From Aestuariivivens insulae (lineage in GTDB: Bacteria; Bacteroidota; Bacteroidia; Flavobacteriales; Flavobacteriaceae): a stretch of DNA of 64,000 nucleotides. This document shows positions 1 through 64,000 of this stretch, one piece after another. Numbering within the stretch: position 1 is the stretch's first letter; each line of letters begins with the position of its first letter. Made by a program: the position numbers and the translations under genes. The stretch is from the NCBI RefSeq assembly GCF_022662195.1, contig NZ_JAKMCS010000013.1:37423-101422 (forward strand). The letters are read 5' to 3'. The notes below the pieces were generated by a model, which had not been told where the DNA came from, ran no database searches, and saw only the letters and a program-made list of their open reading frames with translations.

Positions 1-1009
1 TAATATGATCACTGAACATTTCTTTATTAGGTCTTATACGGCCAAATGTATTAGCACCTTTAGGAACAAGGTAAGAGTCTTTAAGTACAACATCTCTAAT
101 GATGTCGTTGGTTCTTATGGCGCTATTTTGTCCGTATTGTAATTCGAAAATCGACTCGGAAGAGTTTCGGCCAACTGTTCCATCTTCCCAAAGTTCACCA
201 AAAGTTGCTGTTAAACTGTACCCACCATTATTGATTACATAATCCAATTCAGTTTTAGATTCTTCCCAAAAATTAGAAATAGAAGCTACTGTAATTTCAG
301 ATTCTGTAACACTATCAAAACCTGTTGGTTGTATTGTCGCATCATTTTCGCCTGCAAGGGTAATATAAACTTTAGCCAAAAAGGCATTAGCAGCATATTT
401 TAAGGGCCTACCTTCTATTTGTTCACTACGATCTGGCAATAAATCTGCTGCTAGTTTAAAATCTTTAATTACCTGATTATACAAGGTTTCCCTAGAACTT
501 TTTGCCAAATGAAGGTCATCCACAGTACTTTGCTTGTTTCTTAGAGGCACTTCCCCAAACATGCGAACCAAATCAAAGTAGACCACACCACGTATAAAGT
601 AAGCTTGCCCTAAAGCAGAAGCTTCATTGTTTAAGCCACTACCTTCTACATTTTCTATAATGATATTGGCGATATTAATGGTTTGGTACATACCCAACCA
701 TAATTTATCCAAATTGATATTAGTATTGGTTATATCCAATTGGTTTGCATCATTATTAGCGCCTTGCTTAGATTGGTACTTACCTGAATGTGGCCATAAC
801 AATAAACGCATACGAGACCCATAATAATCATAGCCCTGCAAATTGATATACATTCCGTTAACAGCTGTTTCAACACCTTCTTCTGAAGAAAATGTTTGCA
901 CTTGTGAATACCTGTTTTTTGGTATTTCTGCTTCTAAAACATCATTACAGCTTATGAAACCGAATGCTGTTAGCACTAATAGTATTAAGATTTTATTTAT
1001 ATTTTTCAT
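1..1009 (-). CDS. SusD/RagB-like outer-membrane lipoprotein, 3' end missing
   Basis: Reading leftward from an ATG at 1009, 336 codons stay open to the window edge. The N-terminus is a lipoprotein signal (MKNINKILILLVLTAFGFIS followed by Cys), then the SusD-like alpha-helical TPR fold region, with NEASALGQAYFIRGVVYFDL and FGEVPLRN, typical of the family. SusD-like proteins are surface lipoproteins that capture oligosaccharide or peptide ligands and close over their SusC partner. The gene starts 12 bp after the SusC stop, so the two are almost certainly cotranscribed. The C-terminal part lies outside the window. Substrate cannot be told from this sequence; no glycoside hydrolase is visible inside the window. 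Confidence 0.93.
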   Translation of the reverse strand, partial: MKNINKILILLVLTAFGFISCNDVLEAEIPKNRYSQVQTFSSEEGVETAVNGMYINLQGYDYYGSRMRLLLWPHSGKYQSKQGANNDANQLDITNTNINLDKLWLGMYQTINIANIIIENVEGSGLNNEASALGQAYFIRGVVYFDLVRMFGEVPLRNKQSTVDDLHLAKSSRETLYNQVIKDFKLAADLLPDRSEQIEGRPLKYAANAFLAKVYITLAGENDATIQPTGFDSVTESEITVASISNFWEESKTELDYVINNGGYSLTATFGELWEDGTVGRNSSESIFELQYGQNSAIRTNDIIRDVVLKDSYLVPKGANTFGRIRPNKEMFSDHI

Positions 1010-1021
1010 TTTGATTTTTTT

Positions 1022-4000
1022 TTAGAATGTTACATTTACACCAAGCGAGAATGAGCGTTGGTTAGGAAATGACCCCCAATCGACACCTAAACGGGTTGGG
1101 TCGTAAGCAAAACTGTCTACTTCTGGGTCGAAACCAGAATAATCAGTCAGTAACCATAAGTTTTGACCTGACAATGTTAACTTCAAGCTATCTATAAATC
1201 GTATTTGTTCTACTGGTACATTATACCCTAAAGACACATAACTTAGCCTTAAAAAACTTCCATCTTCAACCATTCTATCGTTAAACTCTTTGGAATAGTC
1301 TGTACCAATACCACCAACACCTATACTAGGATAAGTCCCGTTAGGATTATTGGTTGCATCAAAGGCATTATAATACGCTTCTTTTCGTACATTCTTTAAC
1401 GTATTGTTGGCATAGCCCGTTTCGAATAAGTTCCCGTTGGCTATATCGTTGCCATATACACCATTAAACATGGCATTTATTGAGAAATTCTTGTACTCAA
1501 ATGAAGTTCCAAAACCGAATGTGAAATCTGGATTAGGATTTCCAATTATAGTTTTATCAGCTTCGGTGATATTACCATCACCATTTTGGTCTACAAAATA
1601 AACATCACCAACCCTTAAATCTGTTCCTCCATATTCAAGAGGATCTCCAGATGGGGTATCTGTTAACTGTGCATCGGTTCGTATTATCCCATTAGTTTGG
1701 TAACCGTAGAACAATCCAGCTTGTTCTCCTTCTATAAATATGTTAGCTGGTTGTTTAAAGTAAGTTCCTCCTGCAATTTGAGTACCTGTATAAGCTACGA
1801 TCTCACCTAAATTCCCCCATTGCGTTGGCAATATAGTACCTAAGTCGGTAATCTCATTTCTATTGATAGATACATTTCCAAACAAGTTCCACCTTACATT
1901 TTCATTGCTAATGATATCTCCACTTAAAGAGATCTCCAGTCCTTTGTTTTCAAGGCCACCTTGATTAGCTATAACATTTGCAAACCCATTACTTGGCGGA
2001 ATACTAACATTTAATAATAAATCTGAGCTTGTTTTCTGATAAGCTTCCACAGTACCTGTTATACGGTCATTAAACAACCCAAAATCAATACCTGCATTGT
2101 ATTGGTTAGACGTTTCCCAAATTAATTCTGGGTTACTTAAGAATTCTGGAAAAACTGGAACTAAATTACCGCCATTGGCATCAGATAGAATTAAACCATT
2201 GGGGTTGCTAAATATGCTTAAGAACCTGTAAGAAGGTATGTTTTGATTACCAACTTCACCATATCCTATGCGTACTTTTAAATCTGAAATGGTATTACTA
2301 TCCTTTAAGAAACTTTCTTCCTTAACTTTCCAGGCAAAAGAAGCCGCAGGAAAATAACCCCATTGGTTTCCTGCTGGGAAATTACTACTACCGTCTGCCC
2401 TAAAAGTTCCAGTAAATAAATACCTGTCTAAAAGCGTATAGTTAAGTCGTCCTATAAAGGATACTATTGTATTTTGTTGGCTATCTATAGTTAAAGGTGT
2501 GAAAGCACTACCAAACGATATTCCTTCTGCTCTTAGCGATTTATCTGCAAAATTTGAAGCAGAGTACCCCGTAGTTTCTAATTTTCTTTTGTCTAAAAGC
2601 ACACCTACAGTACCATCGATTCTATGGGTTTTGTTAAATCGCTTCCTGAACATTAATGTGTTATCAATGTTATACCTAAATCTAGAAAGGGATGCAACTC
2701 CAGCAAGTCCGTCGGGCTGTCCTTTCCTTAACGCTGGACCATACCAAAAACTACGGTCTTTTTTTCTGTAATCGGATCCGAAACGTAATCTATATGTAAA
2801 TACTTTAGATATTTTATAATCCAGATCTATAGCTCCTAATAGACGAATTTCTTCAGCTAAGTCATCATAATCACTAGTCCAGGCTCTTGGCCCATCTAAT
2901 GCTTGCTCCACATCTTCAACATCTTGATTGTTTTCAGCAAAATTGATTATTGGCGCCGCTAAAATAACCTGGCGCACCATACTGTTATTTGCACCACCGT
3001 TTTCATCAGGTCCCTTTGATGATGATAATTCAGTATATGTAGCTGAAATTTTAGCCTTTAATTTAAGTTTATCTGTTAACTCTTGATTAAGGTTTAAATT
3101 AAAGTCTGTTGATTTAGCTAAAGCATTAGGAAATGTTCCTTGGTTGCTTGTAAAACCTCCAGCGATATAATAATTACCCAATTCACCACCACCTGAGATG
3201 GACAATCTGTGCTTTTTTATAATCGAATTTCTATAGGTATCCTCTGCCCAATTAACACCTTCAACCAATACCGGTTGATCATCTGTAGTGTAAATTGAAC
3301 CATTTGCATTGACAGTATAAGTAGGATCTTGCCCTAAAGCCGTCCTCATATCATTTTGATAATTGGCATAGCCTTCAGTATCTAAAACATCAATATTACG
3401 TACTACACTTCCTGTACTTATTGAGCTGGTGAGATTAAACTTTGCGTTTCCTTTTTTACCCTTCTTTGTGGTAATAATAATAACACCGTTTGCCGCTCTT
3501 GACCCATAAATTGCTGTAGCAGAAGCATCTTTTAAAACATCAATACTTTCAATATCGGCAGGATTAACGCCGGCAATACCACCTCCTTGTGGTGGTGCAT
3601 ATCCCGAAATGGGGTTAACCACATCTTCAGCTGCTGAGTCCATAATAATACCATCTACAACATATAATGGTTCTGAATTACCAGACAAACTACTAAATCC
3701 TCTGATTTTTACAGATACAGAGCCTCCCGGTTCTGCACTATTAGCACTTACTTGAACACCGGCAGAACGACCTCTTAGTACATCCTCAATTGTTTTGGAT
3801 TGTTCTACTGCAGCTTCTGTTGGTTTTATAGAAACCACAGACCCCGTTAAATCTTTTTTGTTTACAGACCCATACCCAATCACCACCACTTCATCCAGCT
3901 GTTGTTGGTCGGCCTCTAAAACCACCGTTATGGATTTTTGGTCGGTTATTGTGATCTCTTTGGAAACATACCCCAAGAAACTCACTTTTAAAACTGCTGG

Positions 4001-4192
4001 TGTCGCATCTACATCAATTGTAAAAGCACCATCAAAATCTGTAACCGCTCCCTTGGTAGTTCCCTTTACAATAATTGAAGCACCGGGCAATGGCAAACTT
4101 TGATTATCTGTAACCAAACCCTTCACGGTTTGTTGCGCCAAGAGTACTGTAGGCGTTAAAAATAGAATTAATAATAATTTAATCTGTTTCAT
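1022..4192 (-). CDS. SusC/RagA-family TonB-dependent outer-membrane transporter
   Basis: A 1056-residue TonB-dependent receptor of the SusC type. The start is taken at the ATG at 4192 (MKQIKLLLILFLTPTVLLAQ signal peptide); an upstream in-frame extension would place 29 charged residues before the signal and runs through a palindromic repeat, so it is unlikely. Order: signal, carboxypeptidase-D-like CNA repeat (VKGLVTDNQSLPLPGASIIV), TonB-box-like DEVVVIGYG, plug domain (ATAIYGSRAANGVIIITTKKG), then the beta barrel ending in a C-terminal Phe. It imports ligands captured by the SusD partner using TonB energy. It lies downstream of a hybrid two-component regulator on the same strand, which probably controls it. 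Confidence 0.96.
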   Translation of the reverse strand: MKQIKLLLILFLTPTVLLAQQTVKGLVTDNQSLPLPGASIIVKGTTKGAVTDFDGAFTIDVDATPAVLKVSFLGYVSKEITITDQKSITVVLEADQQQLDEVVVIGYGSVNKKDLTGSVVSIKPTEAAVEQSKTIEDVLRGRSAGVQVSANSAEPGGSVSVKIRGFSSLSGNSEPLYVVDGIIMDSAAEDVVNPISGYAPPQGGGIAGVNPADIESIDVLKDASATAIYGSRAANGVIIITTKKGKKGNAKFNLTSSISTGSVVRNIDVLDTEGYANYQNDMRTALGQDPTYTVNANGSIYTTDDQPVLVEGVNWAEDTYRNSIIKKHRLSISGGGELGNYYIAGGFTSNQGTFPNALAKSTDFNLNLNQELTDKLKLKAKISATYTELSSSKGPDENGGANNSMVRQVILAAPIINFAENNQDVEDVEQALDGPRAWTSDYDDLAEEIRLLGAIDLDYKISKVFTYRLRFGSDYRKKDRSFWYGPALRKGQPDGLAGVASLSRFRYNIDNTLMFRKRFNKTHRIDGTVGVLLDKRKLETTGYSASNFADKSLRAEGISFGSAFTPLTIDSQQNTIVSFIGRLNYTLLDRYLFTGTFRADGSSNFPAGNQWGYFPAASFAWKVKEESFLKDSNTISDLKVRIGYGEVGNQNIPSYRFLSIFSNPNGLILSDANGGNLVPVFPEFLSNPELIWETSNQYNAGIDFGLFNDRITGTVEAYQKTSSDLLLNVSIPPSNGFANVIANQGGLENKGLEISLSGDIISNENVRWNLFGNVSINRNEITDLGTILPTQWGNLGEIVAYTGTQIAGGTYFKQPANIFIEGEQAGLFYGYQTNGIIRTDAQLTDTPSGDPLEYGGTDLRVGDVYFVDQNGDGNITEADKTIIGNPNPDFTFGFGTSFEYKNFSINAMFNGVYGNDIANGNLFETGYANNTLKNVRKEAYYNAFDATNNPNGTYPSIGVGGIGTDYSKEFNDRMVEDGSFLRLSYVSLGYNVPVEQIRFIDSLKLTLSGQNLWLLTDYSGFDPEVDSFAYDPTRLGVDWGSFPNQRSFSLGVNVTF

Positions 4193-4711
4193 CTGTTTAA
4201 TTTTTTGTTTTTCATCGGTCAGACCTGCCTTGCCGGCAGGCAGGTGTAATTCGCCAATAATCATCTTGGTTAATATCAAGATTTGTTATGGCTCATTTCA
4301 TGTTAATGTTTAATTAGTTTAATTGTTGTAGGCTAAATTACCTAACAACTATTCATGAAGGGTCTTAAAAAACATCATAAAAGGTATAAAAATTGTCAAT
4401 GCCATTAAAAACAAATCCATTTAACATTGTGGTAACCTCTTTAAATAATACGTCCTTACTCTCTGTTTTTCAATGCTTTAAAACAGAACAACCCTAACTA
4501 TTGACTATTTTTTAACCTTTTTGGATTTTATACATACTAGCATGAAAGGTTTACAAAAGGTAAACAGGTAGATACATATTAGAAGTTAGAAGATACATAG
4601 TGGATAGTCACGGTCTCGGATATAAAAAATGAAGAAAGAAAGATTTATAACTAATGACCAAAATACAGCAAAAGTGACAGGGTACTTTTTTAGTGTTTTT
4701 GATACTATTAA
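4193..4711. other. Intergenic region upstream of susC-like gene
   Basis: This 519-bp stretch should carry the promoter and regulator target for the SusC/SusD-like pair. I see no protein-coding ORF with family resemblance and no clear TAnnTTTG element in the right orientation. It is AT-rich and contains one 23-bp palindromic repeat close to the susC start. Any operator for the adjacent hybrid regulator could not be recognised by eye. Confidence 0.6.
4223..4245. repeat. Palindromic GC-rich intergenic repeat (CCTGCC type)
   Basis: ACCTGCC (4223-4229) pairs with GGCAGGT (4239-4245) around the palindrome TGCCGGCA (4231-4238). It stands out as GC-rich in AT-rich DNA and lies 31 bp before the susC start codon. 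It resembles short palindromic repeats dispersed between flavobacterial genes; if transcribed it would fold into a stem in the susC leader. Confidence 0.75.
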
Positions 4712-7700
4712 TTAGCCTTGCCTAAGACTATCCAAAAAACCACTAGGTGTCATTTTATAAAACTTTTTAAAGGAGGTACTAAAGTATTTAGGATTTGAAA
4801 AACCGGACCGGTAGGCTACTTCTTTAATACTATGTTCCCCTTCTATTAAAAGCTTTTTGGCATATTTTAATTTGGTATGTATGATAAAATCCTGTGGCGA
4901 TAAATCAACTAAGTTTTTTAGTTTCATATACAATGATGTCCTGCTCATACCAAAACAACTAGACAGGTCGTGCACAGAAAAGGATTCGTTCTCAATGTTT
5001 TCAATAACTGAATTCTCTAAATTCTCAAGAAATTCCTGGTCGTTCTTATTTCTAAACAACAATGCATTATCGGCTTCATTATCGTGAACATACTTTTCGC
5101 GAAGTTGTTTTTGCCATTTAAGGGTATTTACCATTTTGGCCAATAAAAATTTTATATCTACTGGCTTTTCAATATACTCAGATATACCCGCTTCTATGCT
5201 CTCTAGCTTTTGTGCCGAATTTTGTAAAACGGTCAACATAAATACAGGAATATGGTTTAGATTGATATCTTCTTTTAACGTTTTGGCCATTTGCATACCA
5301 TCCATCTCTGGCATGATTAAATCTGTTAATATCATATCTGGGAAGACTTGCATGGCCTTATCCAATCCTTCTTTACCATTACTGGCTTCAAACACCTGAA
5401 AGTAAACCCCTAAGGTTTTAACCAATACATCTCGCAACTCATCATTGTCCTCTACGATAAGAATCTTACTATCACTATAATCATCTAATTCTTGTTGGTC
5501 TTCAATTAAATGATCGTCCAATTTTAATTCGCTTTCTTTTAAACTCAGTTTTTTATCATATTCAAACTTTAGGTTTTTAAGTACTATTGTGAATTTAGTC
5601 CCTTTGTTTTCTTCACTGTAAAAATCGATGGTTCCTTCTGTTTTCTCCAACAGCTTTTTAACCATCATCAAACCTAAGCCCGTTCCTGGTCTTTGGCTAT
5701 TAATGGCATTGCGCGCCCGATAATAGCGTTTTAAAATGAATTTTTGTTGGTCTTTTGGAATTCCCAAACCTTCATCAATAATTTCTATCTTTAATTCTTT
5801 CTTGGTGGTCTTTAAAAGGTTGATATATATATATCCGTTTTCAAATGAATATTTTATGGCATTGGATATTAAGTTTAGTAATATCTTATCCAAAACGTCC
5901 TTATCGAAATAAAACTCTGGTTCTGGCCATTCGTTATTTACAATGATCTCTAAATTTCGTTCTTCTGTTAAAGGTTTAAAATTATTAACACGCTTGGCCA
6001 AGTGCGTGCTTAAATCAATTTTAGTGACATCTATGGAAAGTTTATCTTCAGTAGTAAACTTCTGGAAATTAAGCATTTGCTCAAACAGGGAGTTGATGCG
6101 CTTTACCGTTGTTTTTATTCTTTTTTTAGATTCTACTCCTGTATCATCCCTTTCGGTAATGTTATCTAAAGAAGAAATTAAGATCGTAAGGGGTGTTTTT
6201 ATTTCGTGGGTTATATTGTTAAAGAAATCAATTTGTTCATCAGCATTTTTCTTCTTCATAATCATACTGGTAAAATGTATAATCGATAAGATAATTATAA
6301 CTACCAATATAATATAAATGGCATAAGCTTGATTGGTCGCCCACCAAGGCGCTAAAATGGTTAGATTTAAAGTTCTTACTTGACTTTCATTCCCAAATTT
6401 GTTGTATGCCTTAACTTTAAACGTATATTCGCCTGAGGGTAAATTAGTGTAAGTAGCTTGATTGCTAACAGATGGTTTCGACCATGCTTCATCAAAGCCT
6501 TCAAGTTTATAGGCATATTTAACCTTAGAAGCCGAACTGTATAAAACGCCCGTATAGAGTAATTCTACCGAGTTTTCATTATGCTTAAGGACTATTTCTT
6601 TGGTTTGGTTAATGTGCTGTGCTAAAGGCCCTTCTCCTGGCATTAGCTTTTTATTAAACAGTTTGAATTCATCTAAAACCAACATTGGCACTGCTTTTTC
6701 ATCCTTAATGCTTAAAGGGTTAAAAAAGGTTACTCCGTTAGTTCCCCCAAAGGCAAATAAGGAATCATTAATTTTTCTATAGCTACCATAGTTAAATTCG
6801 GTACTGGCCAAACCATCTTTTTCATCAAAAACATTAATTATGGTATCTTTTTCGGTTAATTTTATTTTAACGAGTCCTTTTGTTGTACTTGCCCAAAGGT
6901 TTGAATCTGAAGCAATGAGTACCGATTGCACTATATCTGAAGGCATGCCCTCGTTAATTGTAAGTTTATTTACTTGCTTATTGGAAGGGTTATAAAACAC
7001 AAGCCCTTCTCCATTTGTAGCCAATATTAAAAGCCCTTGATTATTTTCTACAATATTGTTGATGGTTGCATAGGACAGGGTATTTAATTCGGGTTTTAAT
7101 CCTTCTATGGATTCGAAAAATTTCGTTTTAGGATCTATTTTATAAACACCAAACCTACCCGTAGTTAAGATATACCCGTCTTTAGTTTCGTATATGGACT
7201 TAACCTGTTGAATTGGATAATATTCAATATGGTTATTTTTATCTATCACCGCTAAATCGTCATCTATTCCTCCAACCCAAATACTGCCCCTGCTATCTTT
7301 AAACAGGGCATAAACTTTTTTAACTAAATCGGCATTGTTTTTGTTGTAATTAACCCGTTTTAGAGTATGTATATCAACCATAAACAAGCCATTATTATAA
7401 GTCCCCACCCACATGTTGTCACCATCTGGCTCTAATGCCAAAACAATATCCTTTACATTTTTTTTATTGGCATCCAAATAGGGAATATGGGTCCAATTAT
7501 TATTGGATTGGTTCCAAATACTAATGCCTTTTTTTGTTCCAAACCAATATTTCCCTCTAGTATCCTGTGCAATCGCTCTTGTAAAATTGGCCACTATACT
7601 ATTTGGATTATTAAATTGGTGCCGTATTTTTTTAAAGGGAAGCCTACTAGGGTCAAAGTAATTGATTCCTCCTCCATAAGTCGCTATCCAAAGAATGTTT

Positions 7701-8620
7701 TCATTTCCTATGAATAAATCGTAAATACCATTACTTGAAAGGGAATTGGTATTGTTTGCGTCTTCAGTCCAATGATCAATTAGAGAAAAATCCTTGGTTG
7801 CAAGATATAATCCATTCCCATCTGTAGCGATATATAGATTTCCTTCACCATTCTTAACAATATCATTTATTGGGTTAACTATTGGTATCTTAAAAAGAAC
7901 TTCCTTTTTTAAACTTAAAGTTAAATCAAGCACAAAAATCTGCCCGGATTTTGTGCCTATATATATTTCAGAATCAATAAGACGAACGGTACTAATGTCG
8001 TTACTTTTTCCGTTTAAATCGACTTCCTTAAGTTTATCATTATAACTGTTATAAACGTATAATCCTTTTGAAGTACCATAGATTATATGCTTGCCAACAG
8101 CAGCCATATCCTGGATGTCTTGGGCGCTAACTATTCTTGCTATTTTAGCACTTTGTGATTCCTCGTTTAAACGCCATAAACCATTGAAACCTGCTACCCA
8201 AATATGGTTGTCCTCGTCTTCGATGATGGTTGTTATTAATGACGGATTAATATCTATTGTACTTTCAATAGTCTTAAAAACATCAAGTGCTTTATCGTAA
8301 ACGCCCACGCCCTTTTCCAAACCAATCCAAATACGTTGCTTAGAATCTATAAATATCTCAGTAGTTCGATTTCCAAAAATTTCCGGTAGGCCATTATAGG
8401 TATTGTAAATTCTAAAGAATTTTGAGTTATGTTTTAGGACCCCTTCCTCTGAAGCGACCCATAAGTTTCCTATACTATCTTGGGCAACAGCATAGGTAAT
8501 GCTTTGTGTCGAAACATTCTCTCCTTTTAATTGCTGAAACTCTATATTATTTTGGGATGCACCAAGTAAAGACACAAGGCTTGTAATCACCGGAAATATA
8601 AGTTTTAAAAAAAATTTCAT
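4712..8620 (-). CDS. Hybrid two-component system sensor/AraC-type regulator
   Basis: A 1302-residue one-protein two-component system. The ATG at 8620 (MKFFLKLIFPVITSLVSLLG) is preferred over a TTG two codons earlier. Order: signal peptide; two sets of periplasmic beta-propeller (Reg_prop) repeats such as NLWVASEEGV and RIWIGLEKGV; a Y_Y_Y domain ending near residue 760; one membrane segment (about 765-785); HisKA with NNITHEIKTPL (phospho-His near 805); HATPase with GTGLGLMMVKKLL; receiver domain with LTDLIMPEMDG (phospho-Asp near 1100); and an AraC HTH (EVAYRSGFSNPKYFSTSFKKF, near 1273) at the C-terminus. Such regulators sense a saccharide in the periplasm and activate the neighbouring Sus-like operon, so the SusC/SusD pair downstream is the likely target. 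Confidence 0.96.
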   Translation of the reverse strand: MKFFLKLIFPVITSLVSLLGASQNNIEFQQLKGENVSTQSITYAVAQDSIGNLWVASEEGVLKHNSKFFRIYNTYNGLPEIFGNRTTEIFIDSKQRIWIGLEKGVGVYDKALDVFKTIESTIDINPSLITTIIEDEDNHIWVAGFNGLWRLNEESQSAKIARIVSAQDIQDMAAVGKHIIYGTSKGLYVYNSYNDKLKEVDLNGKSNDISTVRLIDSEIYIGTKSGQIFVLDLTLSLKKEVLFKIPIVNPINDIVKNGEGNLYIATDGNGLYLATKDFSLIDHWTEDANNTNSLSSNGIYDLFIGNENILWIATYGGGINYFDPSRLPFKKIRHQFNNPNSIVANFTRAIAQDTRGKYWFGTKKGISIWNQSNNNWTHIPYLDANKKNVKDIVLALEPDGDNMWVGTYNNGLFMVDIHTLKRVNYNKNNADLVKKVYALFKDSRGSIWVGGIDDDLAVIDKNNHIEYYPIQQVKSIYETKDGYILTTGRFGVYKIDPKTKFFESIEGLKPELNTLSYATINNIVENNQGLLILATNGEGLVFYNPSNKQVNKLTINEGMPSDIVQSVLIASDSNLWASTTKGLVKIKLTEKDTIINVFDEKDGLASTEFNYGSYRKINDSLFAFGGTNGVTFFNPLSIKDEKAVPMLVLDEFKLFNKKLMPGEGPLAQHINQTKEIVLKHNENSVELLYTGVLYSSASKVKYAYKLEGFDEAWSKPSVSNQATYTNLPSGEYTFKVKAYNKFGNESQVRTLNLTILAPWWATNQAYAIYIILVVIIILSIIHFTSMIMKKKNADEQIDFFNNITHEIKTPLTILISSLDNITERDDTGVESKKRIKTTVKRINSLFEQMLNFQKFTTEDKLSIDVTKIDLSTHLAKRVNNFKPLTEERNLEIIVNNEWPEPEFYFDKDVLDKILLNLISNAIKYSFENGYIYINLLKTTKKELKIEIIDEGLGIPKDQQKFILKRYYRARNAINSQRPGTGLGLMMVKKLLEKTEGTIDFYSEENKGTKFTIVLKNLKFEYDKKLSLKESELKLDDHLIEDQQELDDYSDSKILIVEDNDELRDVLVKTLGVYFQVFEASNGKEGLDKAMQVFPDMILTDLIMPEMDGMQMAKTLKEDINLNHIPVFMLTVLQNSAQKLESIEAGISEYIEKPVDIKFLLAKMVNTLKWQKQLREKYVHDNEADNALLFRNKNDQEFLENLENSVIENIENESFSVHDLSSCFGMSRTSLYMKLKNLVDLSPQDFIIHTKLKYAKKLLIEGEHSIKEVAYRSGFSNPKYFSTSFKKFYKMTPSGFLDSLRQG

Positions 8621-8884
8621 TACCAAATTTAATTTGAGAGACCCAGCCTAAATATAGCATAAATATTTTATGCATAGAGAAGCGACCTAAACCATTATCG
8701 TAAACGACCCTCTGTAACAAAGTTACATTTTCACTACTAAAATTAGGTCTACTAATATTCCATATAGGTTTAATAATTGTCAATATTGGATATTATTTAT
8801 CTGAATTCGGATAATAGCCACTTCTAATCCACACATTATAGATTAATTAACAAAATATCACGAGCATAATCAGAACCAATGTTT

Positions 8885-8919
8885 ATATAAAAAACCCCTT
8901 CCCAATTAATGAAAGGGGT
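8885..8919 (-). terminator. Rho-independent terminator after the mechanosensitive channel gene
   Basis: On the minus strand ACCCCTT...AAGGGGT (8894-8900 with 8913-8919) forms a 7-bp stem followed by TTTTTTATATAAA. It lies about 60 bp past the stop of the mechanosensitive channel gene. The rest of the 359-bp gap 8621-8979 shows no gene; a TAACTTTG element (8718-8725, minus) could be the -7 box of the hybrid regulator, but no matching -33 was found. Confidence 0.75.
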
Positions 8920-8979
8920 GAAAAGAGCCTTTTAGAACTACAGGATAGTAACCAACCAAATTTTAACCCTAACTTAAAA

Positions 8980-9807
8980 TTACTCCTGTATCCTTACTCG
9001 GCTCTCTACTATGTCTTTTATTGGCACTACTAATTTTCCTTTATCTGTTTTTAAAGTCACCGATATACTATTAATGGTTTCCACCTCCCCTTTTATATCA
9101 TGGAATTCTATGACTTGACCTATTTCGTATGTCCTTCTCGTGTAAAATGTTTTTAATAAATCGCTTACTACTTTTTGCGCTCCAAAACCAAAAGCCAATG
9201 CGAAAGCCAATAAAAAGGCCGCAAGTATCATGGTAATGTTATTGGTAATAATATTAGTGTCTACTCCTGCCTGATTTAAAGCGGTAATGGTAACAAAGGT
9301 TAGAATGATAATAAATACGATTTGACTGATTAGCTTAGCACCAGACAATTCCATAGACTCAAAAAACGAACGTACGCCTTTCTTAATAAGGTTTGAAAAA
9401 ATTAGTCCTACAGTAAAAATGATAAGGGCCGTGAAAAGCTGGGGCAAGTAACTTAAAATATCGCTTATTCTTTCAGAAACCATGTTAAGATTCATGATAT
9501 CCAAAACCATAACTATCAATATAATATACAACACCCACTTGACGAAGTTTGAAACAATCTTAATGGTATCAAAGTTTAGTTTTCTGCCTTCAATGATTTC
9601 AATATCGTTTAATGTATCATCTAGTTTATTGGCATTTGCCAATTTTAATGCCTTTTTTACAATTTTAATTATAAGTTTAGTAAACAACCAGCCAAAAATT
9701 AATAGCAAAAGGCTTCCTAACAGGCTAGGAAATACTTGGGCAACTTCTTTCCATATCGATGTTAACGTTTCTAAAGCCATATCTTTCCATTGTGTAGCTT
9801 TTTCCAT
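8980..9807 (-). CDS. Mechanosensitive ion channel (MscS-superfamily, TM-helix repeat type)
   Basis: A 275-residue inner-membrane protein with start ATG at 9807; a TTG two codons upstream is less likely. Three hydrophobic stretches are followed by FALAFGFGAQKVVSDLLKTF, which corresponds to the pore-lining TM3 and start of the MscS beta domain, and then YEIGQVIEFHDIKGEVETIN, the beta-domain signature of the family. It is shorter than full MscS proteins with a C-terminal alpha/beta domain and matches the compact TM-helix subfamily. Likely role: release of solutes on hypo-osmotic shock. It follows a sigma factor and a small ORF on the same strand and ends in its own terminator. Confidence 0.88.
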   Translation of the reverse strand: MEKATQWKDMALETLTSIWKEVAQVFPSLLGSLLLLIFGWLFTKLIIKIVKKALKLANANKLDDTLNDIEIIEGRKLNFDTIKIVSNFVKWVLYIILIVMVLDIMNLNMVSERISDILSYLPQLFTALIIFTVGLIFSNLIKKGVRSFFESMELSGAKLISQIVFIIILTFVTITALNQAGVDTNIITNNITMILAAFLLAFALAFGFGAQKVVSDLLKTFYTRRTYEIGQVIEFHDIKGEVETINSISVTLKTDKGKLVVPIKDIVESRVRIQE

Positions 9808-9842
9808 AATCAAATATTTTAGTTAGAGTATAAGGTTAAATG

Positions 9843-10019
9843 TTATTTATCTTTTCTTTGTTTGGTAACTGTTTCAATAATATAACCAATATCATACGAA
9901 AATAAAACGGCAAGCTCCATGATAAGCTTAGCTATAGCAATATCGTTCATTACTTTAGATTTAAGTTCTGGCGGAACTTCTTTTAGCGGTCTATCTATAT
10001 GCTTAAACGGGTTCTCCAT
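9843..10019 (-). CDS. Small protein of 58 residues behind the ECF sigma factor
   Basis: The minus strand reads MENPFKHIDRPLKEVPPELK at the start and ends VTKQRKDK, TAA at 9843-9845. The ATG at 10019 lies 6 bp after the sigma-factor stop, the mechanosensitive channel starts 35 bp further on, and all three run in the same direction, so a three-gene operon is likely. The middle (IAKLIMELAVLF) is an amphipathic or hydrophobic helix; there is no signal peptide and no recognisable domain. Placement directly behind an ECF sigma gene is where anti-sigma factors often sit, but it is too short for a standard membrane anti-sigma. Function unknown. Confidence 0.7.
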   Translation of the reverse strand: MENPFKHIDRPLKEVPPELKSKVMNDIAIAKLIMELAVLFSYDIGYIIETVTKQRKDK

Positions 10020-10025
10020 GATACA

Positions 10026-10598
10026 CTATTTATTATCAGCATATATTTTAGCTAATTTATCTTTTGCCCTTTTAATGCGCATTTTTACAGCACTTTCACT
10101 TATTCCTAAAACCGATTCGATTTCTTTAATAGTTAGTGAATCTTGATATTTAAGTAATAATATCATTTTCTCTTCTGGCGAAATTAAATCCATAGCTAAT
10201 TTTAGCTTATTTACTTTCATCTTAAGAAAACTCTTGTCGTCTATCTCATCATCCGATATGTTTTCAATGTCCTGATAATTTACAGATTGTTTTTCAATTT
10301 TCTTGGCAGCATTCCTAGTTACATAATTGACACTATGGTTATAAGTAAACGCATATAACCAAGTAGAAAACTTTGCCTTTCCTTTAAAACTGGCCAATTT
10401 AACAAAGAGTTTTAAAAAGATGTCTTGTGTTAAATCTTCGGCTTCATCAGCATTTTTAGTAAACCCCAAACATTTATTATACACTACCGTAGCATACCTA
10501 TCATATAATTCCTCAAACAGCAATGTGTCGTTAGTCGCAACAATTGCGTCTACAAGCTTTTCATCTGTTAGTTCATTAATATTGCCTAGGGTTTTCAA
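10026..10598 (-). CDS. RNA polymerase sigma-70 factor, ECF subfamily
   Basis: A 190-residue ECF sigma factor. Region 2 is visible as AEDLTQDIFLKLFVKLASFK and FSTWLYAFTYNHSVNYVTR (-10 recognition and core binding), region 4 as LTIKEIESVLGISESAVKMR (-35 HTH). The start is a TTG at 10598: an in-frame TAA lies six codons upstream and no ATG is available near the expected N-terminus, so the non-ATG start seems real. It heads a short minus-strand group with a 58-residue ORF and a mechanosensitive channel; that context suggests a role in envelope or osmotic stress, which is inference. No canonical membrane anti-sigma gene is adjacent. Confidence 0.92.
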   Translation of the reverse strand: MKTLGNINELTDEKLVDAIVATNDTLLFEELYDRYATVVYNKCLGFTKNADEAEDLTQDIFLKLFVKLASFKGKAKFSTWLYAFTYNHSVNYVTRNAAKKIEKQSVNYQDIENISDDEIDDKSFLKMKVNKLKLAMDLISPEEKMILLLKYQDSLTIKEIESVLGISESAVKMRIKRAKDKLAKIYADNK

Positions 10599-10760
10599 AT
10601 GTAGCTGGGTACTTTACTGTCTTGTTTATTTTAAGACACACATTACTAATAAAAGTCACACATAATTTCAATTAATTACAAAAACCCTAAAATTTTTATT
10701 TTTTTTGATTTTTCGTATCTTATAACCTTCTAAAAAACAACTAACTAAAATATATTTAAC

Positions 10761-12470
10761 ATGAAAAACATAGTACAAATTCTAATGTTAGTATTGTTGT
10801 TTATTTCTTGCAAAAATGAAAACAAGCAACCCAAGGAAGTTATATTAACAACCACTTACTCAAGTAAATATACGTGTGTACCACAAATCACAGATGCCGA
10901 ATGGTATAAGAAAGACAATATTGCTCCTCTTTTTGAAGGTTACGATGTCATAGATTACCCTATTTCGACTAAAGATACTTTAGTTCAGCGCTATTTCAAT
11001 CAGGGCATGGCTTTAGCATACGCCTTTAACCATGCTGAAGCGGCACGATCGTTTTACTATGCTACAAAGCTAGATCCAGACTGTGCTATGGCCTATTTTG
11101 GCTACGCCTATGTGTTAGGACCTAATTATAATGCTGGCATGGAACCAGATAACTACGACCGCGCCTATAAAGCCATTCAAAAGGCTAAAACATTATCGGT
11201 TAATGCTACTGCTAAGGAACAAGATTTTATAAATGCCATGGCTCTTCGTTACGCTCCCGAAGCACCTGAAGATAGAAGTCAGTTGGATGTTGATTATTCC
11301 AAAGCAATGAAACAATTATATAACAAATATCCAACAGATACCGAAATAAGTGCTTTGTATGCCGAATCGATAATGAATTTACACCCATGGGATTTATATG
11401 AAAAGGATTACTCTCCCAAACCCTGGACCCCTGAAATTATAACGCTTTTAGAAAATCTTATGGAACAACACCCCAAACACCCTGGGGCCCATCATTTTTA
11501 TATCCATGCTGTTGAAGCTTCTAAAACACCAGAACGCTCCTACCAGTCTGCTAAACTTTTTGATGATGGGCTGGTCTCAGGTTCGGGGCATTTATTGCAC
11601 ATGCCGTCCCATACCTATATTAGAACGGGCGATTACCATAAAGGTACCCTAGCCAATATAGCTGCGGTAAAGGCAGATAGCACTTACGTTACTGCCTGCC
11701 ATGCACAAGGTGCTTATCCCCTAGCTTATTACCCACACAATTATCATTTTATGGCGGCCACAGCAACTTTAGAGGGTAACAGCCATTGGGCCATGATTGG
11801 TGCCAATAAAGTGTCTGAACACGTACATCCTGAAATTATGAAAACTCCCGGATGGGGTACTTTACAGCATTATTACACCATCCCCTATTATGTGGCTGTA
11901 AAATTTAAGCAATGGGATGACATATTGAACCTAAACCTAGATACTTACGATTTAAAGTACCCTATGGCCATTAAGCATTATGCTGAAGGTATGGCCCATT
12001 TGGGTAAAGGCAACATTGAAAAAGCAAAAGCAGAACTGAATTTCTTAGGAACGCTTGCTAAAGATGAATCGTTAAGCGAGATTACCGTTTGGGACATTAA
12101 CTCTGTTTTCCAATTGGTTCAAATTGCTGAAAAGGTTTTGAAAGCTGAAATTTTAGCATATGAAGGTGATTTAAACTCCAGTATCGCCTTACTAAAAACA
12201 GCAGTAGAACTAGAAGACGCCCTTAATTATAATGAACCCCCGGATTGGTTTTTTTCCATACGTCACCACTTGGGAGCCGTTCAGTTAAAGGCCAAACAGT
12301 ATAATGAGGCTATTGTTACCTTCAACGAAGATTTGGAGCACTTACCCAAAAATGGTTGGGCCTACCATGGCTTAAAAACAGCCTATGAAGGTTTAGGTGA
12401 TATTGAACAAGCCAAAACTTATGGCGCCTTATTCAAAGATAGTTGGCAGCATGCCGATTATGATATATAA
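10761..12470 (+). CDS. TPR-repeat lipoprotein
   Basis: A 569-residue exported lipoprotein (MKNIVQILMLVLLFISC, Cys lipobox). The body contains TPR-like helix pairs, such as AEAARSFYYATKLDPDCAMA near residue 95 and a run near the C-terminus (YNEAIVTFNEDLEHLPKNGW). Between them are conserved His-rich segments (HPGAHHFYIHAVEAS and HMPSHTYIRTGDYHKG), which could bind a metal, though no known metalloenzyme motif is evident. The ATG at 10761 is the natural start before the signal. It is divergent from the sigma factor and convergent with the next gene, so it is probably monocistronic. Protein-protein interaction is the likely role; the partner is unknown. Confidence 0.85.
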   Translation: MKNIVQILMLVLLFISCKNENKQPKEVILTTTYSSKYTCVPQITDAEWYKKDNIAPLFEGYDVIDYPISTKDTLVQRYFNQGMALAYAFNHAEAARSFYYATKLDPDCAMAYFGYAYVLGPNYNAGMEPDNYDRAYKAIQKAKTLSVNATAKEQDFINAMALRYAPEAPEDRSQLDVDYSKAMKQLYNKYPTDTEISALYAESIMNLHPWDLYEKDYSPKPWTPEIITLLENLMEQHPKHPGAHHFYIHAVEASKTPERSYQSAKLFDDGLVSGSGHLLHMPSHTYIRTGDYHKGTLANIAAVKADSTYVTACHAQGAYPLAYYPHNYHFMAATATLEGNSHWAMIGANKVSEHVHPEIMKTPGWGTLQHYYTIPYYVAVKFKQWDDILNLNLDTYDLKYPMAIKHYAEGMAHLGKGNIEKAKAELNFLGTLAKDESLSEITVWDINSVFQLVQIAEKVLKAEILAYEGDLNSSIALLKTAVELEDALNYNEPPDWFFSIRHHLGAVQLKAKQYNEAIVTFNEDLEHLPKNGWAYHGLKTAYEGLGDIEQAKTYGALFKDSWQHADYDI

Positions 12471-12478
12471 AGCTATTA

Positions 12479-14335
12479 TTATTGTTTAATCAGTTTTTTG
12501 GTTATTTTACCTTGAGAGGATTGCAAATTCATTATATATACGCCCTTGGCTATTGAGGATACATCTATTTCATTAATCCCAGAAGTTAAATGCCCCTTAA
12601 GCATTTCTTGCCCCTGAATATTTAGTAAGTTATATTCAGTATTTGCAAAAGGTTCAATAAATAAGCTATGCTTTGTAGGGTTGGGATAAATAGAAATATT
12701 GGATGGATAGAAATCATCAATCCCTAGTGTGCAATCTGTACTGTAATATTCTGATCCGTTAATTCTCCAGTCGTCGGCAATCGTTTTATTATTGGCATAG
12801 GTTACATCATCTACTTGTATACAATTTAGGCTGGGATTATCATCGGCCCACATCCACATTAAATTGGAATTGTTTCCATTTTTTAAGTTAAGCGTTGTTA
12901 GCTGATTTTGATTGCAATAAAACTGGTATAGGTTTGGCAACATGCTCACATCTGCTTCTGTAAATTGGTTAATACCTATGTCCAAATTTACCAACGCAGT
13001 ATATTCATTATAATTTAAAGAAGATAAATCCATGTTATAGGCCCATAAAGACTCTAATGCTGTTTTATTACTTGGCAAAGTTAATGTCGATAATGATGTA
13101 TTGTTTCCTGGTTCAACATAAACCAAAACAGAACTATTGGTTAAATCTAAAGTAGTAAGGTCGCAATTCCAAAGACCAAAATCTATCAAACCTGTTAAGC
13201 TTAACGTATTATTCAAAGTTGTTAACATTGGACTGTTATTGCAATACAAGTATTTAAGAACAGGGTTATTAAATGTAATTGATGTCATGACGCTATTATG
13301 ATGGCAGTAAAGCTCTTGCAATAAACTACAGGAGGAAACATCTAAACTTATCAAACTATTATACTGGCATTCCATATAGGTCAACCCAGTACAGCCTCCT
13401 AAATTCAAACTTGGAATCATATTGTTATTGCAATAAATTTCAGATAGATTAGATGGATCTGGAAGGGTTAGGCCACTTAAATCATTATTACTACAATCTA
13501 AATAAAAAAGCAAGTTATTATTGGCCAAGTTCAAAGTATTTTGTAAACCACTACTAGGAATATTCAAACTATAAAGATTTTCATTGTTTGAAACATCCAG
13601 GCTGGTCAAACTATCACAATTAACACAATCAATTGTAATCAAGGATGTGGTATCGGGCAAGGTTAAATTGGTCATATTAACACAACTGTCACAATTAAGG
13701 GTAACTAAGGATGTATTATTCGTTAGATCTAACATAGACAGATTGTTATCTTTACAATTTAAAGTCTGTAACAGAGCATTATTGGAGAGATCAAGACTTG
13801 TTAAACCGTTACGGTAACAGTCTAAAAAGGTTAAAGCTGTATTGTTTGCAAGACTTAGATTGCTTATTGAATTGTCATAAACATCCAAATACTGTAAATT
13901 AACATTGGCATCTACGTTTAAACTGCTAACATTACCATATTTAATATCAATTTTTGTTAGTGCCGGATGTGCGGAAACGACATCTACATTAGTTATACTT
14001 GGCCCTTGACAAATCAATTCCAAGAGGTTATCCCCATTAGGTAACATCAAAGTTGAAAAGGAGTTAAACGAACAATTAAATGTTTGTAATGCTGCAAAAT
14101 CTTCAATTCCCGTTAAGTCTGCAATACTCTTGTTGTTAATGCTCAGAGAGGTGATTCCATTTATATTTGATGTTAAGACCCGGCCATCTGGACTTCCTGA
14201 ATCGTGACCCAAATCTATTAAGGCCTGCTCAAAATTAGCATCGGGAATACATGTATAGCCTGCAGCAGGACATTGTGCCGAAAGCATATAAGTAGCAAAT
14301 AATAGGGCGACGAATAGGCATAATCGTGTTTTCAT
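12479..14335 (-). CDS. Secreted leucine-rich repeat protein with T9SS C-terminal domain
   Basis: 618 residues. A signal peptide (MKTRLCLFVALLFATYMLSA) is followed by CIPDANFEQALIDLGHD, a common opening of Bacteroidota LRR proteins, then about 20 irregular LRR units of roughly 21 residues (SLDLSNNALLQTLNCKDNNL style) to about residue 510. The end is a type A T9SS sorting domain: IYPNPTKHSLFIEP, then GVYIMNLQSSQGKITKKLIK. It is therefore expected to be exported across the outer membrane by the type IX system and either anchored on the surface or released. LRRs suggest adhesion or ligand binding. Only 8 bp separates its stop from the convergent TPR gene. Confidence 0.93.
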   Translation of the reverse strand: MKTRLCLFVALLFATYMLSAQCPAAGYTCIPDANFEQALIDLGHDSGSPDGRVLTSNINGITSLSINNKSIADLTGIEDFAALQTFNCSFNSFSTLMLPNGDNLLELICQGPSITNVDVVSAHPALTKIDIKYGNVSSLNVDANVNLQYLDVYDNSISNLSLANNTALTFLDCYRNGLTSLDLSNNALLQTLNCKDNNLSMLDLTNNTSLVTLNCDSCVNMTNLTLPDTTSLITIDCVNCDSLTSLDVSNNENLYSLNIPSSGLQNTLNLANNNLLFYLDCSNNDLSGLTLPDPSNLSEIYCNNNMIPSLNLGGCTGLTYMECQYNSLISLDVSSCSLLQELYCHHNSVMTSITFNNPVLKYLYCNNSPMLTTLNNTLSLTGLIDFGLWNCDLTTLDLTNSSVLVYVEPGNNTSLSTLTLPSNKTALESLWAYNMDLSSLNYNEYTALVNLDIGINQFTEADVSMLPNLYQFYCNQNQLTTLNLKNGNNSNLMWMWADDNPSLNCIQVDDVTYANNKTIADDWRINGSEYYSTDCTLGIDDFYPSNISIYPNPTKHSLFIEPFANTEYNLLNIQGQEMLKGHLTSGINEIDVSSIAKGVYIMNLQSSQGKITKKLIKQ

Positions 14336-14492
14336 ACTAAAGTGGCTTTTAAAAGATTAAAAATGACCACAACAAGAGTATCCGTACAAAAACGTTTATT
14401 TGAGACCGCTAGTAATCAGAATATAACAGTTATTGAAAGAGAATCCCTAATTTAGTAAATATCAAAGACTTACACAAATAAATTCTGCATAC

Positions 14493-14520
14493 AAAAAAAG
14501 CGAGCTAATTAGCTCGCTTT
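14493..14520 (-). terminator. Rho-independent terminator after lpdA
   Basis: AAAGCGAGCTAATTAGCTCG and the following CTTT (14497-14520) form a perfect GC-containing stem; on the minus strand it is followed by a T-run. It lies 25 bp past the lpdA stop. Confidence 0.85.
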
Positions 14521-14545
14521 CATAATCTATATGGCATACCATAAA

Positions 14546-15946
14546 TTAAATATGCAGTGCTCTATCTTCAGTTGCTGCTAAAGCCGCTTCCTTAATGGCT
14601 TCGGTGAAGGTAGGATGTGCATGTGACATACGGGAAACATCCTCTGCACTTGCACGATATTCCATAGCCACAACCGCCTCAGCAATCATATCTGCTGCCC
14701 GGGCACCAATCATGTGTACCCCTAAAATTTCATCGGTGTTTTTATCGGCCAAGATTTTCACAAAACCATCCAAGTCCATACTTGCTCTACTTCTACCTAA
14801 AGCACGCATTGGGAAGGACCCAGTTTTATATGCTACACCAGCTTCCTTTAATTGCTCTTCAGTTTTACCAACGGCAGCAACTTCTGGCCATGTGTATACA
14901 ACACCTGGGATTAAGTTATAATCTATATGTGGTTTTTGTCCTGCTAAAGTTTCTGCAACAAATACGCCTTCTTCTTCAGCTTTATGGGCTAACATAGCGC
15001 CTTTCACCACATCCCCAATAGCATAGATGTTTGAAGCGCTAGTCTGTAAGTGGTCGTTAACTTCAATCTGTCCCCTTTCATTTACTTTTACACCGGCTGC
15101 TTCGGCATTTAATCCATCTGTATATGGGCGACGACCAACAGATACTAAACAGTAGTCGCCTTTAAACTCTACTTCTTCCCCTTTTTTGTTATCTGCCTTA
15201 ACAATAACTTCATCACCTACACTTTCAACAGACTTTACTTTGTGGGACGTATTGATTTTAAACTTGGACTTTTTCAATACTTTATTAAGCTCTTTGGATA
15301 AACCGGCGTCCATAGTTGGGATAATCCTGTCCATAAACTCAACCACGCTAACTTCTGCTCCCAAACGTTTATACACTTGGCCTAACTCCAATCCAATTAC
15401 GCCCCCACCAATAACAATTAGGTGTTTAGGAATTTCTTTAAGTTTTAAAGCTTCGGTAGACGTAATGATGCGCTCTTTGTCAATATTGATAAATGGTAAG
15501 CTCGATGGTTTACTTCCTGTTGCTATAATGGTGTTTTTGGCTTCTATCTCGGTCGTTTTGTCTCCTTCAATAGTGATATGCGTAGCATCTTTAAAACTTC
15601 CAAGGCCTTGGTAAACATCTATTTTATTTTTTTTCATTAAAAAATCAATCCCTCCGGTAGTTTGATCGACCACCGCTTGTTTACGGGCTATCATTTTTTC
15701 CAGATTCACCTTAACATCTCCAGGGATTTCAATACCGTGCTCTTCAAAATGTTTCACGGCATCTTCGTAGTGATGGGACGAATCTAATAATGCTTTACTT
15801 GGTATACACCCTACATTTAAGCAAGTACCTCCTAAGGTTGAATATTTTTCAATTATTGCAGTTTTCATGCCCAATTGTGCGCAACGAATGGCTGCAACAT
15901 ATCCTCCAGGACCAGAACCTATAACGGCTACATCGTATGAACTCAT
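14546..15946 (-). CDS. lpdA: Dihydrolipoyl dehydrogenase
   Basis: A 466-residue flavoprotein (E3) that reoxidises dihydrolipoamide in pyruvate, 2-oxoglutarate or branched-chain dehydrogenase complexes and in the glycine cleavage system. The FAD-binding GSGPGGYVAA opens the protein. The redox-active disulfide is GGTCLNVGC (Cys42 and Cys47). The NAD-binding GGGVIGLELG lies near residue 180, and the C-terminal active-site HAHPTFTEA is present. Length and motifs match the family. ATG at 15946. No E1/E2 genes are adjacent, so this is a stand-alone copy, ending in its own terminator. Confidence 0.97.
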   Translation of the reverse strand: MSSYDVAVIGSGPGGYVAAIRCAQLGMKTAIIEKYSTLGGTCLNVGCIPSKALLDSSHHYEDAVKHFEEHGIEIPGDVKVNLEKMIARKQAVVDQTTGGIDFLMKKNKIDVYQGLGSFKDATHITIEGDKTTEIEAKNTIIATGSKPSSLPFINIDKERIITSTEALKLKEIPKHLIVIGGGVIGLELGQVYKRLGAEVSVVEFMDRIIPTMDAGLSKELNKVLKKSKFKINTSHKVKSVESVGDEVIVKADNKKGEEVEFKGDYCLVSVGRRPYTDGLNAEAAGVKVNERGQIEVNDHLQTSASNIYAIGDVVKGAMLAHKAEEEGVFVAETLAGQKPHIDYNLIPGVVYTWPEVAAVGKTEEQLKEAGVAYKTGSFPMRALGRSRASMDLDGFVKILADKNTDEILGVHMIGARAADMIAEAVVAMEYRASAEDVSRMSHAHPTFTEAIKEAALAATEDRALHI

Positions 15947-16156
15947 ATTTCAAATTTGAATTTTAAAAAATCGAAAATCAAAAATACAAATGTTTTACGG
16001 GAAGACAAGCAAAACAACCGTTTATAATACCCCTTTTCAAATTTTTATATAAATATCAATTATCGCTTTCAAAAACACAAAGTTTGAAATTATAGCAATT
16101 AATTCCTTCATTTTTTGTATTTTAATACTTTAACCCATCACTAAAACATTTACATC

Positions 16157-16363
16157 ATGGAAGATCATATTTACAAAATTGTTGAGATTGTTGGCACTTC
16201 GGAAACATCAAGTGATGATGCTGTAAGAAATGCTTTAAAGAAAGCGTCACAAACCATTCAAAACCTTCGTTGGTTTAAAGTTATAGACTCTAGGGGTAGC
16301 ATCAAAGACGGTGATGTTCAGCATTGGCAAGTCACCATTAAGCTGGGCTTCACGATGAAATAA
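16157..16363 (+). CDS. Dodecin family flavin-binding protein
   Basis: 68 residues, the usual length of dodecins. The pattern YKIVEIVGTSETSSDDAVRN followed by NLRWFKVIDSRGSI and HWQVTIKLGF matches the family: a strand-helix-strand fold that forms a hollow dodecamer and stacks flavins on a conserved Trp (Trp39 here). Likely role is storage or quenching of free riboflavin, FMN or FAD. Intergenic DNA on both sides suggests a single-gene transcript. A 151-bp MITE lies 7 bp after its stop codon. Confidence 0.93.
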   Translation: MEDHIYKIVEIVGTSETSSDDAVRNALKKASQTIQNLRWFKVIDSRGSIKDGDVQHWQVTIKLGFTMK

Positions 16364-16370
16364 TATTTCA

Positions 16371-16521
16371 ACTCGTTGTGCATTTTGATGAAATTTTGTA
16401 AACCTGCCCGTCCGGCTGTTAAGAATTTTAGGTTTTGAATTAGTTCTCGATACGTCTCGCCTTTGGCGGACACTCGAACTGACATTTTTTAAACTGGTTT
16501 GACCCAAAATGCACAACGGGT
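16371..16521. mobile_element. MITE-like element with terminal inverted repeats and 7-bp target duplication
   Basis: The left end ACTCGTTGTGCATTTTG (16371-16387) and right end CAAAATGCACAACGGGT (16505-16521) are inverted repeats with one mismatch in 17. Both flanks carry TATTTCA (16364-16370 and 16522-16528), a plausible target-site duplication. Inside is a nested palindrome (16443-16481) with the hairpin GTCTCGCCTTTGGCGGAC. There is no transposase; the one open frame across it is better explained by repeat content than by a protein. The length of 151 bp fits a non-autonomous element. Confidence 0.85.
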
Positions 16522-16563
16522 TATTTCAATTTAAAGCATTCTTGGGGCAACAAGATTTAAGAT

Positions 16564-17418
16564 TTAGATTTTGTAAGCCACCAAGGTGAGTTCTGGTTCT
16601 TTTACAGTTAAGGATTTTACTTTATCATTTTCAAACTGAAAGCTTATAGAAACCGAAGGAAACTTGTTATATCTAAACTCATAACCCTTGACTTTGTATA
16701 AAGCACCTCCAAATTTACCTATGGCGCCTAATGTTAGCATCTTGCGCATATTCAGTTTAACCGAAAAACCTTCATGGGTACCATCACCATATTTATAATC
16801 TCCTAAAAATATCTCTTTATCAACGGTAAGTTCCGGAAATTTAGTGCCGCTGGCATTACCTAAACCTTCTAAATAGTTTATTAGCTTCTTTGAATCTGAG
16901 ATTTCATTTGAAGTCATTTTTGCCTGCATCCTCGAACCTGCTTGGGCATGTTCAAGTAAACTAATTCCGTGTGGCCCGTAGTTTTCTTGTATTCCAGGAT
17001 AAAACTCCACCATAGATTTAATGGCTTCATATGCCCCCAAAGTGGCAAAAGTAAATATATTGGCTTTAGCCCCCTTACTTAGTAAATACGTAATAATGTC
17101 TCTTCTTCCCACATGAGATGCCGCCCCAATGGCAGACTCCCAATCGCCAAACCCCCAATCCCAAGTAGCCCTAGATAGCTCAGGACGTTTATCTACTAAT
17201 TGCCTAACCCTGTCTAAATCGAAATGGGACTTATCCACCACTTCACTCACAACGTCATCGTCAATGCCTGGGTAACGGTTAGGCAGGCCTTCTTTTATTG
17301 GTTTATTTTCAAGCTCTTGAATGTTCGTAGCATATAAGACACTTGGAACCGAAACGGCCAAAACTCCAAAAATTGAACTTTTAACCAATGCCCTTCTTGA
17401 TATATGATGTGCTTTCAT
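16564..17418 (-). CDS. Tat-signal ankyrin-repeat protein
   Basis: 284 residues. The N-terminus HHISRRALVKSSIFGVLAVS has the twin-arginine pattern S-R-R-x-L-V-K followed by a hydrophobic stretch and an Ala-containing cleavage region, so export in folded form is predicted. The middle has ankyrin-like units (ESAIGAASHVGRRDIITYLL then SKGAKANIFTFATLGAYEA). The C-terminal 90 residues form a beta-rich tail without a known family. Ankyrin repeats bind proteins; no catalytic motif is visible. ATG at 17418; divergent from smpB. Tat export of a protein lacking an evident cofactor site is slightly unusual. Confidence 0.8.
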   Translation of the reverse strand: MKAHHISRRALVKSSIFGVLAVSVPSVLYATNIQELENKPIKEGLPNRYPGIDDDVVSEVVDKSHFDLDRVRQLVDKRPELSRATWDWGFGDWESAIGAASHVGRRDIITYLLSKGAKANIFTFATLGAYEAIKSMVEFYPGIQENYGPHGISLLEHAQAGSRMQAKMTSNEISDSKKLINYLEGLGNASGTKFPELTVDKEIFLGDYKYGDGTHEGFSVKLNMRKMLTLGAIGKFGGALYKVKGYEFRYNKFPSVSISFQFENDKVKSLTVKEPELTLVAYKI

Positions 17419-17522
17419 TATCTTTTATTTCAAGTAATATAAGCCAATCTATCACTATGGGAAAAAACTTTAACATTGTATTATGTTAAAACATAAAAGC
17501 TTTGTTTAATGAAAATAATTAG

Positions 17523-17557
17523 TTTGAAGTTTAACTTCATAAAATTGTTTAGTTTTG
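17523..17557 (+). promoter_or_regulatory. Bacteroidota-type promoter of smpB
   Basis: TTTG at 17523-17526 and TAGTTTTG at 17550-17557 match the -33/-7 consensus with a 23-bp gap, at the long end of the accepted range. The -7 box ends only 6 bp before the smpB ATG, which implies a very short or absent leader. Confidence 0.55.
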
Positions 17558-17563
17558 TGAGCC

Positions 17564-18022
17564 ATGCAAAAGACCATAAACATACAAAACAAAAAAGCCA
17601 GGTTTCAATATGACATACTAGATAAGTATACGGCTGGCATTGTGTTAACAGGTACTGAAATTAAATCCATTAGAAATAGCAAGGCATCTATTGCCGAAAG
17701 TTTTTGTGAGTTTAATGATCGTGGTGAACTATTTGTCGTTAACATGACCATTGAAGAATATCTTTACGGCACTTACTACAACCACAAACCTAAAGCTGTT
17801 AGAAAGTTATTGCTTAACAAAAAGGAACTTAAAAAACTAAATAAAGAAGTACAGAATACTGGACTCACCATTATCCCCTTACGGTTATTTATTAACGAAA
17901 AAGGTTATGCTAAACTTGACATTGCTTTAGCAAAAGGTAAAAAACTCTACGATAAGCGCGAAACCATTAAAGACCGCGACAACAAACGCAACCTAGATAG
18001 GATAAAGAAAATCTATAAATAA
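17564..18022 (+). CDS. smpB: SsrA-binding protein SmpB
   Basis: 152 residues. It binds tmRNA and positions it on stalled ribosomes for trans-translation. Family features present: [21 protein letters not shown] at the start, [18 protein letters not shown], the middle [16 protein letters not shown], and the basic C-terminal tail [20 protein letters not shown], which inserts into the mRNA channel. Length matches other SmpB proteins. The tmRNA gene itself is not in the window. Confidence 0.98.
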
Positions 18023-18082
18023 TTTGTAGGTTTGCTATTGTCTGTTTTATTTGTTTAATTTTAAAAGTTTAAAATTATCACT

Positions 18083-18628
18083 ATGCAAAAACTATTTACA
18101 TTTCTATTGGTATGCTGTTTAACCATTGTTAGTTATGCACAAGAAGAGACCAATGACGAAAAGCCTAAAGAACTAGCTTTGGATACTACAGCTGTGTTAA
18201 CCATCGATAAAACCATTAAATCTTTATATGCTGCTATTTCTGGCGAAAAAGGAGAAGCACGCCATTGGAAACAGTTCAACTACCTCTTTAATCCCAATGC
18301 CAAATTAATTCCTACTGGGAAAGACGAGTTTGGGGAATACAAAGTACACTACATGTCGCCCCAAGACTATAAAAAAAATTCAAAAGACTGGCTTGAGGAA
18401 CATGGTTTTATAGAAAAGGAAATTTATAGAAAAACAGAGGTCTTTGGCCCAATAGCCCATGTGTTCAGTACTTACGAATCGTATCATAGTGCAACCGATG
18501 AAGAACCCTTTATGAGGGGCATTAACAGCATCCAGTTGTTTTATGATGGAAAACGCTGGTGGATTACCAATATCTCTTGGTCCCAAGAATCAAGACTGAA
18601 TCCTATTCCAAAACAATACTTACCTTAA
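18083..18628 (+). CDS. Exported NTF2/SnoaL-like protein of unknown function
   Basis: 181 residues with a clear signal peptide (MQKLFTFLLVCCLTIVSYAQ). The mature part follows an NTF2-like fold pattern: an N-terminal helix (IDKTIKSLYAAISGEKGEAR), HWKQFNYLFNPNAKLIPTGK, and C-terminal strands with AHVFSTYESYHS and GINSIQLFYDGKRWWITNIS. Such proteins are small periplasmic ligand-binding or enzyme-like folds, and the substrate is unknown. It starts 60 bp after smpB and 30 bp before the S15 peptidase, so it may be cotranscribed with the peptidase. Confidence 0.8.
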   Translation: MQKLFTFLLVCCLTIVSYAQEETNDEKPKELALDTTAVLTIDKTIKSLYAAISGEKGEARHWKQFNYLFNPNAKLIPTGKDEFGEYKVHYMSPQDYKKNSKDWLEEHGFIEKEIYRKTEVFGPIAHVFSTYESYHSATDEEPFMRGINSIQLFYDGKRWWITNISWSQESRLNPIPKQYLP

Positions 18629-18658
18629 CCAAATATTAATCTAAAACTTAAATTAATA

Positions 18659-20506
18659 ATGTGTAAATCATTAAAAACAAACATGTTATTAAAGTTATTT
18701 GTTTTTTCTTTAATAACCCTATCTACCAACGCCCAAGAACCAACCGTTCCTATTTTTAAAGATGGTGAGGCTCAAATTGTAGATGCCTTCAATACCCCTG
18801 AAAAATGGATACGTCACGACTTATTTGTTGAAACCACTTTTGATACCGATGGCGATGGAAAACTCGATCGTATGCATGTGGATGTCACAAGGCCCTACCA
18901 AACCGATACTGAAGGCTTAAAACTTCCTGTAATTTACGAGTCCAGTCCATATTATGCTGGCGTTGCTCCAGACGTAGATGGACTCTTTTGGGATGTTAAC
19001 CATGAGCTTGGACAAATGTCCCCCAAAGAACGTGTACACCCAGAAGTTGTGCGCACGGGCGAACGTCCTATCATCTCTAATTCACAAATAACGACATGGG
19101 TACCAAGAGGCTATATTGTTGTGCATTCTTCATCGCCGGGAACTGGCCTTTCACAAGGATCGCCTACAGTAGGTGGTGACAATGAATCCCTGGCGCCTAA
19201 AGCAGTAATCGATTGGTTAAACGGACGTGCCAAAGGCTACACAGAACCTTATGGTGGTGAGGAGGTAAACGCTTACTGGAGTACTGGTAAAGTAGGTATG
19301 ACAGGCACATCGTATAATGGTACCATTCCATTAGCTGCTGCTACAACAGGTGTTGAAGGTTTGGAAGTTATTATTCCTGTAGCTCCTAACACGTCCTATT
19401 ACCACTACTACCGTTCTAACGGATTGGTACGCTCTCCCGGAGGATACCTAGGAGAGGATATTGATGTTCTATACGACTTCATTCATAGTGGTGATGAATC
19501 TAAACGTGCTTATAACAATGCCAAAATTCGAGATACCGAAATGAAAAATGGTATGGATAGAATTACTGGCGATTATAATGCATTTTGGGCGAAGCGCGAT
19601 TACCTTAAAGATATGGGGCCCATGAAAGCCGCCTTATTGATGTCGCACGGTTTTAACGATTGGAACGTCATGCCCGAGCACAGTTATCGCATCTACAAAA
19701 AAGCCAAGGAAATGGGGCTAGAAACAGCTATATACTACCATCAATTTGGTCATGGAGGACCACCGCCGGTAAGCATGATGAACAAATGGTTTACCCACTA
19801 TTTACATGGAATTGACAACGGTATAGAAAATGAATCGAATAAGGCATGGATTGTTCGTGAAGATGATAAAGTAAGTGAACCAACACCTTATGCAGATTAC
19901 CCTAATCCTGATGCTGAAGATGTCACATTACATCTAGTAGCCGGAGCACCGGAAATAGGAGGCTTATCGACTATAAAAGTTCCCAACCAAGAAGCTGAAA
20001 CGCTAATTGACAACTATTCTTTTAATGGGGAAGCCTTAGCAAAAGCTGAAATTACCAGCCATAGGTTATTATATGTAACACCAAAACTGTCTCAGGACAT
20101 CCATATTTCAGGGGCACCTAAAATTACGGTTAAACTAGCAAGTAGCAAACCAGCTGTAAACCTATCGGTATGGTTAGTATCCTTACCGTGGAATAAGGGT
20201 CGAAGCGCAAGAATTACAGATAATATCATTACCCGTGGTTGGGCAGACCCACAAAACCATGAATTGCTAACAAAAAGCGAACCTTTAAAAATAGGACAGT
20301 TTTATGAAGTAACGTTTAACCTGCAGCCAGACGACCAAGTAATTAAAGCTGGGCAGCAAATAGGTTTGATGATTTTTTCCAGTGATAAAGATTTTACATT
20401 GCACCCAAAGCCAGGGACAAAGCTAGCTATAGATTTAGATGGAACCAGTTTAAACTTACCAATAGTTGGCGGTAGTGACGCTTTTGAAAAAGCAACGAGC
20501 AACTAA
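18659..20506 (+). CDS. Exported X-Pro dipeptidyl-peptidase (S15) / CocE-NonD family hydrolase
   Basis: 615 residues; the start is ATG at 18659, with an internal ATG at 18683 also possible before the signal peptide (LFVFSLITLSTNAQ). The alpha/beta-hydrolase domain carries the nucleophile elbow GTSYNG (Ser218), the acid segment GFNDWNVMPEHSYRIY and the His-containing YYHQFGHGGPPP. A C-terminal jelly-roll domain (APKITVKLASSKPAVNLSVW; QIGLMIFSSD) is typical of the family. Family members cleave X-Pro dipeptides from peptides, or act as acyl-ester hydrolases. The periplasmic location suggests peptide scavenging. It lies between two small NTF2-like genes. Confidence 0.9.
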   Translation: MCKSLKTNMLLKLFVFSLITLSTNAQEPTVPIFKDGEAQIVDAFNTPEKWIRHDLFVETTFDTDGDGKLDRMHVDVTRPYQTDTEGLKLPVIYESSPYYAGVAPDVDGLFWDVNHELGQMSPKERVHPEVVRTGERPIISNSQITTWVPRGYIVVHSSSPGTGLSQGSPTVGGDNESLAPKAVIDWLNGRAKGYTEPYGGEEVNAYWSTGKVGMTGTSYNGTIPLAAATTGVEGLEVIIPVAPNTSYYHYYRSNGLVRSPGGYLGEDIDVLYDFIHSGDESKRAYNNAKIRDTEMKNGMDRITGDYNAFWAKRDYLKDMGPMKAALLMSHGFNDWNVMPEHSYRIYKKAKEMGLETAIYYHQFGHGGPPPVSMMNKWFTHYLHGIDNGIENESNKAWIVREDDKVSEPTPYADYPNPDAEDVTLHLVAGAPEIGGLSTIKVPNQEAETLIDNYSFNGEALAKAEITSHRLLYVTPKLSQDIHISGAPKITVKLASSKPAVNLSVWLVSLPWNKGRSARITDNIITRGWADPQNHELLTKSEPLKIGQFYEVTFNLQPDDQVIKAGQQIGLMIFSSDKDFTLHPKPGTKLAIDLDGTSLNLPIVGGSDAFEKATSN

Positions 20507-20517
20507 CATATGAAATC

Positions 20518-20961
20518 ATGAAACCAATTGCATTTCTGCTATTATTTGTGTTATCCCTTTATTCCTGTAATCAAACCAAAAAAGACAACCAGGAGCAAAT
20601 GGAGATTTGGAAAAATGAAGTTACCCAAACCGAACTGGATTTTTCTAAAATGGCTCAAAAGGAAGGAATGAACAAGGCTTTTTTGACTTATGTAGCGGAT
20701 AATGCTGTGCTTTTAAGAAATGACAGCCTTATAAAAGGAAGAAGTGCCATTGCTGATTTTATGAAAAATTCAACCTCTAAAGGGCTTAAATGGTCGCCCG
20801 ATTTTGTTGATGTTGCATCATCGGGCGACTTAGCTTATACATACGGTAAATACACATATACATACCAAGACTCTACTGGTGCAGAAAAAATGTCATCAGG
20901 CATTTTTCATACCGTTTGGAAACGACAAAAAGACGGCTCCTGGAAATTTGTTTGGGACTAA
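20518..20961 (+). CDS. DUF4440/SnoaL-like lipoprotein
   Basis: 147 residues. It has a lipobox signal (MKPIAFLLLFVLSLYSC) and a DUF4440 NTF2-like domain: FLTYVADNAVLLRNDSLIKG, ADFMKNSTSKGLKWSPDFVD, and C-terminal GIFHTVWKRQKDGSWKFVWD. Such domains act as small ligand-binding or ketosteroid-isomerase-like folds; no catalytic pair can be assigned by eye. Its ATG comes 11 bp after the S15 peptidase stop, and the Crp-type gene follows after 23 bp, suggesting one operon. Confidence 0.85.
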   Translation: MKPIAFLLLFVLSLYSCNQTKKDNQEQMEIWKNEVTQTELDFSKMAQKEGMNKAFLTYVADNAVLLRNDSLIKGRSAIADFMKNSTSKGLKWSPDFVDVASSGDLAYTYGKYTYTYQDSTGAEKMSSGIFHTVWKRQKDGSWKFVWD

Positions 20962-20984
20962 AGCAAGTAGGTTTACAGCAAAGA

Positions 20985-21521
20985 ATGAATCCCATTTCAC
21001 AAATAATAGAGTCCCTTAATAACGAATATTTATGGGATAACACTGTCGTGCTAAACCGAAATGACTTCTTAGCCGAAAGTGGAACTATCAATACCAACTT
21101 ATATTGGGTTGTTGAAGACAGTTTTAGAATTTATGTTATTGAAGAACACGAAGAGCAAACCATTAGATTTGGCTATAAAAACAATTTAATCGCTGCTCTT
21201 GATTCATTCTTAAATGAAAAACCTACCGATTTTTACATCCAAGCCTTAAAACAGTCTACCGTTAAGGTATTGAACAAACCCAAATTTATGGACTTTATTA
21301 GGTCCTCTTCAGAAAACACAAAAATTTGGCAACTTATGTTAGAGCAATTTGTACTTCAGCAAATGGAACGTGAGCGTGATATTTTAACGGCATCCCCTAT
21401 CGATCGCTACAATCGTGTTTTAAAAAGAAGTCCTCAATTATTCCAAGAAATCCCCAATAAGTATATTGCTTCTTATTTGCGTATGACCCCAGAAACGCTT
21501 TCTCGAATTAAAAAATCTTAA
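20985..21521 (+). CDS. Crp/Fnr-family transcriptional regulator
   Basis: 178 residues from ATG at 20985. A longer frame starting at 20916 would overlap the DUF4440 gene and adds nothing domain-like. The N-terminal part is a cyclic-nucleotide-binding-type beta roll (FLAESGTINTNLYWVVEDSF, IRFGYKNNLIAALDSFL), and the end IPNKYIASYLRMTPETLSRI is the HTH seen in the flavobacterial Crp/Fnr subgroup. The canonical cAMP-phosphate cassette is not evident, so the ligand is unknown. It may regulate the preceding peptidase group. Confidence 0.85.
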   Translation: MNPISQIIESLNNEYLWDNTVVLNRNDFLAESGTINTNLYWVVEDSFRIYVIEEHEEQTIRFGYKNNLIAALDSFLNEKPTDFYIQALKQSTVKVLNKPKFMDFIRSSSENTKIWQLMLEQFVLQQMERERDILTASPIDRYNRVLKRSPQLFQEIPNKYIASYLRMTPETLSRIKKS

Positions 21522-21575
21522 TTTCAATCAATTTTTGAATCCGCTTAATTTTCAATCTTTGCAGAAAGAATACCC

Positions 21576-22139
21576 ATGAAAATAAAAGCAGACACCTTTA
21601 TATTTGAATTAATCAATTTAACCAAGGGGCATATCGACCAGGCAAAAGCTTTATATCAAAATAAAGTAGACAAACTCAACTGGAAAGCTAACGACAGCAC
21701 ATGGAGCGCCTTAGAATGTTTAGAACACTTAAATAGATATGGTGATTTTTACTTGCCCGAAATTGAAAGATGCATTGACAAAAGCCAAGTAGCACCGGAA
21801 ACCTACTTTAAACCAGGGCTATTAGGGGATTATTTTGCCAAAAGCATGCTTCCCAAAGAAAAACTGAACAAAATGAAAACCTTTAAAAGTAAGAACCCTA
21901 ATGGCAGTAAGCTGAACCACAGCACCATTAGTCGCTTTATAGAACAGCAAGAACAAATGCTAAACCTTTTAAATGAAGCAAAAACCATTAACCTGAATAA
22001 GGTAAAAACCGCAACTACACTGGGAAAGTTAATTTCTTTACGATTAGGCGACACCTTTAGAGTGGTAATCAATCACAATATAAGACACTTATTGCAGGCT
22101 CAAAATGCACTCGATAAAGCAAAGACCCAACCTAATTAG
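21576..22139 (+). CDS. DinB-family (DinB_2) protein
   Basis: 187 residues with a four-helix DinB fold. The first helix holds ELINLTKGHIDQAKALYQ, the motif WSALECLEHLNRYGDFYLPE carries a His, and the last helix has VVINHNIRHLLQAQNAL with the remaining His residues of a likely metal site. Related proteins include metal-dependent thiol transferases, but most members are uncharacterised. An imperfect -7-like box (AATCTTTG, 21556-21563) precedes it. Its stop overlaps the convergent pcm stop by 4 bp. Confidence 0.85.
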   Translation: MKIKADTFIFELINLTKGHIDQAKALYQNKVDKLNWKANDSTWSALECLEHLNRYGDFYLPEIERCIDKSQVAPETYFKPGLLGDYFAKSMLPKEKLNKMKTFKSKNPNGSKLNHSTISRFIEQQEQMLNLLNEAKTINLNKVKTATTLGKLISLRLGDTFRVVINHNIRHLLQAQNALDKAKTQPN

Positions 22140-22777
22140 TTCTTATCCCCCAATAAAGGTACAAACCGAAACTCACCGTATTCGTGCTGTTCAAACTCCT
22201 TGGGACCTTTTCTAATAAAAAGGGTCATGATCTGTACATCATCCCCCACAGGAATAACGAGCCTACCTCCTATTTTTAATTGAGATAATAATGGCTTGGG
22301 AACAAAAGGAGCTCCAGCAGTTACAATAATGCCATCAAACGGAGCCTCTTCTTTAAGTCCAATGTAACCGTCTCCAAAAACTAGCTTTTTGGCACGATAT
22401 CCTAGTTTGGGCAAAAACTTACTGGTTTTTTTAAACAGTTCATTTTGGCGTTCTATGCTATACACGCGAGCGCCCATCTCGCAAAGCACAGCCGTTTGAT
22501 AACCACTCCCCGTACCTATTTCCAAAATTTTGTCATTAGGCTTGATTTGCAACAATTCCGTTTGGAAAGCTACAGTAAAAGGTTGTGAAATTGTTTGGTC
22601 TGCAGCAATAGGAAACGCCTTATCTTGATAAGAATGATCCAAAAAACTAGAATCCATAAACAAATGTCGGGGAATTTTACCTATAGCCTTTAAAACCTTT
22701 TCATCTTTTATTCCTTTGCTTTTCACTGTATTAACCAGTTGCTGGCGTAATCCCTTATGTTTAAAAGTATCTTTCAA
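22136..22777 (-). CDS. pcm: Protein-L-isoaspartate O-methyltransferase
   Basis: 213 residues. SAM-dependent repair of isoaspartyl residues in damaged proteins. Motif I is ILEIGTGSGYQTAVLCEMG; the family signature AFPIAADQTISQPF is present, as is VFGDGYIGLKEEAPFDGIIV and the post-motif AGAPFVPKPLLSQLKIGGRL. Length is normal. The stop codons of pcm and the convergent DinB gene share bases, leaving no space for a bidirectional terminator. Confidence 0.97.
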   Translation of the reverse strand: MKDTFKHKGLRQQLVNTVKSKGIKDEKVLKAIGKIPRHLFMDSSFLDHSYQDKAFPIAADQTISQPFTVAFQTELLQIKPNDKILEIGTGSGYQTAVLCEMGARVYSIERQNELFKKTSKFLPKLGYRAKKLVFGDGYIGLKEEAPFDGIIVTAGAPFVPKPLLSQLKIGGRLVIPVGDDVQIMTLFIRKGPKEFEQHEYGEFRFVPLLGDKN

Positions 22778-22952
22778 TGTTTGGTGTGGTTTGGTTGTCC
22801 AAAATTAATTAAACATTTGAAAGCCCGAAACAATTTATAGGTAATTTATTTTTAATAAAATTCAATTAAAAAATTCACTCTAATTACCTTATTTTTCTTC
22901 TGTAAAAGAACTAAATTTTGTGATTTATTAGATACAAAATTTAGTTTTACCT

Positions 22953-23035
22953 CAGTAACCATACTTCGACGTCGCTCAGTAACCATACTTCGACGTCGCT
23001 CAGTAACCATACTTCGACGTCGCTCAGTAACCACC
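22953..23035. repeat. 24-bp tandem repeat, 3.4 copies, with palindromic core
   Basis: Three identical 24-bp units (22953-22976, 22977-23000, 23001-23024) plus 11 bp of a fourth. Each holds CAGTAACCATAC followed by TTCGACGTCGCT, including the palindrome CGACGTCG. The unit length is a multiple of three, so one minus-strand frame stays open with a repeated VTERRRSM, but that frame lacks family resemblance and is not called. The rest of the 342-bp gap 22778-23119 is AT-rich, with a -7-like TACTTTTG (23095-23102) before the next gene. Confidence 0.9.
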
Positions 23036-23119
23036 TCGTTAGTACATATAATTTTTTTCATTTGTTTTGTAAATTTCAAATGAAAAAATTCATGTACTTT
23101 TGTTGAAAACGTAACAATT

Positions 23120-24079
23120 ATGCTAAACGCAGGAGTTCTTGGTGCTGGTCACCTTGGAAAAATTCATTTAAGACTTCTTAAACAATCAAAAAAATATAAT
23201 CTGGTAGGGTTTTATGATGCCGATGAAGCTAACGGAAAGCATGTAGAAGAAGAATTTGGATATAAATTCTTCAATTCCATCGAGGCTCTTATTGATGCTG
23301 TAGATATGGTAGATATTGTAACACCTACATTATCGCATTACGAGTGTGCCAAACAGGCCATAGCCAAAGGCAAACATATTTTTATTGAAAAGCCCATTAC
23401 CAACACCGTCGAAGAGGCAGAACACATTAGGCAACTATTGGCTGAAAACAACCTTCGTGGTCAAGTAGGTCATGTAGAACGTTTTAATCCCGCTTTTGTT
23501 GCGGTTAAACACGACATTAAATCACCCATGTTCATTGAAACGCACCGTTTGGCCGAATTCAACCCTCGTGGAACCGATGTGCCTGTTGTGCTGGATTTAA
23601 TGATTCATGATATCGATATTGTTTTAAGCATTGTAAAATCTAAGGTAAAACATATTTCAGCCAGCGGTGTTGCTGTAATTAGTGATACTCCAGATATTGC
23701 CAATGCCCGTATTGAATTTGAAAATGGCTGTGTTGCCAATTTAACGGCCAGTAGAATTTCACTAAAAAAAATGAGAAAAGCACGATTCTTTCAAAAGGAC
23801 GCTTATATATCGGTAGATTTTTTAACCAAAAAATGTGAAGTGGTTAAAATGAAAGATGCTCCCGAAACCCCAGGTGATTTTGATATGATCCTACAAAACG
23901 CTGAAGGCATTAAAAAGCAAATCTATTTCGATAACCCAAAAATTGAAGATACCAATTCTATTTTGGATGAACTGGAAACTTTTGCCGATGCCATAAATAA
24001 TGATACCACACCCGTTGTAACACTTCACGATGGCACTGAAGCCTTACGTGTTGCAACCCAAATAATAGATTGTTTTTAA
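23120..24079 (+). CDS. Gfo/Idh/MocA-family oxidoreductase
   Basis: 319 residues. The N-terminal Rossmann domain has GVLGAGHLGKIHLRLL; the catalytic-domain signature HIFIEKPITNTVEEAEHIRQ includes the EKP lysine. GHVERFNPAFVA and DLMIHDIDIVLSI follow, as in sugar or UDP-sugar-type dehydrogenases of this family. It uses NAD(P) to oxidise or reduce a hydroxyl of a polyol, sugar or related compound; the specific substrate is not deducible. It is followed after 81 bp by a 3-hydroxyacyl-CoA dehydrogenase in the same direction. Confidence 0.92.
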   Translation: MLNAGVLGAGHLGKIHLRLLKQSKKYNLVGFYDADEANGKHVEEEFGYKFFNSIEALIDAVDMVDIVTPTLSHYECAKQAIAKGKHIFIEKPITNTVEEAEHIRQLLAENNLRGQVGHVERFNPAFVAVKHDIKSPMFIETHRLAEFNPRGTDVPVVLDLMIHDIDIVLSIVKSKVKHISASGVAVISDTPDIANARIEFENGCVANLTASRISLKKMRKARFFQKDAYISVDFLTKKCEVVKMKDAPETPGDFDMILQNAEGIKKQIYFDNPKIEDTNSILDELETFADAINNDTTPVVTLHDGTEALRVATQIIDCF

Positions 24080-24160
24080 TTAGCCATGAATCTACCTCTC
24101 ATAGGTATGCAGCTAGTGATCTAACATAAAAGTATGGCTTCACCATAAAATATTTTAACT

Positions 24161-25048
24161 ATGAAAAACATAGCGGTAATAGGTGCTGGAACCATGGGAA
24201 ATGGTATTGCACATACATTTGCGCAAAGCGGATTTAAAGTACAATTGATTGATGTTAACAAAGCGGCATTAAATCGAGGTATGGAAACCATTACTAAAAA
24301 TTTGGATAGAATGGTGGCCAAGGAAAAAATCACCGAAGTAGATAAAGTCGAAACTTTAAGTAATATTACCACTTTCACCAATTTAACCGAAGGTGTTGAG
24401 CATGCTAGCTTGGTTGTAGAAGCTGCGACCGAAAATGTGGATTTAAAGCTCAATATTTTTAAGCAACTTAATGAGGCCTGTCCAGAAGATACTATTTTAG
24501 CGACGAACACCTCCTCTATTTCCATTACACAAATAGCAGCTGTAACATCTAGACCAGAAATGGTAATAGGTATGCATTTTATGAATCCTGTTCCTATCAT
24601 GAAGTTGGTTGAAATTATAAGAGGTTATAATACCAGTGGTGAAGTAACACAAACCATTATGGAACTATCCAAAGCCTTAGGTAAAATTCCTGTTGAGGTT
24701 AACGATTATCCTGGTTTTGTTGCCAACCGCATTTTAATGCCCATGCTCAATGAATCTATTGAGACCCTATACAATGGTGTGGCGGGCGTTGAAGAAATAG
24801 ATACAGTCATGAAATTGGGAATGGCACACCCTATGGGCCCTTTACAATTGGCCGATTTTATAGGTTTGGATGTATGTCTTTCTATATTAAATGTCATGTA
24901 CGAAGGCTTTAAAAATCCTAAATATGCGCCTTGCCCCTTATTGGTAAATATGGTTCGCGCCGGAAAATTGGGCGTGAAATCTGGTGAAGGGTTTTATGAC
25001 TATTCAGAAAGCAAAAAAGCAGAAACGGTGGCTAAACAGTTTATATAG
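24161..25048 (+). CDS. 3-hydroxyacyl-CoA (3-hydroxybutyryl-CoA) dehydrogenase
   Basis: 295 residues, the size of the monofunctional enzymes. NAD-binding GAGTMGNGIAHTFAQSGF is at the N-terminus; ILATNTSSISITQIA and the catalytic GMHFMNPVPIMKLVEII follow, then the C-terminal helical domain (GFVANRILMPMLNESIETLY, HPMGPLQLADFIGLDVCL). It oxidises (S)-3-hydroxyacyl-CoA in beta-oxidation or butanoate/phenylacetate routes. The stop codon is immediately followed by the left inverted repeat of the four-helix-bundle unit, which may have displaced its original downstream DNA. Confidence 0.95.
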   Translation: MKNIAVIGAGTMGNGIAHTFAQSGFKVQLIDVNKAALNRGMETITKNLDRMVAKEKITEVDKVETLSNITTFTNLTEGVEHASLVVEAATENVDLKLNIFKQLNEACPEDTILATNTSSISITQIAAVTSRPEMVIGMHFMNPVPIMKLVEIIRGYNTSGEVTQTIMELSKALGKIPVEVNDYPGFVANRILMPMLNESIETLYNGVAGVEEIDTVMKLGMAHPMGPLQLADFIGLDVCLSILNVMYEGFKNPKYAPCPLLVNMVRAGKLGVKSGEGFYDYSESKKAETVAKQFI

Positions 25049-25051
25049 TAA

Positions 25052-25077
25052 TCAGTGTTCAGTATTCAGTGTTCAGT
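25052..25077. repeat. Left inverted repeat of the four-helix-bundle unit
   Basis: A tandem of TCAGTGTTCAGTAT-like units. The first 23 bases (25052-25074) are the exact reverse complement of 25498-25520. It begins 3 bp after the hydroxyacyl-CoA dehydrogenase stop. Confidence 0.92.
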
Positions 25078-25092
25078 AATAAATAATTTAGT

Positions 25093-25467
25093 ATGAAGTT
25101 TCAAGATTTGACTGCTTATAAAAAAGGTTTTGATTTAGCGATGGAGATACTAGCCATAACAAAAACTTTTCCAAAAGAAGAAAGATATTCACTCACAGGC
25201 CAAATACGCAGATCATCAAGAAGTGTTTGTGCTAACATAGCAGAGGCTTATAGAAAAAGATTATATCCAAAGCATTTTGTTAGTAAACTTACCGATAGCG
25301 ATGCTGAAAATTCAGAAACCCAAACTTGGTTAGAATTTTCTTTGGCATGTGAGTATATAAATAAAAATGAGTTTGATAAATTAACAATAGAGAGTATGGA
25401 AATTGGAAAATTGTTAAATTTCATGATTAGAAATTCTGATAAATCTGGCTCATCCAAAATCTCTTGA
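25093..25467 (+). CDS. Four-helix-bundle protein (S23/TIGR02436 type)
   Basis: 124 residues with family hallmarks: FQDLTAYKKGFDLAMEI, then ERYSLTGQIRRSSRSVCANI, AEAYRKRLYPKHFVSKL, and a last helix ending in IGKLLNFMIRNS. The family was first seen in intervening sequences of 23S rRNA genes; relatives include the Avd accessory protein of diversity-generating retroelements. Free-standing copies are frequent in Bacteroidota and their role is unknown. Here no reverse transcriptase or rRNA is adjacent. The gene sits between 23-bp perfect inverted repeats (25052-25074 and 25498-25520), with core metabolic genes on both sides, which suggests insertion as a unit. Confidence 0.92.
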   Translation: MKFQDLTAYKKGFDLAMEILAITKTFPKEERYSLTGQIRRSSRSVCANIAEAYRKRLYPKHFVSKLTDSDAENSETQTWLEFSLACEYINKNEFDKLTIESMEIGKLLNFMIRNSDKSGSSKIS

Positions 25468-25497
25468 TAACTTATTTCTAAAAAAACACCGAACACC

Positions 25498-25524
25498 GAA
25501 CACTGAATACTGAACACTGAATAC
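25498..25524. repeat. Right inverted repeat of the four-helix-bundle unit
   Basis: Bases 25498-25520 are the exact reverse complement of 25052-25074; related but degenerate GAACACC units precede it at 25491-25497. It ends 6 bp before the DUF1015 start codon. Confidence 0.92.
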
Positions 25525-25530
25525 TAATCC

Positions 25531-26754
25531 ATGGCTAAAATAAAACCATTTAAAGCAGTAAGACCAACAAGGGACAAAGTAAGCCTAGTAGCATCACGTT
25601 CTTATCAAACCTATACCAAAGCTGAAATTGAAGCCCGATTAAACTACAATCCGTTTTCTTTCCTACATATTATAAACCCTGGCTATAAATACGAGCATAA
25701 GATAAATGGCAAAGATCGCTACGAATTGGTTAGGAACCGCTATTTAGAATTTAAAGAAGATCACATTTTTATCCAGGATAAAAAGCCTTGCTATTATGCA
25801 TACAAAATAGTTAACAGAGAAGGACATGTATTTTCGGGAATAATAGCAGCCGCAAGCACGGCAGACTACGAACAAGATATTATTAAAAGGCACGAAGATA
25901 CTATTGAGTATCGTGAACAGATATTTAAAGAATACCTAAAAACAACTGGATTTAATGCAGAGCCTGTACTTCTTACCTATCCAGATAATAAGACTATTGC
26001 CAACATAATAAAAGTAACACAAGCCGTTCGTCCCGAATTTGAGTTTACTACAACCTATCGCGACACCCATTATTTATGGCTAATACATGATGACAAAACA
26101 ATTAAGACTATTGAAAAGGAATTTGAATCTATTTCCACAATATATATTGCAGATGGTCACCATCGGTTGGCGTCATCATATTTGCTTTCCAATGAAATGA
26201 AATCTGAAAGCGAAAAAGACTCTTACCATTTTTTTATGGGCTATTTAATTCCCGAATCCGATTTAAGGATTTTTGAATTCAATAGACTGATCAAAGATTT
26301 AAACGGTTTGAGCAAGGAAGAATTTCTGGTTAAATTAGACACCTATTTTAGAATAGAAAACAGAGGAAAAACTTTATATCAACCTTCAAAAAAACATCAT
26401 TTTAGCATGTATCTGGATGGTGATTTCTATTCGTTGTTTTTAAGAAGTATTTACAATTTTAATTCGGCTTTAGATTCGCTTGACACCCAAATTCTTTATA
26501 AAACCATTTTAGAGCCCATTTTAGGTATAACTGATTTACGTAACGATACACGTATAACTTATTGCCATGGAAAAAATAGCCTTGTTTCTATAAAAGCAAA
26601 AGTAGATTCTGGCGAGTATACTGTTGGTTTCGGGCTTGTACCTATAACCGTAGACGAATTGAAAGCCATTGCCGAAGCAGGGCAAACCATGCCCCCTAAA
26701 AGCACATTTATTACTCCTAAATTAAGAAGCGGAGTAACTATTTATGAATTCTAG
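25531..26754 (+). CDS. DUF1015-family protein
   Basis: 407 residues, typical for the family. The opening IKPFKAVRPTRDKVSLVASR and the motif IADGHHRLASSYLLSNEM near residue 210 are diagnostic, as is ITYCHGKNSLVSIKAKVDSG near the end. DUF1015 genes often lie beside serine-biosynthesis genes in Bacteroidota, but none is visible here. The function remains unassigned; the conserved His pair in DGHHR suggests a catalytic or metal site. ATG at 25531, directly after the right repeat of the preceding unit. Confidence 0.93.
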   Translation: MAKIKPFKAVRPTRDKVSLVASRSYQTYTKAEIEARLNYNPFSFLHIINPGYKYEHKINGKDRYELVRNRYLEFKEDHIFIQDKKPCYYAYKIVNREGHVFSGIIAAASTADYEQDIIKRHEDTIEYREQIFKEYLKTTGFNAEPVLLTYPDNKTIANIIKVTQAVRPEFEFTTTYRDTHYLWLIHDDKTIKTIEKEFESISTIYIADGHHRLASSYLLSNEMKSESEKDSYHFFMGYLIPESDLRIFEFNRLIKDLNGLSKEEFLVKLDTYFRIENRGKTLYQPSKKHHFSMYLDGDFYSLFLRSIYNFNSALDSLDTQILYKTILEPILGITDLRNDTRITYCHGKNSLVSIKAKVDSGEYTVGFGLVPITVDELKAIAEAGQTMPPKSTFITPKLRSGVTIYEF

Positions 26755-26771
26755 TTCCTGCAAAGGCAGGG
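26755..26771. repeat. Short palindromic intergenic repeat (CCTGC-AAAG-GCAGG)
   Basis: CCTGC and GCAGG separated by AAAG form a small hairpin between the DUF1015 and YggS genes. It resembles short GC-rich palindromes dispersed between genes in related bacteria, of a different family from the one at 4223. Confidence 0.55.
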
Positions 26772-26793
26772 ACTTCATGAAACAGCAAAAAAA

Positions 26794-27462
26794 ATGAGTA
26801 TTTCAGAAAAACTAAATAACATAAAATCCACATTACCAGATCATGTTACCCTTGTTGCGGTTTCTAAAACCAAACCCCTAGAGGATATCATGGAGGCTTA
26901 CCATGCTGGCCACCTAATTTTTGGAGAGAATAAAATTCAGGAAATGGCCGACAAACATGAGCAACTACCTAAGGATATTGAGTGGCATATGATTGGTCAT
27001 GTACAACGCAATAAGGTAAAATATATGGCTTCCTTTGTAAGCTTAATTCATGGTGTGGATAATTTTAAGTTGCTTAAGGAAATTGATAAACAGGCCCAAA
27101 AACATGATAGGGTTATCCAGTGCCTACTTCAAATAAAAATTGCTTCAGAAGACACCAAGTTTGGTATGGCTCCAGAAGATGCCGTTAAGCTTATACAAAG
27201 TCAGGAATTTTCAGAATTAAAACACATAAAGATTGTGGGCCTAATGGGTATGGCGACGTTTACCGATAATATGGACCAAGTAAAACAAGAGTTTATCAAC
27301 TTAAAAACCATTTTCGATGCACTGGAAAAAACACAAACCCACAACTGCAAGCTACAAACTATATCTATGGGCATGAGTGGCGATTATGAACTGGCTATAG
27401 ATTGTGGTAGTACCATGGTGAGGGTTGGAAGTAGTATATTTGGAGAACGGAATTATCTTTGA
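26794..27462 (+). CDS. YggS/PLPBP-family pyridoxal phosphate homeostasis protein
   Basis: 222 residues. PLP-binding Lys in VTLVAVSKTKPLEDIMEAYH (near residue 24), FGENKIQEMADKHEQLPKDI, the strongly conserved WHMIGHVQRNKVKYM, and the phosphate-binding end ISMGMSGDYELAIDCGSTMV plus RVGSSIFGER. Members carry PLP without a known enzymatic activity and buffer PLP and amino/keto-acid pools. It lies between the DUF1015 and exonuclease genes in the same direction. Confidence 0.97.
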   Translation: MSISEKLNNIKSTLPDHVTLVAVSKTKPLEDIMEAYHAGHLIFGENKIQEMADKHEQLPKDIEWHMIGHVQRNKVKYMASFVSLIHGVDNFKLLKEIDKQAQKHDRVIQCLLQIKIASEDTKFGMAPEDAVKLIQSQEFSELKHIKIVGLMGMATFTDNMDQVKQEFINLKTIFDALEKTQTHNCKLQTISMGMSGDYELAIDCGSTMVRVGSSIFGERNYL

Positions 27463-27526
27463 TTAACGATTAACGATTGGAAAAGCTTTAGAGAACACAA
27501 AATTTTTAACTTTTAACTTTTAAGAA

Positions 27527-28888
27527 ATCTACGCAATACTAGACATAGAGACCACTGGTGGTAAGTACAATGAAGAAGGAATTACTGAAGTTGCCATTTA
27601 CAAGTATGATGGCCATACTGTTGTAGACCAGTTTATTAGTTTAATAAACCCAGAACGCGAGATACAACCCTTTGTGGTAAACCTTACCGGCATTAACAGC
27701 AACATGTTACGCAATGCGCCCAAATTTTATGAAATAGCCAAGCGTATCGTTGAAATTACTACCGATTGTATTTTAGTGGCCCACAATGCCCAATTCGACT
27801 ATAGAATTCTATGTACCGAGTTTAGAAGGTTGGGTTTTGAATATGAACGCAGAACACTCTGTACGGTAGAATTGGCCAAACAATTAATTCCTGAACAGCC
27901 TTCATATAGCCTTGGAAAATTGGTAAGGTCTTTAGGTATTCCTGTTTCCGACAGGCATCGTGCTGCCGGTGATGCGCAAGCCACAGTGAAGCTTTTTAAA
28001 ATGTTAATGGCTAAAGACTCCACGAAAACGATTATCCAAAATGCCGTTCGCTTAGATCCAAAATATCAACTGGAACCCAAGCATCTTGATATTATAGAAA
28101 GCTTACCCACTGCAACTGGCGTGTATTACATTCACAAATCCGATGGTGAAATCATTTATATTGGCAAAAGTAAAAATATAAAAAGGCGCATTAACCAGCA
28201 TTTTACAAGCACCAATCACAAATCGAAAAAAATCCAGCAATTGGTAAGCACTGTAACCTACGAGGCTACTGGCAGTGAATTGGTTGCGCTTTTAAAGGAA
28301 AGTGAAGAAATAAAACGAAATAAGCCCATTTTTAACCGTGCCCTAAGGCGAACCATTTTTACACATGCCCTCTATAGCTTTACAGACGCTAACAATTACC
28401 TCAATCTAAAAATTGATATAGCCGATGGCCGAAAAAAATCCATCACGACGTTCAGTAACCGACAAAGCGGCAAAAACTTTATAACCAAAGCGGTTGAAGA
28501 CTATAGCCTTTGCCAAAAACTAACGGGGCTTTATAAGACCAAAACCAGTTGTTTTAATTACGACATTAAAACCTGTAATGGCGCCTGCGTACAAAAAGAA
28601 GGCCCCGAGGCATATAACGAACGGGTTGAAATGTTAATCGACAAAAACAGTTACGCCAACAAAAATATGGTGATTATAGACAAGGGGCGGGACATAGATG
28701 AGCGTAGTGCCATATTAATTAAAAATGGTGTTTTTAAAGGCCTCGGCTTCTTCAACTTAAATTATCAAATTAACCGCATTGAGGTTTTGGAATCCATCAT
28801 CACCCCCATGCAAAACAATAGGGATACCCAGCATATCATTCAAAGTTATTTGAGAAAAAACAAAAAGGTAAAGCAAATTATTTTCTAA
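27527..28888 (+). CDS. DnaQ-like 3'-5' exonuclease fused to GIY-YIG nuclease; expected ATG reads ATC
   Basis: 453 residues if translation begins at ATC 27527. The frame runs IYAILDIETTGGKYNEEGIT, so the ATC falls where homologues have Met-Tyr-Ala/Thr-Ile-Leu. An in-frame TAA at 27521 precedes it, and the first conventional start is GTG 27674, which would delete the catalytic DIETT (Exo I). Exo II is VAHNAQFDYRILCTEF; Exo III is RHRAAGDAQATVKLF. A GIY-YIG domain follows near residue 200 (TGVYYIHKSDGEIIYIGKSK), and the C-terminal part resembles the UvrC-like region in DinG/PolC-epsilon fusions. Likely role: DNA repair nuclease. The start may be a rare ATC start, a disabling mutation or a sequencing error. 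Confidence 0.85.
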   Translation: MYAILDIETTGGKYNEEGITEVAIYKYDGHTVVDQFISLINPEREIQPFVVNLTGINSNMLRNAPKFYEIAKRIVEITTDCILVAHNAQFDYRILCTEFRRLGFEYERRTLCTVELAKQLIPEQPSYSLGKLVRSLGIPVSDRHRAAGDAQATVKLFKMLMAKDSTKTIIQNAVRLDPKYQLEPKHLDIIESLPTATGVYYIHKSDGEIIYIGKSKNIKRRINQHFTSTNHKSKKIQQLVSTVTYEATGSELVALLKESEEIKRNKPIFNRALRRTIFTHALYSFTDANNYLNLKIDIADGRKKSITTFSNRQSGKNFITKAVEDYSLCQKLTGLYKTKTSCFNYDIKTCNGACVQKEGPEAYNERVEMLIDKNSYANKNMVIIDKGRDIDERSAILIKNGVFKGLGFFNLNYQINRIEVLESIITPMQNNRDTQHIIQSYLRKNKKVKQIIF

Positions 28889-30852
28889 TGATGCAAAAAA
28901 AAGCACCCCTTCTCCTTCTTATCTTCTTCAGCATAGCATGTTTTGGCCAATCTAATTATAATCCTGAGTCCTATAGAGTAACCCTAGGTGATATTGAATC
29001 TAAAACCTATGAAAAAGATTCAACAGCAACAGCTTTGGTTATTTATGAAGCAGGTAATAGTTATGTCGATCAAAGTAATTATCGATTAAACACCGAAGTG
29101 AAACACAAAATAAAAATCCTGACTAAAGAGGGTTTTGACAAAGCAACCATTACGATATACCTCTACAATAAAGGCAACAAAGCCGAAAGTGTAAAGAATA
29201 TTATAGCCACCACCTATAATAAAGAAGGCCATGATGTTACGAAGCATTCCTTGGATAAAGCACACATATACGAGGAAAAATACGATGAGAACCATACCTT
29301 AGTTAAGTTTACATTACCAAATGTAAAAGCAGGTTCTGTTATTACCTATAGTTATACTATAGTTTCTCCTTATATGTTTAAATATAAAGGTTGGAACTTC
29401 CAAGGCGACATCCCTAAACTATACAGTGACTATAAGACCAGTATTCCTGCCAACTGGTATTATAATGTGAAATTGGTAGGTTACAAAAAGTTAGATATAC
29501 AAACTTCAGATATCAAGAAAAGGTGTTTAGAAGGTTCCAGGGGAGCGTATTCAGATTGTAGTGTTAGCCATTATGCCATGAAGGACATCCCGGCTTTTAT
29601 TGAAGAGGACTATATGACGCACCAATCCAATTATTTGGCTAGAATTGAATATGAATTAATGACGTTTAAAAACTTTGAAGGCCAAGAATTTAACTATACA
29701 AAATCATGGAAAACGGTAGATAAGGAATTTAGAACAGATAAAGACATTGGCAGGCAATTATCAAAATCTATTAAACTAGAAGATTTCTTTGATGCTAAAC
29801 TCGTTAATGAACCCGATCTTTACCTAAAGGCTAATACGATCTATAAATTTATTCAGGACAATTATACCTGGAATGGAAAGTTTAGGATTTTTGAAGATGT
29901 ATCGGTTAAAGACCTCATTAAAAATAAAACAGGAAACGTATCTTCCATCAATATTTTATTGCACAATCTATTAAATGAAGCTGGAATTGATGCCAAGCCT
30001 GTATTAGCTTCTACTAGAAATAATGGATTCCCCACTAAAATTTATCCGGTTATTTCAGACTTTAATTATGTCATTGTTCAGGCTACAATAGATTCTAAAA
30101 CCTATTTACTCGATGCCACAGATGATTATTTAAGTTTTGGGGAAGTCCCCTTTAGATGCTTAAATAGTTATGGCAGATTAATGGATTTCGAAAAAGGAAG
30201 TGAATGGATAGACATAAAGCCCAAAGGGATATCTGCTATATACTATAACATGGACTTGGCCATTGATGATGATGGCATAATTTCCGGAACAGTGAAAAGC
30301 AAAACAACAGGATACCATGCCCTAAGTGATAAAAAAAACTACTTTTCCAATAGTGAAAGCTATCTAGAAAAACTACAGGACAAATTTCTAAATGCCGAAG
30401 TCTACAATCTTAACGTAGACACAGAAGATAAAACCAGCTTTGACTTTGTAAAAAGTTATGCCATAGAATATAATATTGAGGACACTGGCGACAACACCTA
30501 TTTAAATCCTTTTTTTATTAAATTCTTTAAAGAGAACCCCTTCAAGTTACAGGAAAGAACCTATCCTATTGATTTTGGCTATGAGGACAGTTATTTTTTT
30601 CTTCTAAACTTAAACTTGGGCGATCAATACGAACTTGTAGAACAACCAGAAGATGCTAGCTTAGTATTGCCTAATAATGCAGGTAGGATTGTTTTTTCTA
30701 CCAAACTAACAAACAACACTTTACATGTACTTTTAAGAATTGAGTTTAAATCATCACAATTTTCACCAGAATACTATCCCTACCTAAAAGAATTCATGAA
30801 TAAAGTTGTTTCTATTCAAAATAACTCACTAATATTATTAAAGCGAAAATGA
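28888..30852 (+). CDS. Exported DUF3857 / transglutaminase-like protein
   Basis: 654 residues; the start overlaps the previous stop (TAATG), implying translational coupling, with a second ATG directly after it. A signal peptide (APLLLLIFFSIACFGQ) precedes a DUF3857 domain (YRLNTEVKHKIKILTKEGFD) and a transglutaminase-like domain near residues 300-410. The catalytic Cys and His positions appear replaced: TGNVSSINILLHNLLNEAGI has no Cys and FNYVIVQATIDSKTYLLDAT has Tyr instead of His. So it is probably a periplasmic binding or scaffold protein rather than an enzyme. Known Bacteroidota relatives show the same loss. Confidence 0.88.
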   Translation: MMQKKAPLLLLIFFSIACFGQSNYNPESYRVTLGDIESKTYEKDSTATALVIYEAGNSYVDQSNYRLNTEVKHKIKILTKEGFDKATITIYLYNKGNKAESVKNIIATTYNKEGHDVTKHSLDKAHIYEEKYDENHTLVKFTLPNVKAGSVITYSYTIVSPYMFKYKGWNFQGDIPKLYSDYKTSIPANWYYNVKLVGYKKLDIQTSDIKKRCLEGSRGAYSDCSVSHYAMKDIPAFIEEDYMTHQSNYLARIEYELMTFKNFEGQEFNYTKSWKTVDKEFRTDKDIGRQLSKSIKLEDFFDAKLVNEPDLYLKANTIYKFIQDNYTWNGKFRIFEDVSVKDLIKNKTGNVSSINILLHNLLNEAGIDAKPVLASTRNNGFPTKIYPVISDFNYVIVQATIDSKTYLLDATDDYLSFGEVPFRCLNSYGRLMDFEKGSEWIDIKPKGISAIYYNMDLAIDDDGIISGTVKSKTTGYHALSDKKNYFSNSESYLEKLQDKFLNAEVYNLNVDTEDKTSFDFVKSYAIEYNIEDTGDNTYLNPFFIKFFKENPFKLQERTYPIDFGYEDSYFFLLNLNLGDQYELVEQPEDASLVLPNNAGRIVFSTKLTNNTLHVLLRIEFKSSQFSPEYYPYLKEFMNKVVSIQNNSLILLKRK

Positions 30853-30879
30853 TCCACCTTTTTTAGTACTTTTGGATAT

Positions 30880-31755
30880 ATGAGTAAATTTACAAGAAAC
30901 AGATGGCGATTAAAGCTTCAGGAAATTATTTATGAAGCCGACACACCTGCTGGAAAGTTATTTGACATTATATTGCTAATTACAATTTTAGCAAGTATTA
31001 TTTTGGTCATGCTGGAAAGTGTTGAAAGTATTGATAATACCTATCACAACTTCCTAAACATTTCTGAATGGGTCATTACTATTTTATTTAGTATTGAATA
31101 TATCGCCCGAATTTTAACTGTAAAAAAACCATTTAAGTACGTATTAAGTTTTTATGGTATAGTAGATTTTTTATCTACAATACCCAAATACATTTCTTTA
31201 ATTATAGGTGGTGTTCACGCTTTGGCTGCATTAAGGGCTTTGCGTTTATTGCGAGTATTTCGAATATTAAAATTGGCCCGCTACCTTGGTGCATCAAACA
31301 CCCTTGTAAATGCTATTAAGGCAAGTCGTGCAAAAATTTCGGTGTTTTTATTTGCTGTACTTATAGTTGCCGTTATTTTAGGTGCCATCATGTATTTAGT
31401 TGAAGGTGAAGCAAATGGTTTCACCAACATCCCCAAGAGCGTCTATTGGTGTATTGTAACCCTAACTACAGTGGGCTTTGGAGATATTGCGCCACAAACA
31501 CCTTTAGGTCAGTTTATTGCCTCCTTAGTTATGATATTAGGTTACGGTATTATAGCTGTGCCCACTGGTATTGTTTCTGCAGAATATACCAGCCAAAGTA
31601 AAGCCAGTAAAGTAAAGGAAGCCATGGGGAATTCAGAAAGCATCCCAAATACTGTTCCAGTTAACTCGCAATGCTGTTCGAATTGTTTAAGCGAATCGCA
31701 TCGCGATGATGCCGAATTTTGTTTTAAATGCGGCCATAAATTACATCATGAGTAA
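30880..31755 (+). CDS. Voltage-gated K+ channel-like ion transporter with C-terminal zinc ribbon
   Basis: 291 residues. Six transmembrane segments: S1-S4 with an Arg-rich S4 (LRALRLLRVFRILKLARYLG, near residue 118), pore helix and selectivity filter TLTTVGFGDIAPQT (near 200), then S6 (VMILGYGIIAVPTGIVSAEY). The tail carries CCSNCLSESHRDDAEFCFKC plus GHK, a zinc-ribbon-like four-Cys cluster, unusual but seen in some bacterial Kv proteins. A TACTTTTG -7 box (30867-30874) ends 5 bp before the ATG, so the mRNA may be leaderless. The stop overlaps the miaA start by 8 bp. Confidence 0.92.
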   Translation: MSKFTRNRWRLKLQEIIYEADTPAGKLFDIILLITILASIILVMLESVESIDNTYHNFLNISEWVITILFSIEYIARILTVKKPFKYVLSFYGIVDFLSTIPKYISLIIGGVHALAALRALRLLRVFRILKLARYLGASNTLVNAIKASRAKISVFLFAVLIVAVILGAIMYLVEGEANGFTNIPKSVYWCIVTLTTVGFGDIAPQTPLGQFIASLVMILGYGIIAVPTGIVSAEYTSQSKASKVKEAMGNSESIPNTVPVNSQCCSNCLSESHRDDAEFCFKCGHKLHHE

Positions 31756-32662
31756 GTATCTTATTTCCATTATTGGGCCTACAGCCATAGGCAAAACAGC
31801 CTTAAGTATTAAATTGGCACAGCATTTTAATACGGAAATCATTTCGGCAGATTCCCGGCAGTTTTTTAAAGAAATGCAAATTGGCACAGCAGCGCCAACC
31901 CAAGCCGAATTAGCCCAAGCCAAGCATCATTTTATCCATCATAAGTCCGTTCAAGACCAGTACAATGTTGGGGCATTCGAAAGGGACGCTTTGCTTTGTT
32001 TGGATGAATTATTCAAAAACCACAATATTGTCATTATGGTTGGTGGTTCCGGATTATATGTAGACGCCGTTACTAAGGGCTTGGATGATTTTCCAGATGT
32101 AGACGAATCCATTAGAAAAACCTTAAACCAAGATTTAGAAACCAAAGGTTTGGAGCATCTTCAAAAGCAGTTGGAAATGTTGGATCCAAAATCATATGGA
32201 ACGATTGCCATAGATAATCCCCACCGTGTAATTCGTGCGCTGGAGATATGCATTGGCACTGGAAAACCCTATTCTTCATACTTAAATAAGAAAAATACAA
32301 ACCGCCCTTTTAAAACCATAACTATTGGACTTCATGCCGAACGTGCCATTATTTATGACCGTATAAACCAAAGAGTGGATATGATGGTTGAAGAAGGCCT
32401 TATAGATGAAGTAAAGGCACTACTACCCTATCAGCATTTAAATGCTTTAAATACGGTAGGCTATAAGGAACTTTTCAATTATTTTAGTGGGGCGTGGACT
32501 TTGGATTTTGCCATTTCTGAAATTAAAAAGAATTCAAGGCGCTTTGCCAAGCGGCAACTTACTTGGTTTAAAAAACAAGAAGAGGCTATTTGGTTTGATT
32601 ATTTAACCCCTGTGGATGCAATTATAAAAAAGGTACACAGTACTATTAATGCTGAAAATTGA
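31748..32662 (+). CDS. miaA: tRNA dimethylallyltransferase
   Basis: 304 residues from ATG at 31748; a longer frame from 31706 lies inside the channel gene and is rejected. P-loop GPTAIGKTALSIKLAQ, then ISADSRQFFKEMQIGTAAPT, VGGSGLYVDAVTKGLDDFP, and the C-terminal LNALNTVGYKELFNYFSG and RRFAKRQLTWFKKQ. It transfers a dimethylallyl group to A37 of tRNAs that read UNN codons. The usual DSRQIY/VY has Phe here (DSRQFF), a mild variant. It overlaps the K+ channel gene by 8 bp. Confidence 0.97.
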   Translation: MSKYLISIIGPTAIGKTALSIKLAQHFNTEIISADSRQFFKEMQIGTAAPTQAELAQAKHHFIHHKSVQDQYNVGAFERDALLCLDELFKNHNIVIMVGGSGLYVDAVTKGLDDFPDVDESIRKTLNQDLETKGLEHLQKQLEMLDPKSYGTIAIDNPHRVIRALEICIGTGKPYSSYLNKKNTNRPFKTITIGLHAERAIIYDRINQRVDMMVEEGLIDEVKALLPYQHLNALNTVGYKELFNYFSGAWTLDFAISEIKKNSRRFAKRQLTWFKKQEEAIWFDYLTPVDAIIKKVHSTINAEN

Positions 32663-32668
32663 TTTGGT

Positions 32669-33349
32669 ATGAATTTACCCGATGAAAGCCCTTTAGATAA
32701 TCCGGTTTGGTTTTCATTAACCGAACACCAGTCCAATTATGCCATAGATTATGGCCATGTAAAATTCTACCATCCAGATTATACGCCTTTTGGGGCTTTT
32801 ATAAACCATCAGGATACAAGTGCTGCCATTGAAAAACATGCGCAATTGATCAAGGAATTTTTTATTGTAGGAGACCAACCTAAAATGCCAGTACATTTTA
32901 ATCCACCAAAACAATATATTGGGTTACAGATGATTATTTATAACCATATAGACCACCCAATAACTGAACCTGTTGTGGAACTAACCGATGCGCATTACGA
33001 CGATTTAATTGAACTGATAAAATTGGTCTACCCAGAATATTTTAAACCTAAAACCCAAAGGTTAGGACAGTATTTTGGAATCTATAAAGATGGTAAATTG
33101 GTAGCAGCCACTGGTGAACGTATGCAAACCAAAGATTTTATTGAAATAAGTGCCGTAATCACCCACCCAGAACATACCGGTAAAGGCTATGCCAAACAGC
33201 TGATAGCCCACACGGCTAGCGGCATCTTTAACAAAGGCAAAATACCTTTTTTACATGTCGATGAAACTAATACAGGAGCCATTCAACTGTATAAAAAATT
33301 AGGGTTTAAAACCAGAAGAACCTTTAGCTTTTGGAAGATTAGCAGTTAA
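32669..33349 (+). CDS. GNAT-family N-acetyltransferase (FR47-like)
   Basis: 226 residues. The C-terminal half holds the acetyl-CoA fold: VIKLVYPEYF region, then ISAVITHPEHTGKGYAKQLI (Q/R-x-x-G-x-G/A loop, here HTGKGYA) and LHVDETNTGAIQLYKKLGF. The N-terminal half resembles the FR47-type duplication. It lies 6 bp after miaA. Its last 16 codons and downstream DNA are repeated, with divergence, about 5.2 kb away at 38480, so this is the left boundary of an accessory insertion. Confidence 0.88.
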   Translation: MNLPDESPLDNPVWFSLTEHQSNYAIDYGHVKFYHPDYTPFGAFINHQDTSAAIEKHAQLIKEFFIVGDQPKMPVHFNPPKQYIGLQMIIYNHIDHPITEPVVELTDAHYDDLIELIKLVYPEYFKPKTQRLGQYFGIYKDGKLVAATGERMQTKDFIEISAVITHPEHTGKGYAKQLIAHTASGIFNKGKIPFLHVDETNTGAIQLYKKLGFKTRRTFSFWKISS

Positions 33350-33490
33350 GCAATATGATCTCCGCTTTCACATCATTTTAAAACCGCCTTCTTAAACTCT
33401 TTTTTTTTGAATTGTAAGAATATTAGCTATATTATCGGATAAATATAATGGAAATAAGCGTAATTGTGTTTATTGACTAGTTGTGGTGCA
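33302..33490. repeat. Left copy of a long diverged direct repeat (GNAT 3' end plus spacer)
   Basis: About 190 bp including the end of the GNAT gene and the following spacer. It aligns with 38479-38672 with most positions identical and a few small indels; shared blocks include CTTTTGGAAGATTAGC, TTGAATTGTAAGAATATTA and GTGTTTATTGACTAGTTGTG. Confidence 0.9.
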
Positions 33491-33547
33491 TTTTCACCGA
33501 TCGCTAAAAAAGAACAAAATTCTGTATTATTAATTCAAAATATTTTC

Positions 33548-33571
33548 TAAATTTGTATCTAAATGGATACA
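33548..33571 (+). promoter_or_regulatory. Promoter and operator of the toxin-antitoxin pair
   Basis: TAAATTTG (33548-33555) matches the -7 element. It overlaps the inverted repeat TGTATC-TAAATG-GATACA (33554-33571), which ends 6 bp before the toxin ATG. An operator overlapping the promoter fits autoregulation by the antitoxin. No convincing -33 TTG was found. Confidence 0.6.
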
Positions 33572-33577
33572 TTTTAA

Positions 33578-33880
33578 ATGGTAATCACCGAAAAGACAAG
33601 CGAATTCGATAAGTGGATTAGAAAGCTCAAAGATTTAAGAGCAAAAGCAAAAATTATCTTCCGAATACAGAAACTCGAAACGGACGGACATTTCGGAGAT
33701 TGTAAACCTGTTGGAGACGGAATTAGCGAAATGCGAATTAATTATGCTAAAGGCTATCGAATTTACTTCAAAGAAAAAGGAGACAAGATTGTGGTCCTTT
33801 TGATTGGCGGAGATAAATTGACCCAACAAAAGGACGTTAAAAAAGCAAAAGAAATTTGGAACAGAATAAAAGACGAATAA
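33578..33880 (+). CDS. RelE/ParE-superfamily toxin (HigB/addiction-module killer type)
   Basis: 100 residues. The fold pattern matches the COG3657-type killer proteins: VITEKTSEFDKWIRKLKDLR, KAKIIFRIQKLETDGHFGDC, KPVGDGISEMRINYAKGYRI, YFKEKGDKIVVLLIGGDKL. Members are ribosome-dependent or free mRNA endonucleases neutralised by the partner. The toxin gene comes first, as in HigBA-like systems, and the antitoxin starts 1 bp after its stop. It is the first gene of the accessory segment. Confidence 0.93.
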   Translation: MVITEKTSEFDKWIRKLKDLRAKAKIIFRIQKLETDGHFGDCKPVGDGISEMRINYAKGYRIYFKEKGDKIVVLLIGGDKLTQQKDVKKAKEIWNRIKDE

Positions 33881-33881
33881 A

Positions 33882-34166
33882 ATGGTAACTACGAAATTTG
33901 ACATTGCGGATTATCTGGACAGCGAAGAAATGATTGCTGAATATCTGAACACTGTTCTTGAAGATGGGGACAGTTCTGATTTGATAGTCGCAATCGGACA
34001 TATTGCAAAAGCAATCGGAATGACCAAAATTGCAGAAAAAACTGGAATGAGCCGGCCAAGTCTTTACAAGGCATTGTCGGACGGAGCAAAACCACAGTTC
34101 GGAACAATAATGAAAGTTCTGAAAGCAATTGGCGGACAAATCAACGTAAAACCAATGTCAGCGTAA
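33882..34166 (+). CDS. HigA-like antitoxin (addiction-module antidote protein)
   Basis: 94 residues. TKFDIADYLDSEEMIAEYLN at the start and the HTH GMTKIAEKTGMSRPSLYKAL followed by FGTIMKVLKAIGGQINVKP match the COG3636 antidote family. It binds the upstream toxin and probably the palindrome at 33554. It is directly followed by the first hairpin repeat of the candidate cassette array, as toxin-antitoxin genes often are in integron arrays. Confidence 0.94.
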   Translation: MVTTKFDIADYLDSEEMIAEYLNTVLEDGDSSDLIVAIGHIAKAIGMTKIAEKTGMSRPSLYKALSDGAKPQFGTIMKVLKAIGGQINVKPMSA

Positions 34167-34189
34167 AAAAAACGACACCACAATAATAG

Positions 34190-34310
34190 CTATAAGTAAT
34201 TGCTTGTTAGCGCCTACTTCTGAAAATCCTTTCGGATTTTCTATTCGGTTTGTATTTGCTAAATTAGGTGCTTAAAATACGCAACTAATCTTACACAAAC
34301 ACGTTACAAT
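34190..34310 (+). repeat. attC-like hairpin repeat A
   Basis: About 120 bp between the antitoxin and TlpA genes. It has TAATTGC (34197-34203) matched imperfectly by GCAACTAA downstream, the hairpin GAAAATCC-TTTC-GGATTTTC, a conserved block TTTGCTAAATTAGGTGCTTA, and a right end ACACGTTACAA. The same layout appears at 37772-37900 and 40034-40164. The ends with AAC and GTT and the imperfect dyad resemble integron cassette recombination sites; no integrase is in the window. Confidence 0.75.
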
Positions 34311-34324
34311 CAAGCAAAAAAGAA

Positions 34325-35410
34325 ATGAAGTACATCATAACCGTAATTTTACTTATAATAATAATTTCATCTTGTCACAACAAATCTAAAAATGGAGGAT
34401 ATTTAATAAATGGGATAGCTGAAAATGTATCTGACAGCACTAAAGTTTTATTATACCTCTACCCAAAAATGGATGAAATAGCTGATTCCACATTTGTAAT
34501 CAATGAAGAATTCCGATTTAAGGGGAATCTAAGCCGTCCGAGATTAGCGCATTTAAGAATTATCGAAAGCAGAGATGATAAGACATTTTGGCTTGAGAAT
34601 CAACAAATAGATTTCATTGGTAAGAAAGGCAACTTTTTCAATGGAAGAATCAAAGGTTCAGAAACACAGAAAGAATCGGAACTACTTTTGAAAAGAAAAG
34701 ACTCTATTTTTAAAGAAATGGAAAAGCTCGAAGCGAAGGTTACGGAAAAAAACCGAGATTCACTTTTTGAGATTTATGAAAAAATGCAAGATGTAGAAAT
34801 TGAGATTAATAATAAGTTTATTCAAGATTATCCCAACTCTTTCGAAAGCCTGACTCGCCTAAATTGGTCTAAAGAACGAATGGGGAGTGAAAAAACATCC
34901 ATAGTCTTCTCATATTTAAATTCGGAATTAAAGTCTACTGAAGAAGGAAAAGCAATAGAAGAGTTTATTTCTAATAATAGAAACTTAAAAATTGGGGATA
35001 AATTTGTAGATATTGAACAAGCTAATATAAAGGGGGAAATGACAAAACTCTCCAAAATACATAAAAATTACACCCTTATAGAATTTTGGGCTTCTTGGTG
35101 CGGCCCTTGTAGAAGTTTCAACCCAGAACTGGTTGAACAATACAAACTATACAAGGGTAAAGGTTTTGAAATTTTCGGAGTATCATTAGACACCGACAAA
35201 GAAAAATGGAAGAAAGCAATAAAAAAGGATGGTCTGAATTGGGAAAATGTAAGTGATTTAAAAGGAGCTAACAACCAAGCTGCCGTGACTTATGGCGTTA
35301 GGGATATTCCCGATAACCTTTTGATTAATGAGAAGGGTGTAATCATCGCTAGATTTATAAGGGGACAAAAGTTAGAAGAAAAATTGAAAGAATTATTTGA
35401 TGATAAATAA
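34325..35410 (+). CDS. TlpA-family thiol-disulfide oxidoreductase lipoprotein
   Basis: 361 residues. Lipobox signal (IITVILLIIIISSC), an N-terminal DUF4369-like domain (GIAENVSDSTKVLLYLYPKM), a helical spacer, then a thioredoxin fold with FWASWCGPCRSFNPELVEQY (Cys-Gly-Pro-Cys near residue 256) and the cis-Pro segment VRDIPDNLLINEKG. It is periplasmic and membrane anchored, reducing disulfides. It ends in TAATG shared with the next gene, so the two are translationally coupled. Located between hairpin repeats A and B. Confidence 0.93.
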   Translation: MKYIITVILLIIIISSCHNKSKNGGYLINGIAENVSDSTKVLLYLYPKMDEIADSTFVINEEFRFKGNLSRPRLAHLRIIESRDDKTFWLENQQIDFIGKKGNFFNGRIKGSETQKESELLLKRKDSIFKEMEKLEAKVTEKNRDSLFEIYEKMQDVEIEINNKFIQDYPNSFESLTRLNWSKERMGSEKTSIVFSYLNSELKSTEEGKAIEEFISNNRNLKIGDKFVDIEQANIKGEMTKLSKIHKNYTLIEFWASWCGPCRSFNPELVEQYKLYKGKGFEIFGVSLDTDKEKWKKAIKKDGLNWENVSDLKGANNQAAVTYGVRDIPDNLLINEKGVIIARFIRGQKLEEKLKELFDDK

Positions 35411-37746
35411 TGCCAGCTTGTAACAATGAAAAATATTCATTATTGTTTTTTAAAGCTCTTTTGTTAGGGTGGTCATTCCCATTGTTATTATTTTCACAAG
35501 CAAGTAGTCCAGATACAAAAAAGCTTGTAGATGATTTACAAGTTTTGTCTAAACAAAAATCTTCAGACTTGGTTTATTTCCAAACCAGCAAAGGCATTTA
35601 TGAAACAGAAGAAGATGTATGGTTTAAAGGTTATGTGCTAAATCCTCAATCTTATACATTATCCGCTCAAAGTAAAACCCTATTCGTACAACTTATAAAT
35701 GACAAAACCCAACAAGCTGTTTGGGAAGAAAAATATGAAATAGAAAATGGCATTGTAGATGGGCATTTGTATTTACAGGATTCATTACAAGCTGGAGGCT
35801 ATACCCTAACAGCATATAGCCCCCATTCTTTTTATAAGAATACTTCTGAGTTTTACGCAGCAAGAAAATTAAGGGTAGTAAAAAAGATAACAGAAAATAG
35901 AATGGTAGTTGAGGTAACTAAGGACAGTGTTTTTGATTTTAAGATGTTTCCTGAAGGCGGGCACCTTGTTTCGGGCATACGAAACACCCTAGCATTTAAA
36001 GCTACTAATAGTAAATGTGAACCTGTAATAGTGTCAGGAACTTTGTTTGAGAACAATAAGCCTTTAATAGAATTCAAATCTGTACATGCAGGTATGGGGC
36101 GTTTTGTTTTTAAACCTGATATTAATAAAACATATTATGTAGAAATTTCTAATCCAAAATCCACCAAGCGATACAGCATACCCAAAATACAAACTAAAGG
36201 TATGTCTATGCAACTTGTTGGAAGTAACAAAGATTTTTTATTATTTAATATTGCGCAAAGTAAAGCATTAAAAGAAACCGTAATATACTTGAGGTTGCAA
36301 GTAAGAGGTGAAGTTTATAGTTTGGCTAAAACCAACTTAAATAGTCAGGTAAAAATAAGAGTTCCTTTAAAGGATGTACCTAAAGGCATTGCAGAAGTTA
36401 CCCTCTTTAATGCCAATTTTGAGCCTATTTGTGAACGATTGGTTTTTATAAAGCAGGATCAAAAATTATATATAAAAACAACACTCGATAAGAGCGAATA
36501 CAGCATCCGCGAAAAGGCAACTTTAAAAATACAAGTAACAGATGAACACCAACAACCGGTAGTAGCTCATTTGGGAGTTAGTATTTACGATAAAATCTAC
36601 AAAAACCCAAAAGACGCAAAAAACATTGTTACGCATTATCATTTAACCACACAGTTAAAAGGAAAACTGTACAATCCTGCATACTACTTTGACTTAAAAA
36701 GCCAAAATAGAAAAGAAGCTCTGAATTTATTGCTGTTAACCCAAGGATGGCGGCGTTATGTTTGGAATGAAACCAATTTAAAAGAACAAAGCAAACCAAA
36801 ACAAATTGTTTTTGATGATATTAAAGGAAAGATAACATTACCTAAGAAACTTCAGAAAAAACCGCAGCAATCCTTACCCGCTTTAATAGCATACAATCCC
36901 CAAAATGAAGGACAGAAAAAAATTATTTTTGTGGACTCAACCAAAACATTTACCATTGAACCAAAGCATTTAAAAATGGGCAGGCAAGTATATTTAAAAT
37001 TATTGGCTTCCCAAAAACCAAAATACACCTTTAATATCAATGATTATGCCTTTAAAGCAATAAATGCTATAAGAAAAACAAAGGCGATAAATTATCCCTT
37101 AGTAGATAGAAATACTATAAAACCTGAAAAAGTGAAACCTTTTAAATATCCGTCAGATATTAAGGTTTTGGATGAAGTAATGGTAAAGGCAAAAAAACGA
37201 AAAGTACACCGTGATAAATATTTAGGAAAATTAGATAGTATTGCTAAATTAGAAATGACTACTGATTATGTGTGTAAAGAAAACATTCTAAATTGTCCAG
37301 TACACGGTCCTTTTGAAAAAGGCAATAAAAAACCTGTAGAAGGAAAAATCTATGGTATACATTGGAGGACTGTCTATGAGGAACATGGAGGACCACCTCC
37401 CAGTGGTATTATACCTAAACATCCTCCTTATAAATATCCCGTATTAACAGATGAATATTTGATGTCTAGGTTTAATCTACTTAGAGTTAAAGGCTATTAT
37501 GGAAAAAGAGAGTTTTACCAACCTGTTTATGATAATGAGAAAAGTATTGAAGATCCTTTTCCAGATTATCGTAACACTCTGTATTGGAATCCATCAGTTA
37601 TTACAAATGAAAAAGGAGTGGCGACTCTAGAGTTTTTTTGTTCAGATATTAATACTAATTTCATTGGAAATATAGAGGGGGTTGGTGGTAATGGATTGTT
37701 AGGCAATGTATTATTTGAATTTTTTATAACTAAATTAACTGACTAA
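35410..37746 (+). CDS. Exported MG2-domain (macroglobulin-like) envelope protein
   Basis: 778 residues. N-terminal signal with a hydrophobic core (LLLGWSFPLLLFSQ) after a short Cys-containing lead. The segment VYFQTSKGIYETEEDVWFKG opens an MG2-like domain also present in large Bacteroidota TonB-plug proteins. Later beta-sandwich units (EATLKIQVTDEHQQPVVAHL type) follow, then DEVMVKAKKRKVHRDKYLG and a closing beta domain (YWNPSVITNEKGVATLEFFC). It is shorter than relatives that end in a plug domain. Role unknown; coupling to TlpA suggests shared envelope work, perhaps needing disulfide formation. Confidence 0.8.
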   Translation: MPACNNEKYSLLFFKALLLGWSFPLLLFSQASSPDTKKLVDDLQVLSKQKSSDLVYFQTSKGIYETEEDVWFKGYVLNPQSYTLSAQSKTLFVQLINDKTQQAVWEEKYEIENGIVDGHLYLQDSLQAGGYTLTAYSPHSFYKNTSEFYAARKLRVVKKITENRMVVEVTKDSVFDFKMFPEGGHLVSGIRNTLAFKATNSKCEPVIVSGTLFENNKPLIEFKSVHAGMGRFVFKPDINKTYYVEISNPKSTKRYSIPKIQTKGMSMQLVGSNKDFLLFNIAQSKALKETVIYLRLQVRGEVYSLAKTNLNSQVKIRVPLKDVPKGIAEVTLFNANFEPICERLVFIKQDQKLYIKTTLDKSEYSIREKATLKIQVTDEHQQPVVAHLGVSIYDKIYKNPKDAKNIVTHYHLTTQLKGKLYNPAYYFDLKSQNRKEALNLLLLTQGWRRYVWNETNLKEQSKPKQIVFDDIKGKITLPKKLQKKPQQSLPALIAYNPQNEGQKKIIFVDSTKTFTIEPKHLKMGRQVYLKLLASQKPKYTFNINDYAFKAINAIRKTKAINYPLVDRNTIKPEKVKPFKYPSDIKVLDEVMVKAKKRKVHRDKYLGKLDSIAKLEMTTDYVCKENILNCPVHGPFEKGNKKPVEGKIYGIHWRTVYEEHGGPPPSGIIPKHPPYKYPVLTDEYLMSRFNLLRVKGYYGKREFYQPVYDNEKSIEDPFPDYRNTLYWNPSVITNEKGVATLEFFCSDINTNFIGNIEGVGGNGLLGNVLFEFFITKLTD

Positions 37747-37771
37747 GAAACATGTGCATACGAAAAATCCT

Positions 37772-37900
37772 GCTTGTAACACCTAAAATTAATTGCTCAT
37801 GTATGCCTAATTATGAAAATCCTCACAGATTTTCTATTCGATCTGTATTTGCTAAATTAAGTGCTTAAACCACGCAACTAATCTTATACATAAACGTTAG
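37772..37900 (+). repeat. attC-like hairpin repeat B
   Basis: Same layout as repeat A: GCTTGTAAC at 37772-37780, TTAATTGC (37789-37796) against GCAACTAA, hairpin GAAAATC-CTCACA-GATTTTC, TTTGCTAAATTAAGTGCTTA, and right end TAAACGTTAG. The TTGTAAC at its left is the exact reverse complement of GTTACAA at 34303-34309, the first bases of the same TlpA/MG2 segment, as expected for a circularising gene cassette. Confidence 0.75.
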
Positions 37901-37942
37901 CTGTAAGTATTAACCTCCTAAGAGAAATTAAATAAATTTACC

Positions 37943-38317
37943 ATGATGAAAAAGAACTTTAACGATTTAGCACTTTTAATATTAAGAGTTGGCTTTGGTG
38001 GCTTTATGCTTACCCATGGCATTCCAAAAATAAGTATGTTATCAAACCCTTCCGATTTTGGTGACCCAATAGGTGTTGGCGCTACAATATCCTTAATTTT
38101 AGCACTTATTGGAGAAGTTGTCGCACCAATGCTATTAATTATAGGCTTTAAAACAAAATGGGCTGCAATTCCTGCTGCAATTACTATGTTTGTTGCTGCA
38201 TTTATAGTACATGCCAAAGACGATTTAGCTACCAAAGAACATGCTATATTGTTTTTTATAGCCTTTGTTGTGATGTTTCTAGCAGGAGCTGGAAAATATT
38301 CAGTTGATAAAGCATAA
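37943..38317 (+). CDS. DoxX-family membrane protein
   Basis: 124 residues with four transmembrane helices. The DoxX pattern is LALLILRVGFGGFMLTHGIP, GVGATISLILALIGEVVAPM, LIIGFKTKWAAIPAAITMFV and a last helix ending in FLAGAGKYSVDK. Members are small inner-membrane proteins associated with quinone or thiol redox; the reaction is not known. It sits behind hairpin repeat B and ends in its own terminator. No other gene appears coupled to it. Confidence 0.93.
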   Translation: MMKKNFNDLALLILRVGFGGFMLTHGIPKISMLSNPSDFGDPIGVGATISLILALIGEVVAPMLLIIGFKTKWAAIPAAITMFVAAFIVHAKDDLATKEHAILFFIAFVVMFLAGAGKYSVDKA

Positions 38318-38388
38318 TAAGTTTTGTAGTGTTAATGAAGGTTCGGAATTTATTGAAACTATAAATAATGGTGAAAATAAGACATAAT

Positions 38389-38415
38389 TAAGCCCTTAAA
38401 AGGGCTTATATTTTC
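38389..38415 (+). terminator. Rho-independent terminator after DoxX
   Basis: TAAGCCCT-TAAA-AGGGCTTA (38389-38408), followed by TATTTTC. It lies about 70 bp past the DoxX stop. The rest of the 387-bp gap 38318-38704 holds the right copy of the GNAT-derived repeat and no intact gene. Confidence 0.8.
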
Positions 38416-38478
38416 TCATGTAAATTCCTTGCGGCCAAAAATCATGGGGCTTAAAAAGACGTAAAATGTATTGTAGGG

Positions 38479-38672
38479 AGGCTTTAAAACCAGGCGAACC
38501 CTTAGCTTTTGGAAGATTAGCTGTTAAACAATATGGTCTCCACTTTCTTATTATTTTAAAACCACCTTCTAAATCTGTAAATTCTTTTTGAATTGTAAGA
38601 ATATTAATTATATTTATCAGGTAAATACAATGGAAATAAACGGAATTGTGTTTATTGACTAGTTGTGCTACA
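38479..38672. repeat. Right copy of the long diverged direct repeat
   Basis: Aligns with 33302-33490 over about 190 bp, with scattered substitutions and small indels, and includes both the GNAT 3' remnant and its downstream spacer. Similarity stops just after the shared GTGTTTATTGACTAGTTGTG. Confidence 0.9.
38480..38527 (+). pseudogene. GNAT acetyltransferase 3' remnant
   Basis: The frame reads GFKTRRTLSFWKISC then stop, against GFKTRRTFSFWKISS in the intact gene at 32669-33349. Only the last 15 codons survive; nothing upstream matches. The substitutions show this is not a recent exact duplication but a homologue or an old copy. Confidence 0.9.
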
Positions 38673-38704
38673 TATGACCAACATTGATAATTTGAACTAA
38701 TAAT

Positions 38705-39073
38705 TTGAGAAAGTATATAAAATATCTGATTTCCTTCCTTCTGATTTTCGGTCTGACCGTTAACGATGGTTCTATATTTTCACAAACTAATTCTTCAAAC
38801 TACTATCAAGTTTCACGAATACATTCCAGAAAAGAATTTAGACATAAATATTCGGGATTATATGTTTACGGCAGACCGCTTCTAACAGAAAGAATATTTG
38901 TTAAGCTGATTTCATATCTCAATCTTCGAGATGTTTTTAGTGTTCAAATTACAAGAGTTTTAAATTTACAAATTGAAAAGTACCAAAAAATAACTTCAAA
39001 AATAGCTCGATACGTTTTCCTGAATAAAACATTCGTGTCCAGCAATCAATATCCAGGTTTATACATAGCATAG
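38705..39073 (+). CDS. Small exported protein of unknown function
   Basis: 122 residues from TTG at 38705; an in-frame TGA twelve bases upstream leaves no ATG choice. A signal peptide (IKYLISFLLIFGLTVNDGSIF) is followed by SSNYYQVSRIHSRKEFRHKY and a basic, hydrophobic second half (RIFVKLISYLNLRDVFSVQI, TRVLNLQIEKYQKITSKIAR). I do not recognise a family. It is within the accessory segment, right after the diverged GNAT repeat, and 80 bp before another small ORF. Coding status is supported by the signal peptide and length only. Confidence 0.55.
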   Translation: MRKYIKYLISFLLIFGLTVNDGSIFSQTNSSNYYQVSRIHSRKEFRHKYSGLYVYGRPLLTERIFVKLISYLNLRDVFSVQITRVLNLQIEKYQKITSKIARYVFLNKTFVSSNQYPGLYIA

Positions 39074-39153
39074 AATAAATTTTCATTCTGTGTGAATGTG
39101 CACTTTGCTGCATAAATGATAAAACAAATGTCAAACCATTTATCATTACTAAA

Positions 39154-39330
39154 ATGTATAAACAAAAGAATAAAACCTATTTGGAGAAATCCAAACATTT
39201 CTTCCATTCTATAAAAAGATCGTTTATTTTAATCATTACCGCAGTTATGCTTGGAATGTCCAATGCAATGTATGATGAAGATAAAATGATTGATGGAAAG
39301 CAAAATCATACCGAACAAAAACATAAATAG
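39154..39330 (+). CDS. 58-residue single-helix membrane protein, unknown
   Basis: ATG at 39154, stop TAG at 39328. The sequence starts MYKQKNKTYLEKSKHFFHSI, has one hydrophobic helix (SFILIITAVMLGMSNAMY) and a polar tail ending in HTEQKHK. The positive-inside bias predicts a cytoplasmic N-terminus. No known domain. It is 80 bp behind the preceding small exported gene and may share its transcript. Confidence 0.5.
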   Translation: MYKQKNKTYLEKSKHFFHSIKRSFILIITAVMLGMSNAMYDEDKMIDGKQNHTEQKHK

Positions 39331-39397
39331 ATTAAATAATAACAGTTAAATACGTTGCGCAACATCGTATAAGATTAGCTACAATTAAAACAAACAA

Positions 39398-40032
39398 ATG
39401 GAAACAGAAAACATTTCACGAATATTAATTCTCACTCACGTTGGATTTGGCAGTCTCGCTTTATTATCAGGGCAATTTCAATCATTGCTAAAAAGGGAGA
39501 TTTTTTACATAAGAGATCAGGTAAAATATTTTATTACGCATTACTTACATCTGCATTACTATCTCTTATTGTGTCCCTAATACCAACCCACCGAAGTCCA
39601 TTTCTATTCTGCCTTGGATTATTCAGTTTATACTTTATTATTGGTGGTTATAGAAGTCTAGCATTTAAGAAAAAAGGCGTGTCATTTCGGTTTGATAAAA
39701 TCATTGCCTATTTTATAATACTTGTAGGAATTGCGATGATGACATATCCTATTCTATTAAATGGCAAAATAAACCCTGTTCTATTCGTTTTTGGAGCGGT
39801 TAGTATATTATTTGGTGTTATTGATCTTTTATTTTTTCAAAACTTAAATAGAACTAGAGAAAATTGGTTAAATATACATTTGTCCAAAATGATAAGTGGT
39901 TACGTCGCAACAGTGACAGCATTTGTAGTTAATCAATGGGCTCTTGGGATTTGGGGTTGGTTTATACCAACAATTTTCGGGAATATTTATTTGATTTATT
40001 GGTTGATTAAATTAAATAGAAAAAAACTGTAG
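39398..40032 (+). pseudogene. Multi-spanning membrane protein disrupted by a frameshift
   Basis: From ATG 39398 the frame reads ISRILILTHVGFGSLALLSG, then shifts: past about 39472 the continuation lies in another frame (ISIIAKKGDFLHKRSGKIFY, YALLTSALLSLIVSLIPTHR) and runs on to 40032. One lost G in the GGG at 39470-39472 would explain it, giving LLSGAISIIAKKG. Rejoined, it is about 211 residues with six or seven membrane helices, of the DUF2306-like type. It could be a real pseudogene or a sequencing error. It ends one base before hairpin repeat C. Confidence 0.8.
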
Positions 40033-40033
40033 T

Positions 40034-40164
40034 TAAGCCGTGTATAATTAATTGCTTTGGCAAGTGATTATTTGGAAAATTCCTTCGGAATTTTCTCTGG
40101 CAAGTTTTTGTTTACTAAATTACAGGCTAAACCACGCAACTAACCATACACGAACACGTTAAAC
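40034..40164 (+). repeat. attC-like hairpin repeat C
   Basis: CGTGTAT (40039-40045) pairs with ATACACG (40146-40152); inside are TTAATTGC against GCAACTAA, and the hairpin GAAAATTCC-TTC-GGAATTTTC (40075-40095). It ends ACACGTTAAAC, where GTTAAAC fits the attC core GTTRRRY. It shares the ACTAAATTA and ACCACGCAACTAA blocks with repeats A and B. Confidence 0.75.
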
Positions 40165-40210
40165 GGAACTATGAAAAAAACACTCCTAATTAAAACTACA
40201 GTTAATTGAA

Positions 40211-40792
40211 ATGAATATAGAAAAGATACTTATTGAAATTGGAGAAGTCTACTCACCATTAACTTATGAATGTCATCAGGAATTCATTGCAAATTCAAAA
40301 TTTGTTACCTTCAAAAAAGGTGATATTATAGTTAGGGAAGGGCAATATTCCAAAAAAGCATATTTAATTATTGAAGGTTGTGCAAGAGCTTATTATTTGA
40401 AAGATGGAAAAGATATTTCTGATTGGTTTACGTTTGAAAATCAGTTTATGGCTTCCATTGTAAGTTTCTTTAGTAATCAGCCCAGTCCACATTATGTAGA
40501 GTTTGTAGAAGAATCGAAAGTCCTTGAGTTTTCAAAAGAAACAGTAGACCTATTATCAAAGAATTTCCACGATTTTGAACGATTTATTAGTAAAGTAGTT
40601 ACAGAAACTATGCTGGGACTTTGCGAAAGGTTGCACACCATTCAATTCTCAAAAGCAGAAGAAAGATATCAAAACTTAATAAGTATTTATCCAGACATTA
40701 CTCAACGAATACCACTTACCCATATTGCTTCTTATTTAGGAATTACACTTGAAACACTTAGTCGAATTCGCAACCCTAAAGTTCGAATTTGA
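40211..40792 (+). CDS. Crp/Fnr-family transcriptional regulator
   Basis: 193 residues. N-terminal cNMP-like beta roll (KFVTFKKGDIIVREGQYSKK, AYLIIEGCARAYYLKDGKDI, SDWFTFENQFMASIVSF) and C-terminal HTH (IPLTHIASYLGITLETLSRI). The phosphate-binding cassette of true cAMP binders is missing, so the signal is unknown. It stands 55 bp ahead of four closely spaced genes for small membrane proteins and an NAD(P)H oxidoreductase, which it may control. Located after hairpin repeat C. Confidence 0.9.
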   Translation: MNIEKILIEIGEVYSPLTYECHQEFIANSKFVTFKKGDIIVREGQYSKKAYLIIEGCARAYYLKDGKDISDWFTFENQFMASIVSFFSNQPSPHYVEFVEESKVLEFSKETVDLLSKNFHDFERFISKVVTETMLGLCERLHTIQFSKAEERYQNLISIYPDITQRIPLTHIASYLGITLETLSRIRNPKVRI

Positions 40793-40847
40793 TTTATATC
40801 AAATGATAAACCTCCCATTAAAATGACCTTTGTAAAAAAAATTAAAA

Positions 40848-41174
40848 ATGGGAGAATTCAAGAATCAACAAAAATCAATTTTTGGAACGTGGTGGGAACC
40901 TATTAGAAAATGGTTTTACCCAGCGTGGTTAGTTTACGAAACCTCAATTCGTTTCTATGACTATGCTCTATCGGTGTACAGTTACTTTATTGAGCAACAA
41001 GATAATATTGGAGAAGTTATCACTCAAGTTTTAGCAATCACTTGCGGTTTAACAACTTTCTTAATCTGCATATTCTATGTAACTCTTCCCGTCAGTATTA
41101 TCTTATACAAGTTTTTCAAAGATGATAAACCAATAGTCAATCCATTTATACATAAAATCAAAAAATACTTTTAA
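40848..41174 (+). CDS. Small membrane protein, unknown family
   Basis: 108 residues with two hydrophobic segments: around residues 25-48 (WFYPAWLVYETSIRFYDYAL) and 66-92 (LAITCGLTTFLICIFYVTLP). No motif recognised. An AAATG-rich leader gives no clear ribosome site. It heads a tight run of four genes (gaps 5, 9 and 12 bp), so cotranscription is very likely. Confidence 0.65.
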   Translation: MGEFKNQQKSIFGTWWEPIRKWFYPAWLVYETSIRFYDYALSVYSYFIEQQDNIGEVITQVLAITCGLTTFLICIFYVTLPVSIILYKFFKDDKPIVNPFIHKIKKYF

Positions 41175-41179
41175 AAACA

Positions 41180-41575
41180 ATGAAAACCATATACATCAAA
41201 ATAACAGGAATTGTAAACCTTTTTGGTCCTATACTTCACACTATAGGCGGACAAATAGAATTGGTTAACCCTTTATTAGATAGTAATATCAGTATTCAAC
41301 AAAAGAGAGAGTTAACGGGAGCGTGGCACATCGTCACTATCCTTTTATTTTTGACTTCTTACATCATATTAAGAATTGGATTTAAAAAAGATAGTACTCA
41401 AGAAAAAGAACTACTTAAGCCAATAGCTATTCTTTACATTTTATCGGGAATCCCATTTATAATTACCAGTTATATTTATGGGGTCTATGCACTTCAGTGG
41501 ATATTGATAATGCCTATTGGTTTTCTGCCTTTAATGGGTTTACAAAAAGCGTCTTCTAATAAACAAAATCTTTAA
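41180..41575 (+). CDS. Four-helix membrane protein, unknown family
   Basis: 131 residues with about four transmembrane helices (IKITGIVNLFGPILHTIGG, WHIVTILLFLTSYIILRIGF, IAILYILSGIPFIITSYIYG, and LQWILIMPIGFLPLMGL). No catalytic motif. Small hydrophobic proteins of this shape are often annotated only as hypothetical. It starts 5 bp after the preceding gene. Confidence 0.7.
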   Translation: MKTIYIKITGIVNLFGPILHTIGGQIELVNPLLDSNISIQQKRELTGAWHIVTILLFLTSYIILRIGFKKDSTQEKELLKPIAILYILSGIPFIITSYIYGVYALQWILIMPIGFLPLMGLQKASSNKQNL

Positions 41576-41584
41576 AAATTTCTT

Positions 41585-41977
41585 ATGAATCAATATTTAT
41601 GGATTGCTGGAGTTCTATGCTTTTTATTAGGATTAGTCCACTCAATCCTTGGCGAAATTTTAATTTTTAGAAATAAAAAGAAGCATAATAAAATTGTTCC
41701 TACAATCGTAACATCCAAATTGAAAGAAAGGCAACTTAGGATTATTTGGGCTACTTGGTATTTAACGCCATTCTTTGGTGGGAGTATCGGTGTTATGCTT
41801 ATCAAAATTGGAACAAAGCAGGCCGAAATGAGTGCTTATTTGATGCAATCTATAATTACTGCCATAACTATTACAATGCTCAGCGCTTCCTTTCTTGTTT
41901 TCATCGCAACAAAAGGTAAACATCTTGGATGGGTGATTTTATTAGTAATTGGAATCTTAAACCTGTTAGCACTTTAA
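41585..41977 (+). CDS. Four-helix membrane protein, unknown family
   Basis: 130 residues with about four transmembrane helices (YLWIAGVLCFLLGLVHSILG, a His and Glu conserved-looking pair there, then IIWATWYLTPFFGGSIGVML, SIITAITITMLSASFLVF, and GWVILLVIGILNLLAL). Not recognised as a named family. It lies 9 bp downstream of the previous membrane protein and 12 bp upstream of the oxidoreductase. Confidence 0.7.
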   Translation: MNQYLWIAGVLCFLLGLVHSILGEILIFRNKKKHNKIVPTIVTSKLKERQLRIIWATWYLTPFFGGSIGVMLIKIGTKQAEMSAYLMQSIITAITITMLSASFLVFIATKGKHLGWVILLVIGILNLLAL

Positions 41978-41989
41978 AATAAGACATAA

Positions 41990-42571
41990 ATGAACAAACG
42001 AATAGCTTTAATAATAGGTCATCCAGATAAAGAAAGTTACAACTATGCATTAGCGAGAGCCTATAAAAAAGGTGTAGAGGCGTCAGGTTGTGAAATCCGA
42101 GAAATTATTATTCAAGATTTAGATTTTAATCCAAATCTTCAATTTGGTTATAGAAAAAGAACAGAACTTGAACCTGATTTGTTAAATAGTCAAGACATAT
42201 TAAAATGGGCAGACCATTTAGTTTGGGTCTATCCTGTTTGGTGGGGTTCAGTACCAGCAATAATGAAAGGTTTCTTAGATAGAGTGCTTCTTCCGGGATT
42301 TGCTTTTAGCAAAAGAAAAGATTCTATATGGTGGGACAAACATTTTTCAGGTAAAACCGCTAGAATCATCTGTACATTAGACCAACCCAGTTGGTACTAC
42401 AAGTTGTTTTATTCAAGCCCTAGTCACAAAGCAATGAAAAAATTAACAATGAACTTCATTGGAGTAAAAAAGGTAAGAATTACAACCATTGGCCCTATTA
42501 GACTGTCTAAACAAAAATTTAGAACAAAGTGGTTAAAAAAAATAGAAAGATTAGGTCGCTTAAGCAATTAA
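41990..42571 (+). CDS. NAD(P)H-dependent flavodoxin-fold oxidoreductase (NQO1/KefF/MdaB type)
   Basis: 193 residues. The opening ALIIGHPDKESYNYALARAY and the middle ADHLVWVYPVWWGSVPAIMK, then GFLDRVLLPGFAF, are characteristic of FMN/FAD-dependent quinone reductases. It reduces quinones or electrophiles with two electrons. It ends an operon with three membrane proteins behind a Crp-type regulator. KefF-like members regulate K+ efflux, but no kefC-like gene is present. Confidence 0.92.
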   Translation: MNKRIALIIGHPDKESYNYALARAYKKGVEASGCEIREIIIQDLDFNPNLQFGYRKRTELEPDLLNSQDILKWADHLVWVYPVWWGSVPAIMKGFLDRVLLPGFAFSKRKDSIWWDKHFSGKTARIICTLDQPSWYYKLFYSSPSHKAMKKLTMNFIGVKKVRITTIGPIRLSKQKFRTKWLKKIERLGRLSN

Positions 42572-42819
42572 ATATGAAAAACAGCGTATAGTAATAACGT
42601 TTGCCAACAATGTTAATCATTGCACAAGGCTCTAAAGCTTCTTTTTAAGGGGCTTTTATTTTTAGATACATTTCTAAAGGTCTTATCTGAAGTAACATTA
42701 AGGCAGTTAAACGAGAAACTAAATGATGCTTTGCTTGAGCACCACTTTTCACGGTTTTTGCTATGAATTTAAGGTGCTTTTTGAGGTCGTAGCCCATAGG
42801 GAAAAACCTTTAACAAGCT

Positions 42820-43062
42820 TTACCCCTTCAAAGTAGAAGGTGCAAAAATTAAAAACAAAATAAAACAACCAATAAAAAATAGTATTCCTAATCTTTTTAA
42901 TAGATTAAGAACTTTCTTTTCATCAGTCGAAAGGCTATACATCTTATTTATATCAAAGTTACTATTGGCCCAATAGTTAAATAATTCTTCATGTTTAGAT
43001 CTCAAAATCAATAATTTAGCTAATAAGGCTATTAATAATATTATAAGTAAGATCTTAATCAC
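42820..43062 (-). CDS. Small membrane protein of 80 residues, unknown
   Basis: GTG start at 43062, no ATG available nearby. Two hydrophobic helices at the ends (IKILLIILLIALLAKLLIL and LGILFFIGCFILFLIFAP) flank a polar loop (SKHEELFNYWANSNFDINKM). No known family. It is the only minus-strand gene in the accessory region and may belong to the parC side rather than to the island. Confidence 0.5.
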   Translation of the reverse strand: MIKILLIILLIALLAKLLILRSKHEELFNYWANSNFDINKMYSLSTDEKKVLNLLKRLGILFFIGCFILFLIFAPSTLKG

Positions 43063-43140
43063 GTAATTAAAATTCTTGTGTTAGCACTCATTTATACCGA
43101 GCGCTAGCAAAAGTTAGCAAGATTTTATACCAAACTTAGC

Positions 43141-45807
43141 CTAAAACAAAGTTATCTGTCCCTCGTCGTCAATCTCGAGATCTTCTTTTGATGCTTCTCC
43201 ATTGTTCTGGTTGTCTGGGTGCTTTTGGGTTTCACCATTTTCATCTTTAACAACCTCCTCATCAACAACTTCTAAATCATCGGCATGTACCTCTTCTGGA
43301 GCCTCATAAGGCAAAGGATCCAAAAGGTTGATTTGGTTAACCTTATCTTTAGTAAGCTGGTTTCCAAGGGCAGAAATCCCTTTTACGGCAATAAACTCTT
43401 CTAGGTTTACCTCCATATTATCCTTTCTGTCCTTACCCCGTTCTTTGGCAAATACCACCTCTGCCATTGGTCTCCAGTCTGTAGATACAATTTCCAATTG
43501 GGAGTTAGGATGCTCTGAAATAAAATTTTCTTCCCTACCTTCGTTTTCAATTAAGAACCGTTTAACGTAATACATTTCTTTTTCTCCGTTGTAGTAAACC
43601 ACAGATATGGGTTTTTTGGGAACCCATTTTTCCAACACAATCATATCGTCGTCAAAATGCATAGTAACTTCCGGGGTAACCGTTTTAGCGATACCAGATT
43701 GGTTAATGACCAATAATTTATCTTCTCCCCTAAACTCACCTATTAGTTCGCCCCTGCCATCAACATTAATACGCTGTATGGCATCATCGAACCAGATTTT
43801 ACGAGGTTTTAGTGTCGACACCCCTTTTTCCTTAAGTTCAATACGTTTAACAGCATACTTGGTGACTAAATTCCCTTTGGAAGAACGGCCCTTAATGAGA
43901 ATGTCGGCAAAATCGATATCCCATTTAAGCTTTTTAATGCTGCCCGCTTGTCGTAACTGTACGGCAACCACTTCGGCCTCTCCATTAGGGTTGGCTGAAA
44001 AATACAATACGGCAGAACCTTTATTTTCGTTAGTTAAATCGTATTCCCGATCTCTTGTTACCCCAGTAACTGCAAAACGTTTGATATATGAAGGGCCTCG
44101 GGAGCCATCCCGATAAACCATGTTGTAAATGGTGCGTTTATCTTTCTTTTTAAAGACAGCCACATGGATAATATCCTTACCAACAAAGGTTTTGGTATCC
44201 ACTTTGGTGACCATCATTTTACCTTGCTTAGTAAATACTATAATGTCGTCTATATCGCTACAATCGCACACATATTCATCACGACGTAAGGAAGTACCAA
44301 TAAAGCCTTCTTCCCTATTCACATAAAGTTTGGTGTTTCTAATAACGACCTTAGTGGCATCGACATCGTCAAAAGTGCGTATTTCGGTCTTTCGCTCACG
44401 TCCTTTACCATATTCGGCTTTCAATCGTGTGAAATAGGCTATAGCATAATCGATGAGGTGGGCTAAGTCATGCTTAACTTCAGCTATTTGTTCTTCTAAG
44501 GCATCTATTTTTTGTTGGGCTTTATCGATATCGAATTTTGAAATACGTTTGATTCGAATCTCGGTCAGCCGTACAATATCCTCTTCGGTAATTGCGCGTT
44601 TTAAATGTTTTATATGGGGCTGAAGCCCTTTATCTATAGCGCTAATTACGCCTTCCCATGTTTCTTGTTCCTCAATATCGCGATAAATCCTGTTTTCTAT
44701 GAAAATACGTTCCAATGAAGCAAAGTGCCACTGTTCTTCAAGTTCGCCCAGTTTAATTTCCAGTTCTTGCTTTAACAACTGAACCGTATTATCGGTAGAG
44801 CGCCTTAACATTTCGGAAACCCCAACAAACAAAGGTTTATTGTCTTCAATAACGCAACCTAATGGAGAAATAGACGATTCGCAATTGGTAAAGGCATACA
44901 GGGCATCGATGGTCTTATCTGGTGAAAGTCCCGATGGCAAATACACTAATATCTCTACCTCGGCAGCGGTATTGTCTTCAATACGTTTGATTTTGATTTT
45001 CCCTTTATCATTCGCTTTTAGTATGGAATCGATTAATGACGATGTTGTTGTTCCAAAGGGAATTTCAGAAATAACCAAGATATTTTTATCGAGTTGGGAA
45101 ATTTTTGCACGTACACGTACTTTTCCGCCTCTTAAACCATCGTTATAATTAGAAAAATCGGCAATGCCTGCAGTAGGGAAATCGGGTTCTAACTTAAAGC
45201 GTTTGCCTTGCAAATGCTTTATGGATGCCTCTATAAGCTCAATAAAATTGTGCGGTAATATTTTTGTTGAAAGCCCTACAGCAATCCCTTCACCGCCTTG
45301 TGCCAACAACAACGGGAATTTTACAGGTAAATTTACAGGCTCTTTTCTACGACCGTCATAACTGGCTTGCCACTCTGTAATTTTAGGACTGTAAACAACA
45401 TCCATGGCAAATTTTGAAAGCCGTGCTTCGATATAACGTGAAGCAGCTGCACTATCGCCCGTTAAAATGTTTCCCCAGTTTCCTTGTGTATCAATTAGCA
45501 AATCTTTTTGCCCAATTTGCACCATAGCATCAGCAATACTGGCATCGCCATGTGGATGGTACTGCATGGTATGCCCCACAATATTGGCTACCTTGTTGTA
45601 ACGCCCATCGTCCAAATCCTTCATAGAATGCATAATGCGTCGCTGTACAGGTTTAAAACCATCTTCTATGGCTGGTACGGCACGCTCCAATATAACATAC
45701 GAAGCATAATCGAGAAACCAGTCTTTGTACATCCCGGTAACTCGGGTAATGGTTTCTTTGGGTTCGTCTTGCTCGTTAATTAAATCGTCGTTCTCTTCTT
45801 CTATCAT
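43141..45807 (-). CDS. parC: DNA topoisomerase IV subunit A
   Basis: 888 residues. ATG at 45807 is chosen over a TTG one codon earlier. It has the GyrA/ParC breakage-reunion domain (DGFKPVQRRIMHSMKDLDDG, HTMQYHPHGDASIADAMVQI) with the active-site Tyr125 in AAASRYIEARL. The C-terminal beta-propeller region (GRSSKGNLVTKYAVKRIELK) lacks a full GyrA box, and the tail is acidic (from about 855). It decatenates chromosomes with ParE, which is encoded upstream on the same strand, separated by one small gene. Confidence 0.95.
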   Translation of the reverse strand: MIEEENDDLINEQDEPKETITRVTGMYKDWFLDYASYVILERAVPAIEDGFKPVQRRIMHSMKDLDDGRYNKVANIVGHTMQYHPHGDASIADAMVQIGQKDLLIDTQGNWGNILTGDSAAASRYIEARLSKFAMDVVYSPKITEWQASYDGRRKEPVNLPVKFPLLLAQGGEGIAVGLSTKILPHNFIELIEASIKHLQGKRFKLEPDFPTAGIADFSNYNDGLRGGKVRVRAKISQLDKNILVISEIPFGTTTSSLIDSILKANDKGKIKIKRIEDNTAAEVEILVYLPSGLSPDKTIDALYAFTNCESSISPLGCVIEDNKPLFVGVSEMLRRSTDNTVQLLKQELEIKLGELEEQWHFASLERIFIENRIYRDIEEQETWEGVISAIDKGLQPHIKHLKRAITEEDIVRLTEIRIKRISKFDIDKAQQKIDALEEQIAEVKHDLAHLIDYAIAYFTRLKAEYGKGRERKTEIRTFDDVDATKVVIRNTKLYVNREEGFIGTSLRRDEYVCDCSDIDDIIVFTKQGKMMVTKVDTKTFVGKDIIHVAVFKKKDKRTIYNMVYRDGSRGPSYIKRFAVTGVTRDREYDLTNENKGSAVLYFSANPNGEAEVVAVQLRQAGSIKKLKWDIDFADILIKGRSSKGNLVTKYAVKRIELKEKGVSTLKPRKIWFDDAIQRINVDGRGELIGEFRGEDKLLVINQSGIAKTVTPEVTMHFDDDMIVLEKWVPKKPISVVYYNGEKEMYYVKRFLIENEGREENFISEHPNSQLEIVSTDWRPMAEVVFAKERGKDRKDNMEVNLEEFIAVKGISALGNQLTKDKVNQINLLDPLPYEAPEEVHADDLEVVDEEVVKDENGETQKHPDNQNNGEASKEDLEIDDEGQITLF

Positions 45808-45813
45808 CAACTT

Positions 45814-46287
45814 TTACTTTTGGTTAGCCTTAATCATTTTTCTTAAGGACTGCCTTATATATTTTAATTTTCGTCTGTCTACTAAAGTGACATTAAAACT
45901 AACTCGTTTGCTACCTCCTTTTCTGCTTCGAATATAAAGTATTAGACTTTTATATACGAGATAATTATAGAGTTTATAGGAGATTAAATCTTTTTTTTCA
46001 AACTCTACCTTAGATTCCCTATAGTTCAAATAATCGGATAACAAAAGTCCTTTGTTTATAACAATGACTTTCATACCGTCACTATCATACTCAAAATACC
46101 TTGAAATCCAATGTACCAATAGAAACAACCCAATAAAACCAAATAACAACACGAAGAACGTGTGCTTAGGACTGCCTATTAGCTTTTGAAACACACTAAA
46201 TACGGTAGACATGATTATAGCAGCAACAATAAGTATAAAATATACAGAAATGATAATGTTTCTAATGTTACCGTTATTGGTGCGCAT
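45814..46287 (-). CDS. Small membrane protein between parE and parC
   Basis: 157 residues. Two transmembrane helices (IIISVYFILIVAAIIMSTVF and TFFVLLFGFIGLFLLVHWIS) are followed by a soluble, basic C-terminal domain (YFEYDSDGMKVIVINKGLLL; RRKLKYIRQSLRKMIKANQ). The layout resembles PH-like small membrane proteins but I cannot assign a family. It starts directly after the parE stop and ends 6 bp before the parC start, so all three genes share one mRNA. Confidence 0.8.
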   Translation of the reverse strand: MRTNNGNIRNIIISVYFILIVAAIIMSTVFSVFQKLIGSPKHTFFVLLFGFIGLFLLVHWISRYFEYDSDGMKVIVINKGLLLSDYLNYRESKVEFEKKDLISYKLYNYLVYKSLILYIRSRKGGSKRVSFNVTLVDRRKLKYIRQSLRKMIKANQK

Positions 46288-48147
46288 CTATTTTCCTTCT
46301 TCGATAAGGTCTAACTCTACTTTTAAATTATCAATAATAAACTCTTGTCTGGTGGGTGTGTTTTTGCCCATATAGAACGCCAATAGATCTTCTATAGACA
46401 TATTATCGTCCAACATCACAGGGTCTAACCTAATGTCTTCCCCTATAAAATGTTTGAACTCATCTGGAGAAATCTCTCCGAGTCCTTTAAATCGCGTTAT
46501 TTCTGGTTTGGGCTTTAGTTTTTCAATGGCACTTACCCGTTCTTCTTCAGAATAGCAATAAATGGTTTCTTTTTTATTTCTTACCCTAAACAAAGGTGTT
46601 TGCAAAATATACAAATGCCCTTCTTTAATCAGTTCAGGAAAAAACTGAAGAAAAAAGGTAATGAGCAACAACCTAATATGCATTCCATCTACATCGGCAT
46701 CGGTAGCTATTACAACATTATTGTACCTTAAATCCTCAAGGGATTCCTCAATATTAAGGGCTGCCTGTAACAGGTTAAACTCCTCATTTTCGTAAACAAT
46801 CTTTTTGGTTAAACCATAGCAGTTCAATGGTTTTCCTTTTAAACTGAACACCGCTTGCGTATTGACATCCCGCGATTTGGTGATACTTCCAGAAGCCGAA
46901 TCCCCCTCGGTAATAAATAAGGTAGTTTCTAAATTACGCTCGTTTTTTGTGTCTCCAAAATGAACACGACAATCACGTAGCTTCTTATTATGAAGGCTCG
47001 CCTTTTTAGCTCGGTCACGGGCCAGTTTACGTATACCCGACAATTCCTTACGTTCACGTTCGGCCTGCAAAATTTTACGTTGTATCTTTTCTGCCGTTTC
47101 TTGGTTTTTATGTAAATAATTATCGAGATGTGTCTTTACAAAGTCATTAATATAGGTTCTTACGGTAGGCAGATCGCCTCCCATATCGGTTGATCCCAAT
47201 TTTGTTTTGGTCTGACTCTCAAAAACGGGTTCCATTACTTTAATGGCTACTGCACTTACAATGGATTTTCTAACATCTGAAGCATCAAAATTCTTACCAT
47301 AAAACTCCCTTATGGTCTTAACCAATGCTTCCCTAAAGGCATTTAAATGTGTTCCCCCTTGTGTGGTATTTTGTCCGTTTACAAAAGAATGATATTCTTC
47401 GCTGTATTGGGTCTTGCTATGGGTTATTGCCACCTCTATGTCATTACCCCTCAAATGGATGATTGGGTAAAGCAAATCGGATTCGTTACTGTTATCGGCC
47501 AATAAATCCTTTAATCCGTTTTCGCTAAAATACTTTTCCCCGTTGAATACAATCGTTAATCCCGGATTAAGATACACATAGTTTTTTAGCATTTTAACTA
47601 TATATTCACTTCGGTATTTATAGTTTTTAAAAATGCTTTCGTCGGGCACAAAAGACACTTTAGTTCCTTTACGTCTTGTAGTGTCGTCTAGCAAATCTTG
47701 GTTGATAAGATTGCCTTGCTCAAATTCTGCTGAAGCCGATTTGCCATCTCGGGTAGATTCTACCCTAAAATAATTGGATAGTGCATTCACCGCCTTGGTA
47801 CCTACACCATTCAATCCCACCGATTTCTTAAATGCCTTGGTGTCGTATTTACCTCCGGTATTCATTTTAGATACTACATCTACCACTTTTCCTAGTGGAA
47901 TACCACGGCCATAATCGCGCACAATAACCTTATTCCCTTGAATGGAAATCTCTATGGTCTTACCCGCCCCCATAACAAACTCGTCTATGGAGTTATCCAG
48001 TACCTCTTTTAACAAGATATATATACCATCGTCTGGCGACGATCCATCTCCAAGTTTCCCAATATACATACCGGGTCGCATACGGATATGTTCCTTCCAA
48101 TCAAGTGAACGTATATTATCTTCAGTGTAGTTAGATTGTACTGCCAT
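46288..48147 (-). CDS. parE: DNA topoisomerase IV subunit B
   Basis: 619 residues. GHKL ATPase motifs: [31 protein letters not shown], and [16 protein letters not shown]. The Toprim signature [18 protein letters not shown] and the acidic [10 protein letters not shown] are present. C-terminal [20 protein letters not shown] is the ParE/GyrB end. Length matches ParE rather than the longer GyrB. It is the first gene of the parE-small-gene-parC operon. Confidence 0.96.
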
Positions 48148-48436
48148 AAATACTTGTGAAATTAAATGATAGAACGCTAATATAACATTTCAACTCAAAA
48201 AATGAAACAGCGACCAAACAAAGTAATTAACAATAAAAATACAATATTGTTGAGAACCTGAGGCTTAGTATGTTGGTTTTTTAGCCAACCAAATCTGTTA
48301 ATTATCATTTTTCCGACAAAATATTTTTGATTCCTAATGAAAACAGGAAAGTTCTGTATTTTTTGTACTTTAATACGCAACAATCTTCATATGTAAAATG
48401 CATTTAGTCTATTTAACGTATTTTAAAAATATCAGA

Positions 48437-49309
48437 ATGCTTGGGAAAATAATTATCTCAATTATGTTTTATGGCTTCACCTTTTGTAACGTTATTGCGC
48501 AAAATTCTGAAATTGAATCATCTGAAGACAAAGTGCAACGCTTAGATTACACTGAACTAAGGCCATGGCATAGCGCTATAACCAATAGAGATTATTTGCT
48601 ATATATTGCCTATCCTCCATCTTACGGTAAAAATCCAGAACAAAGTTATCCTGTAGTGTTTTTAACCGACGCCTATTGGAGCTTTAACCTAATGGCCACT
48701 ATTAGTCCTACTTTATGGCAAGACCAATTAGTTCCTGAATACATTTTGGTTGGTATAGGCTATGCTGATAAAAGCCTTGACTACAATAAAGAGCGCTTTT
48801 TCGAACTAACACCTAACAAAGAACGGAGCGAATGGGCCAATAAGCAAGATTTTAAAATGGGTGGTGCATCTTTATTTTTAAAGGCCATCAAAGAAGAGCT
48901 GTTCCCTTATACTGAAAAAAACTTGCGTGCAGATGCAACTAACCGGGTCTTGGTAGGCGCTTCTCTTGGTGGTTTGTTTGGTCTATATACTTTATATCAA
49001 GCTCCCAACCTCTTCAACGGTTATGTTATGGCCTCTCCCTGGGTACTTTGGGACGGGAATTGGCCCGTAAAGCACGTTAAAGCGTTAAATGCAAAACACC
49101 AATCTAAAATAAGATGGTATATGGGTGTTACCGAATTCGATAAGCTTAGGCTTCAAGACGGTATTAAAGCTTTACATGAGATGGTATTAAACCAACCAAA
49201 CCCTTCTTTAGAGTATAAATTTAATCTTGTAGAAGGTATGGGGCATTCCAGTGGTTGTATAGAAATATTTAGCAAAGGGCTATGTTTTGTTTTCAATATG
49301 GCCAAATAA
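48437..49309 (+). CDS. Exported alpha/beta hydrolase (esterase D-like, COG2819)
   Basis: 290 residues from ATG 48437, which gives a clean signal peptide (MLGKIIISIMFYGFTFCNVI then AQ); an ATG at 48398 would add 13 residues. Family motifs: YPVVFLTDAYWSFNLMATIS, the nucleophile elbow VLVGASLGGLFGLYTL, and a C-terminal His in VEGMGHSSGCIEIF. The reaction is probably hydrolysis of an ester or siderophore-like compound; the substrate is unknown. It lies alone, divergent from parE. Confidence 0.9.
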   Translation: MLGKIIISIMFYGFTFCNVIAQNSEIESSEDKVQRLDYTELRPWHSAITNRDYLLYIAYPPSYGKNPEQSYPVVFLTDAYWSFNLMATISPTLWQDQLVPEYILVGIGYADKSLDYNKERFFELTPNKERSEWANKQDFKMGGASLFLKAIKEELFPYTEKNLRADATNRVLVGASLGGLFGLYTLYQAPNLFNGYVMASPWVLWDGNWPVKHVKALNAKHQSKIRWYMGVTEFDKLRLQDGIKALHEMVLNQPNPSLEYKFNLVEGMGHSSGCIEIFSKGLCFVFNMAK

Positions 49310-49399
49310 ACTCGTCAAGAAATATAATCACTAACAACCGAGCTATGCAAATACCAAGATTGTCGCACCACACTTAAAAATGTAATTCGCAATGCTAGG

Positions 49400-50557
49400 T
49401 TATTTCATATACTTTCCTTTCTTACTCCCCTCGTACATTACATACTTTACCAAACGGGCCTCGAGTTTGGCATTAAATAGCTGAATTTTTCTTGAAGGCC
49501 GTAAACCTACATGCTTTAACGCATCCAGGTTACTGGTAATAAACCAAGCATCGGTACCCGGGTAATTTTGCTTTAAGGTATCGCCTATGTCTTTGTAAAA
49601 GGCTTCCATGTCAATGTTCAACCGTTCGCCATAAGGCGGGTTAAACACCATATGCAATTTTTGATCGCCCCCTTTTTGGGTCTTAAAGAAATCTTCGTGC
49701 TGCACATGGATAAAATCTTCCAACTGGGCATGCTTAACATTTTCCTTGGCCTTAGCGACCGCACTGGGCGCTTTATCGTAGCCTGTAATTTTATAATGGA
49801 AATCGCGCGTTTTCTTTAATAGCGATTCTTCTATTCTTTCAAATAAATCGACATCCCAATCCTGCCAACGTTCGAAAGCAAACTCCTTTCGCATAAGGTT
49901 TGGGGGAATGTTGCAAGCTATCATAGCCGCCTCGATAAGCATGGTACCACTACCACACATAGGGTCCATAAAATCGCATTGCCCATCCCAACCGGAAAGC
50001 ATGATCAATCCTGCTGCCAACACTTCGTTTATTGGCGCAATATTGGTGGCCGATTTATACCCTCGTTTATGCAACGAATCTCCCGACGAATCCAACGACA
50101 CCGTACATTGGTTCCTGTCGATGTGTATGTTTATCTTAACATCGGGGAATTTTAAGTCTACATTAGGCCTGTGCCCCGTGGTATTTCGAAATTTATCTAC
50201 GATGCCATCTTTGGTCTTTTGGGCAATAAACAGGGAGTGATTAAACAAATGGGAATGTACTGTGGCATCTATGGCCAAGCTTCCTGTTGGATTTAAATAA
50301 CGCTCCCAGGACATGTTGTAGATGTTATTATACAAGTCTTTTTCGTTGTTAACGACAAAGGTTTTTATGGGTTTTAAAATTTTAATGGCCGTACGCAACC
50401 CTAAATTAGCCTTATACATAAAGCCTTTATCCCCATAAAACGAAACCATACGTACTCCCTTTTGGATCTTTTGGGCACCTAGCTGCAATAGTTCGTTAGC
50501 CAACAATTCCTCAAAACCAAATAAGGTTTTGGCCACCATCTTAAAATTTTCTTCCAT
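49400..50557 (-). CDS. THUMP-domain RNA methyltransferase (RlmL-like)
   Basis: 385 residues from ATG 50557; a TTG at 50569 is less likely. N-terminal THUMP domain (VAKTLFGFEELLANELLQLG, LGLRTAIKILKPIKTF) for RNA binding, then a class I SAM-methyltransferase with DFMDPMCGSGTMLIEAAMIA and catalytic FNPPYGERL. It corresponds to the N-terminal part of the RlmKL enzyme that makes m2G2445 in 23S rRNA. It is not fused to an RlmK part. It lies divergent from the next gene. Confidence 0.93.
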   Translation of the reverse strand: MEENFKMVAKTLFGFEELLANELLQLGAQKIQKGVRMVSFYGDKGFMYKANLGLRTAIKILKPIKTFVVNNEKDLYNNIYNMSWERYLNPTGSLAIDATVHSHLFNHSLFIAQKTKDGIVDKFRNTTGHRPNVDLKFPDVKINIHIDRNQCTVSLDSSGDSLHKRGYKSATNIAPINEVLAAGLIMLSGWDGQCDFMDPMCGSGTMLIEAAMIACNIPPNLMRKEFAFERWQDWDVDLFERIEESLLKKTRDFHYKITGYDKAPSAVAKAKENVKHAQLEDFIHVQHEDFFKTQKGGDQKLHMVFNPPYGERLNIDMEAFYKDIGDTLKQNYPGTDAWFITSNLDALKHVGLRPSRKIQLFNAKLEARLVKYVMYEGSKKGKYMK

Positions 50558-50712
50558 GTCTTTATTCAAATAGGTTGCAAAAATAATGTAATTTTACGGC
50601 AAACATGACGTTTACTAAAATTATAGGTTAAGGATTGAAGCGGCATCCTTTTATTTTGGGGTCTGAGGCTATCGAAGTCAACAAAATAAAAGATATAGCG
50701 GAAAGCCTGACC

Positions 50713-50734
50713 CGCCCAGATGATTATCTGGGCG
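50713..50734. repeat. Perfect 9-bp hairpin (CGCCCAGAT-GATT-ATCTGGGCG)
   Basis: A GC-rich stem 20 bp before the methyltransferase ATG (50755). If transcribed it would sit in the leader of that gene. It looks like a dispersed palindromic element; its family differs from the ones at 4223 and 26755. Confidence 0.6.
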
Positions 50735-50754
50735 AGGGAACCACCAAAAAAACT

Positions 50755-51486
50755 ATGACCAACAATACAACAACCTGGTACGCCTCTTGGTTTGACACGC
50801 CATTTTATCACATATTATATAAGGATAGGGATGCGAATGAAGCGCATGCCTTTATGGATACCCTTACTAACTATTTAAATATTCCCTTAGGTGGTTCTAT
50901 TTTGGACTTAGCCTGTGGCAGAGGCAGGCATGCCCGTTATTTAAATAAAATAGGGTTTGATGTTACCGGTGCCGACCTAAGTGAAAGCAGTATTAATTTT
51001 GCCAAAAAATACGAAAACCATAGGTTGCACTTTGAGGTTCATGACATGAGCAAACCTTTTGGAAAAACATTTGATGCCGTATTTAACCTATTTACCAGCT
51101 TTGGCTATTTTGAAAACGATGCCAATAACCTTAATACCATTAAGGCAATTAAAGCAGATTTGAACACTTATGGTTTTGGGGTTATTGATTTTATGAACAG
51201 CACTTATGTTATTGACAATTTAGTTCCCGAAGAGGTTAAAACGGTCGATGACATTGAATTTCATTTAAAGCGGTATGCTAAGGATGGTTATATTTTTAAG
51301 GATATTGAATTTGAAGCCCATGGTGAACTTTTTAAATTTACCGAACGGGTAAAGGCTTTTAGTTTAGCCGATTTTGAAATGCTTTTTGAACAGGCAGACG
51401 TCCATTTATTAGAAATTTTTGGCGATTATAAATTGCATAAGTTTGATGCAAAAACGTCCGAACGCTTAATTATGATCTTTAAATAG
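50755..51486 (+). CDS. Class I SAM-dependent methyltransferase
   Basis: 243 residues. The ATG at 50755 (MTNNTTTWYASWFDTPFYHI) matches the usual N-terminus of this flavobacterial family; the longer open frame from 50635 passes through the hairpin and is rejected. SAM-binding GGSILDLACGRGRHARYLN and later DAVFNLFTSFGYFENDANN and GVIDFMNSTYVIDNLVPEE. The substrate is not deducible. It lies 11 bp before the ZIP transporter gene. Confidence 0.9.
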   Translation: MTNNTTTWYASWFDTPFYHILYKDRDANEAHAFMDTLTNYLNIPLGGSILDLACGRGRHARYLNKIGFDVTGADLSESSINFAKKYENHRLHFEVHDMSKPFGKTFDAVFNLFTSFGYFENDANNLNTIKAIKADLNTYGFGVIDFMNSTYVIDNLVPEEVKTVDDIEFHLKRYAKDGYIFKDIEFEAHGELFKFTERVKAFSLADFEMLFEQADVHLLEIFGDYKLHKFDAKTSERLIMIFK

Positions 51487-51497
51487 TAGCTACGACT

Positions 51498-52172
51498 ATG
51501 AACGATTACTTATTACCTATTTATGCTGTTGGCATTGGCGTAATTTTAGCTGGGGTTACCCAAAATAAAGCCTCTTGGAACATAAAACTGCTCTTATCCT
51601 TTAGTGGTTCTTTTTTGTTGGCGCTTACCCTATTTGAATTATTACCGGAAGTATACCATCATTTAGAGGCCAAACGTACCGGGCTTTATATTATGAGCGG
51701 GATCTTACTGCAAATTATCCTGGAGCTATTTTCAAAAGGTGCCGAACATGGCCATGTACACATTCATAAGAACGAAACGCATTTTCCCTGGTTATTGTTT
51801 ATAAGCCTTTGCATTCATAGTTTTTTAGAGGGCTTCCCTATACACGAACATAACGACATGGTCTATGGGGTTTTAATCCATAAAATACCTATAGCCACAT
51901 TGATTACCCTTTTTTTATTTCATTCTAAATTCAACAAATTACAGATTGCGGTATTCCTTTTGGTGTTTGCTGTTATGACGCCTTTAGGTACCTTAATATC
52001 CAATACAGCTACAGCCATAACAGACTACATTCATATTATAAACGCTGTGGTTATTGGTATCTTTTTTCATATAGCTACAACTATTTTGTTTGAAAGCAGT
52101 GACGGACATAAGTTTAACCTCTCAAAATTTATTGCTATCATTCTAGGGGTAGCAATAGCTTATATGGTGTAA
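51498..52172 (+). CDS. ZIP-family metal transporter
   Basis: 224 residues and about seven membrane helices. Typical ZIP sequences: ALTLFELLPEVYHHLEAKRT, a His-rich loop HGHVHIHKNETHFP, and helices with SLCIHSFLEGFPIHEHNDMV and GVLIHKIPIATLITLF (His and Glu of helices IV and V, metal pathway). It moves Zn2+, Fe2+ or related metals into the cytoplasm. TAATG overlap with the next gene. Confidence 0.92.
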   Translation: MNDYLLPIYAVGIGVILAGVTQNKASWNIKLLLSFSGSFLLALTLFELLPEVYHHLEAKRTGLYIMSGILLQIILELFSKGAEHGHVHIHKNETHFPWLLFISLCIHSFLEGFPIHEHNDMVYGVLIHKIPIATLITLFLFHSKFNKLQIAVFLLVFAVMTPLGTLISNTATAITDYIHIINAVVIGIFFHIATTILFESSDGHKFNLSKFIAIILGVAIAYMV

Positions 52173-52600
52173 TGTTTAGTAAGGAAGAATCTAGACGGTT
52201 ACGACAGGAGTTTTGGATAAGTTTTGGGAAGTCCTTTCCCAGAAAATGGATCTTATACAACACCAAACTAAAAGGCTTAAGTTTTAAGTTTCATTTTGAT
52301 ACAAAAAAGGCACTTGTAGCCCTTGACCTTGAAGACGATTTGGAACACCGTATAAAATATTGGGAAAAACTTACTGCACTACAGTCTATTCTTTTAGACG
52401 AATACCTCCCCAATGCGATTTATGATGAAACTTATATTTTGGACAACTACAAAGAGATCTCCAGAATTTATGTGCCATTAGAGCAAAAGGTATCCATACA
52501 CAATAAAAACTCTTGGCAGGACGTGATGGTCTTTTTTAACGAAACCATGAGTTTATTTGAAGCCTTTTTTATGGAGTATAAAGAGGTTATTGAAGGGTAA
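52172..52600 (+). CDS. DUF4268-family protein
   Basis: 142 residues. The opening SKEESRRLRQEFWISFGKSF, and LKGLSFKFHFDTKKALVALD, fit DUF4268, a small domain of unknown function also found attached to restriction-related proteins. It overlaps the ZIP stop by one base (TAATG), so translation is coupled. No membrane segments. Confidence 0.85.
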   Translation: MFSKEESRRLRQEFWISFGKSFPRKWILYNTKLKGLSFKFHFDTKKALVALDLEDDLEHRIKYWEKLTALQSILLDEYLPNAIYDETYILDNYKEISRIYVPLEQKVSIHNKNSWQDVMVFFNETMSLFEAFFMEYKEVIEG

Positions 52601-52686
52601 CATCATCTCCACTTTAAAATTAGACCTGCTTTTTACTTTTAATTATAAATCGAAATACCTAGATTTACTTTCCTAAACACGAGCTA

Positions 52687-53775
52687 TTGGATTCTAAAAC
52701 TATTTCAAACGGTATTTTAAGGGCTATTGCCATTATTGTGGGCACCATTGTGCTACTTTATTTTTTGTACAAGATACAATCGGTTATCGGTTATATAGCC
52801 ATAGCGGCTGTTATTTCCCTAATCGGGAGGCCTATAGTCTTATTTTTGGAACGTCGCTTAAAATTTAAGAACACACTGGCGGTTATTATTTCAATGGTTT
52901 TATTGCTGGGCTTTTTTGTAGGGCTAATGGGTATGTTTATTCCATTGGTGGTCAAGCAAGGGCACAACTTATCGCTTTTAAACATAAATGAACTGGAGCG
53001 TAATATTGAGCATTTATATTCTGAAATCATTAATTATTTTAACTTACGCCAAATAGATGTAGAGCAATCGCTTAAGGAATCCAATCTACTTTCAGCGATA
53101 GATTATTCGGTAATCCCCAACTTTTTAAATTCGGTAGTAAGTGGTTTGGGTAGCTTTAGTATTGGCTTGTTTTCGGTACTGTTTATCTCCTTTTTCTTTT
53201 TAAAGGACAGCAGGTTATTTGAAAATGCCATATTGACCTTGATTCCCGATAATAAAGAATCCCGATGGAAAAGTTCTTCAAACAAAATAAAAGATCTGCT
53301 TTCCAGATATTTTGTGGGGCTTATTTTTCAAATATTAATTCTCTTTATCATATACACCATAGGCCTGTTGATTATTGGCGTCGATAATGCTATAGTGATC
53401 GCTTTTTTATGTGCCTTGCTTAATTTAATTCCTTATGTAGGACCGCTTATTGGAGCTTTTTTAATGGTTACCCTAACCATGACCAGCAGCCTAGGAGCCA
53501 GTTTCAGTGAGGTGATTGTCCCTAAAACCTTATGGGTTCTTCTCGTTATTGGCATTGGCCAATTGGTAGATAACTTTTTTAGTCAGCCCATTATTTTTTC
53601 AAAAAGTGTGAAGTCGCATCCTTTGGAAATCTTTTTGGTCATCCTTATTGCCGGTATCCTATTTGGGGTTTTGGGATTGATTATAGCCGTTCCCGCCTAT
53701 ACCGCCATAAAAGTGGTTTTAAAAGCCTTCCTATCGGAAAACAAGATTGTAAAAAAGCTGACCAAAAACTTATAG
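52687..53775 (+). CDS. AI-2E/PerM-family transporter
   Basis: 362 residues from TTG 52687 (an in-frame TAG at 52660 precedes it and no ATG fits). About eight membrane helices, including FIPLVVKQGHNLSLLNINEL, LLSRYFVGLIFQILILFIIY, LCALLNLIPYVGPLIGAFLM, and the signature VDNFFSQPIIFSKSVKSHPL. The family includes the AI-2 exporter TqsA and Na+/H+ or permease-like proteins; the substrate here is not known. Confidence 0.92.
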   Translation: MDSKTISNGILRAIAIIVGTIVLLYFLYKIQSVIGYIAIAAVISLIGRPIVLFLERRLKFKNTLAVIISMVLLLGFFVGLMGMFIPLVVKQGHNLSLLNINELERNIEHLYSEIINYFNLRQIDVEQSLKESNLLSAIDYSVIPNFLNSVVSGLGSFSIGLFSVLFISFFFLKDSRLFENAILTLIPDNKESRWKSSSNKIKDLLSRYFVGLIFQILILFIIYTIGLLIIGVDNAIVIAFLCALLNLIPYVGPLIGAFLMVTLTMTSSLGASFSEVIVPKTLWVLLVIGIGQLVDNFFSQPIIFSKSVKSHPLEIFLVILIAGILFGVLGLIIAVPAYTAIKVVLKAFLSENKIVKKLTKNL

Positions 53776-53782
53776 TTTTAGT

Positions 53783-54961
53783 TTGAATAAATCTATTTTA
53801 AATACTGAAATTCAAGGATTTATAAATGATAATTTAAATTCTGATATTACTGAATTGCTTTTGAAGGGTATTCCTTTTAAAACAATAGACGCCAAAGTGA
53901 TTATAGAACAAATTGAAGCCAAAAAGCGAAGTGAAAAAAAGCTTCCCACATGGTTTTATGGCGATGGCATTTATTATCCCAACAAACTTAATATTGAGCA
54001 AACCTCTTCTGAAGTTACTGCAAAATACAAGTCTACCCTTATTGAAGGCGATTCAATAATAGACCTTACCGGTGGTTTTGGTGTGGACAGCTTCTTTTTT
54101 GCCAAACGTTTTAACAAGGTCTTACATTGCGAATTAGATAAAGATCTTTCTAATATTGTAAACCATAATTACGAACAATTAGGCGTAAAGAACATTGAAA
54201 CTATTGCATTTAACGGTATTGATTATTTAGAAACCTCCACAAAACATTTTGACTGGATTTATGTAGATCCTTCACGTAGGCACGATTCCAAAGGAAAAGT
54301 CTTCTTTTTAAACGATTGTTTGCCCAATATCCCGAAACACTTGGATTTACTCTTCGAACATACCAAAAACATCATGATCAAAACGTCGCCCCTGCTTGAT
54401 TTAACGATTGGTATTAATGAATTGAAGTATGTCAAGACCATTCATGTTGTGGCGGTAAACAATGAGGTTAAAGAATTACTTTGGAGTTTGGAACATGGTT
54501 TTGATAAAGCCATTACTGTTGAAACCATCAACCTTAAAAAACAAGGTCAAGACCAGTACGGTTTTTTGCTTGAAAACGAAAACCCCGATGGCACAAAATA
54601 CAGTATACCCCTTACCTATTTATACGAACCCAATAGTGCTATTTTGAAAGCAGGTGGTTTTTATAGTATTTCAAAGCAATTAAACGTTTTAAAACTACAT
54701 CAACATTCACACTTATACACCAGTGATACTCGTATTGATTTCCCGGGAAGGGTCTTTAAAATTGAAACTGTTTTACCTTATAATAAAAAAGCATTTAAAA
54801 AAACAGGTATAACCAAAGCCAATGTTACCACCAGAAACTTTCCTGAGCCCGTGTCCCTAATCAGAAAAAAATTAAATATAAAAGACGGTGGCGATGACTA
54901 CCTGTTTTTTACTACCAACTTGGAAGGCCAAAAAATAATGATAAGGGCTAGCAAAGTTTAA
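53783..54961 (+). CDS. Class I SAM-dependent methyltransferase with THUMP-like C-terminal domain
   Basis: 392 residues from TTG 53783, 7 bp after the AI-2E gene. SAM motif SIIDLTGGFGVDSFFFAKRF, catalytic-type DWIYVDPSRRHDSKGKVFF, and a C-terminal THUMP-like part (FPEPVSLIRKKLNIKDGGDD, YLFFTTNLEGQKIMIRASK). Likely an RNA modification enzyme; the target is unknown. Confidence 0.88.
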   Translation: MNKSILNTEIQGFINDNLNSDITELLLKGIPFKTIDAKVIIEQIEAKKRSEKKLPTWFYGDGIYYPNKLNIEQTSSEVTAKYKSTLIEGDSIIDLTGGFGVDSFFFAKRFNKVLHCELDKDLSNIVNHNYEQLGVKNIETIAFNGIDYLETSTKHFDWIYVDPSRRHDSKGKVFFLNDCLPNIPKHLDLLFEHTKNIMIKTSPLLDLTIGINELKYVKTIHVVAVNNEVKELLWSLEHGFDKAITVETINLKKQGQDQYGFLLENENPDGTKYSIPLTYLYEPNSAILKAGGFYSISKQLNVLKLHQHSHLYTSDTRIDFPGRVFKIETVLPYNKKAFKKTGITKANVTTRNFPEPVSLIRKKLNIKDGGDDYLFFTTNLEGQKIMIRASKV

Positions 54962-54992
54962 GATAAGGATTTATCTAAATTTTAGGCATAAA

Positions 54993-55017
54993 AAAAGCGT
55001 TCCAAAAGAACGCTTTT
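54993..55017. terminator. Bidirectional rho-independent terminator
   Basis: AAAGCGTTC-CAAAA-GAACGCTTT, with A/T runs on both sides, between two convergent genes (THUMP-like methyltransferase and YceI). It can serve both strands. Confidence 0.85.
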
Positions 55018-55036
55018 AAATATCAATGAGTGAAAC

Positions 55037-55609
55037 TTAAAACTGTAAGTCCGACACCAAATCGAATTCATCATAAATCGCCTTATCCTTTAAATTGTCA
55101 AAGAAACTAGTGGAACCATACTTTACATTGTATTTAGACCTATCGATCTTTAAAGACGCTGTAGCTTTATTACCGTATACAGACAAATTAAAGTTGATGG
55201 GCTTAGTAATCCCTTTAATGGTTAAATCGCCAGTAACATCATAAGCGTTTTTTCCGCTAGGCTTTACACTTGTAAATACTAATGATGATGTAGGATGGTT
55301 TTCAACACCAAAAAAATCATCCGATTTTAAGTGCCCTTCCAATTTTCCTTGGTACTCGCCTTGGATATCGGTAACAGCAATGGAAGTCATATCTATTACA
55401 AATTCACCGCCAACCAATTTATCTTCTTCAAAAATCAACTCGCCAGATTTAATGACAATAGTACCTTCGTGAGATCCTGTAACCTTATAGCCTTTCCATA
55501 CCACTTGGCTATCTTCTACTTTAACCGCCTTCTTTTCTATTCTTAAACTTGTAAACGAAAATGCCGTAAAAGCAACTAATACTAATGTTATTTTAATTAA
55601 ATTTTTCAT
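55037..55609 (-). CDS. YceI-family periplasmic protein
   Basis: 190 residues. Signal peptide (NLIKITLVLVAFTAFSFT), then the lipocalin-like YceI fold: VEDSQVVWKGYKVTGSHEGT, LVGGEFVIDMTSIAV, HLKSDDFFGVENHPTSSLVF, and ITKPINFNLSVYGNKATASL. YceI proteins bind polyisoprenoid-like lipids. ATG at 55609, with its own spacer on both sides. Confidence 0.95.
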   Translation of the reverse strand: MKNLIKITLVLVAFTAFSFTSLRIEKKAVKVEDSQVVWKGYKVTGSHEGTIVIKSGELIFEEDKLVGGEFVIDMTSIAVTDIQGEYQGKLEGHLKSDDFFGVENHPTSSLVFTSVKPSGKNAYDVTGDLTIKGITKPINFNLSVYGNKATASLKIDRSKYNVKYGSTSFFDNLKDKAIYDEFDLVSDLQF

Positions 55610-55750
55610 TTTTATCCTTTTTGTTTTATTAATTTCTATGCTACAAATATCTATAGGATTAGTGTAAATAAAAATGAACTATATTATAAAATTGTGTTAA
55701 ACTAGTTTAACTTTTCGTTAAAGCGTGCGCCAATGATAGTGATTGTTAGC

Positions 55751-56341
55751 TTAGCCTAAAGCTAACTGGCTCTTAATTTTACTTAAAAATTCTTTGGTAA
55801 TCCCCAAGTAAGACGCCACCATATATTGTGGAATGCGCTGTTCTATTTCGGGATATTGTTCTTTAAAGTACAGATATTGCTCTTTGGCCGTTAAGCTAAA
55901 ATTTCTAACAATTCGTTTTTGGGAGGCTACAAAAGCCCTTTCGATAATAAGTCTAAAAAAACGTTCCAGTTTTGGGATTTCAGCATAAATGGTTTCTATG
56001 GTTTCGTACGGAAACATGACCAATTCGGTATCTTCCAAACATTGAATATTGAAATCGGCTGGGGTTTGTGAAATAAAACTCCCCATGTCTGACGCCCACC
56101 AATCTTCAATAGAAAACATAATAATATGTTCCTGTCCTTCATCATCCATATAAAATGTTTTGGTACAGCCAGAAAGCACGAAACACTCATATTTGCAGAT
56201 ATCGCCCTGCTGAACAATATATTGCCCCTTTAAATACCGTCTAAAGATAATATACGATAACAATGCAGATTCTTCCTCTTTTGTTAGCGGTACATGCTTA
56301 TTTATATAATCTAATAAAGGTTGGGCTTTTTCGGGGTTCAT
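55751..56341 (-). CDS. Crp/Fnr-family transcriptional regulator
   Basis: 196 residues. The cNMP-like roll (IFRRYLKGQYIVQQGDICKY, FVLSGCTKTFYMDDEGQEH) and C-terminal HTH (IPQYMVASYLGITKEFLSKI) are clear. It is the third such regulator in the window, and its ligand is unknown. It stands alone, divergent from the DUF294 gene. Confidence 0.92.
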   Translation of the reverse strand: MNPEKAQPLLDYINKHVPLTKEEESALLSYIIFRRYLKGQYIVQQGDICKYECFVLSGCTKTFYMDDEGQEHIIMFSIEDWWASDMGSFISQTPADFNIQCLEDTELVMFPYETIETIYAEIPKLERFFRLIIERAFVASQKRIVRNFSLTAKEQYLYFKEQYPEIEQRIPQYMVASYLGITKEFLSKIKSQLALG

Positions 56342-56506
56342 GGGCTTTTATTAATTGTAAAAAATCAATTACTAAAGTAATAAATAATAGTTTGTATTCA
56401 CACTATTATCACTTAAAACCCATGGCGTAATTCAATTAAACTTCTATAATATTCATTACTTTTATAACTTGATTTTATTTGACTAAATTACCTTAACAAG
56501 AACTTA

Positions 56507-58426
56507 ATGAGTAATTCTATAGCCGATCGCGTTAGTGATTTTTTAAAGGAATACCCTCCTTTTAACATGCTCCAAAAAGAACAGCTTCTAGAAATAGCAC
56601 TTCAGGTAAATATTATTTACATGGAAAAGGGCGATGTCCTTTATAGAAAAGACGATCATTACACCAATTATTTCTATATGGTTCGCAATGGTTCTGTATG
56701 CCTTTACCACCATAATGTAGACGGGTCATCACGAATGGTAAATATCAATGACGGCGGTGATGTTTTTGGCGTTCGTCCATTAATTAATAAGGAAAACTAT
56801 AAACTTACCGCCATAGCAAACGAAGAGTCCATAGTCTATGCTATTCCTATAAACACTTTTGAAGCGGCCACCAATAACAATCTTAACGTTTATAAATATT
56901 TGGTTACCGCACTGGCATCGAATGCCTACGACCCGTATACCGCTGAAGAAAATTTACGAATTTTTGTGGATTACCTTCCAGACAGCTCACAGGATGTTGT
57001 AAATTTCCAAACCGCCAATTACACTAAAAAACCAATTTATTGCAATGCAGACACAACGCTAAAAGATGCTGCTATTAAAATGAGTAAATTTAAAATAGGC
57101 TGCATTATTGTTGTGGACAAAAACATGCACCCCATAGGCATCATAACCAATAGTGATATAAAAAATAAAATTGCTACCGGACAATATCCTATTAGCACTA
57201 AAGTTGAAAATATCATGTCGGCTCCTGTTATTACTGGAAAAAAGAATTTAACCCTAGCCAATGGCCAACTAAAAATGATAAAACATGGTGTTAACCATTT
57301 GGGGATAACAGAAGACGGAAGCCCTAATTCCAAGCTTGTTGGTGTGCTATCCCATCATGATGTTATCACCACACTTGGAAACAACCCTACCGCCATACTG
57401 AAAGAAATAAAGCGTGCAGAACGCACCAAAAAAATAAGAGCCGCCAGGGTTAAGGCCAATACTTTAATACAGAGTTACTTCAATCAAAATATACCCATAA
57501 CACATATTATTAATGTCATTTCACAAATTAACGATGCAGTAACCATTCGTGCCATTGAGATTGCATTAAAAAAGATGCCTACGCCCCCACCTGTAAAGTT
57601 TTCGTGGCTTGCGTTAGGGAGTCAAGGTAGAAAGGAACAACTGTTGTTTACAGACCAGGATAATGCACTTGTGTTTGAAGATGTGCCCCAAAAACAATAT
57701 GCTGAAACACAGGACTATTTTTTACAATTGTCCAAATTAGTTACCAAAACATTAAATAAAGTAGGGTTTGAATATTGTGAGGCCGATATGATGGCCAGCA
57801 ATCCAGAATGGTGCAAATCCCTATCTGAGTGGAAAACCCAATTCAAGGACTGGATCCTTAATCCCAATGAAAAAGCAGTACTATTATCGTCCATATTTTT
57901 TGATTACAGTCTTGTTTATGGTGATTATACTTTAGAAAAGGAATTAACCAACACCATATACGATTCCCTAGAAAAGACTTCTTTATTCTTTAAATACCTA
58001 TGCAGTGATGCCATAAAAACGCCACCGCCTTTAGGTTTCTTTAAACAGTTTGTTGTAGAGCAAAACGGGGAACATAAAGAATTGTTCAATATTAAGAAAA
58101 GGGCTCTTATGCCGTTAATTGATGCTGCACGATTATTGGTGTTGAGTAAACATGTGAGAGGTATAAACAGTACCTATCAACGTTTTGAAAAAATGGCAGA
58201 ACTTGAGCCCGAAAACAAAGAACTATTCGAATCTTGTGCCTATGCGTTTAAGGCGCTTTTGAAATTCAAGACCAAGCAAGGGTTTTTAAATAGTGATTCT
58301 AACAAATTTATTGATCTGGAAAAGTTGACCAAAGAAGAAAAACTAAAACTTAAACGTTGCTTTAAGCCCTTACAGGGTATTCAAGAATCCCTCAAGTTGC
58401 GGTTCGACATTAAAGCCTTTATTTAA
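56507..58426 (+). CDS. cNMP-binding/CBS/DUF294 nucleotidyltransferase-like protein
   Basis: 639 residues. Order: cNMP-binding domain (about 10-130; MEKGDVLYRKDDHYTNYFYM), two CBS motifs (about 170-300; FKIGCIIVVDKNMHPIGIIT, SAPVITGKKNLTLANGQLK), DUF294 nucleotidyltransferase (about 310-470; LALGSQGRKEQLLFTDQDNA with the GS and D-x-D-like pair), then a helical C-terminal DUF294_C. It is probably a signal-transducing protein, related to GlnD-like transferases. The exonuclease gene follows with no gap (TAA-ATG). Confidence 0.92.
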   Translation: MSNSIADRVSDFLKEYPPFNMLQKEQLLEIALQVNIIYMEKGDVLYRKDDHYTNYFYMVRNGSVCLYHHNVDGSSRMVNINDGGDVFGVRPLINKENYKLTAIANEESIVYAIPINTFEAATNNNLNVYKYLVTALASNAYDPYTAEENLRIFVDYLPDSSQDVVNFQTANYTKKPIYCNADTTLKDAAIKMSKFKIGCIIVVDKNMHPIGIITNSDIKNKIATGQYPISTKVENIMSAPVITGKKNLTLANGQLKMIKHGVNHLGITEDGSPNSKLVGVLSHHDVITTLGNNPTAILKEIKRAERTKKIRAARVKANTLIQSYFNQNIPITHIINVISQINDAVTIRAIEIALKKMPTPPPVKFSWLALGSQGRKEQLLFTDQDNALVFEDVPQKQYAETQDYFLQLSKLVTKTLNKVGFEYCEADMMASNPEWCKSLSEWKTQFKDWILNPNEKAVLLSSIFFDYSLVYGDYTLEKELTNTIYDSLEKTSLFFKYLCSDAIKTPPPLGFFKQFVVEQNGEHKELFNIKKRALMPLIDAARLLVLSKHVRGINSTYQRFEKMAELEPENKELFESCAYAFKALLKFKTKQGFLNSDSNKFIDLEKLTKEEKLKLKRCFKPLQGIQESLKLRFDIKAFI

Positions 58427-59095
58427 ATGAAATTTAATTGGTTTAAGAAAAAATACAAGGATAGCCATCCACAGTTTTGGAAGGATTATATCGATAGCTT
58501 TGATTCTAATCCAAAAGGCACTATACACGACACTCGTTTTATCGCCTTAGATACCGAAACCACGGGATTCAACAAAATAAAAGACCGCATTTTATCGATT
58601 GGTGCGGTGTCCATTGTAAACAAAACTATTGAAGTTAAAAATAGTTTAGAGCTATACTTACACCAGGAAATATTCAACCCCGATTCGGTTAAAATTCATG
58701 GCATATTAAAAACGAAAACGGGCAAAAAATTTTCTGAAATTGAAGCTATCGAGCATTTCCTAAGCTATATCCAAAACACTATTTTAATTGCCCACCATGC
58801 CGCTTTCGATTATGGCATGATCAATCAAATGTTGTTGCGTAATGGTTTGGGGGTATTAAAAAACGAATACATCGACACAGGGGTATTGTTTGCTAAGTCG
58901 AAACACATTATTTATCGTAACAATCTAAAAACACACTACACCTTAGATGATTTGTGTACAGAGTTGAACGTCCCCATTATTGATAGGCATACAGCTACGG
59001 GAGATGCCTTATTGACAGCCATGGTCTATTTAAAAATAGTCTCTCGATTGGACAAGCGCAAAAACCTAAATTGGGAATATTTACTGGAGCGTTAA
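58427..59095 (+). CDS. DnaQ-like 3'-5' exonuclease
   Basis: 222 residues. Exo I FIALDTETTGFNKIKDRILS, Exo II AHHAAFDYGMINQMLLRNG, Exo III DRHTATGDALLTAMVYLKIV, so all DEDDh residues are present. It removes 3' nucleotides from DNA or RNA. It directly follows the DUF294 gene, a pairing also seen in other bacteria, and must be cotranscribed. Confidence 0.94.
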   Translation: MKFNWFKKKYKDSHPQFWKDYIDSFDSNPKGTIHDTRFIALDTETTGFNKIKDRILSIGAVSIVNKTIEVKNSLELYLHQEIFNPDSVKIHGILKTKTGKKFSEIEAIEHFLSYIQNTILIAHHAAFDYGMINQMLLRNGLGVLKNEYIDTGVLFAKSKHIIYRNNLKTHYTLDDLCTELNVPIIDRHTATGDALLTAMVYLKIVSRLDKRKNLNWEYLLER

Positions 59096-59101
59096 CATCT
59101 A

Positions 59102-60145
59102 TTATTCAGCATCTAAATAGTCAGCTGTGCCATCATTATCAGTATCTGTAAATATCACAGAATTCCCTGTATAAGTACCGTTACTTTCTTTAACAATTTT
59201 AATCAATACCTCATTAGGTGCTAAGGACAATGATTCAACTTCCTCTCTTGTAGCATACCCCATTCCGTCATTATCATAGGTTTTGGTTTCAATCTCATCA
59301 ATCGTTAAAATACCATCACCATCGTCGTCATTATCAAAATAATCTGGTATAGAATCGCCATCTGTATCATCATCAGTATCATCAGTTAAATCTTTAGCAT
59401 TAACTGTAAACTCACCATCCCCATTTAAATCTTCAAGATAAGATGGTATACCATCACTGTCATGGTCCTTTTCAAAAGCCTGTAATAATTCAAACTTAAA
59501 AATAAGCGGCGAATAGGCTGGAATACCTCCTTGAGAAGATCCAAAATATGCTAAGCCTGAAGGTAAAAACATGACTCCTAACCCTGTGTTTTTGTAATCA
59601 ACTGTACCATCACCTACTTCAGCAAAGGATTCAGCAACATTAAATGTAGGGACTACTTTTCTCCAACCAGGTATAAGGTTAACCAAATCAAAATCAACTG
59701 GAGTGCTGGCACCATCAAAAACACTACCATCAAATAAAAAGCCTTCATACAATAACCTAGCTGTATCAGCAAATGTAGGAGACTCTATTCCACCGCCTTG
59801 GTTTAACCTTAAAATGTAAAATTGATAATCGGTATCGGCATAAACCACATCCTTGGTTTCTACAACGTCCATTAAAATGGTATGTCCGTCGGGTAAGGTT
59901 TCACCATCTTCTAATTTGGTGATCACTATATCTGTAATACTTGGATCTTCCAACCCAGCCAATACTTCAGAATTATAATAATGGTTGTTTAAATATTTAA
60001 CCAGAGAATCGTTATCCGCTTTCTGTTGTTCGATACGATCCCTTAGTTCTACAGGTGTTGGCTCATCTGCCTTGTCATCTTTTTTACAAGATACAATACT
60101 TAATAAAATGCATAAAACAACTAAACCAAACTTTTCTATTTTCAT
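59102..60145 (-). CDS. FKBP-type peptidyl-prolyl isomerase lipoprotein with acidic Ca2+-binding repeats
   Basis: 347 residues. Lipobox signal (IEKFGLVVLCILLSIVSC). The FKBP domain spans about residues 105-220 (LLYEGFLFDGSVFDGASTPV, LIPGWRKVVPTFNVAESFA, GVMFLPSGLAYFGSSQGGIP). From about 223 the protein is Asp-rich with DHDSDGIPSYLEDLNGDGEF and DDDTDGDSIPDYFDNDDDGD, thrombospondin type 3-like Ca2+ sites. Likely a periplasmic or surface folding factor. It ends 6 bp before the convergent exonuclease stop. Confidence 0.93.
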   Translation of the reverse strand: MKIEKFGLVVLCILLSIVSCKKDDKADEPTPVELRDRIEQQKADNDSLVKYLNNHYYNSEVLAGLEDPSITDIVITKLEDGETLPDGHTILMDVVETKDVVYADTDYQFYILRLNQGGGIESPTFADTARLLYEGFLFDGSVFDGASTPVDFDLVNLIPGWRKVVPTFNVAESFAEVGDGTVDYKNTGLGVMFLPSGLAYFGSSQGGIPAYSPLIFKFELLQAFEKDHDSDGIPSYLEDLNGDGEFTVNAKDLTDDTDDDTDGDSIPDYFDNDDDGDGILTIDEIETKTYDNDGMGYATREEVESLSLAPNEVLIKIVKESNGTYTGNSVIFTDTDNDGTADYLDAE

Positions 60146-60300
60146 GTGTTATTTTTTCAGTAGTAAAAAAGAAACGATTCTAAATAAAACAATATTTATT
60201 TTATTTACGACTGTTTCATAATTATTATTTTTGAGGCGCAAGATACAATTTAAATATAATTTTGCACAAGAACATTAACGTAGTTTTTAGATTAAACAGT

Positions 60301-60672
60301 ATGCGTATTGATAAGTATTTATGGTGTGTTAGGTATTTTAAAACGAGATCGTTGGCTACTACGGCCTGTAAAAAAGGACAAGTAAAGGTAAACCAAGAGG
60401 TTGCTAAACCTAGTAGGGATGTTTATGCGCAAGACCAGATAGAAGTCCGTAAAAACCAAATAAACTATACATTTACCATTAACGATGTACCCGAAAGTAG
60501 GGTTGGTGCGAAACTCGTAGATATTTATAGAACAGATACAACCCCTAAGGAAGCCTTTGAAGCGCAAGAGTTATTGCAATACGCCAAAAATTATTATCGT
60601 AAAAAAGGTGTGGGCCGTCCTACAAAAAAAGATAGAAGGGATATTGATGATTTTACTGAAGAAAATGAGTAA
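60301..60672 (+). CDS. S4-domain RNA-binding protein (Hsp15-like)
   Basis: 123 residues from ATG 60301; a frame opening at 60262 adds 13 unlikely residues. The S4 fold is MRIDKYLWCVRYFKTRSLAT, TACKKGQVKVNQEVAKPSRD. The basic tail NYYRKKGVGRPTKKDRRDID matches Hsp15-type proteins that bind free 50S subunits carrying nascent chains. It precedes the phosphoribosyltransferase by 28 bp. Confidence 0.94.
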   Translation: MRIDKYLWCVRYFKTRSLATTACKKGQVKVNQEVAKPSRDVYAQDQIEVRKNQINYTFTINDVPESRVGAKLVDIYRTDTTPKEAFEAQELLQYAKNYYRKKGVGRPTKKDRRDIDDFTEENE

Positions 60673-60700
60673 TTTTATACTTTAATTTAACGGCACTTGT

Positions 60701-61204
60701 ATGACAATTAAAAATAACGTGATTTTAGCCCACGAGGATATCAATAATAAAATTAGAAGAATAGCTTATCAAATTTACGAAAGTAATATTGATGAAAGTG
60801 AAATTATAATTGCCGGTATAGCTAACAACGGTATTTTATTGGCTAAAAAATTAAGGGATACGCTTAAAAACATTTCTGAAATAAACCCGATACTCTGTGA
60901 GGTCTATATCGATAAAAAAAATCCGAGGGCCGAAATTAAAACCTCGATCCCTACTTCAGAATATATTAATAAGTCCCTTGTTTTGGTTGATGATGTATTA
61001 AACTCAGGTTCTACGCTAATCTATGGCGTGAAGCATTTTTTGGATGTGCCCTTAAAGCAGTTTAAGACTGCAGTTTTAGTTAATAGAAATCATAAGCAAT
61101 ACCCAGTAAAAGCCGATTTTAAAGGTATTTCTTTGTCCACATCATTGCACGAACATGTTGAAGTGGTCCTTGAAGGTAATAACTATGAGGTTGTTTTAGA
61201 ATAA
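60701..61204 (+). CDS. Phosphoribosyltransferase-family protein (PyrR-like)
   Basis: 167 residues. The PRPP-binding motif KSLVLVDDVLNSGSTLIYGV is clear, with GIANNGILLAKKLRDTL near the N-terminus and a C-terminal LSTSLHEHVEVVLEGN. It resembles PyrR or other type I phosphoribosyltransferases, but no pyrimidine gene is adjacent, so the substrate base is not assigned. Its stop overlaps the convergent aroK by 9 bp. Confidence 0.9.
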   Translation: MTIKNNVILAHEDINNKIRRIAYQIYESNIDESEIIIAGIANNGILLAKKLRDTLKNISEINPILCEVYIDKKNPRAEIKTSIPTSEYINKSLVLVDDVLNSGSTLIYGVKHFLDVPLKQFKTAVLVNRNHKQYPVKADFKGISLSTSLHEHVEVVLEGNNYEVVLE

Positions 61205-61717
61205 ACCTGAAATTAGCTCTTCAACAATATCAGTTTCTTTCTTATTATCTGTTGTAAGCACAGTATGCGCCTTAGCGTAAAACGGTGAACGTTCGAATAG
61301 GTGCTTGCCAATAAACTCCATAAGCAAATCATCGGTCTCTATATGGGCTATTAATGGGCGCTTGCTTTTCTCTGTTTTTAACCTTTTGGCCAGCGCCTTA
61401 ATAGATGCTTTTAAATAGATGCTTTTTACATCTTCTGCATCTAAAATCATATCCATATTATTTCCAAAACAGGGTGTCCCTCCTCCTAAGGATAGTACAA
61501 TATTGTTTTTGGACTCCAATAACGCTTTTAAATAATGGGTTTCTTGCTTTCTAAAATATATTTCCCCTTTGGTTTTAAAGATATCTGATACCGTTTTGTT
61601 TTCAGAAGCTTCTATATAATCGTCCAAATCGATAAAATTATAGTTTAATTTTTCTGCCAACATTTTTCCTAAAGTGGACTTTCCCGAAGCCATATAGCCA
61701 ATTAAAACAATTATCAT
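61196..61717 (-). CDS. aroK: Shikimate kinase
   Basis: 173 residues. P-loop GYMASGKSTLGKMLAEKLNY, then DLDDYIEASENKTVSDIF with the substrate Asp, GEIYFRKQETHYLKAL and LSLGGGTPCF, and the lid region (KSKRPLIAHIETDDLLMEFI). It phosphorylates shikimate at O3 in chorismate synthesis. ATG at 61717. No other aromatic genes adjacent. Confidence 0.95.
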   Translation of the reverse strand: MIIVLIGYMASGKSTLGKMLAEKLNYNFIDLDDYIEASENKTVSDIFKTKGEIYFRKQETHYLKALLESKNNIVLSLGGGTPCFGNNMDMILDAEDVKSIYLKASIKALAKRLKTEKSKRPLIAHIETDDLLMEFIGKHLFERSPFYAKAHTVLTTDNKKETDIVEELISGLF

Positions 61718-61793
61718 TTTACCCTTATAAATTGATTATTAAAAACATAGAATAAAGCGATGCAAAAAAACAAAAATTTATTTAAAAAAAGCA

Positions 61794-61823
61794 TTGTTTT
61801 ATTAATTAAACATTATATATTTG
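61794..61823 (+). promoter_or_regulatory. Bacteroidota-type promoter of tRNA-Lys
   Basis: TTG (61794-61796) and TATATTTG (61816-61823), spaced by 19 bp, match the consensus closely. The tRNA begins 32 bp after the -7 box, leaving a short 5' leader for RNase P. Confidence 0.85.
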
Positions 61824-61854
61824 CACCCGCATTACAGAAGGTAACGCACTTACA

Positions 61855-61927
61855 GACCGGGTAGCTCAGTTGGTAGAGCATCTCCCTTTTAAGGAGAGGG
61901 TCCTGGGTTCGAGCCCCAGCCCGGTCA
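61855..61927 (+). tRNA. tRNA-Lys (anticodon TTT)
   Basis: 73 nt. Acceptor arms GACCGGG and CCCGGTC plus discriminator A; D arm GCTC...GAGC; anticodon stem TCTCC/GGAGA with loop CTTTTAA (anticodon TTT); T arm CTGGG-TTCGAGC-CCCAG. No encoded CCA. A promoter lies upstream and a strong terminator 24 bp downstream, so it is a single-gene transcript. Confidence 0.98.
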
Positions 61928-61950
61928 CTGATAAGGATATCAATAAAAAT

Positions 61951-61986
61951 CAAAACCTTGCTAATTATATGATTAGCAAGGTTTTG
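61951..61986 (+). terminator. Strong hairpin terminator after tRNA-Lys
   Basis: A perfect 15-bp stem (61951-61965 with 61972-61986), loop TATATG. The run after it is TGGTTTTTAG, so a U-rich tract is present but interrupted. Confidence 0.8.
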
Positions 61987-62054
61987 TGGTTTTTAGACCA
62001 TCATTTTTTTTGATATGATTTGGTTTTAAAAGGGATCATGCCCAAATGTTGTGT

Positions 62055-63047
62055 TTAAGCATAAATTTGAGTTAATCTAAAGAGGAAGAACTCTACACTT
62101 TTAACCCCTCTATACTGAGCCCTAAAGGCTTTGATCTTGGCATTAAATGATTCGGCCGATGCGTTGGTACTTCTATTGATAAAATAGTTCAAGATAGACC
62201 TATAGTTTAGAGTTATTGTATTTGCAATGGTATTAAAAGCCTTAAAACCAGTTTGTTCGACGTCTTTATGCCAATGGGCCAGTTTTGTGTAAGCCGTTTG
62301 TATGGAGGTGGCGGTATTAAATATATTTCTAATGCTCTGTACCAGGCTATATGCCTTTTTAATATCCGGGTATTGCCCAAATAGGATTTTAGCCCTTTGA
62401 TATTGGTTTTGTGTCCAGTTATTGGGTGCTTTGTAGAGCAGATACCTGCTTCTTGCCAGGAGTTGCCTTGGGGTATCCCCATTGTTAAATGTTTCAGGGC
62501 TGAATTGGGCTTGTTTGAGCTTGGCCTGTTTGATTTGCTCATTCTCTAGGTCTATGGCCTCCCATCGATGTTTTATCCTGATGTCCTGCAAGGCTTCCAG
62601 GGCGAGCTTTTGTACATGGAACCGGTCTGTGACCTGTATGGCCTTAGGGAAACATTTCTTGGCGATCATCTTCATGGAATTGGCCATGTCCAGAGTGATT
62701 TCTTTGACTTTATCCCTTTTGGATTTAGGGATTTTAAGGAGTTGTTCTATGATAGGTTCCACTTTGGTCCCGGCCATAACAGCAACTATAGCCCCTTTCT
62801 TGCCTCTGGCTTTTTTGTTGGTAATGATGGTATAGAGCTCCCCTTTGGACAGGGCTGTTTCATCAATGGACAGGTACCTTCCCATATTCTCGGGGAAGAC
62901 CAGCCACTGTTTGGCATGTTTCTTGGCTTTCCAATCTTTGAACTCGCTTAGATAATCCCGGTACTGGCGTCCAAGTTTCTTGCCATTGACCCCGTAGAAA
63001 CTGCCAATGGTATGACAGTCGTTAGCCTTAGTACTGACTAAGTGCTT
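62055..63047 (-). CDS. ISAon1-family transposase, DDE part
   Basis: 330 residues if read from the frame boundary at 63047; an ATG at 62885 would give 276. It has SIDETALSKGELYTIITNKK, then KEITLDMANSMKMIAKKCFP, RFHVQKLALEALQDIRIKHR, and the end RSTNASAESFNAKIKAFRAQ, all typical of DDE transposases of the ISL3-like superfamily. The upstream part (SFYGVNGKKLGRQYRDYLS) is in frame without a start codon, so it is probably made as a frameshift product joined to the preceding ORF. Confidence 0.92.
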   Translation of the reverse strand, partial: KHLVSTKANDCHTIGSFYGVNGKKLGRQYRDYLSEFKDWKAKKHAKQWLVFPENMGRYLSIDETALSKGELYTIITNKKARGKKGAIVAVMAGTKVEPIIEQLLKIPKSKRDKVKEITLDMANSMKMIAKKCFPKAIQVTDRFHVQKLALEALQDIRIKHRWEAIDLENEQIKQAKLKQAQFSPETFNNGDTPRQLLARSRYLLYKAPNNWTQNQYQRAKILFGQYPDIKKAYSLVQSIRNIFNTATSIQTAYTKLAHWHKDVEQTGFKAFNTIANTITLNYRSILNYFINRSTNASAESFNAKIKAFRAQYRGVKSVEFFLFRLTQIYA

Positions 63048-63432
63048 TTAAAAAAGCAGCGAACTCGATGGTCATACGAGTTCCCTGTGCTACTAGATTC
63101 CAATCTCTATGTACGGCTTCTTTACTGGTTTTGTCCAGCCACCTACGTCGCTTAATATGTAGAAGCACCTTTTTGCCCCTAAGAGGAAAGTCCTGTATGG
63201 TAGTCTCTTTATGGAAACCATGGGCTATTAAAGTACGATGTTTTTCCTCTTTAGGCTTGTCTTTTTTCTCCTCAAAATATATATGTACAGTGTCCTTTTC
63301 TATACTATGACTGGTGATATCAAAATGAGTGATTAATAATTCTGGCAGTAACAACTTGAGTAGGTCTATAGATAAATGCAAGGTATTGTCTTTTTCTGCA
63401 AAAATATCATTCCTTATCAAATCCACACACAA
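63028..63432 (-). CDS. ISAon1-family transposase, N-terminal region
   Basis: 134 residues. DLLKLLLPELLITHFDITSH, DFPLRGKKVLLHIKRRRWLD and RDWNLVAQGTRMTIEFAAFL match the conserved N-terminal part of this family. The TTG at 63432 lies within the right terminal repeat; a nearer start such as GTG 63426 is possible. The stop overlaps the second ORF by 20 bp, where the frame must change by +1 (or -2). Confidence 0.88.
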   Translation of the reverse strand: MCVDLIRNDIFAEKDNTLHLSIDLLKLLLPELLITHFDITSHSIEKDTVHIYFEEKKDKPKEEKHRTLIAHGFHKETTIQDFPLRGKKVLLHIKRRRWLDKTSKEAVHRDWNLVAQGTRMTIEFAAFLKALSQY

Positions 63433-63435
63433 CTT

Positions 63436-64000
63436 TTGAGATTGATCCTACATTCCCAAGGCATCAGTAAACGGCAGATAAGCACACAGCTAGGCATATC
63501 GCGCAATACCGTGAGCAAATACATTAGCTTTTTTAAAGCCTTTAAATTAACGGCCTATGAAGTGTCCGCTTTAAGCATAGAAGAGCTCCACAAACTCTTT
63601 TTAAACAAGACAAAGCCCAAGAACGAAAAGCTACTGACCCTAGAACAGTACTTTCCTTATTTTGATAAAGAGATGAAGAAAACGGGCGTCACACAACACC
63701 TATTATGGGAAGAATATAAAGAGCGCCATCCCGATGGTTTTCAGTTCTCACAGTTTAGGTATTGGTATCTGGAATGGCGCAGGGAAATCTCTCCCGTGAT
63801 GCACTTTAGCCACAAAGCAGGCGATAAGCTCTTTATAGATTTTACGGGCAAGAAGCTAACCATTGTAGATAGGTATACGGGTGAGATTAAAGAGCTGGAA
63901 GTCTTTGTCTGTGTGTTGGGTGCCAGTCAATATACCTATGTAGAAGCCTGTGGGAGCCAGAAAAAAGAAGACTTTATTCGTTGTATAGAAAATGCCCTAT
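63436..64000 (+). CDS. istA: IS21-family transposase IstA, partial
   Basis: Open to the window end. The N-terminal HTH is LHSQGISKRQISTQLGISRN; downstream are HLLWEEYKERHPDGFQFSQF, FSHKAGDKLFIDFTGKKLTI (first Asp of the DDE core) and CVLGASQYTYVEACGSQKKE. The start is uncertain: the ISAon1-like right end reaches 63448, so the original start and first few codons may have been replaced. TTG at 63436 or ATG at 63376 would give fused starts. The istB partner would lie beyond the window. Confidence 0.85.
   Translation, partial: MRLILHSQGISKRQISTQLGISRNTVSKYISFFKAFKLTAYEVSALSIEELHKLFLNKTKPKNEKLLTLEQYFPYFDKEMKKTGVTQHLLWEEYKERHPDGFQFSQFRYWYLEWRREISPVMHFSHKAGDKLFIDFTGKKLTIVDRYTGEIKELEVFVCVLGASQYTYVEACGSQKKEDFIRCIENAL

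What the first reader, a model, noticed from the sequence alone, without database searches (positions are those of the whole stretch)
34190..40164. Candidate integron-like cassette array (CALIN) built on three related hairpin repeats
Seen: three intergenic repeats (34190-34310, 37772-37900, 40034-40164) share TTAATTGC-type and GCAACTAA arms, a variable central hairpin, a TTTGCTAAATTA-type block and a right end ACACGTTA or AAACGTTA. They separate genes all pointing the same way: toxin-antitoxin, then TlpA plus MG2, then DoxX and small unknowns, then a Crp operon. Known: attC sites are about 60-150 bp, imperfect dyads ending in GTTRRRY, and cassettes carry small orphan genes and toxin-antitoxins. 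Inferred: a cluster of attC-like sites lacking an integrase. An alternative is a dispersed, non-mobile intergenic repeat family.
Basis: partly seen in the sequence, partly recalled or inferred. Interest (0 to 1): 0.75.

Follow-up and report, generated by a model that had tools for sequence, protein, structure and literature searches.

The report
Integrons lacking the IntI-specific domain
The three repeats are sites at the ends of gene cassettes, and they belong to an integron-like gene-capture system, common in the bacterial family Flavobacteriaceae, whose predicted integrase lacks the protein insert thought essential for integrons, so these bacteria likely swap genes with an enzyme that the standard search would not recognise.

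Summary
The repeats are real. They belong to a family of folded cassette sites (35 found in the own-genome stretches fetched). Elsewhere the genome has a fuller array: a 377-aa tyrosine recombinase, a putative attI, then 25 sites on contigs C27 and C17 (2 more on C28). In 151 of 168 site-to-site intervals from 23 chosen arrays, the first 7 bases of the cassette complement its last 7 at 6 or more positions (permuted mean 2.6), as a circularisable cassette predicts. Sites occur in 133 of 149 genomes of the family. In 80 named recombinase loci, 116 of 120 sites lie downstream, in one orientation. Shared blocks between genera tend to end at sites. Integron hallmarks are missing: the recombinase lacks the IntI-specific insert, and canonical IntI is in 1 of 395 genomes of the class; most sites lack an extrahelical base, and none of 56 sampled has GTTRRRY. 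Instead, most stems carry two conserved G.T wobbles on the bottom strand. The window cluster has no integrase: it sits in a 9.9-kb island absent from three congeners, with two cassettes that fit and one interval that does not. 'CALIN' is partly right; the better reading is a widespread integron variant with a patch-less integrase. Activity is inferred.

The parts
33301..33491 (+). 3' end of a GNAT gene plus about 130 bp ending at G|TT (33480): attI-like entry site, copy 1
   Evidence: 86, 88 and 91% like 38479-38673 in three blocks; the two copies stop matching at the GTT; the GTT pairs with the end of the next cassette, 6 of 7. Naming it attI-like is inference.
33481..34303 (+). cassette 1: toxin-antitoxin pair (ORFs 33578-33880 and 33882-34166) and site 1
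   Evidence: start and end match 6 of 7; left box reads AAT in place of AAC at 34182; Gp49-like and HI1420-antidote domains
34179..34308 (+). recombination site 1 (attC-like)
   Evidence: 112.5 bits with R1 on the - strand
34304..37896 (+). cassette 2: TlpA/thioredoxin-like gene (34325-35410) and MG2-like gene (35410-37746), and site 2
   Evidence: start and end match 6 of 7 with intact AAC at 37778; domains
37775..37901 (+). recombination site 2 (attC-like), both boxes intact
   Evidence: 111.7 bits with R1
38479..38673 (+). second copy of GNAT 3' end plus attI-like sequence, G|TT at 38662
   Evidence: no convincing cassette end found for it
40031..40163 (+). recombination site 3 (attC-like), left box degenerate
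   Evidence: 89.5 bits with R1; no cassette start fits its left side
33350..43252 (.). 9.9-kb acquired island between the GNAT gene and parC
   Evidence: in congeners G783, G784 and G782 the two matching flanks lie about 97, 104 and 890 bp apart

Best explanation
The three repeats are end sites of gene cassettes in an integron-like system in which a tyrosine recombinase without the IntI-specific insert is predicted to excise and insert the cassettes at a neighbouring attI-like site; in the window they mark a small outlying cluster without its own integrase. Shown by sequence: most cassettes start just after G|TT and end just before AAC with complementary 7-base ends. The site between AAC and GTT folds into a 16-bp stem that pairs better on the bottom strand, where most sites have two G.T wobbles that would be A.C mismatches on the top strand. 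In most Flavobacteriaceae loci that could be read, the array begins about 50-140 bp after the recombinase, at a sequence ending ATAAACAAG|TT or close to it. Blocks shared between genera tend to end at sites. Inferred: the recombinase cuts the folded bottom strand at 5'-AAC, joins it to attI, and the junction is resolved by replication as in known integrons. Strand choice would rest on the wobble pairs and the asymmetric internal loop, not on extrahelical bases. The HARP-like N-terminal domain may help to recognise the folded strand. The window cluster was probably seeded at an attI-like entry site behind the GNAT gene and is now decaying (left boxes of sites 1 and 3 degenerate).
For: Cassette ends: 21 adjacent own-genome pairs mean 6.19 of 7 against 2.36 for 555 non-adjacent, 0 of 100,000 permutations; 168 intervals in 23 arrays, of which 166 measurable, mean 6.34, 151 at 6 or more, permuted mean 2.60 and maximum 3.09 in 20,000; in the 19 arrays of other genomes 128 of 143. 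Model-free chains of 3 or more cassettes: 15 of 80 recombinase loci downstream-forward, 0 of 80 downstream-reverse, 0 of 80 upstream on either strand; chains of 2 or more: 21, 0, 1 and 1; shuffles reached 2 once in 400. Sites and recombinase: 116 of 120 sites downstream, all 116 in one orientation, with 342 kb downstream and 646 kb upstream searched; 18 of 20 further recombinase loci have at least one site. Putative attI in 43 distinct loci of 92 loci examined, 28 with the ATA..AGTT form. Sites in 133 of 149 family genomes, recombinase in 90, both in 87. Fold: covariation 0.333 against 0.094 in shuffles, G.T in 26 and 27 of 27 rows; in other genomes 276 G.T against 6 A.C in 109 stems. Mobility: 27 of 42 block ends at sites against a random mean of 5.8.
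Against: No excision, integration or binding was measured. The recombinase family also occurs without detected sites: 3 of 90 family genomes, and 18 of the 52 named loci with at least 700 nt downstream (L150 and L176 among them do have model-free chains). 46 of 59 family genomes without a strong recombinase match still have sites. Relatives of its catalytic part serve other elements, for example TnpF on a plasmid. 15 of 42 shared-block ends are not at a detected site (two of them are only the edge between my two C17 loci). The attI search had no shuffled control, and 15 of its 43 loci lack the common form. In one search the register of each stem was chosen by a score that credits G.T and not A.C, which leans towards the bottom strand. 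6 of 41 sites gain clearly from one bulge. Site 2 to site 3 of the window does not fit. One genome, G646, that served as canonical control also holds a patch-less relative on another contig.
Confidence: 0.8

Rival explanations
1. The repeats are a dispersed, non-mobile intergenic repeat family (REP or BIME-like) that merely lies between genes.
For: Single copies exist away from the arrays (C16, C28:59 kb); the repeats are hairpins, like many intergenic repeats.
Against: A non-mobile repeat gives no reason for each interval's start to complement its own end (151 of 168), for one orientation downstream of one recombinase, or for shared blocks ending at the repeats.
Confidence: 0.03
2. These are ordinary integron cassettes: a canonical IntI acts on them, either lost from this assembly or supplied in trans by transfer, and the adjacent recombinase does something else.
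For: Canonical IntI is common in other classes of the phylum (85 of 296 genomes sampled, one of them in this class), and some of those genomes carry the same sites (G566, G607).
Against: Canonical IntI is found in 1 of 395 genomes of the class while sites are in 133 of 149 genomes of the family. The array begins just behind the recombinase, in most Flavobacteriaceae loci at a shared sequence. A canonical IntI array of the same phylum gains from a bulge in 12 of 13 sites, against 6 of 41 here.
Confidence: 0.07
3. The arrays change only by homologous recombination between the repeats; the recombinase is a passenger.
For: Within-array duplications 96-98% identical exist, 8 of 12 ends at sites; repeats of 130 bp can recombine.
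Against: Many repeats within one array are only 65-90% alike. The putative attI is not a copy of the repeats, yet its G|TT sits in register with the first cassette in 43 loci.
Confidence: 0.07

Closest known systems
Integrons with canonical IntI (mobile and sedentary chromosomal integrons)
   Same: Tyrosine recombinase gene, adjacent putative attI, tandem cassettes ending in folded AAC...GTT sites, bottom-strand bias, small orphan genes; a toxin-antitoxin cassette in the window.
   Different: Recombinase lacks the IntI insert (spacing between the KDR motif and HxLRH 58-59 residues against 100 in the two canonical IntI measured); most sites without extrahelical base; no GTTRRRY in 56 sites; recombinase co-directional with the cassettes in Flavobacteriaceae; cassette ends pair over 6-7 bases beyond GTT.
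CALIN (cluster of attC sites lacking an integron integrase)
   Same: Window cluster has three sites and no integrase beside it.
   Different: The sites are non-canonical, and a recombinase-bearing array exists in the same genome.
Archaeal XerA / NF040815 family
   Different: XerA is known for chromosome dimer resolution (recalled); here the gene heads a cassette array and has an extra N-terminal domain.
HARP domain of SMARCAL1
   Same: Five strands and two helices predicted for residues 3-70, as a paper describes HARP (PMC4666394, one passage); weak profile matches (2 of 21 members, best 2.8e-5).
   Different: No match in 19 of 21 members; other families match as weakly (DUF5710 2.1e-5 in one, ThiI_fer 0.0028 in two); PDB profile match only E 0.95, behind unrelated chains. 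A lead, not a membership.

Membership tests
Integron (IntI type) | Tyrosine recombinase gene at one end of the cassette array | tested here: met
   Own genome L033:4700-5833, array from 5949 on; 35 of 80 named loci have model sites downstream, 34 of the 52 with at least 700 nt downstream
Integron (IntI type) | IntI-specific insert (I2 region) in the integrase | tested here: not met
   TIGR02249 matched in two pieces with the insert missing, under cut-off; alignment with canonical IntI L178; spacing 58-59 in 34 of 35 family rows (one without a value) against 100 in two canonical IntI
Integron (IntI type) | attI site next to the integrase | tested here: met
   43 distinct loci of 92 loci examined with a GTT behind the recombinase whose next 7 bases pair with the end of the first cassette; 28 with a common form, 15 without; no shuffled control. 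By sequence only
Integron (IntI type) | attC sites that fold with AAC/GTT ends | tested here: met
Integron (IntI type) | Extrahelical bases in the folded bottom strand | tested here: not met
   109 of 128 sites pair at 14 or more of 16 positions without a gap, 82 of them at all 16; a bulge helps in 6 of 41 chosen sites here against 12 of 13 at one canonical IntI array
Integron (IntI type) | R box GTTRRRY | tested here: not met
   0 of 56 sampled sites; first base a purine in 56 of 56
Integron (IntI type) | Cassette promoter Pc | tested here: inconclusive
   sigma-70 scan gave 7 sites against 5.3 in shuffles; Bacteroidota promoters differ (recalled)
Integron (IntI type) | Integrase-dependent cassette recombination | not testable with these tools
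   needs an experiment
CALIN | At least two attC sites and no integrase nearby | tested here: inconclusive
   three sites, none of the TIGR02249 matches on contig C4; whether the standard attC model accepts the sites was not testable here
HARP domain (PF07443) | Match over the curated cut-off | tested here: inconclusive
   19.6 bits against a cut-off of 25 for L143, the only one of 8 full proteins with a match; own protein no match; the N-terminal domain was not searched by structure on its own

The most novel reading that the evidence does not exclude
Bacteroidota run a second class of integron: a recombinase without the IntI insert recombines folded single-stranded cassette sites that mostly have no extrahelical bases, reads the strand from two conserved G.T wobble pairs, and often carries a HARP-like domain. 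Single-strand cassette recombination then does not need the I2 domain, and almost every genus of one large bacterial family carries, or once carried, such cassettes.
Probability: 0.6. Interest if true: 0.95.

Novelty: new variant of a known kind. Interest (0 to 1): 0.85.

Why it matters
Integron integrases are defined, and searched for, by one protein insert. A 2020 paper states that this I2 domain and single-strand recombination are found only in integron integrases, and that direct proof of causality is not available because deleting I2 abolishes IntI1 function (PMC7790495, passages read). Natural arrays run by a recombinase without I2 would make that question directly testable. The standard search recognises an integrase only if it matches a profile of that domain (PMC9668308, passages), so it would not name this one, although the sites are present in 133 of 149 sampled genomes of one bacterial family. 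Whether its attC model finds the sites was not tested.

Tried and rejected
Chain test without orientation: the pattern equals its own reverse complement and shuffles reached 9, so it was replaced by the oriented version. Canonical IntI loci as a positive control: in G570 and G560 I found no array; a strict GTTRRRY chain found none longer than 2 in 16 further loci; direct-repeat search of five of those showed attC-like repeat arrays in G646 and G631, of which only G646 could be measured (13 sites, left ends chosen by best stem) and G631 gave none. AlphaFold of the recombinase without an alignment gave pLDDT 37 and was not used. The fold-search rows cover residues 92-355 only; the N-terminal domain was not folded or searched alone, so nothing is claimed about novelty of its fold. 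The tree holds 36 rows, only 3 canonical IntI and one other recombinase on a very long branch; it keeps IntI together but cannot say whether the patch-less family is ancestral. In one search one own-genome pair was read in a wrong AAC register; one search corrects it. In one search two of 168 intervals were not measured: one over 4.5 kb on C17 and window site 2 to site 3.

Literature: ten searches, seen as listings (titles and abstract starts): and on HARP. None of the listed titles or abstract starts describes cassette arrays with a patch-less integrase in Bacteroidota. Passages were read in PMC9024848, PMC8618304, PMC8352920, PMC9668308, PMC2864250, PMC2426708, PMC7790495, PMC4792948, PMC4666394. 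Integrons as such are on record for Bacteroidota. PMC5561996 (Tenacibaculum maritimum genome) does not contain the words integron, integrase or cassette in its main text. NAR gkw319 is not held. Subscription papers and preprints are not held. One UniRef name, 'Integron-related Integrase' for Zobellia, and the NF040815 name show that annotators have suspected an integron link.

Full report
OBSERVATION. The three repeats exist at the stated places. Copies 1 and 2 are 81% identical over 123 nt. A first blastn search of the own genome (4.23 Mb, 33 contigs; the window is C4:37423-101422) listed 36 matches, 22 of them at E 0.021 or better, mostly in clusters: along contig C17 (20.8 kb), at the end of C27, at the start of C28, and in the window. 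Iterated profile search on the stretches fetched gave 32 copies and a covariance model 35.

THE ARRAY. C27 carries, in one direction, a 377-aa tyrosine recombinase (L033:4700-5833), then cassettes to near the contig end. In cassette direction the sites of C17 follow: the last start on C27, GTTGGCAATA, complements the first site end on C17 (last line). C28 begins with two more sites, but no matching ends tie C17 to C28. That makes 7, 18 and 2 sites. Of 9 proteins in the C27 cassettes, 7 have no Pfam match.

CASSETTES, NOT MERE REPEATS. If each interval was once a circle closed at G|TT, the bases after GTT at its start should complement those before AAC at its end. For 21 adjacent own-genome pairs the mean is 6.19 of 7, against 2.36 for 555 non-adjacent pairs, with 0 of 100,000 permutations as high. 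I then took 191 sites in 23 arrays (arrays with sites that I did not paste were left out): of 168 intervals 166 could be measured, mean 6.34, and 151 reach 6; the permuted mean is 2.60 and the highest of 20,000 permutations 3.09. In the 19 arrays of other genomes it is 128 of 143. Intervals that fail may hide an undetected site. A model-free scan for chained cassettes in the 80 named loci found 3 or more in 15 loci downstream of the recombinase on the forward strand, none downstream on the reverse strand and none upstream on either strand; 2 or more in 21, 0, 1 and 1; shuffles reached 2 once in 400. The 15 include Maribellus (L150) and a Peptostreptococcaceae MAG (L176), which the model had missed at E 0.01.

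THE RECOMBINASE BELONGS TO THE ARRAY. A scan of named genomes gave 80 loci. Of 129 model hits I kept 120 (nine with E of 0.01 or more dropped: seven on the + strand, two on the - strand); 116 lie downstream of the recombinase, all 116 in one orientation, and 4 upstream, although nearly twice as many upstream bases were searched. Sites were found downstream in 35 of 80 loci, and in 34 of the 52 with at least 700 nt downstream; 18 of the 52 have none by the model, among them close relatives such as L103, L106 and L114. Of 20 further loci taken from genomes of the family, 18 have at least one site; L079, with only 137 nt downstream, and L097 have none. In 149 genomes of the family (one per genus) sites occur in 133 and the recombinase at E 1e-60 in 90: both 87, recombinase only 3, sites only 46, neither 13 (my comparison of the two lists; Fisher p 0.0006). 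The family is Flavobacteriaceae by inference: the G006 contig of 34,995 bases has the length of the Wocania arenilitoris record. Of 92 loci examined behind the recombinase, 43 distinct ones show a GTT whose following bases complement the end of the first cassette, in most of them 50-140 bp behind; 28 share ATA..AGTT and 15, mostly distant ones, do not. This search had no shuffled control.

WHAT IS MISSING. The recombinase matches the IntI profile in two pieces, without the IntI insert, under the cut-off. Aligned with a canonical IntI (L178) it lacks the stretch before HxLRH that IntI has. The spacing from the KDR motif to HxLRH is 58-59 residues in 34 of 35 family rows (one gave no value) against 100 in two canonical IntI (three further IntI rows were misread by the script), and 58 in two short recombinases of another class. 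The usual catalytic residues are invariant in 48 aligned members (my reading of its list). Canonical IntI is found in 1 of 395 genomes of the class and in 85 of 296 of the phylum, 84 over the cut-off. [quoted passage not shown] The taxon-specific attC models of PMC8352920 have none for it (passages).

THE SITES. On the bottom strand 27 own sites form a 16-bp stem; 9 pairs change on both sides, covariation 0.333 against 0.094 in shuffles; two G.T pairs are kept in 26 and 27 of 27 rows. I drew this structure from one of these rows, so I also looked at 128 sites of other genomes with 60 bits or more: 109 pair at 14 or more of 16 positions without a gap, 82 of these at all 16; they hold 276 G.T and 6 A.C on the bottom strand, which is the reverse on the top strand; 73 of 109 have G.T at both positions 7 and 12. 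The register was chosen by a score that credits G.T, which favours the bottom strand somewhat. 19 sites pair less well ungapped, many of them one subfamily with a bulge. As control, a canonical IntI array of the same phylum (G646) gains from a one-base bulge in 12 of 13 sites; of 41 chosen sites of patch-less arrays 6 do. None of 56 sampled sites has GTTRRRY; all 56 have a purine after GTT. The literature describes extrahelical bases as key to strand choice (PMC4792948, passages).

MOBILITY. Blocks shared between genera are often single cassettes: own C17:18368-19619 and G024 at 92%; G087 and Polaribacter aquimarinus at 90% over 3.7 kb. Of 42 ends of 11 blocks that I chose from that list (those in arrays with mapped sites), 27 lie within 25 nt of a site; random placement gives 5.8 on average and never more than 17 in 20,000.

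THE WINDOW CLUSTER. In G783, G784 and G782 the matches to the GNAT gene and to parC lie about 97, 104 and 890 bp apart; here 9.9 kb stand between them. No model hit lies in those congener loci. G783 and G784 also lack the recombinase; G782 has a 43% relative. Within the block, a 190-bp segment with the GNAT end occurs twice, each copy ending at a G|TT. From the first, a toxin-antitoxin cassette fits (6 of 7, left box AAT), then the TlpA plus MG2 cassette (6 of 7, box intact). From site 2 on nothing convincing fits, and site 3 has a degenerate left box. I read this as an outlying cluster, seeded at an attI-like site and now decaying; that history is inference.

VERDICT. It looks like an integron in gene order, cassette ends, folded sites and a putative attI, but fails the defining protein feature and two site features. 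I file it as a new variant, not as a member of the IntI type. Activity is untested. Papers outside the held library may already describe parts of this.

Noticed in passing
window 33301-33491 and 38479-38673: 190-bp duplication with the end of a GNAT gene; both copies end at a G|TT. Copy 2 shares the string AATGGAAATAAACG with the attI region of G040 (L094).
   Followed up: partly
G566:C33, G572:C44, G673:C17: Genomes of another class of the phylum carry the same sites with a short recombinase; in G566 and G572 it is divergent to the array. Some, such as G566, also have a canonical IntI elsewhere.
   Followed up: partly
L034 4277-6111: Three sites on C27 at about 182 kb with degenerate left boxes (AAG): another decaying cluster in the same genome.
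   Followed up: no
plasmids NZ_CP041688 and NZ_CP094530: Relatives of the recombinase (45-46%) lie on two Chryseobacterium plasmids, one annotated as integron integrase; whether they have arrays was not checked.
   Followed up: no
L176: A Peptostreptococcaceae MAG has a chain of four cassettes downstream of a related recombinase; a MAG binning error is possible.
   Followed up: no
window 50621-50716: Flavo-1 RNA, and a tRNA at 61855-61927.
   Followed up: no
window 22951-23033: 24-bp tandem repeat.
   Followed up: no
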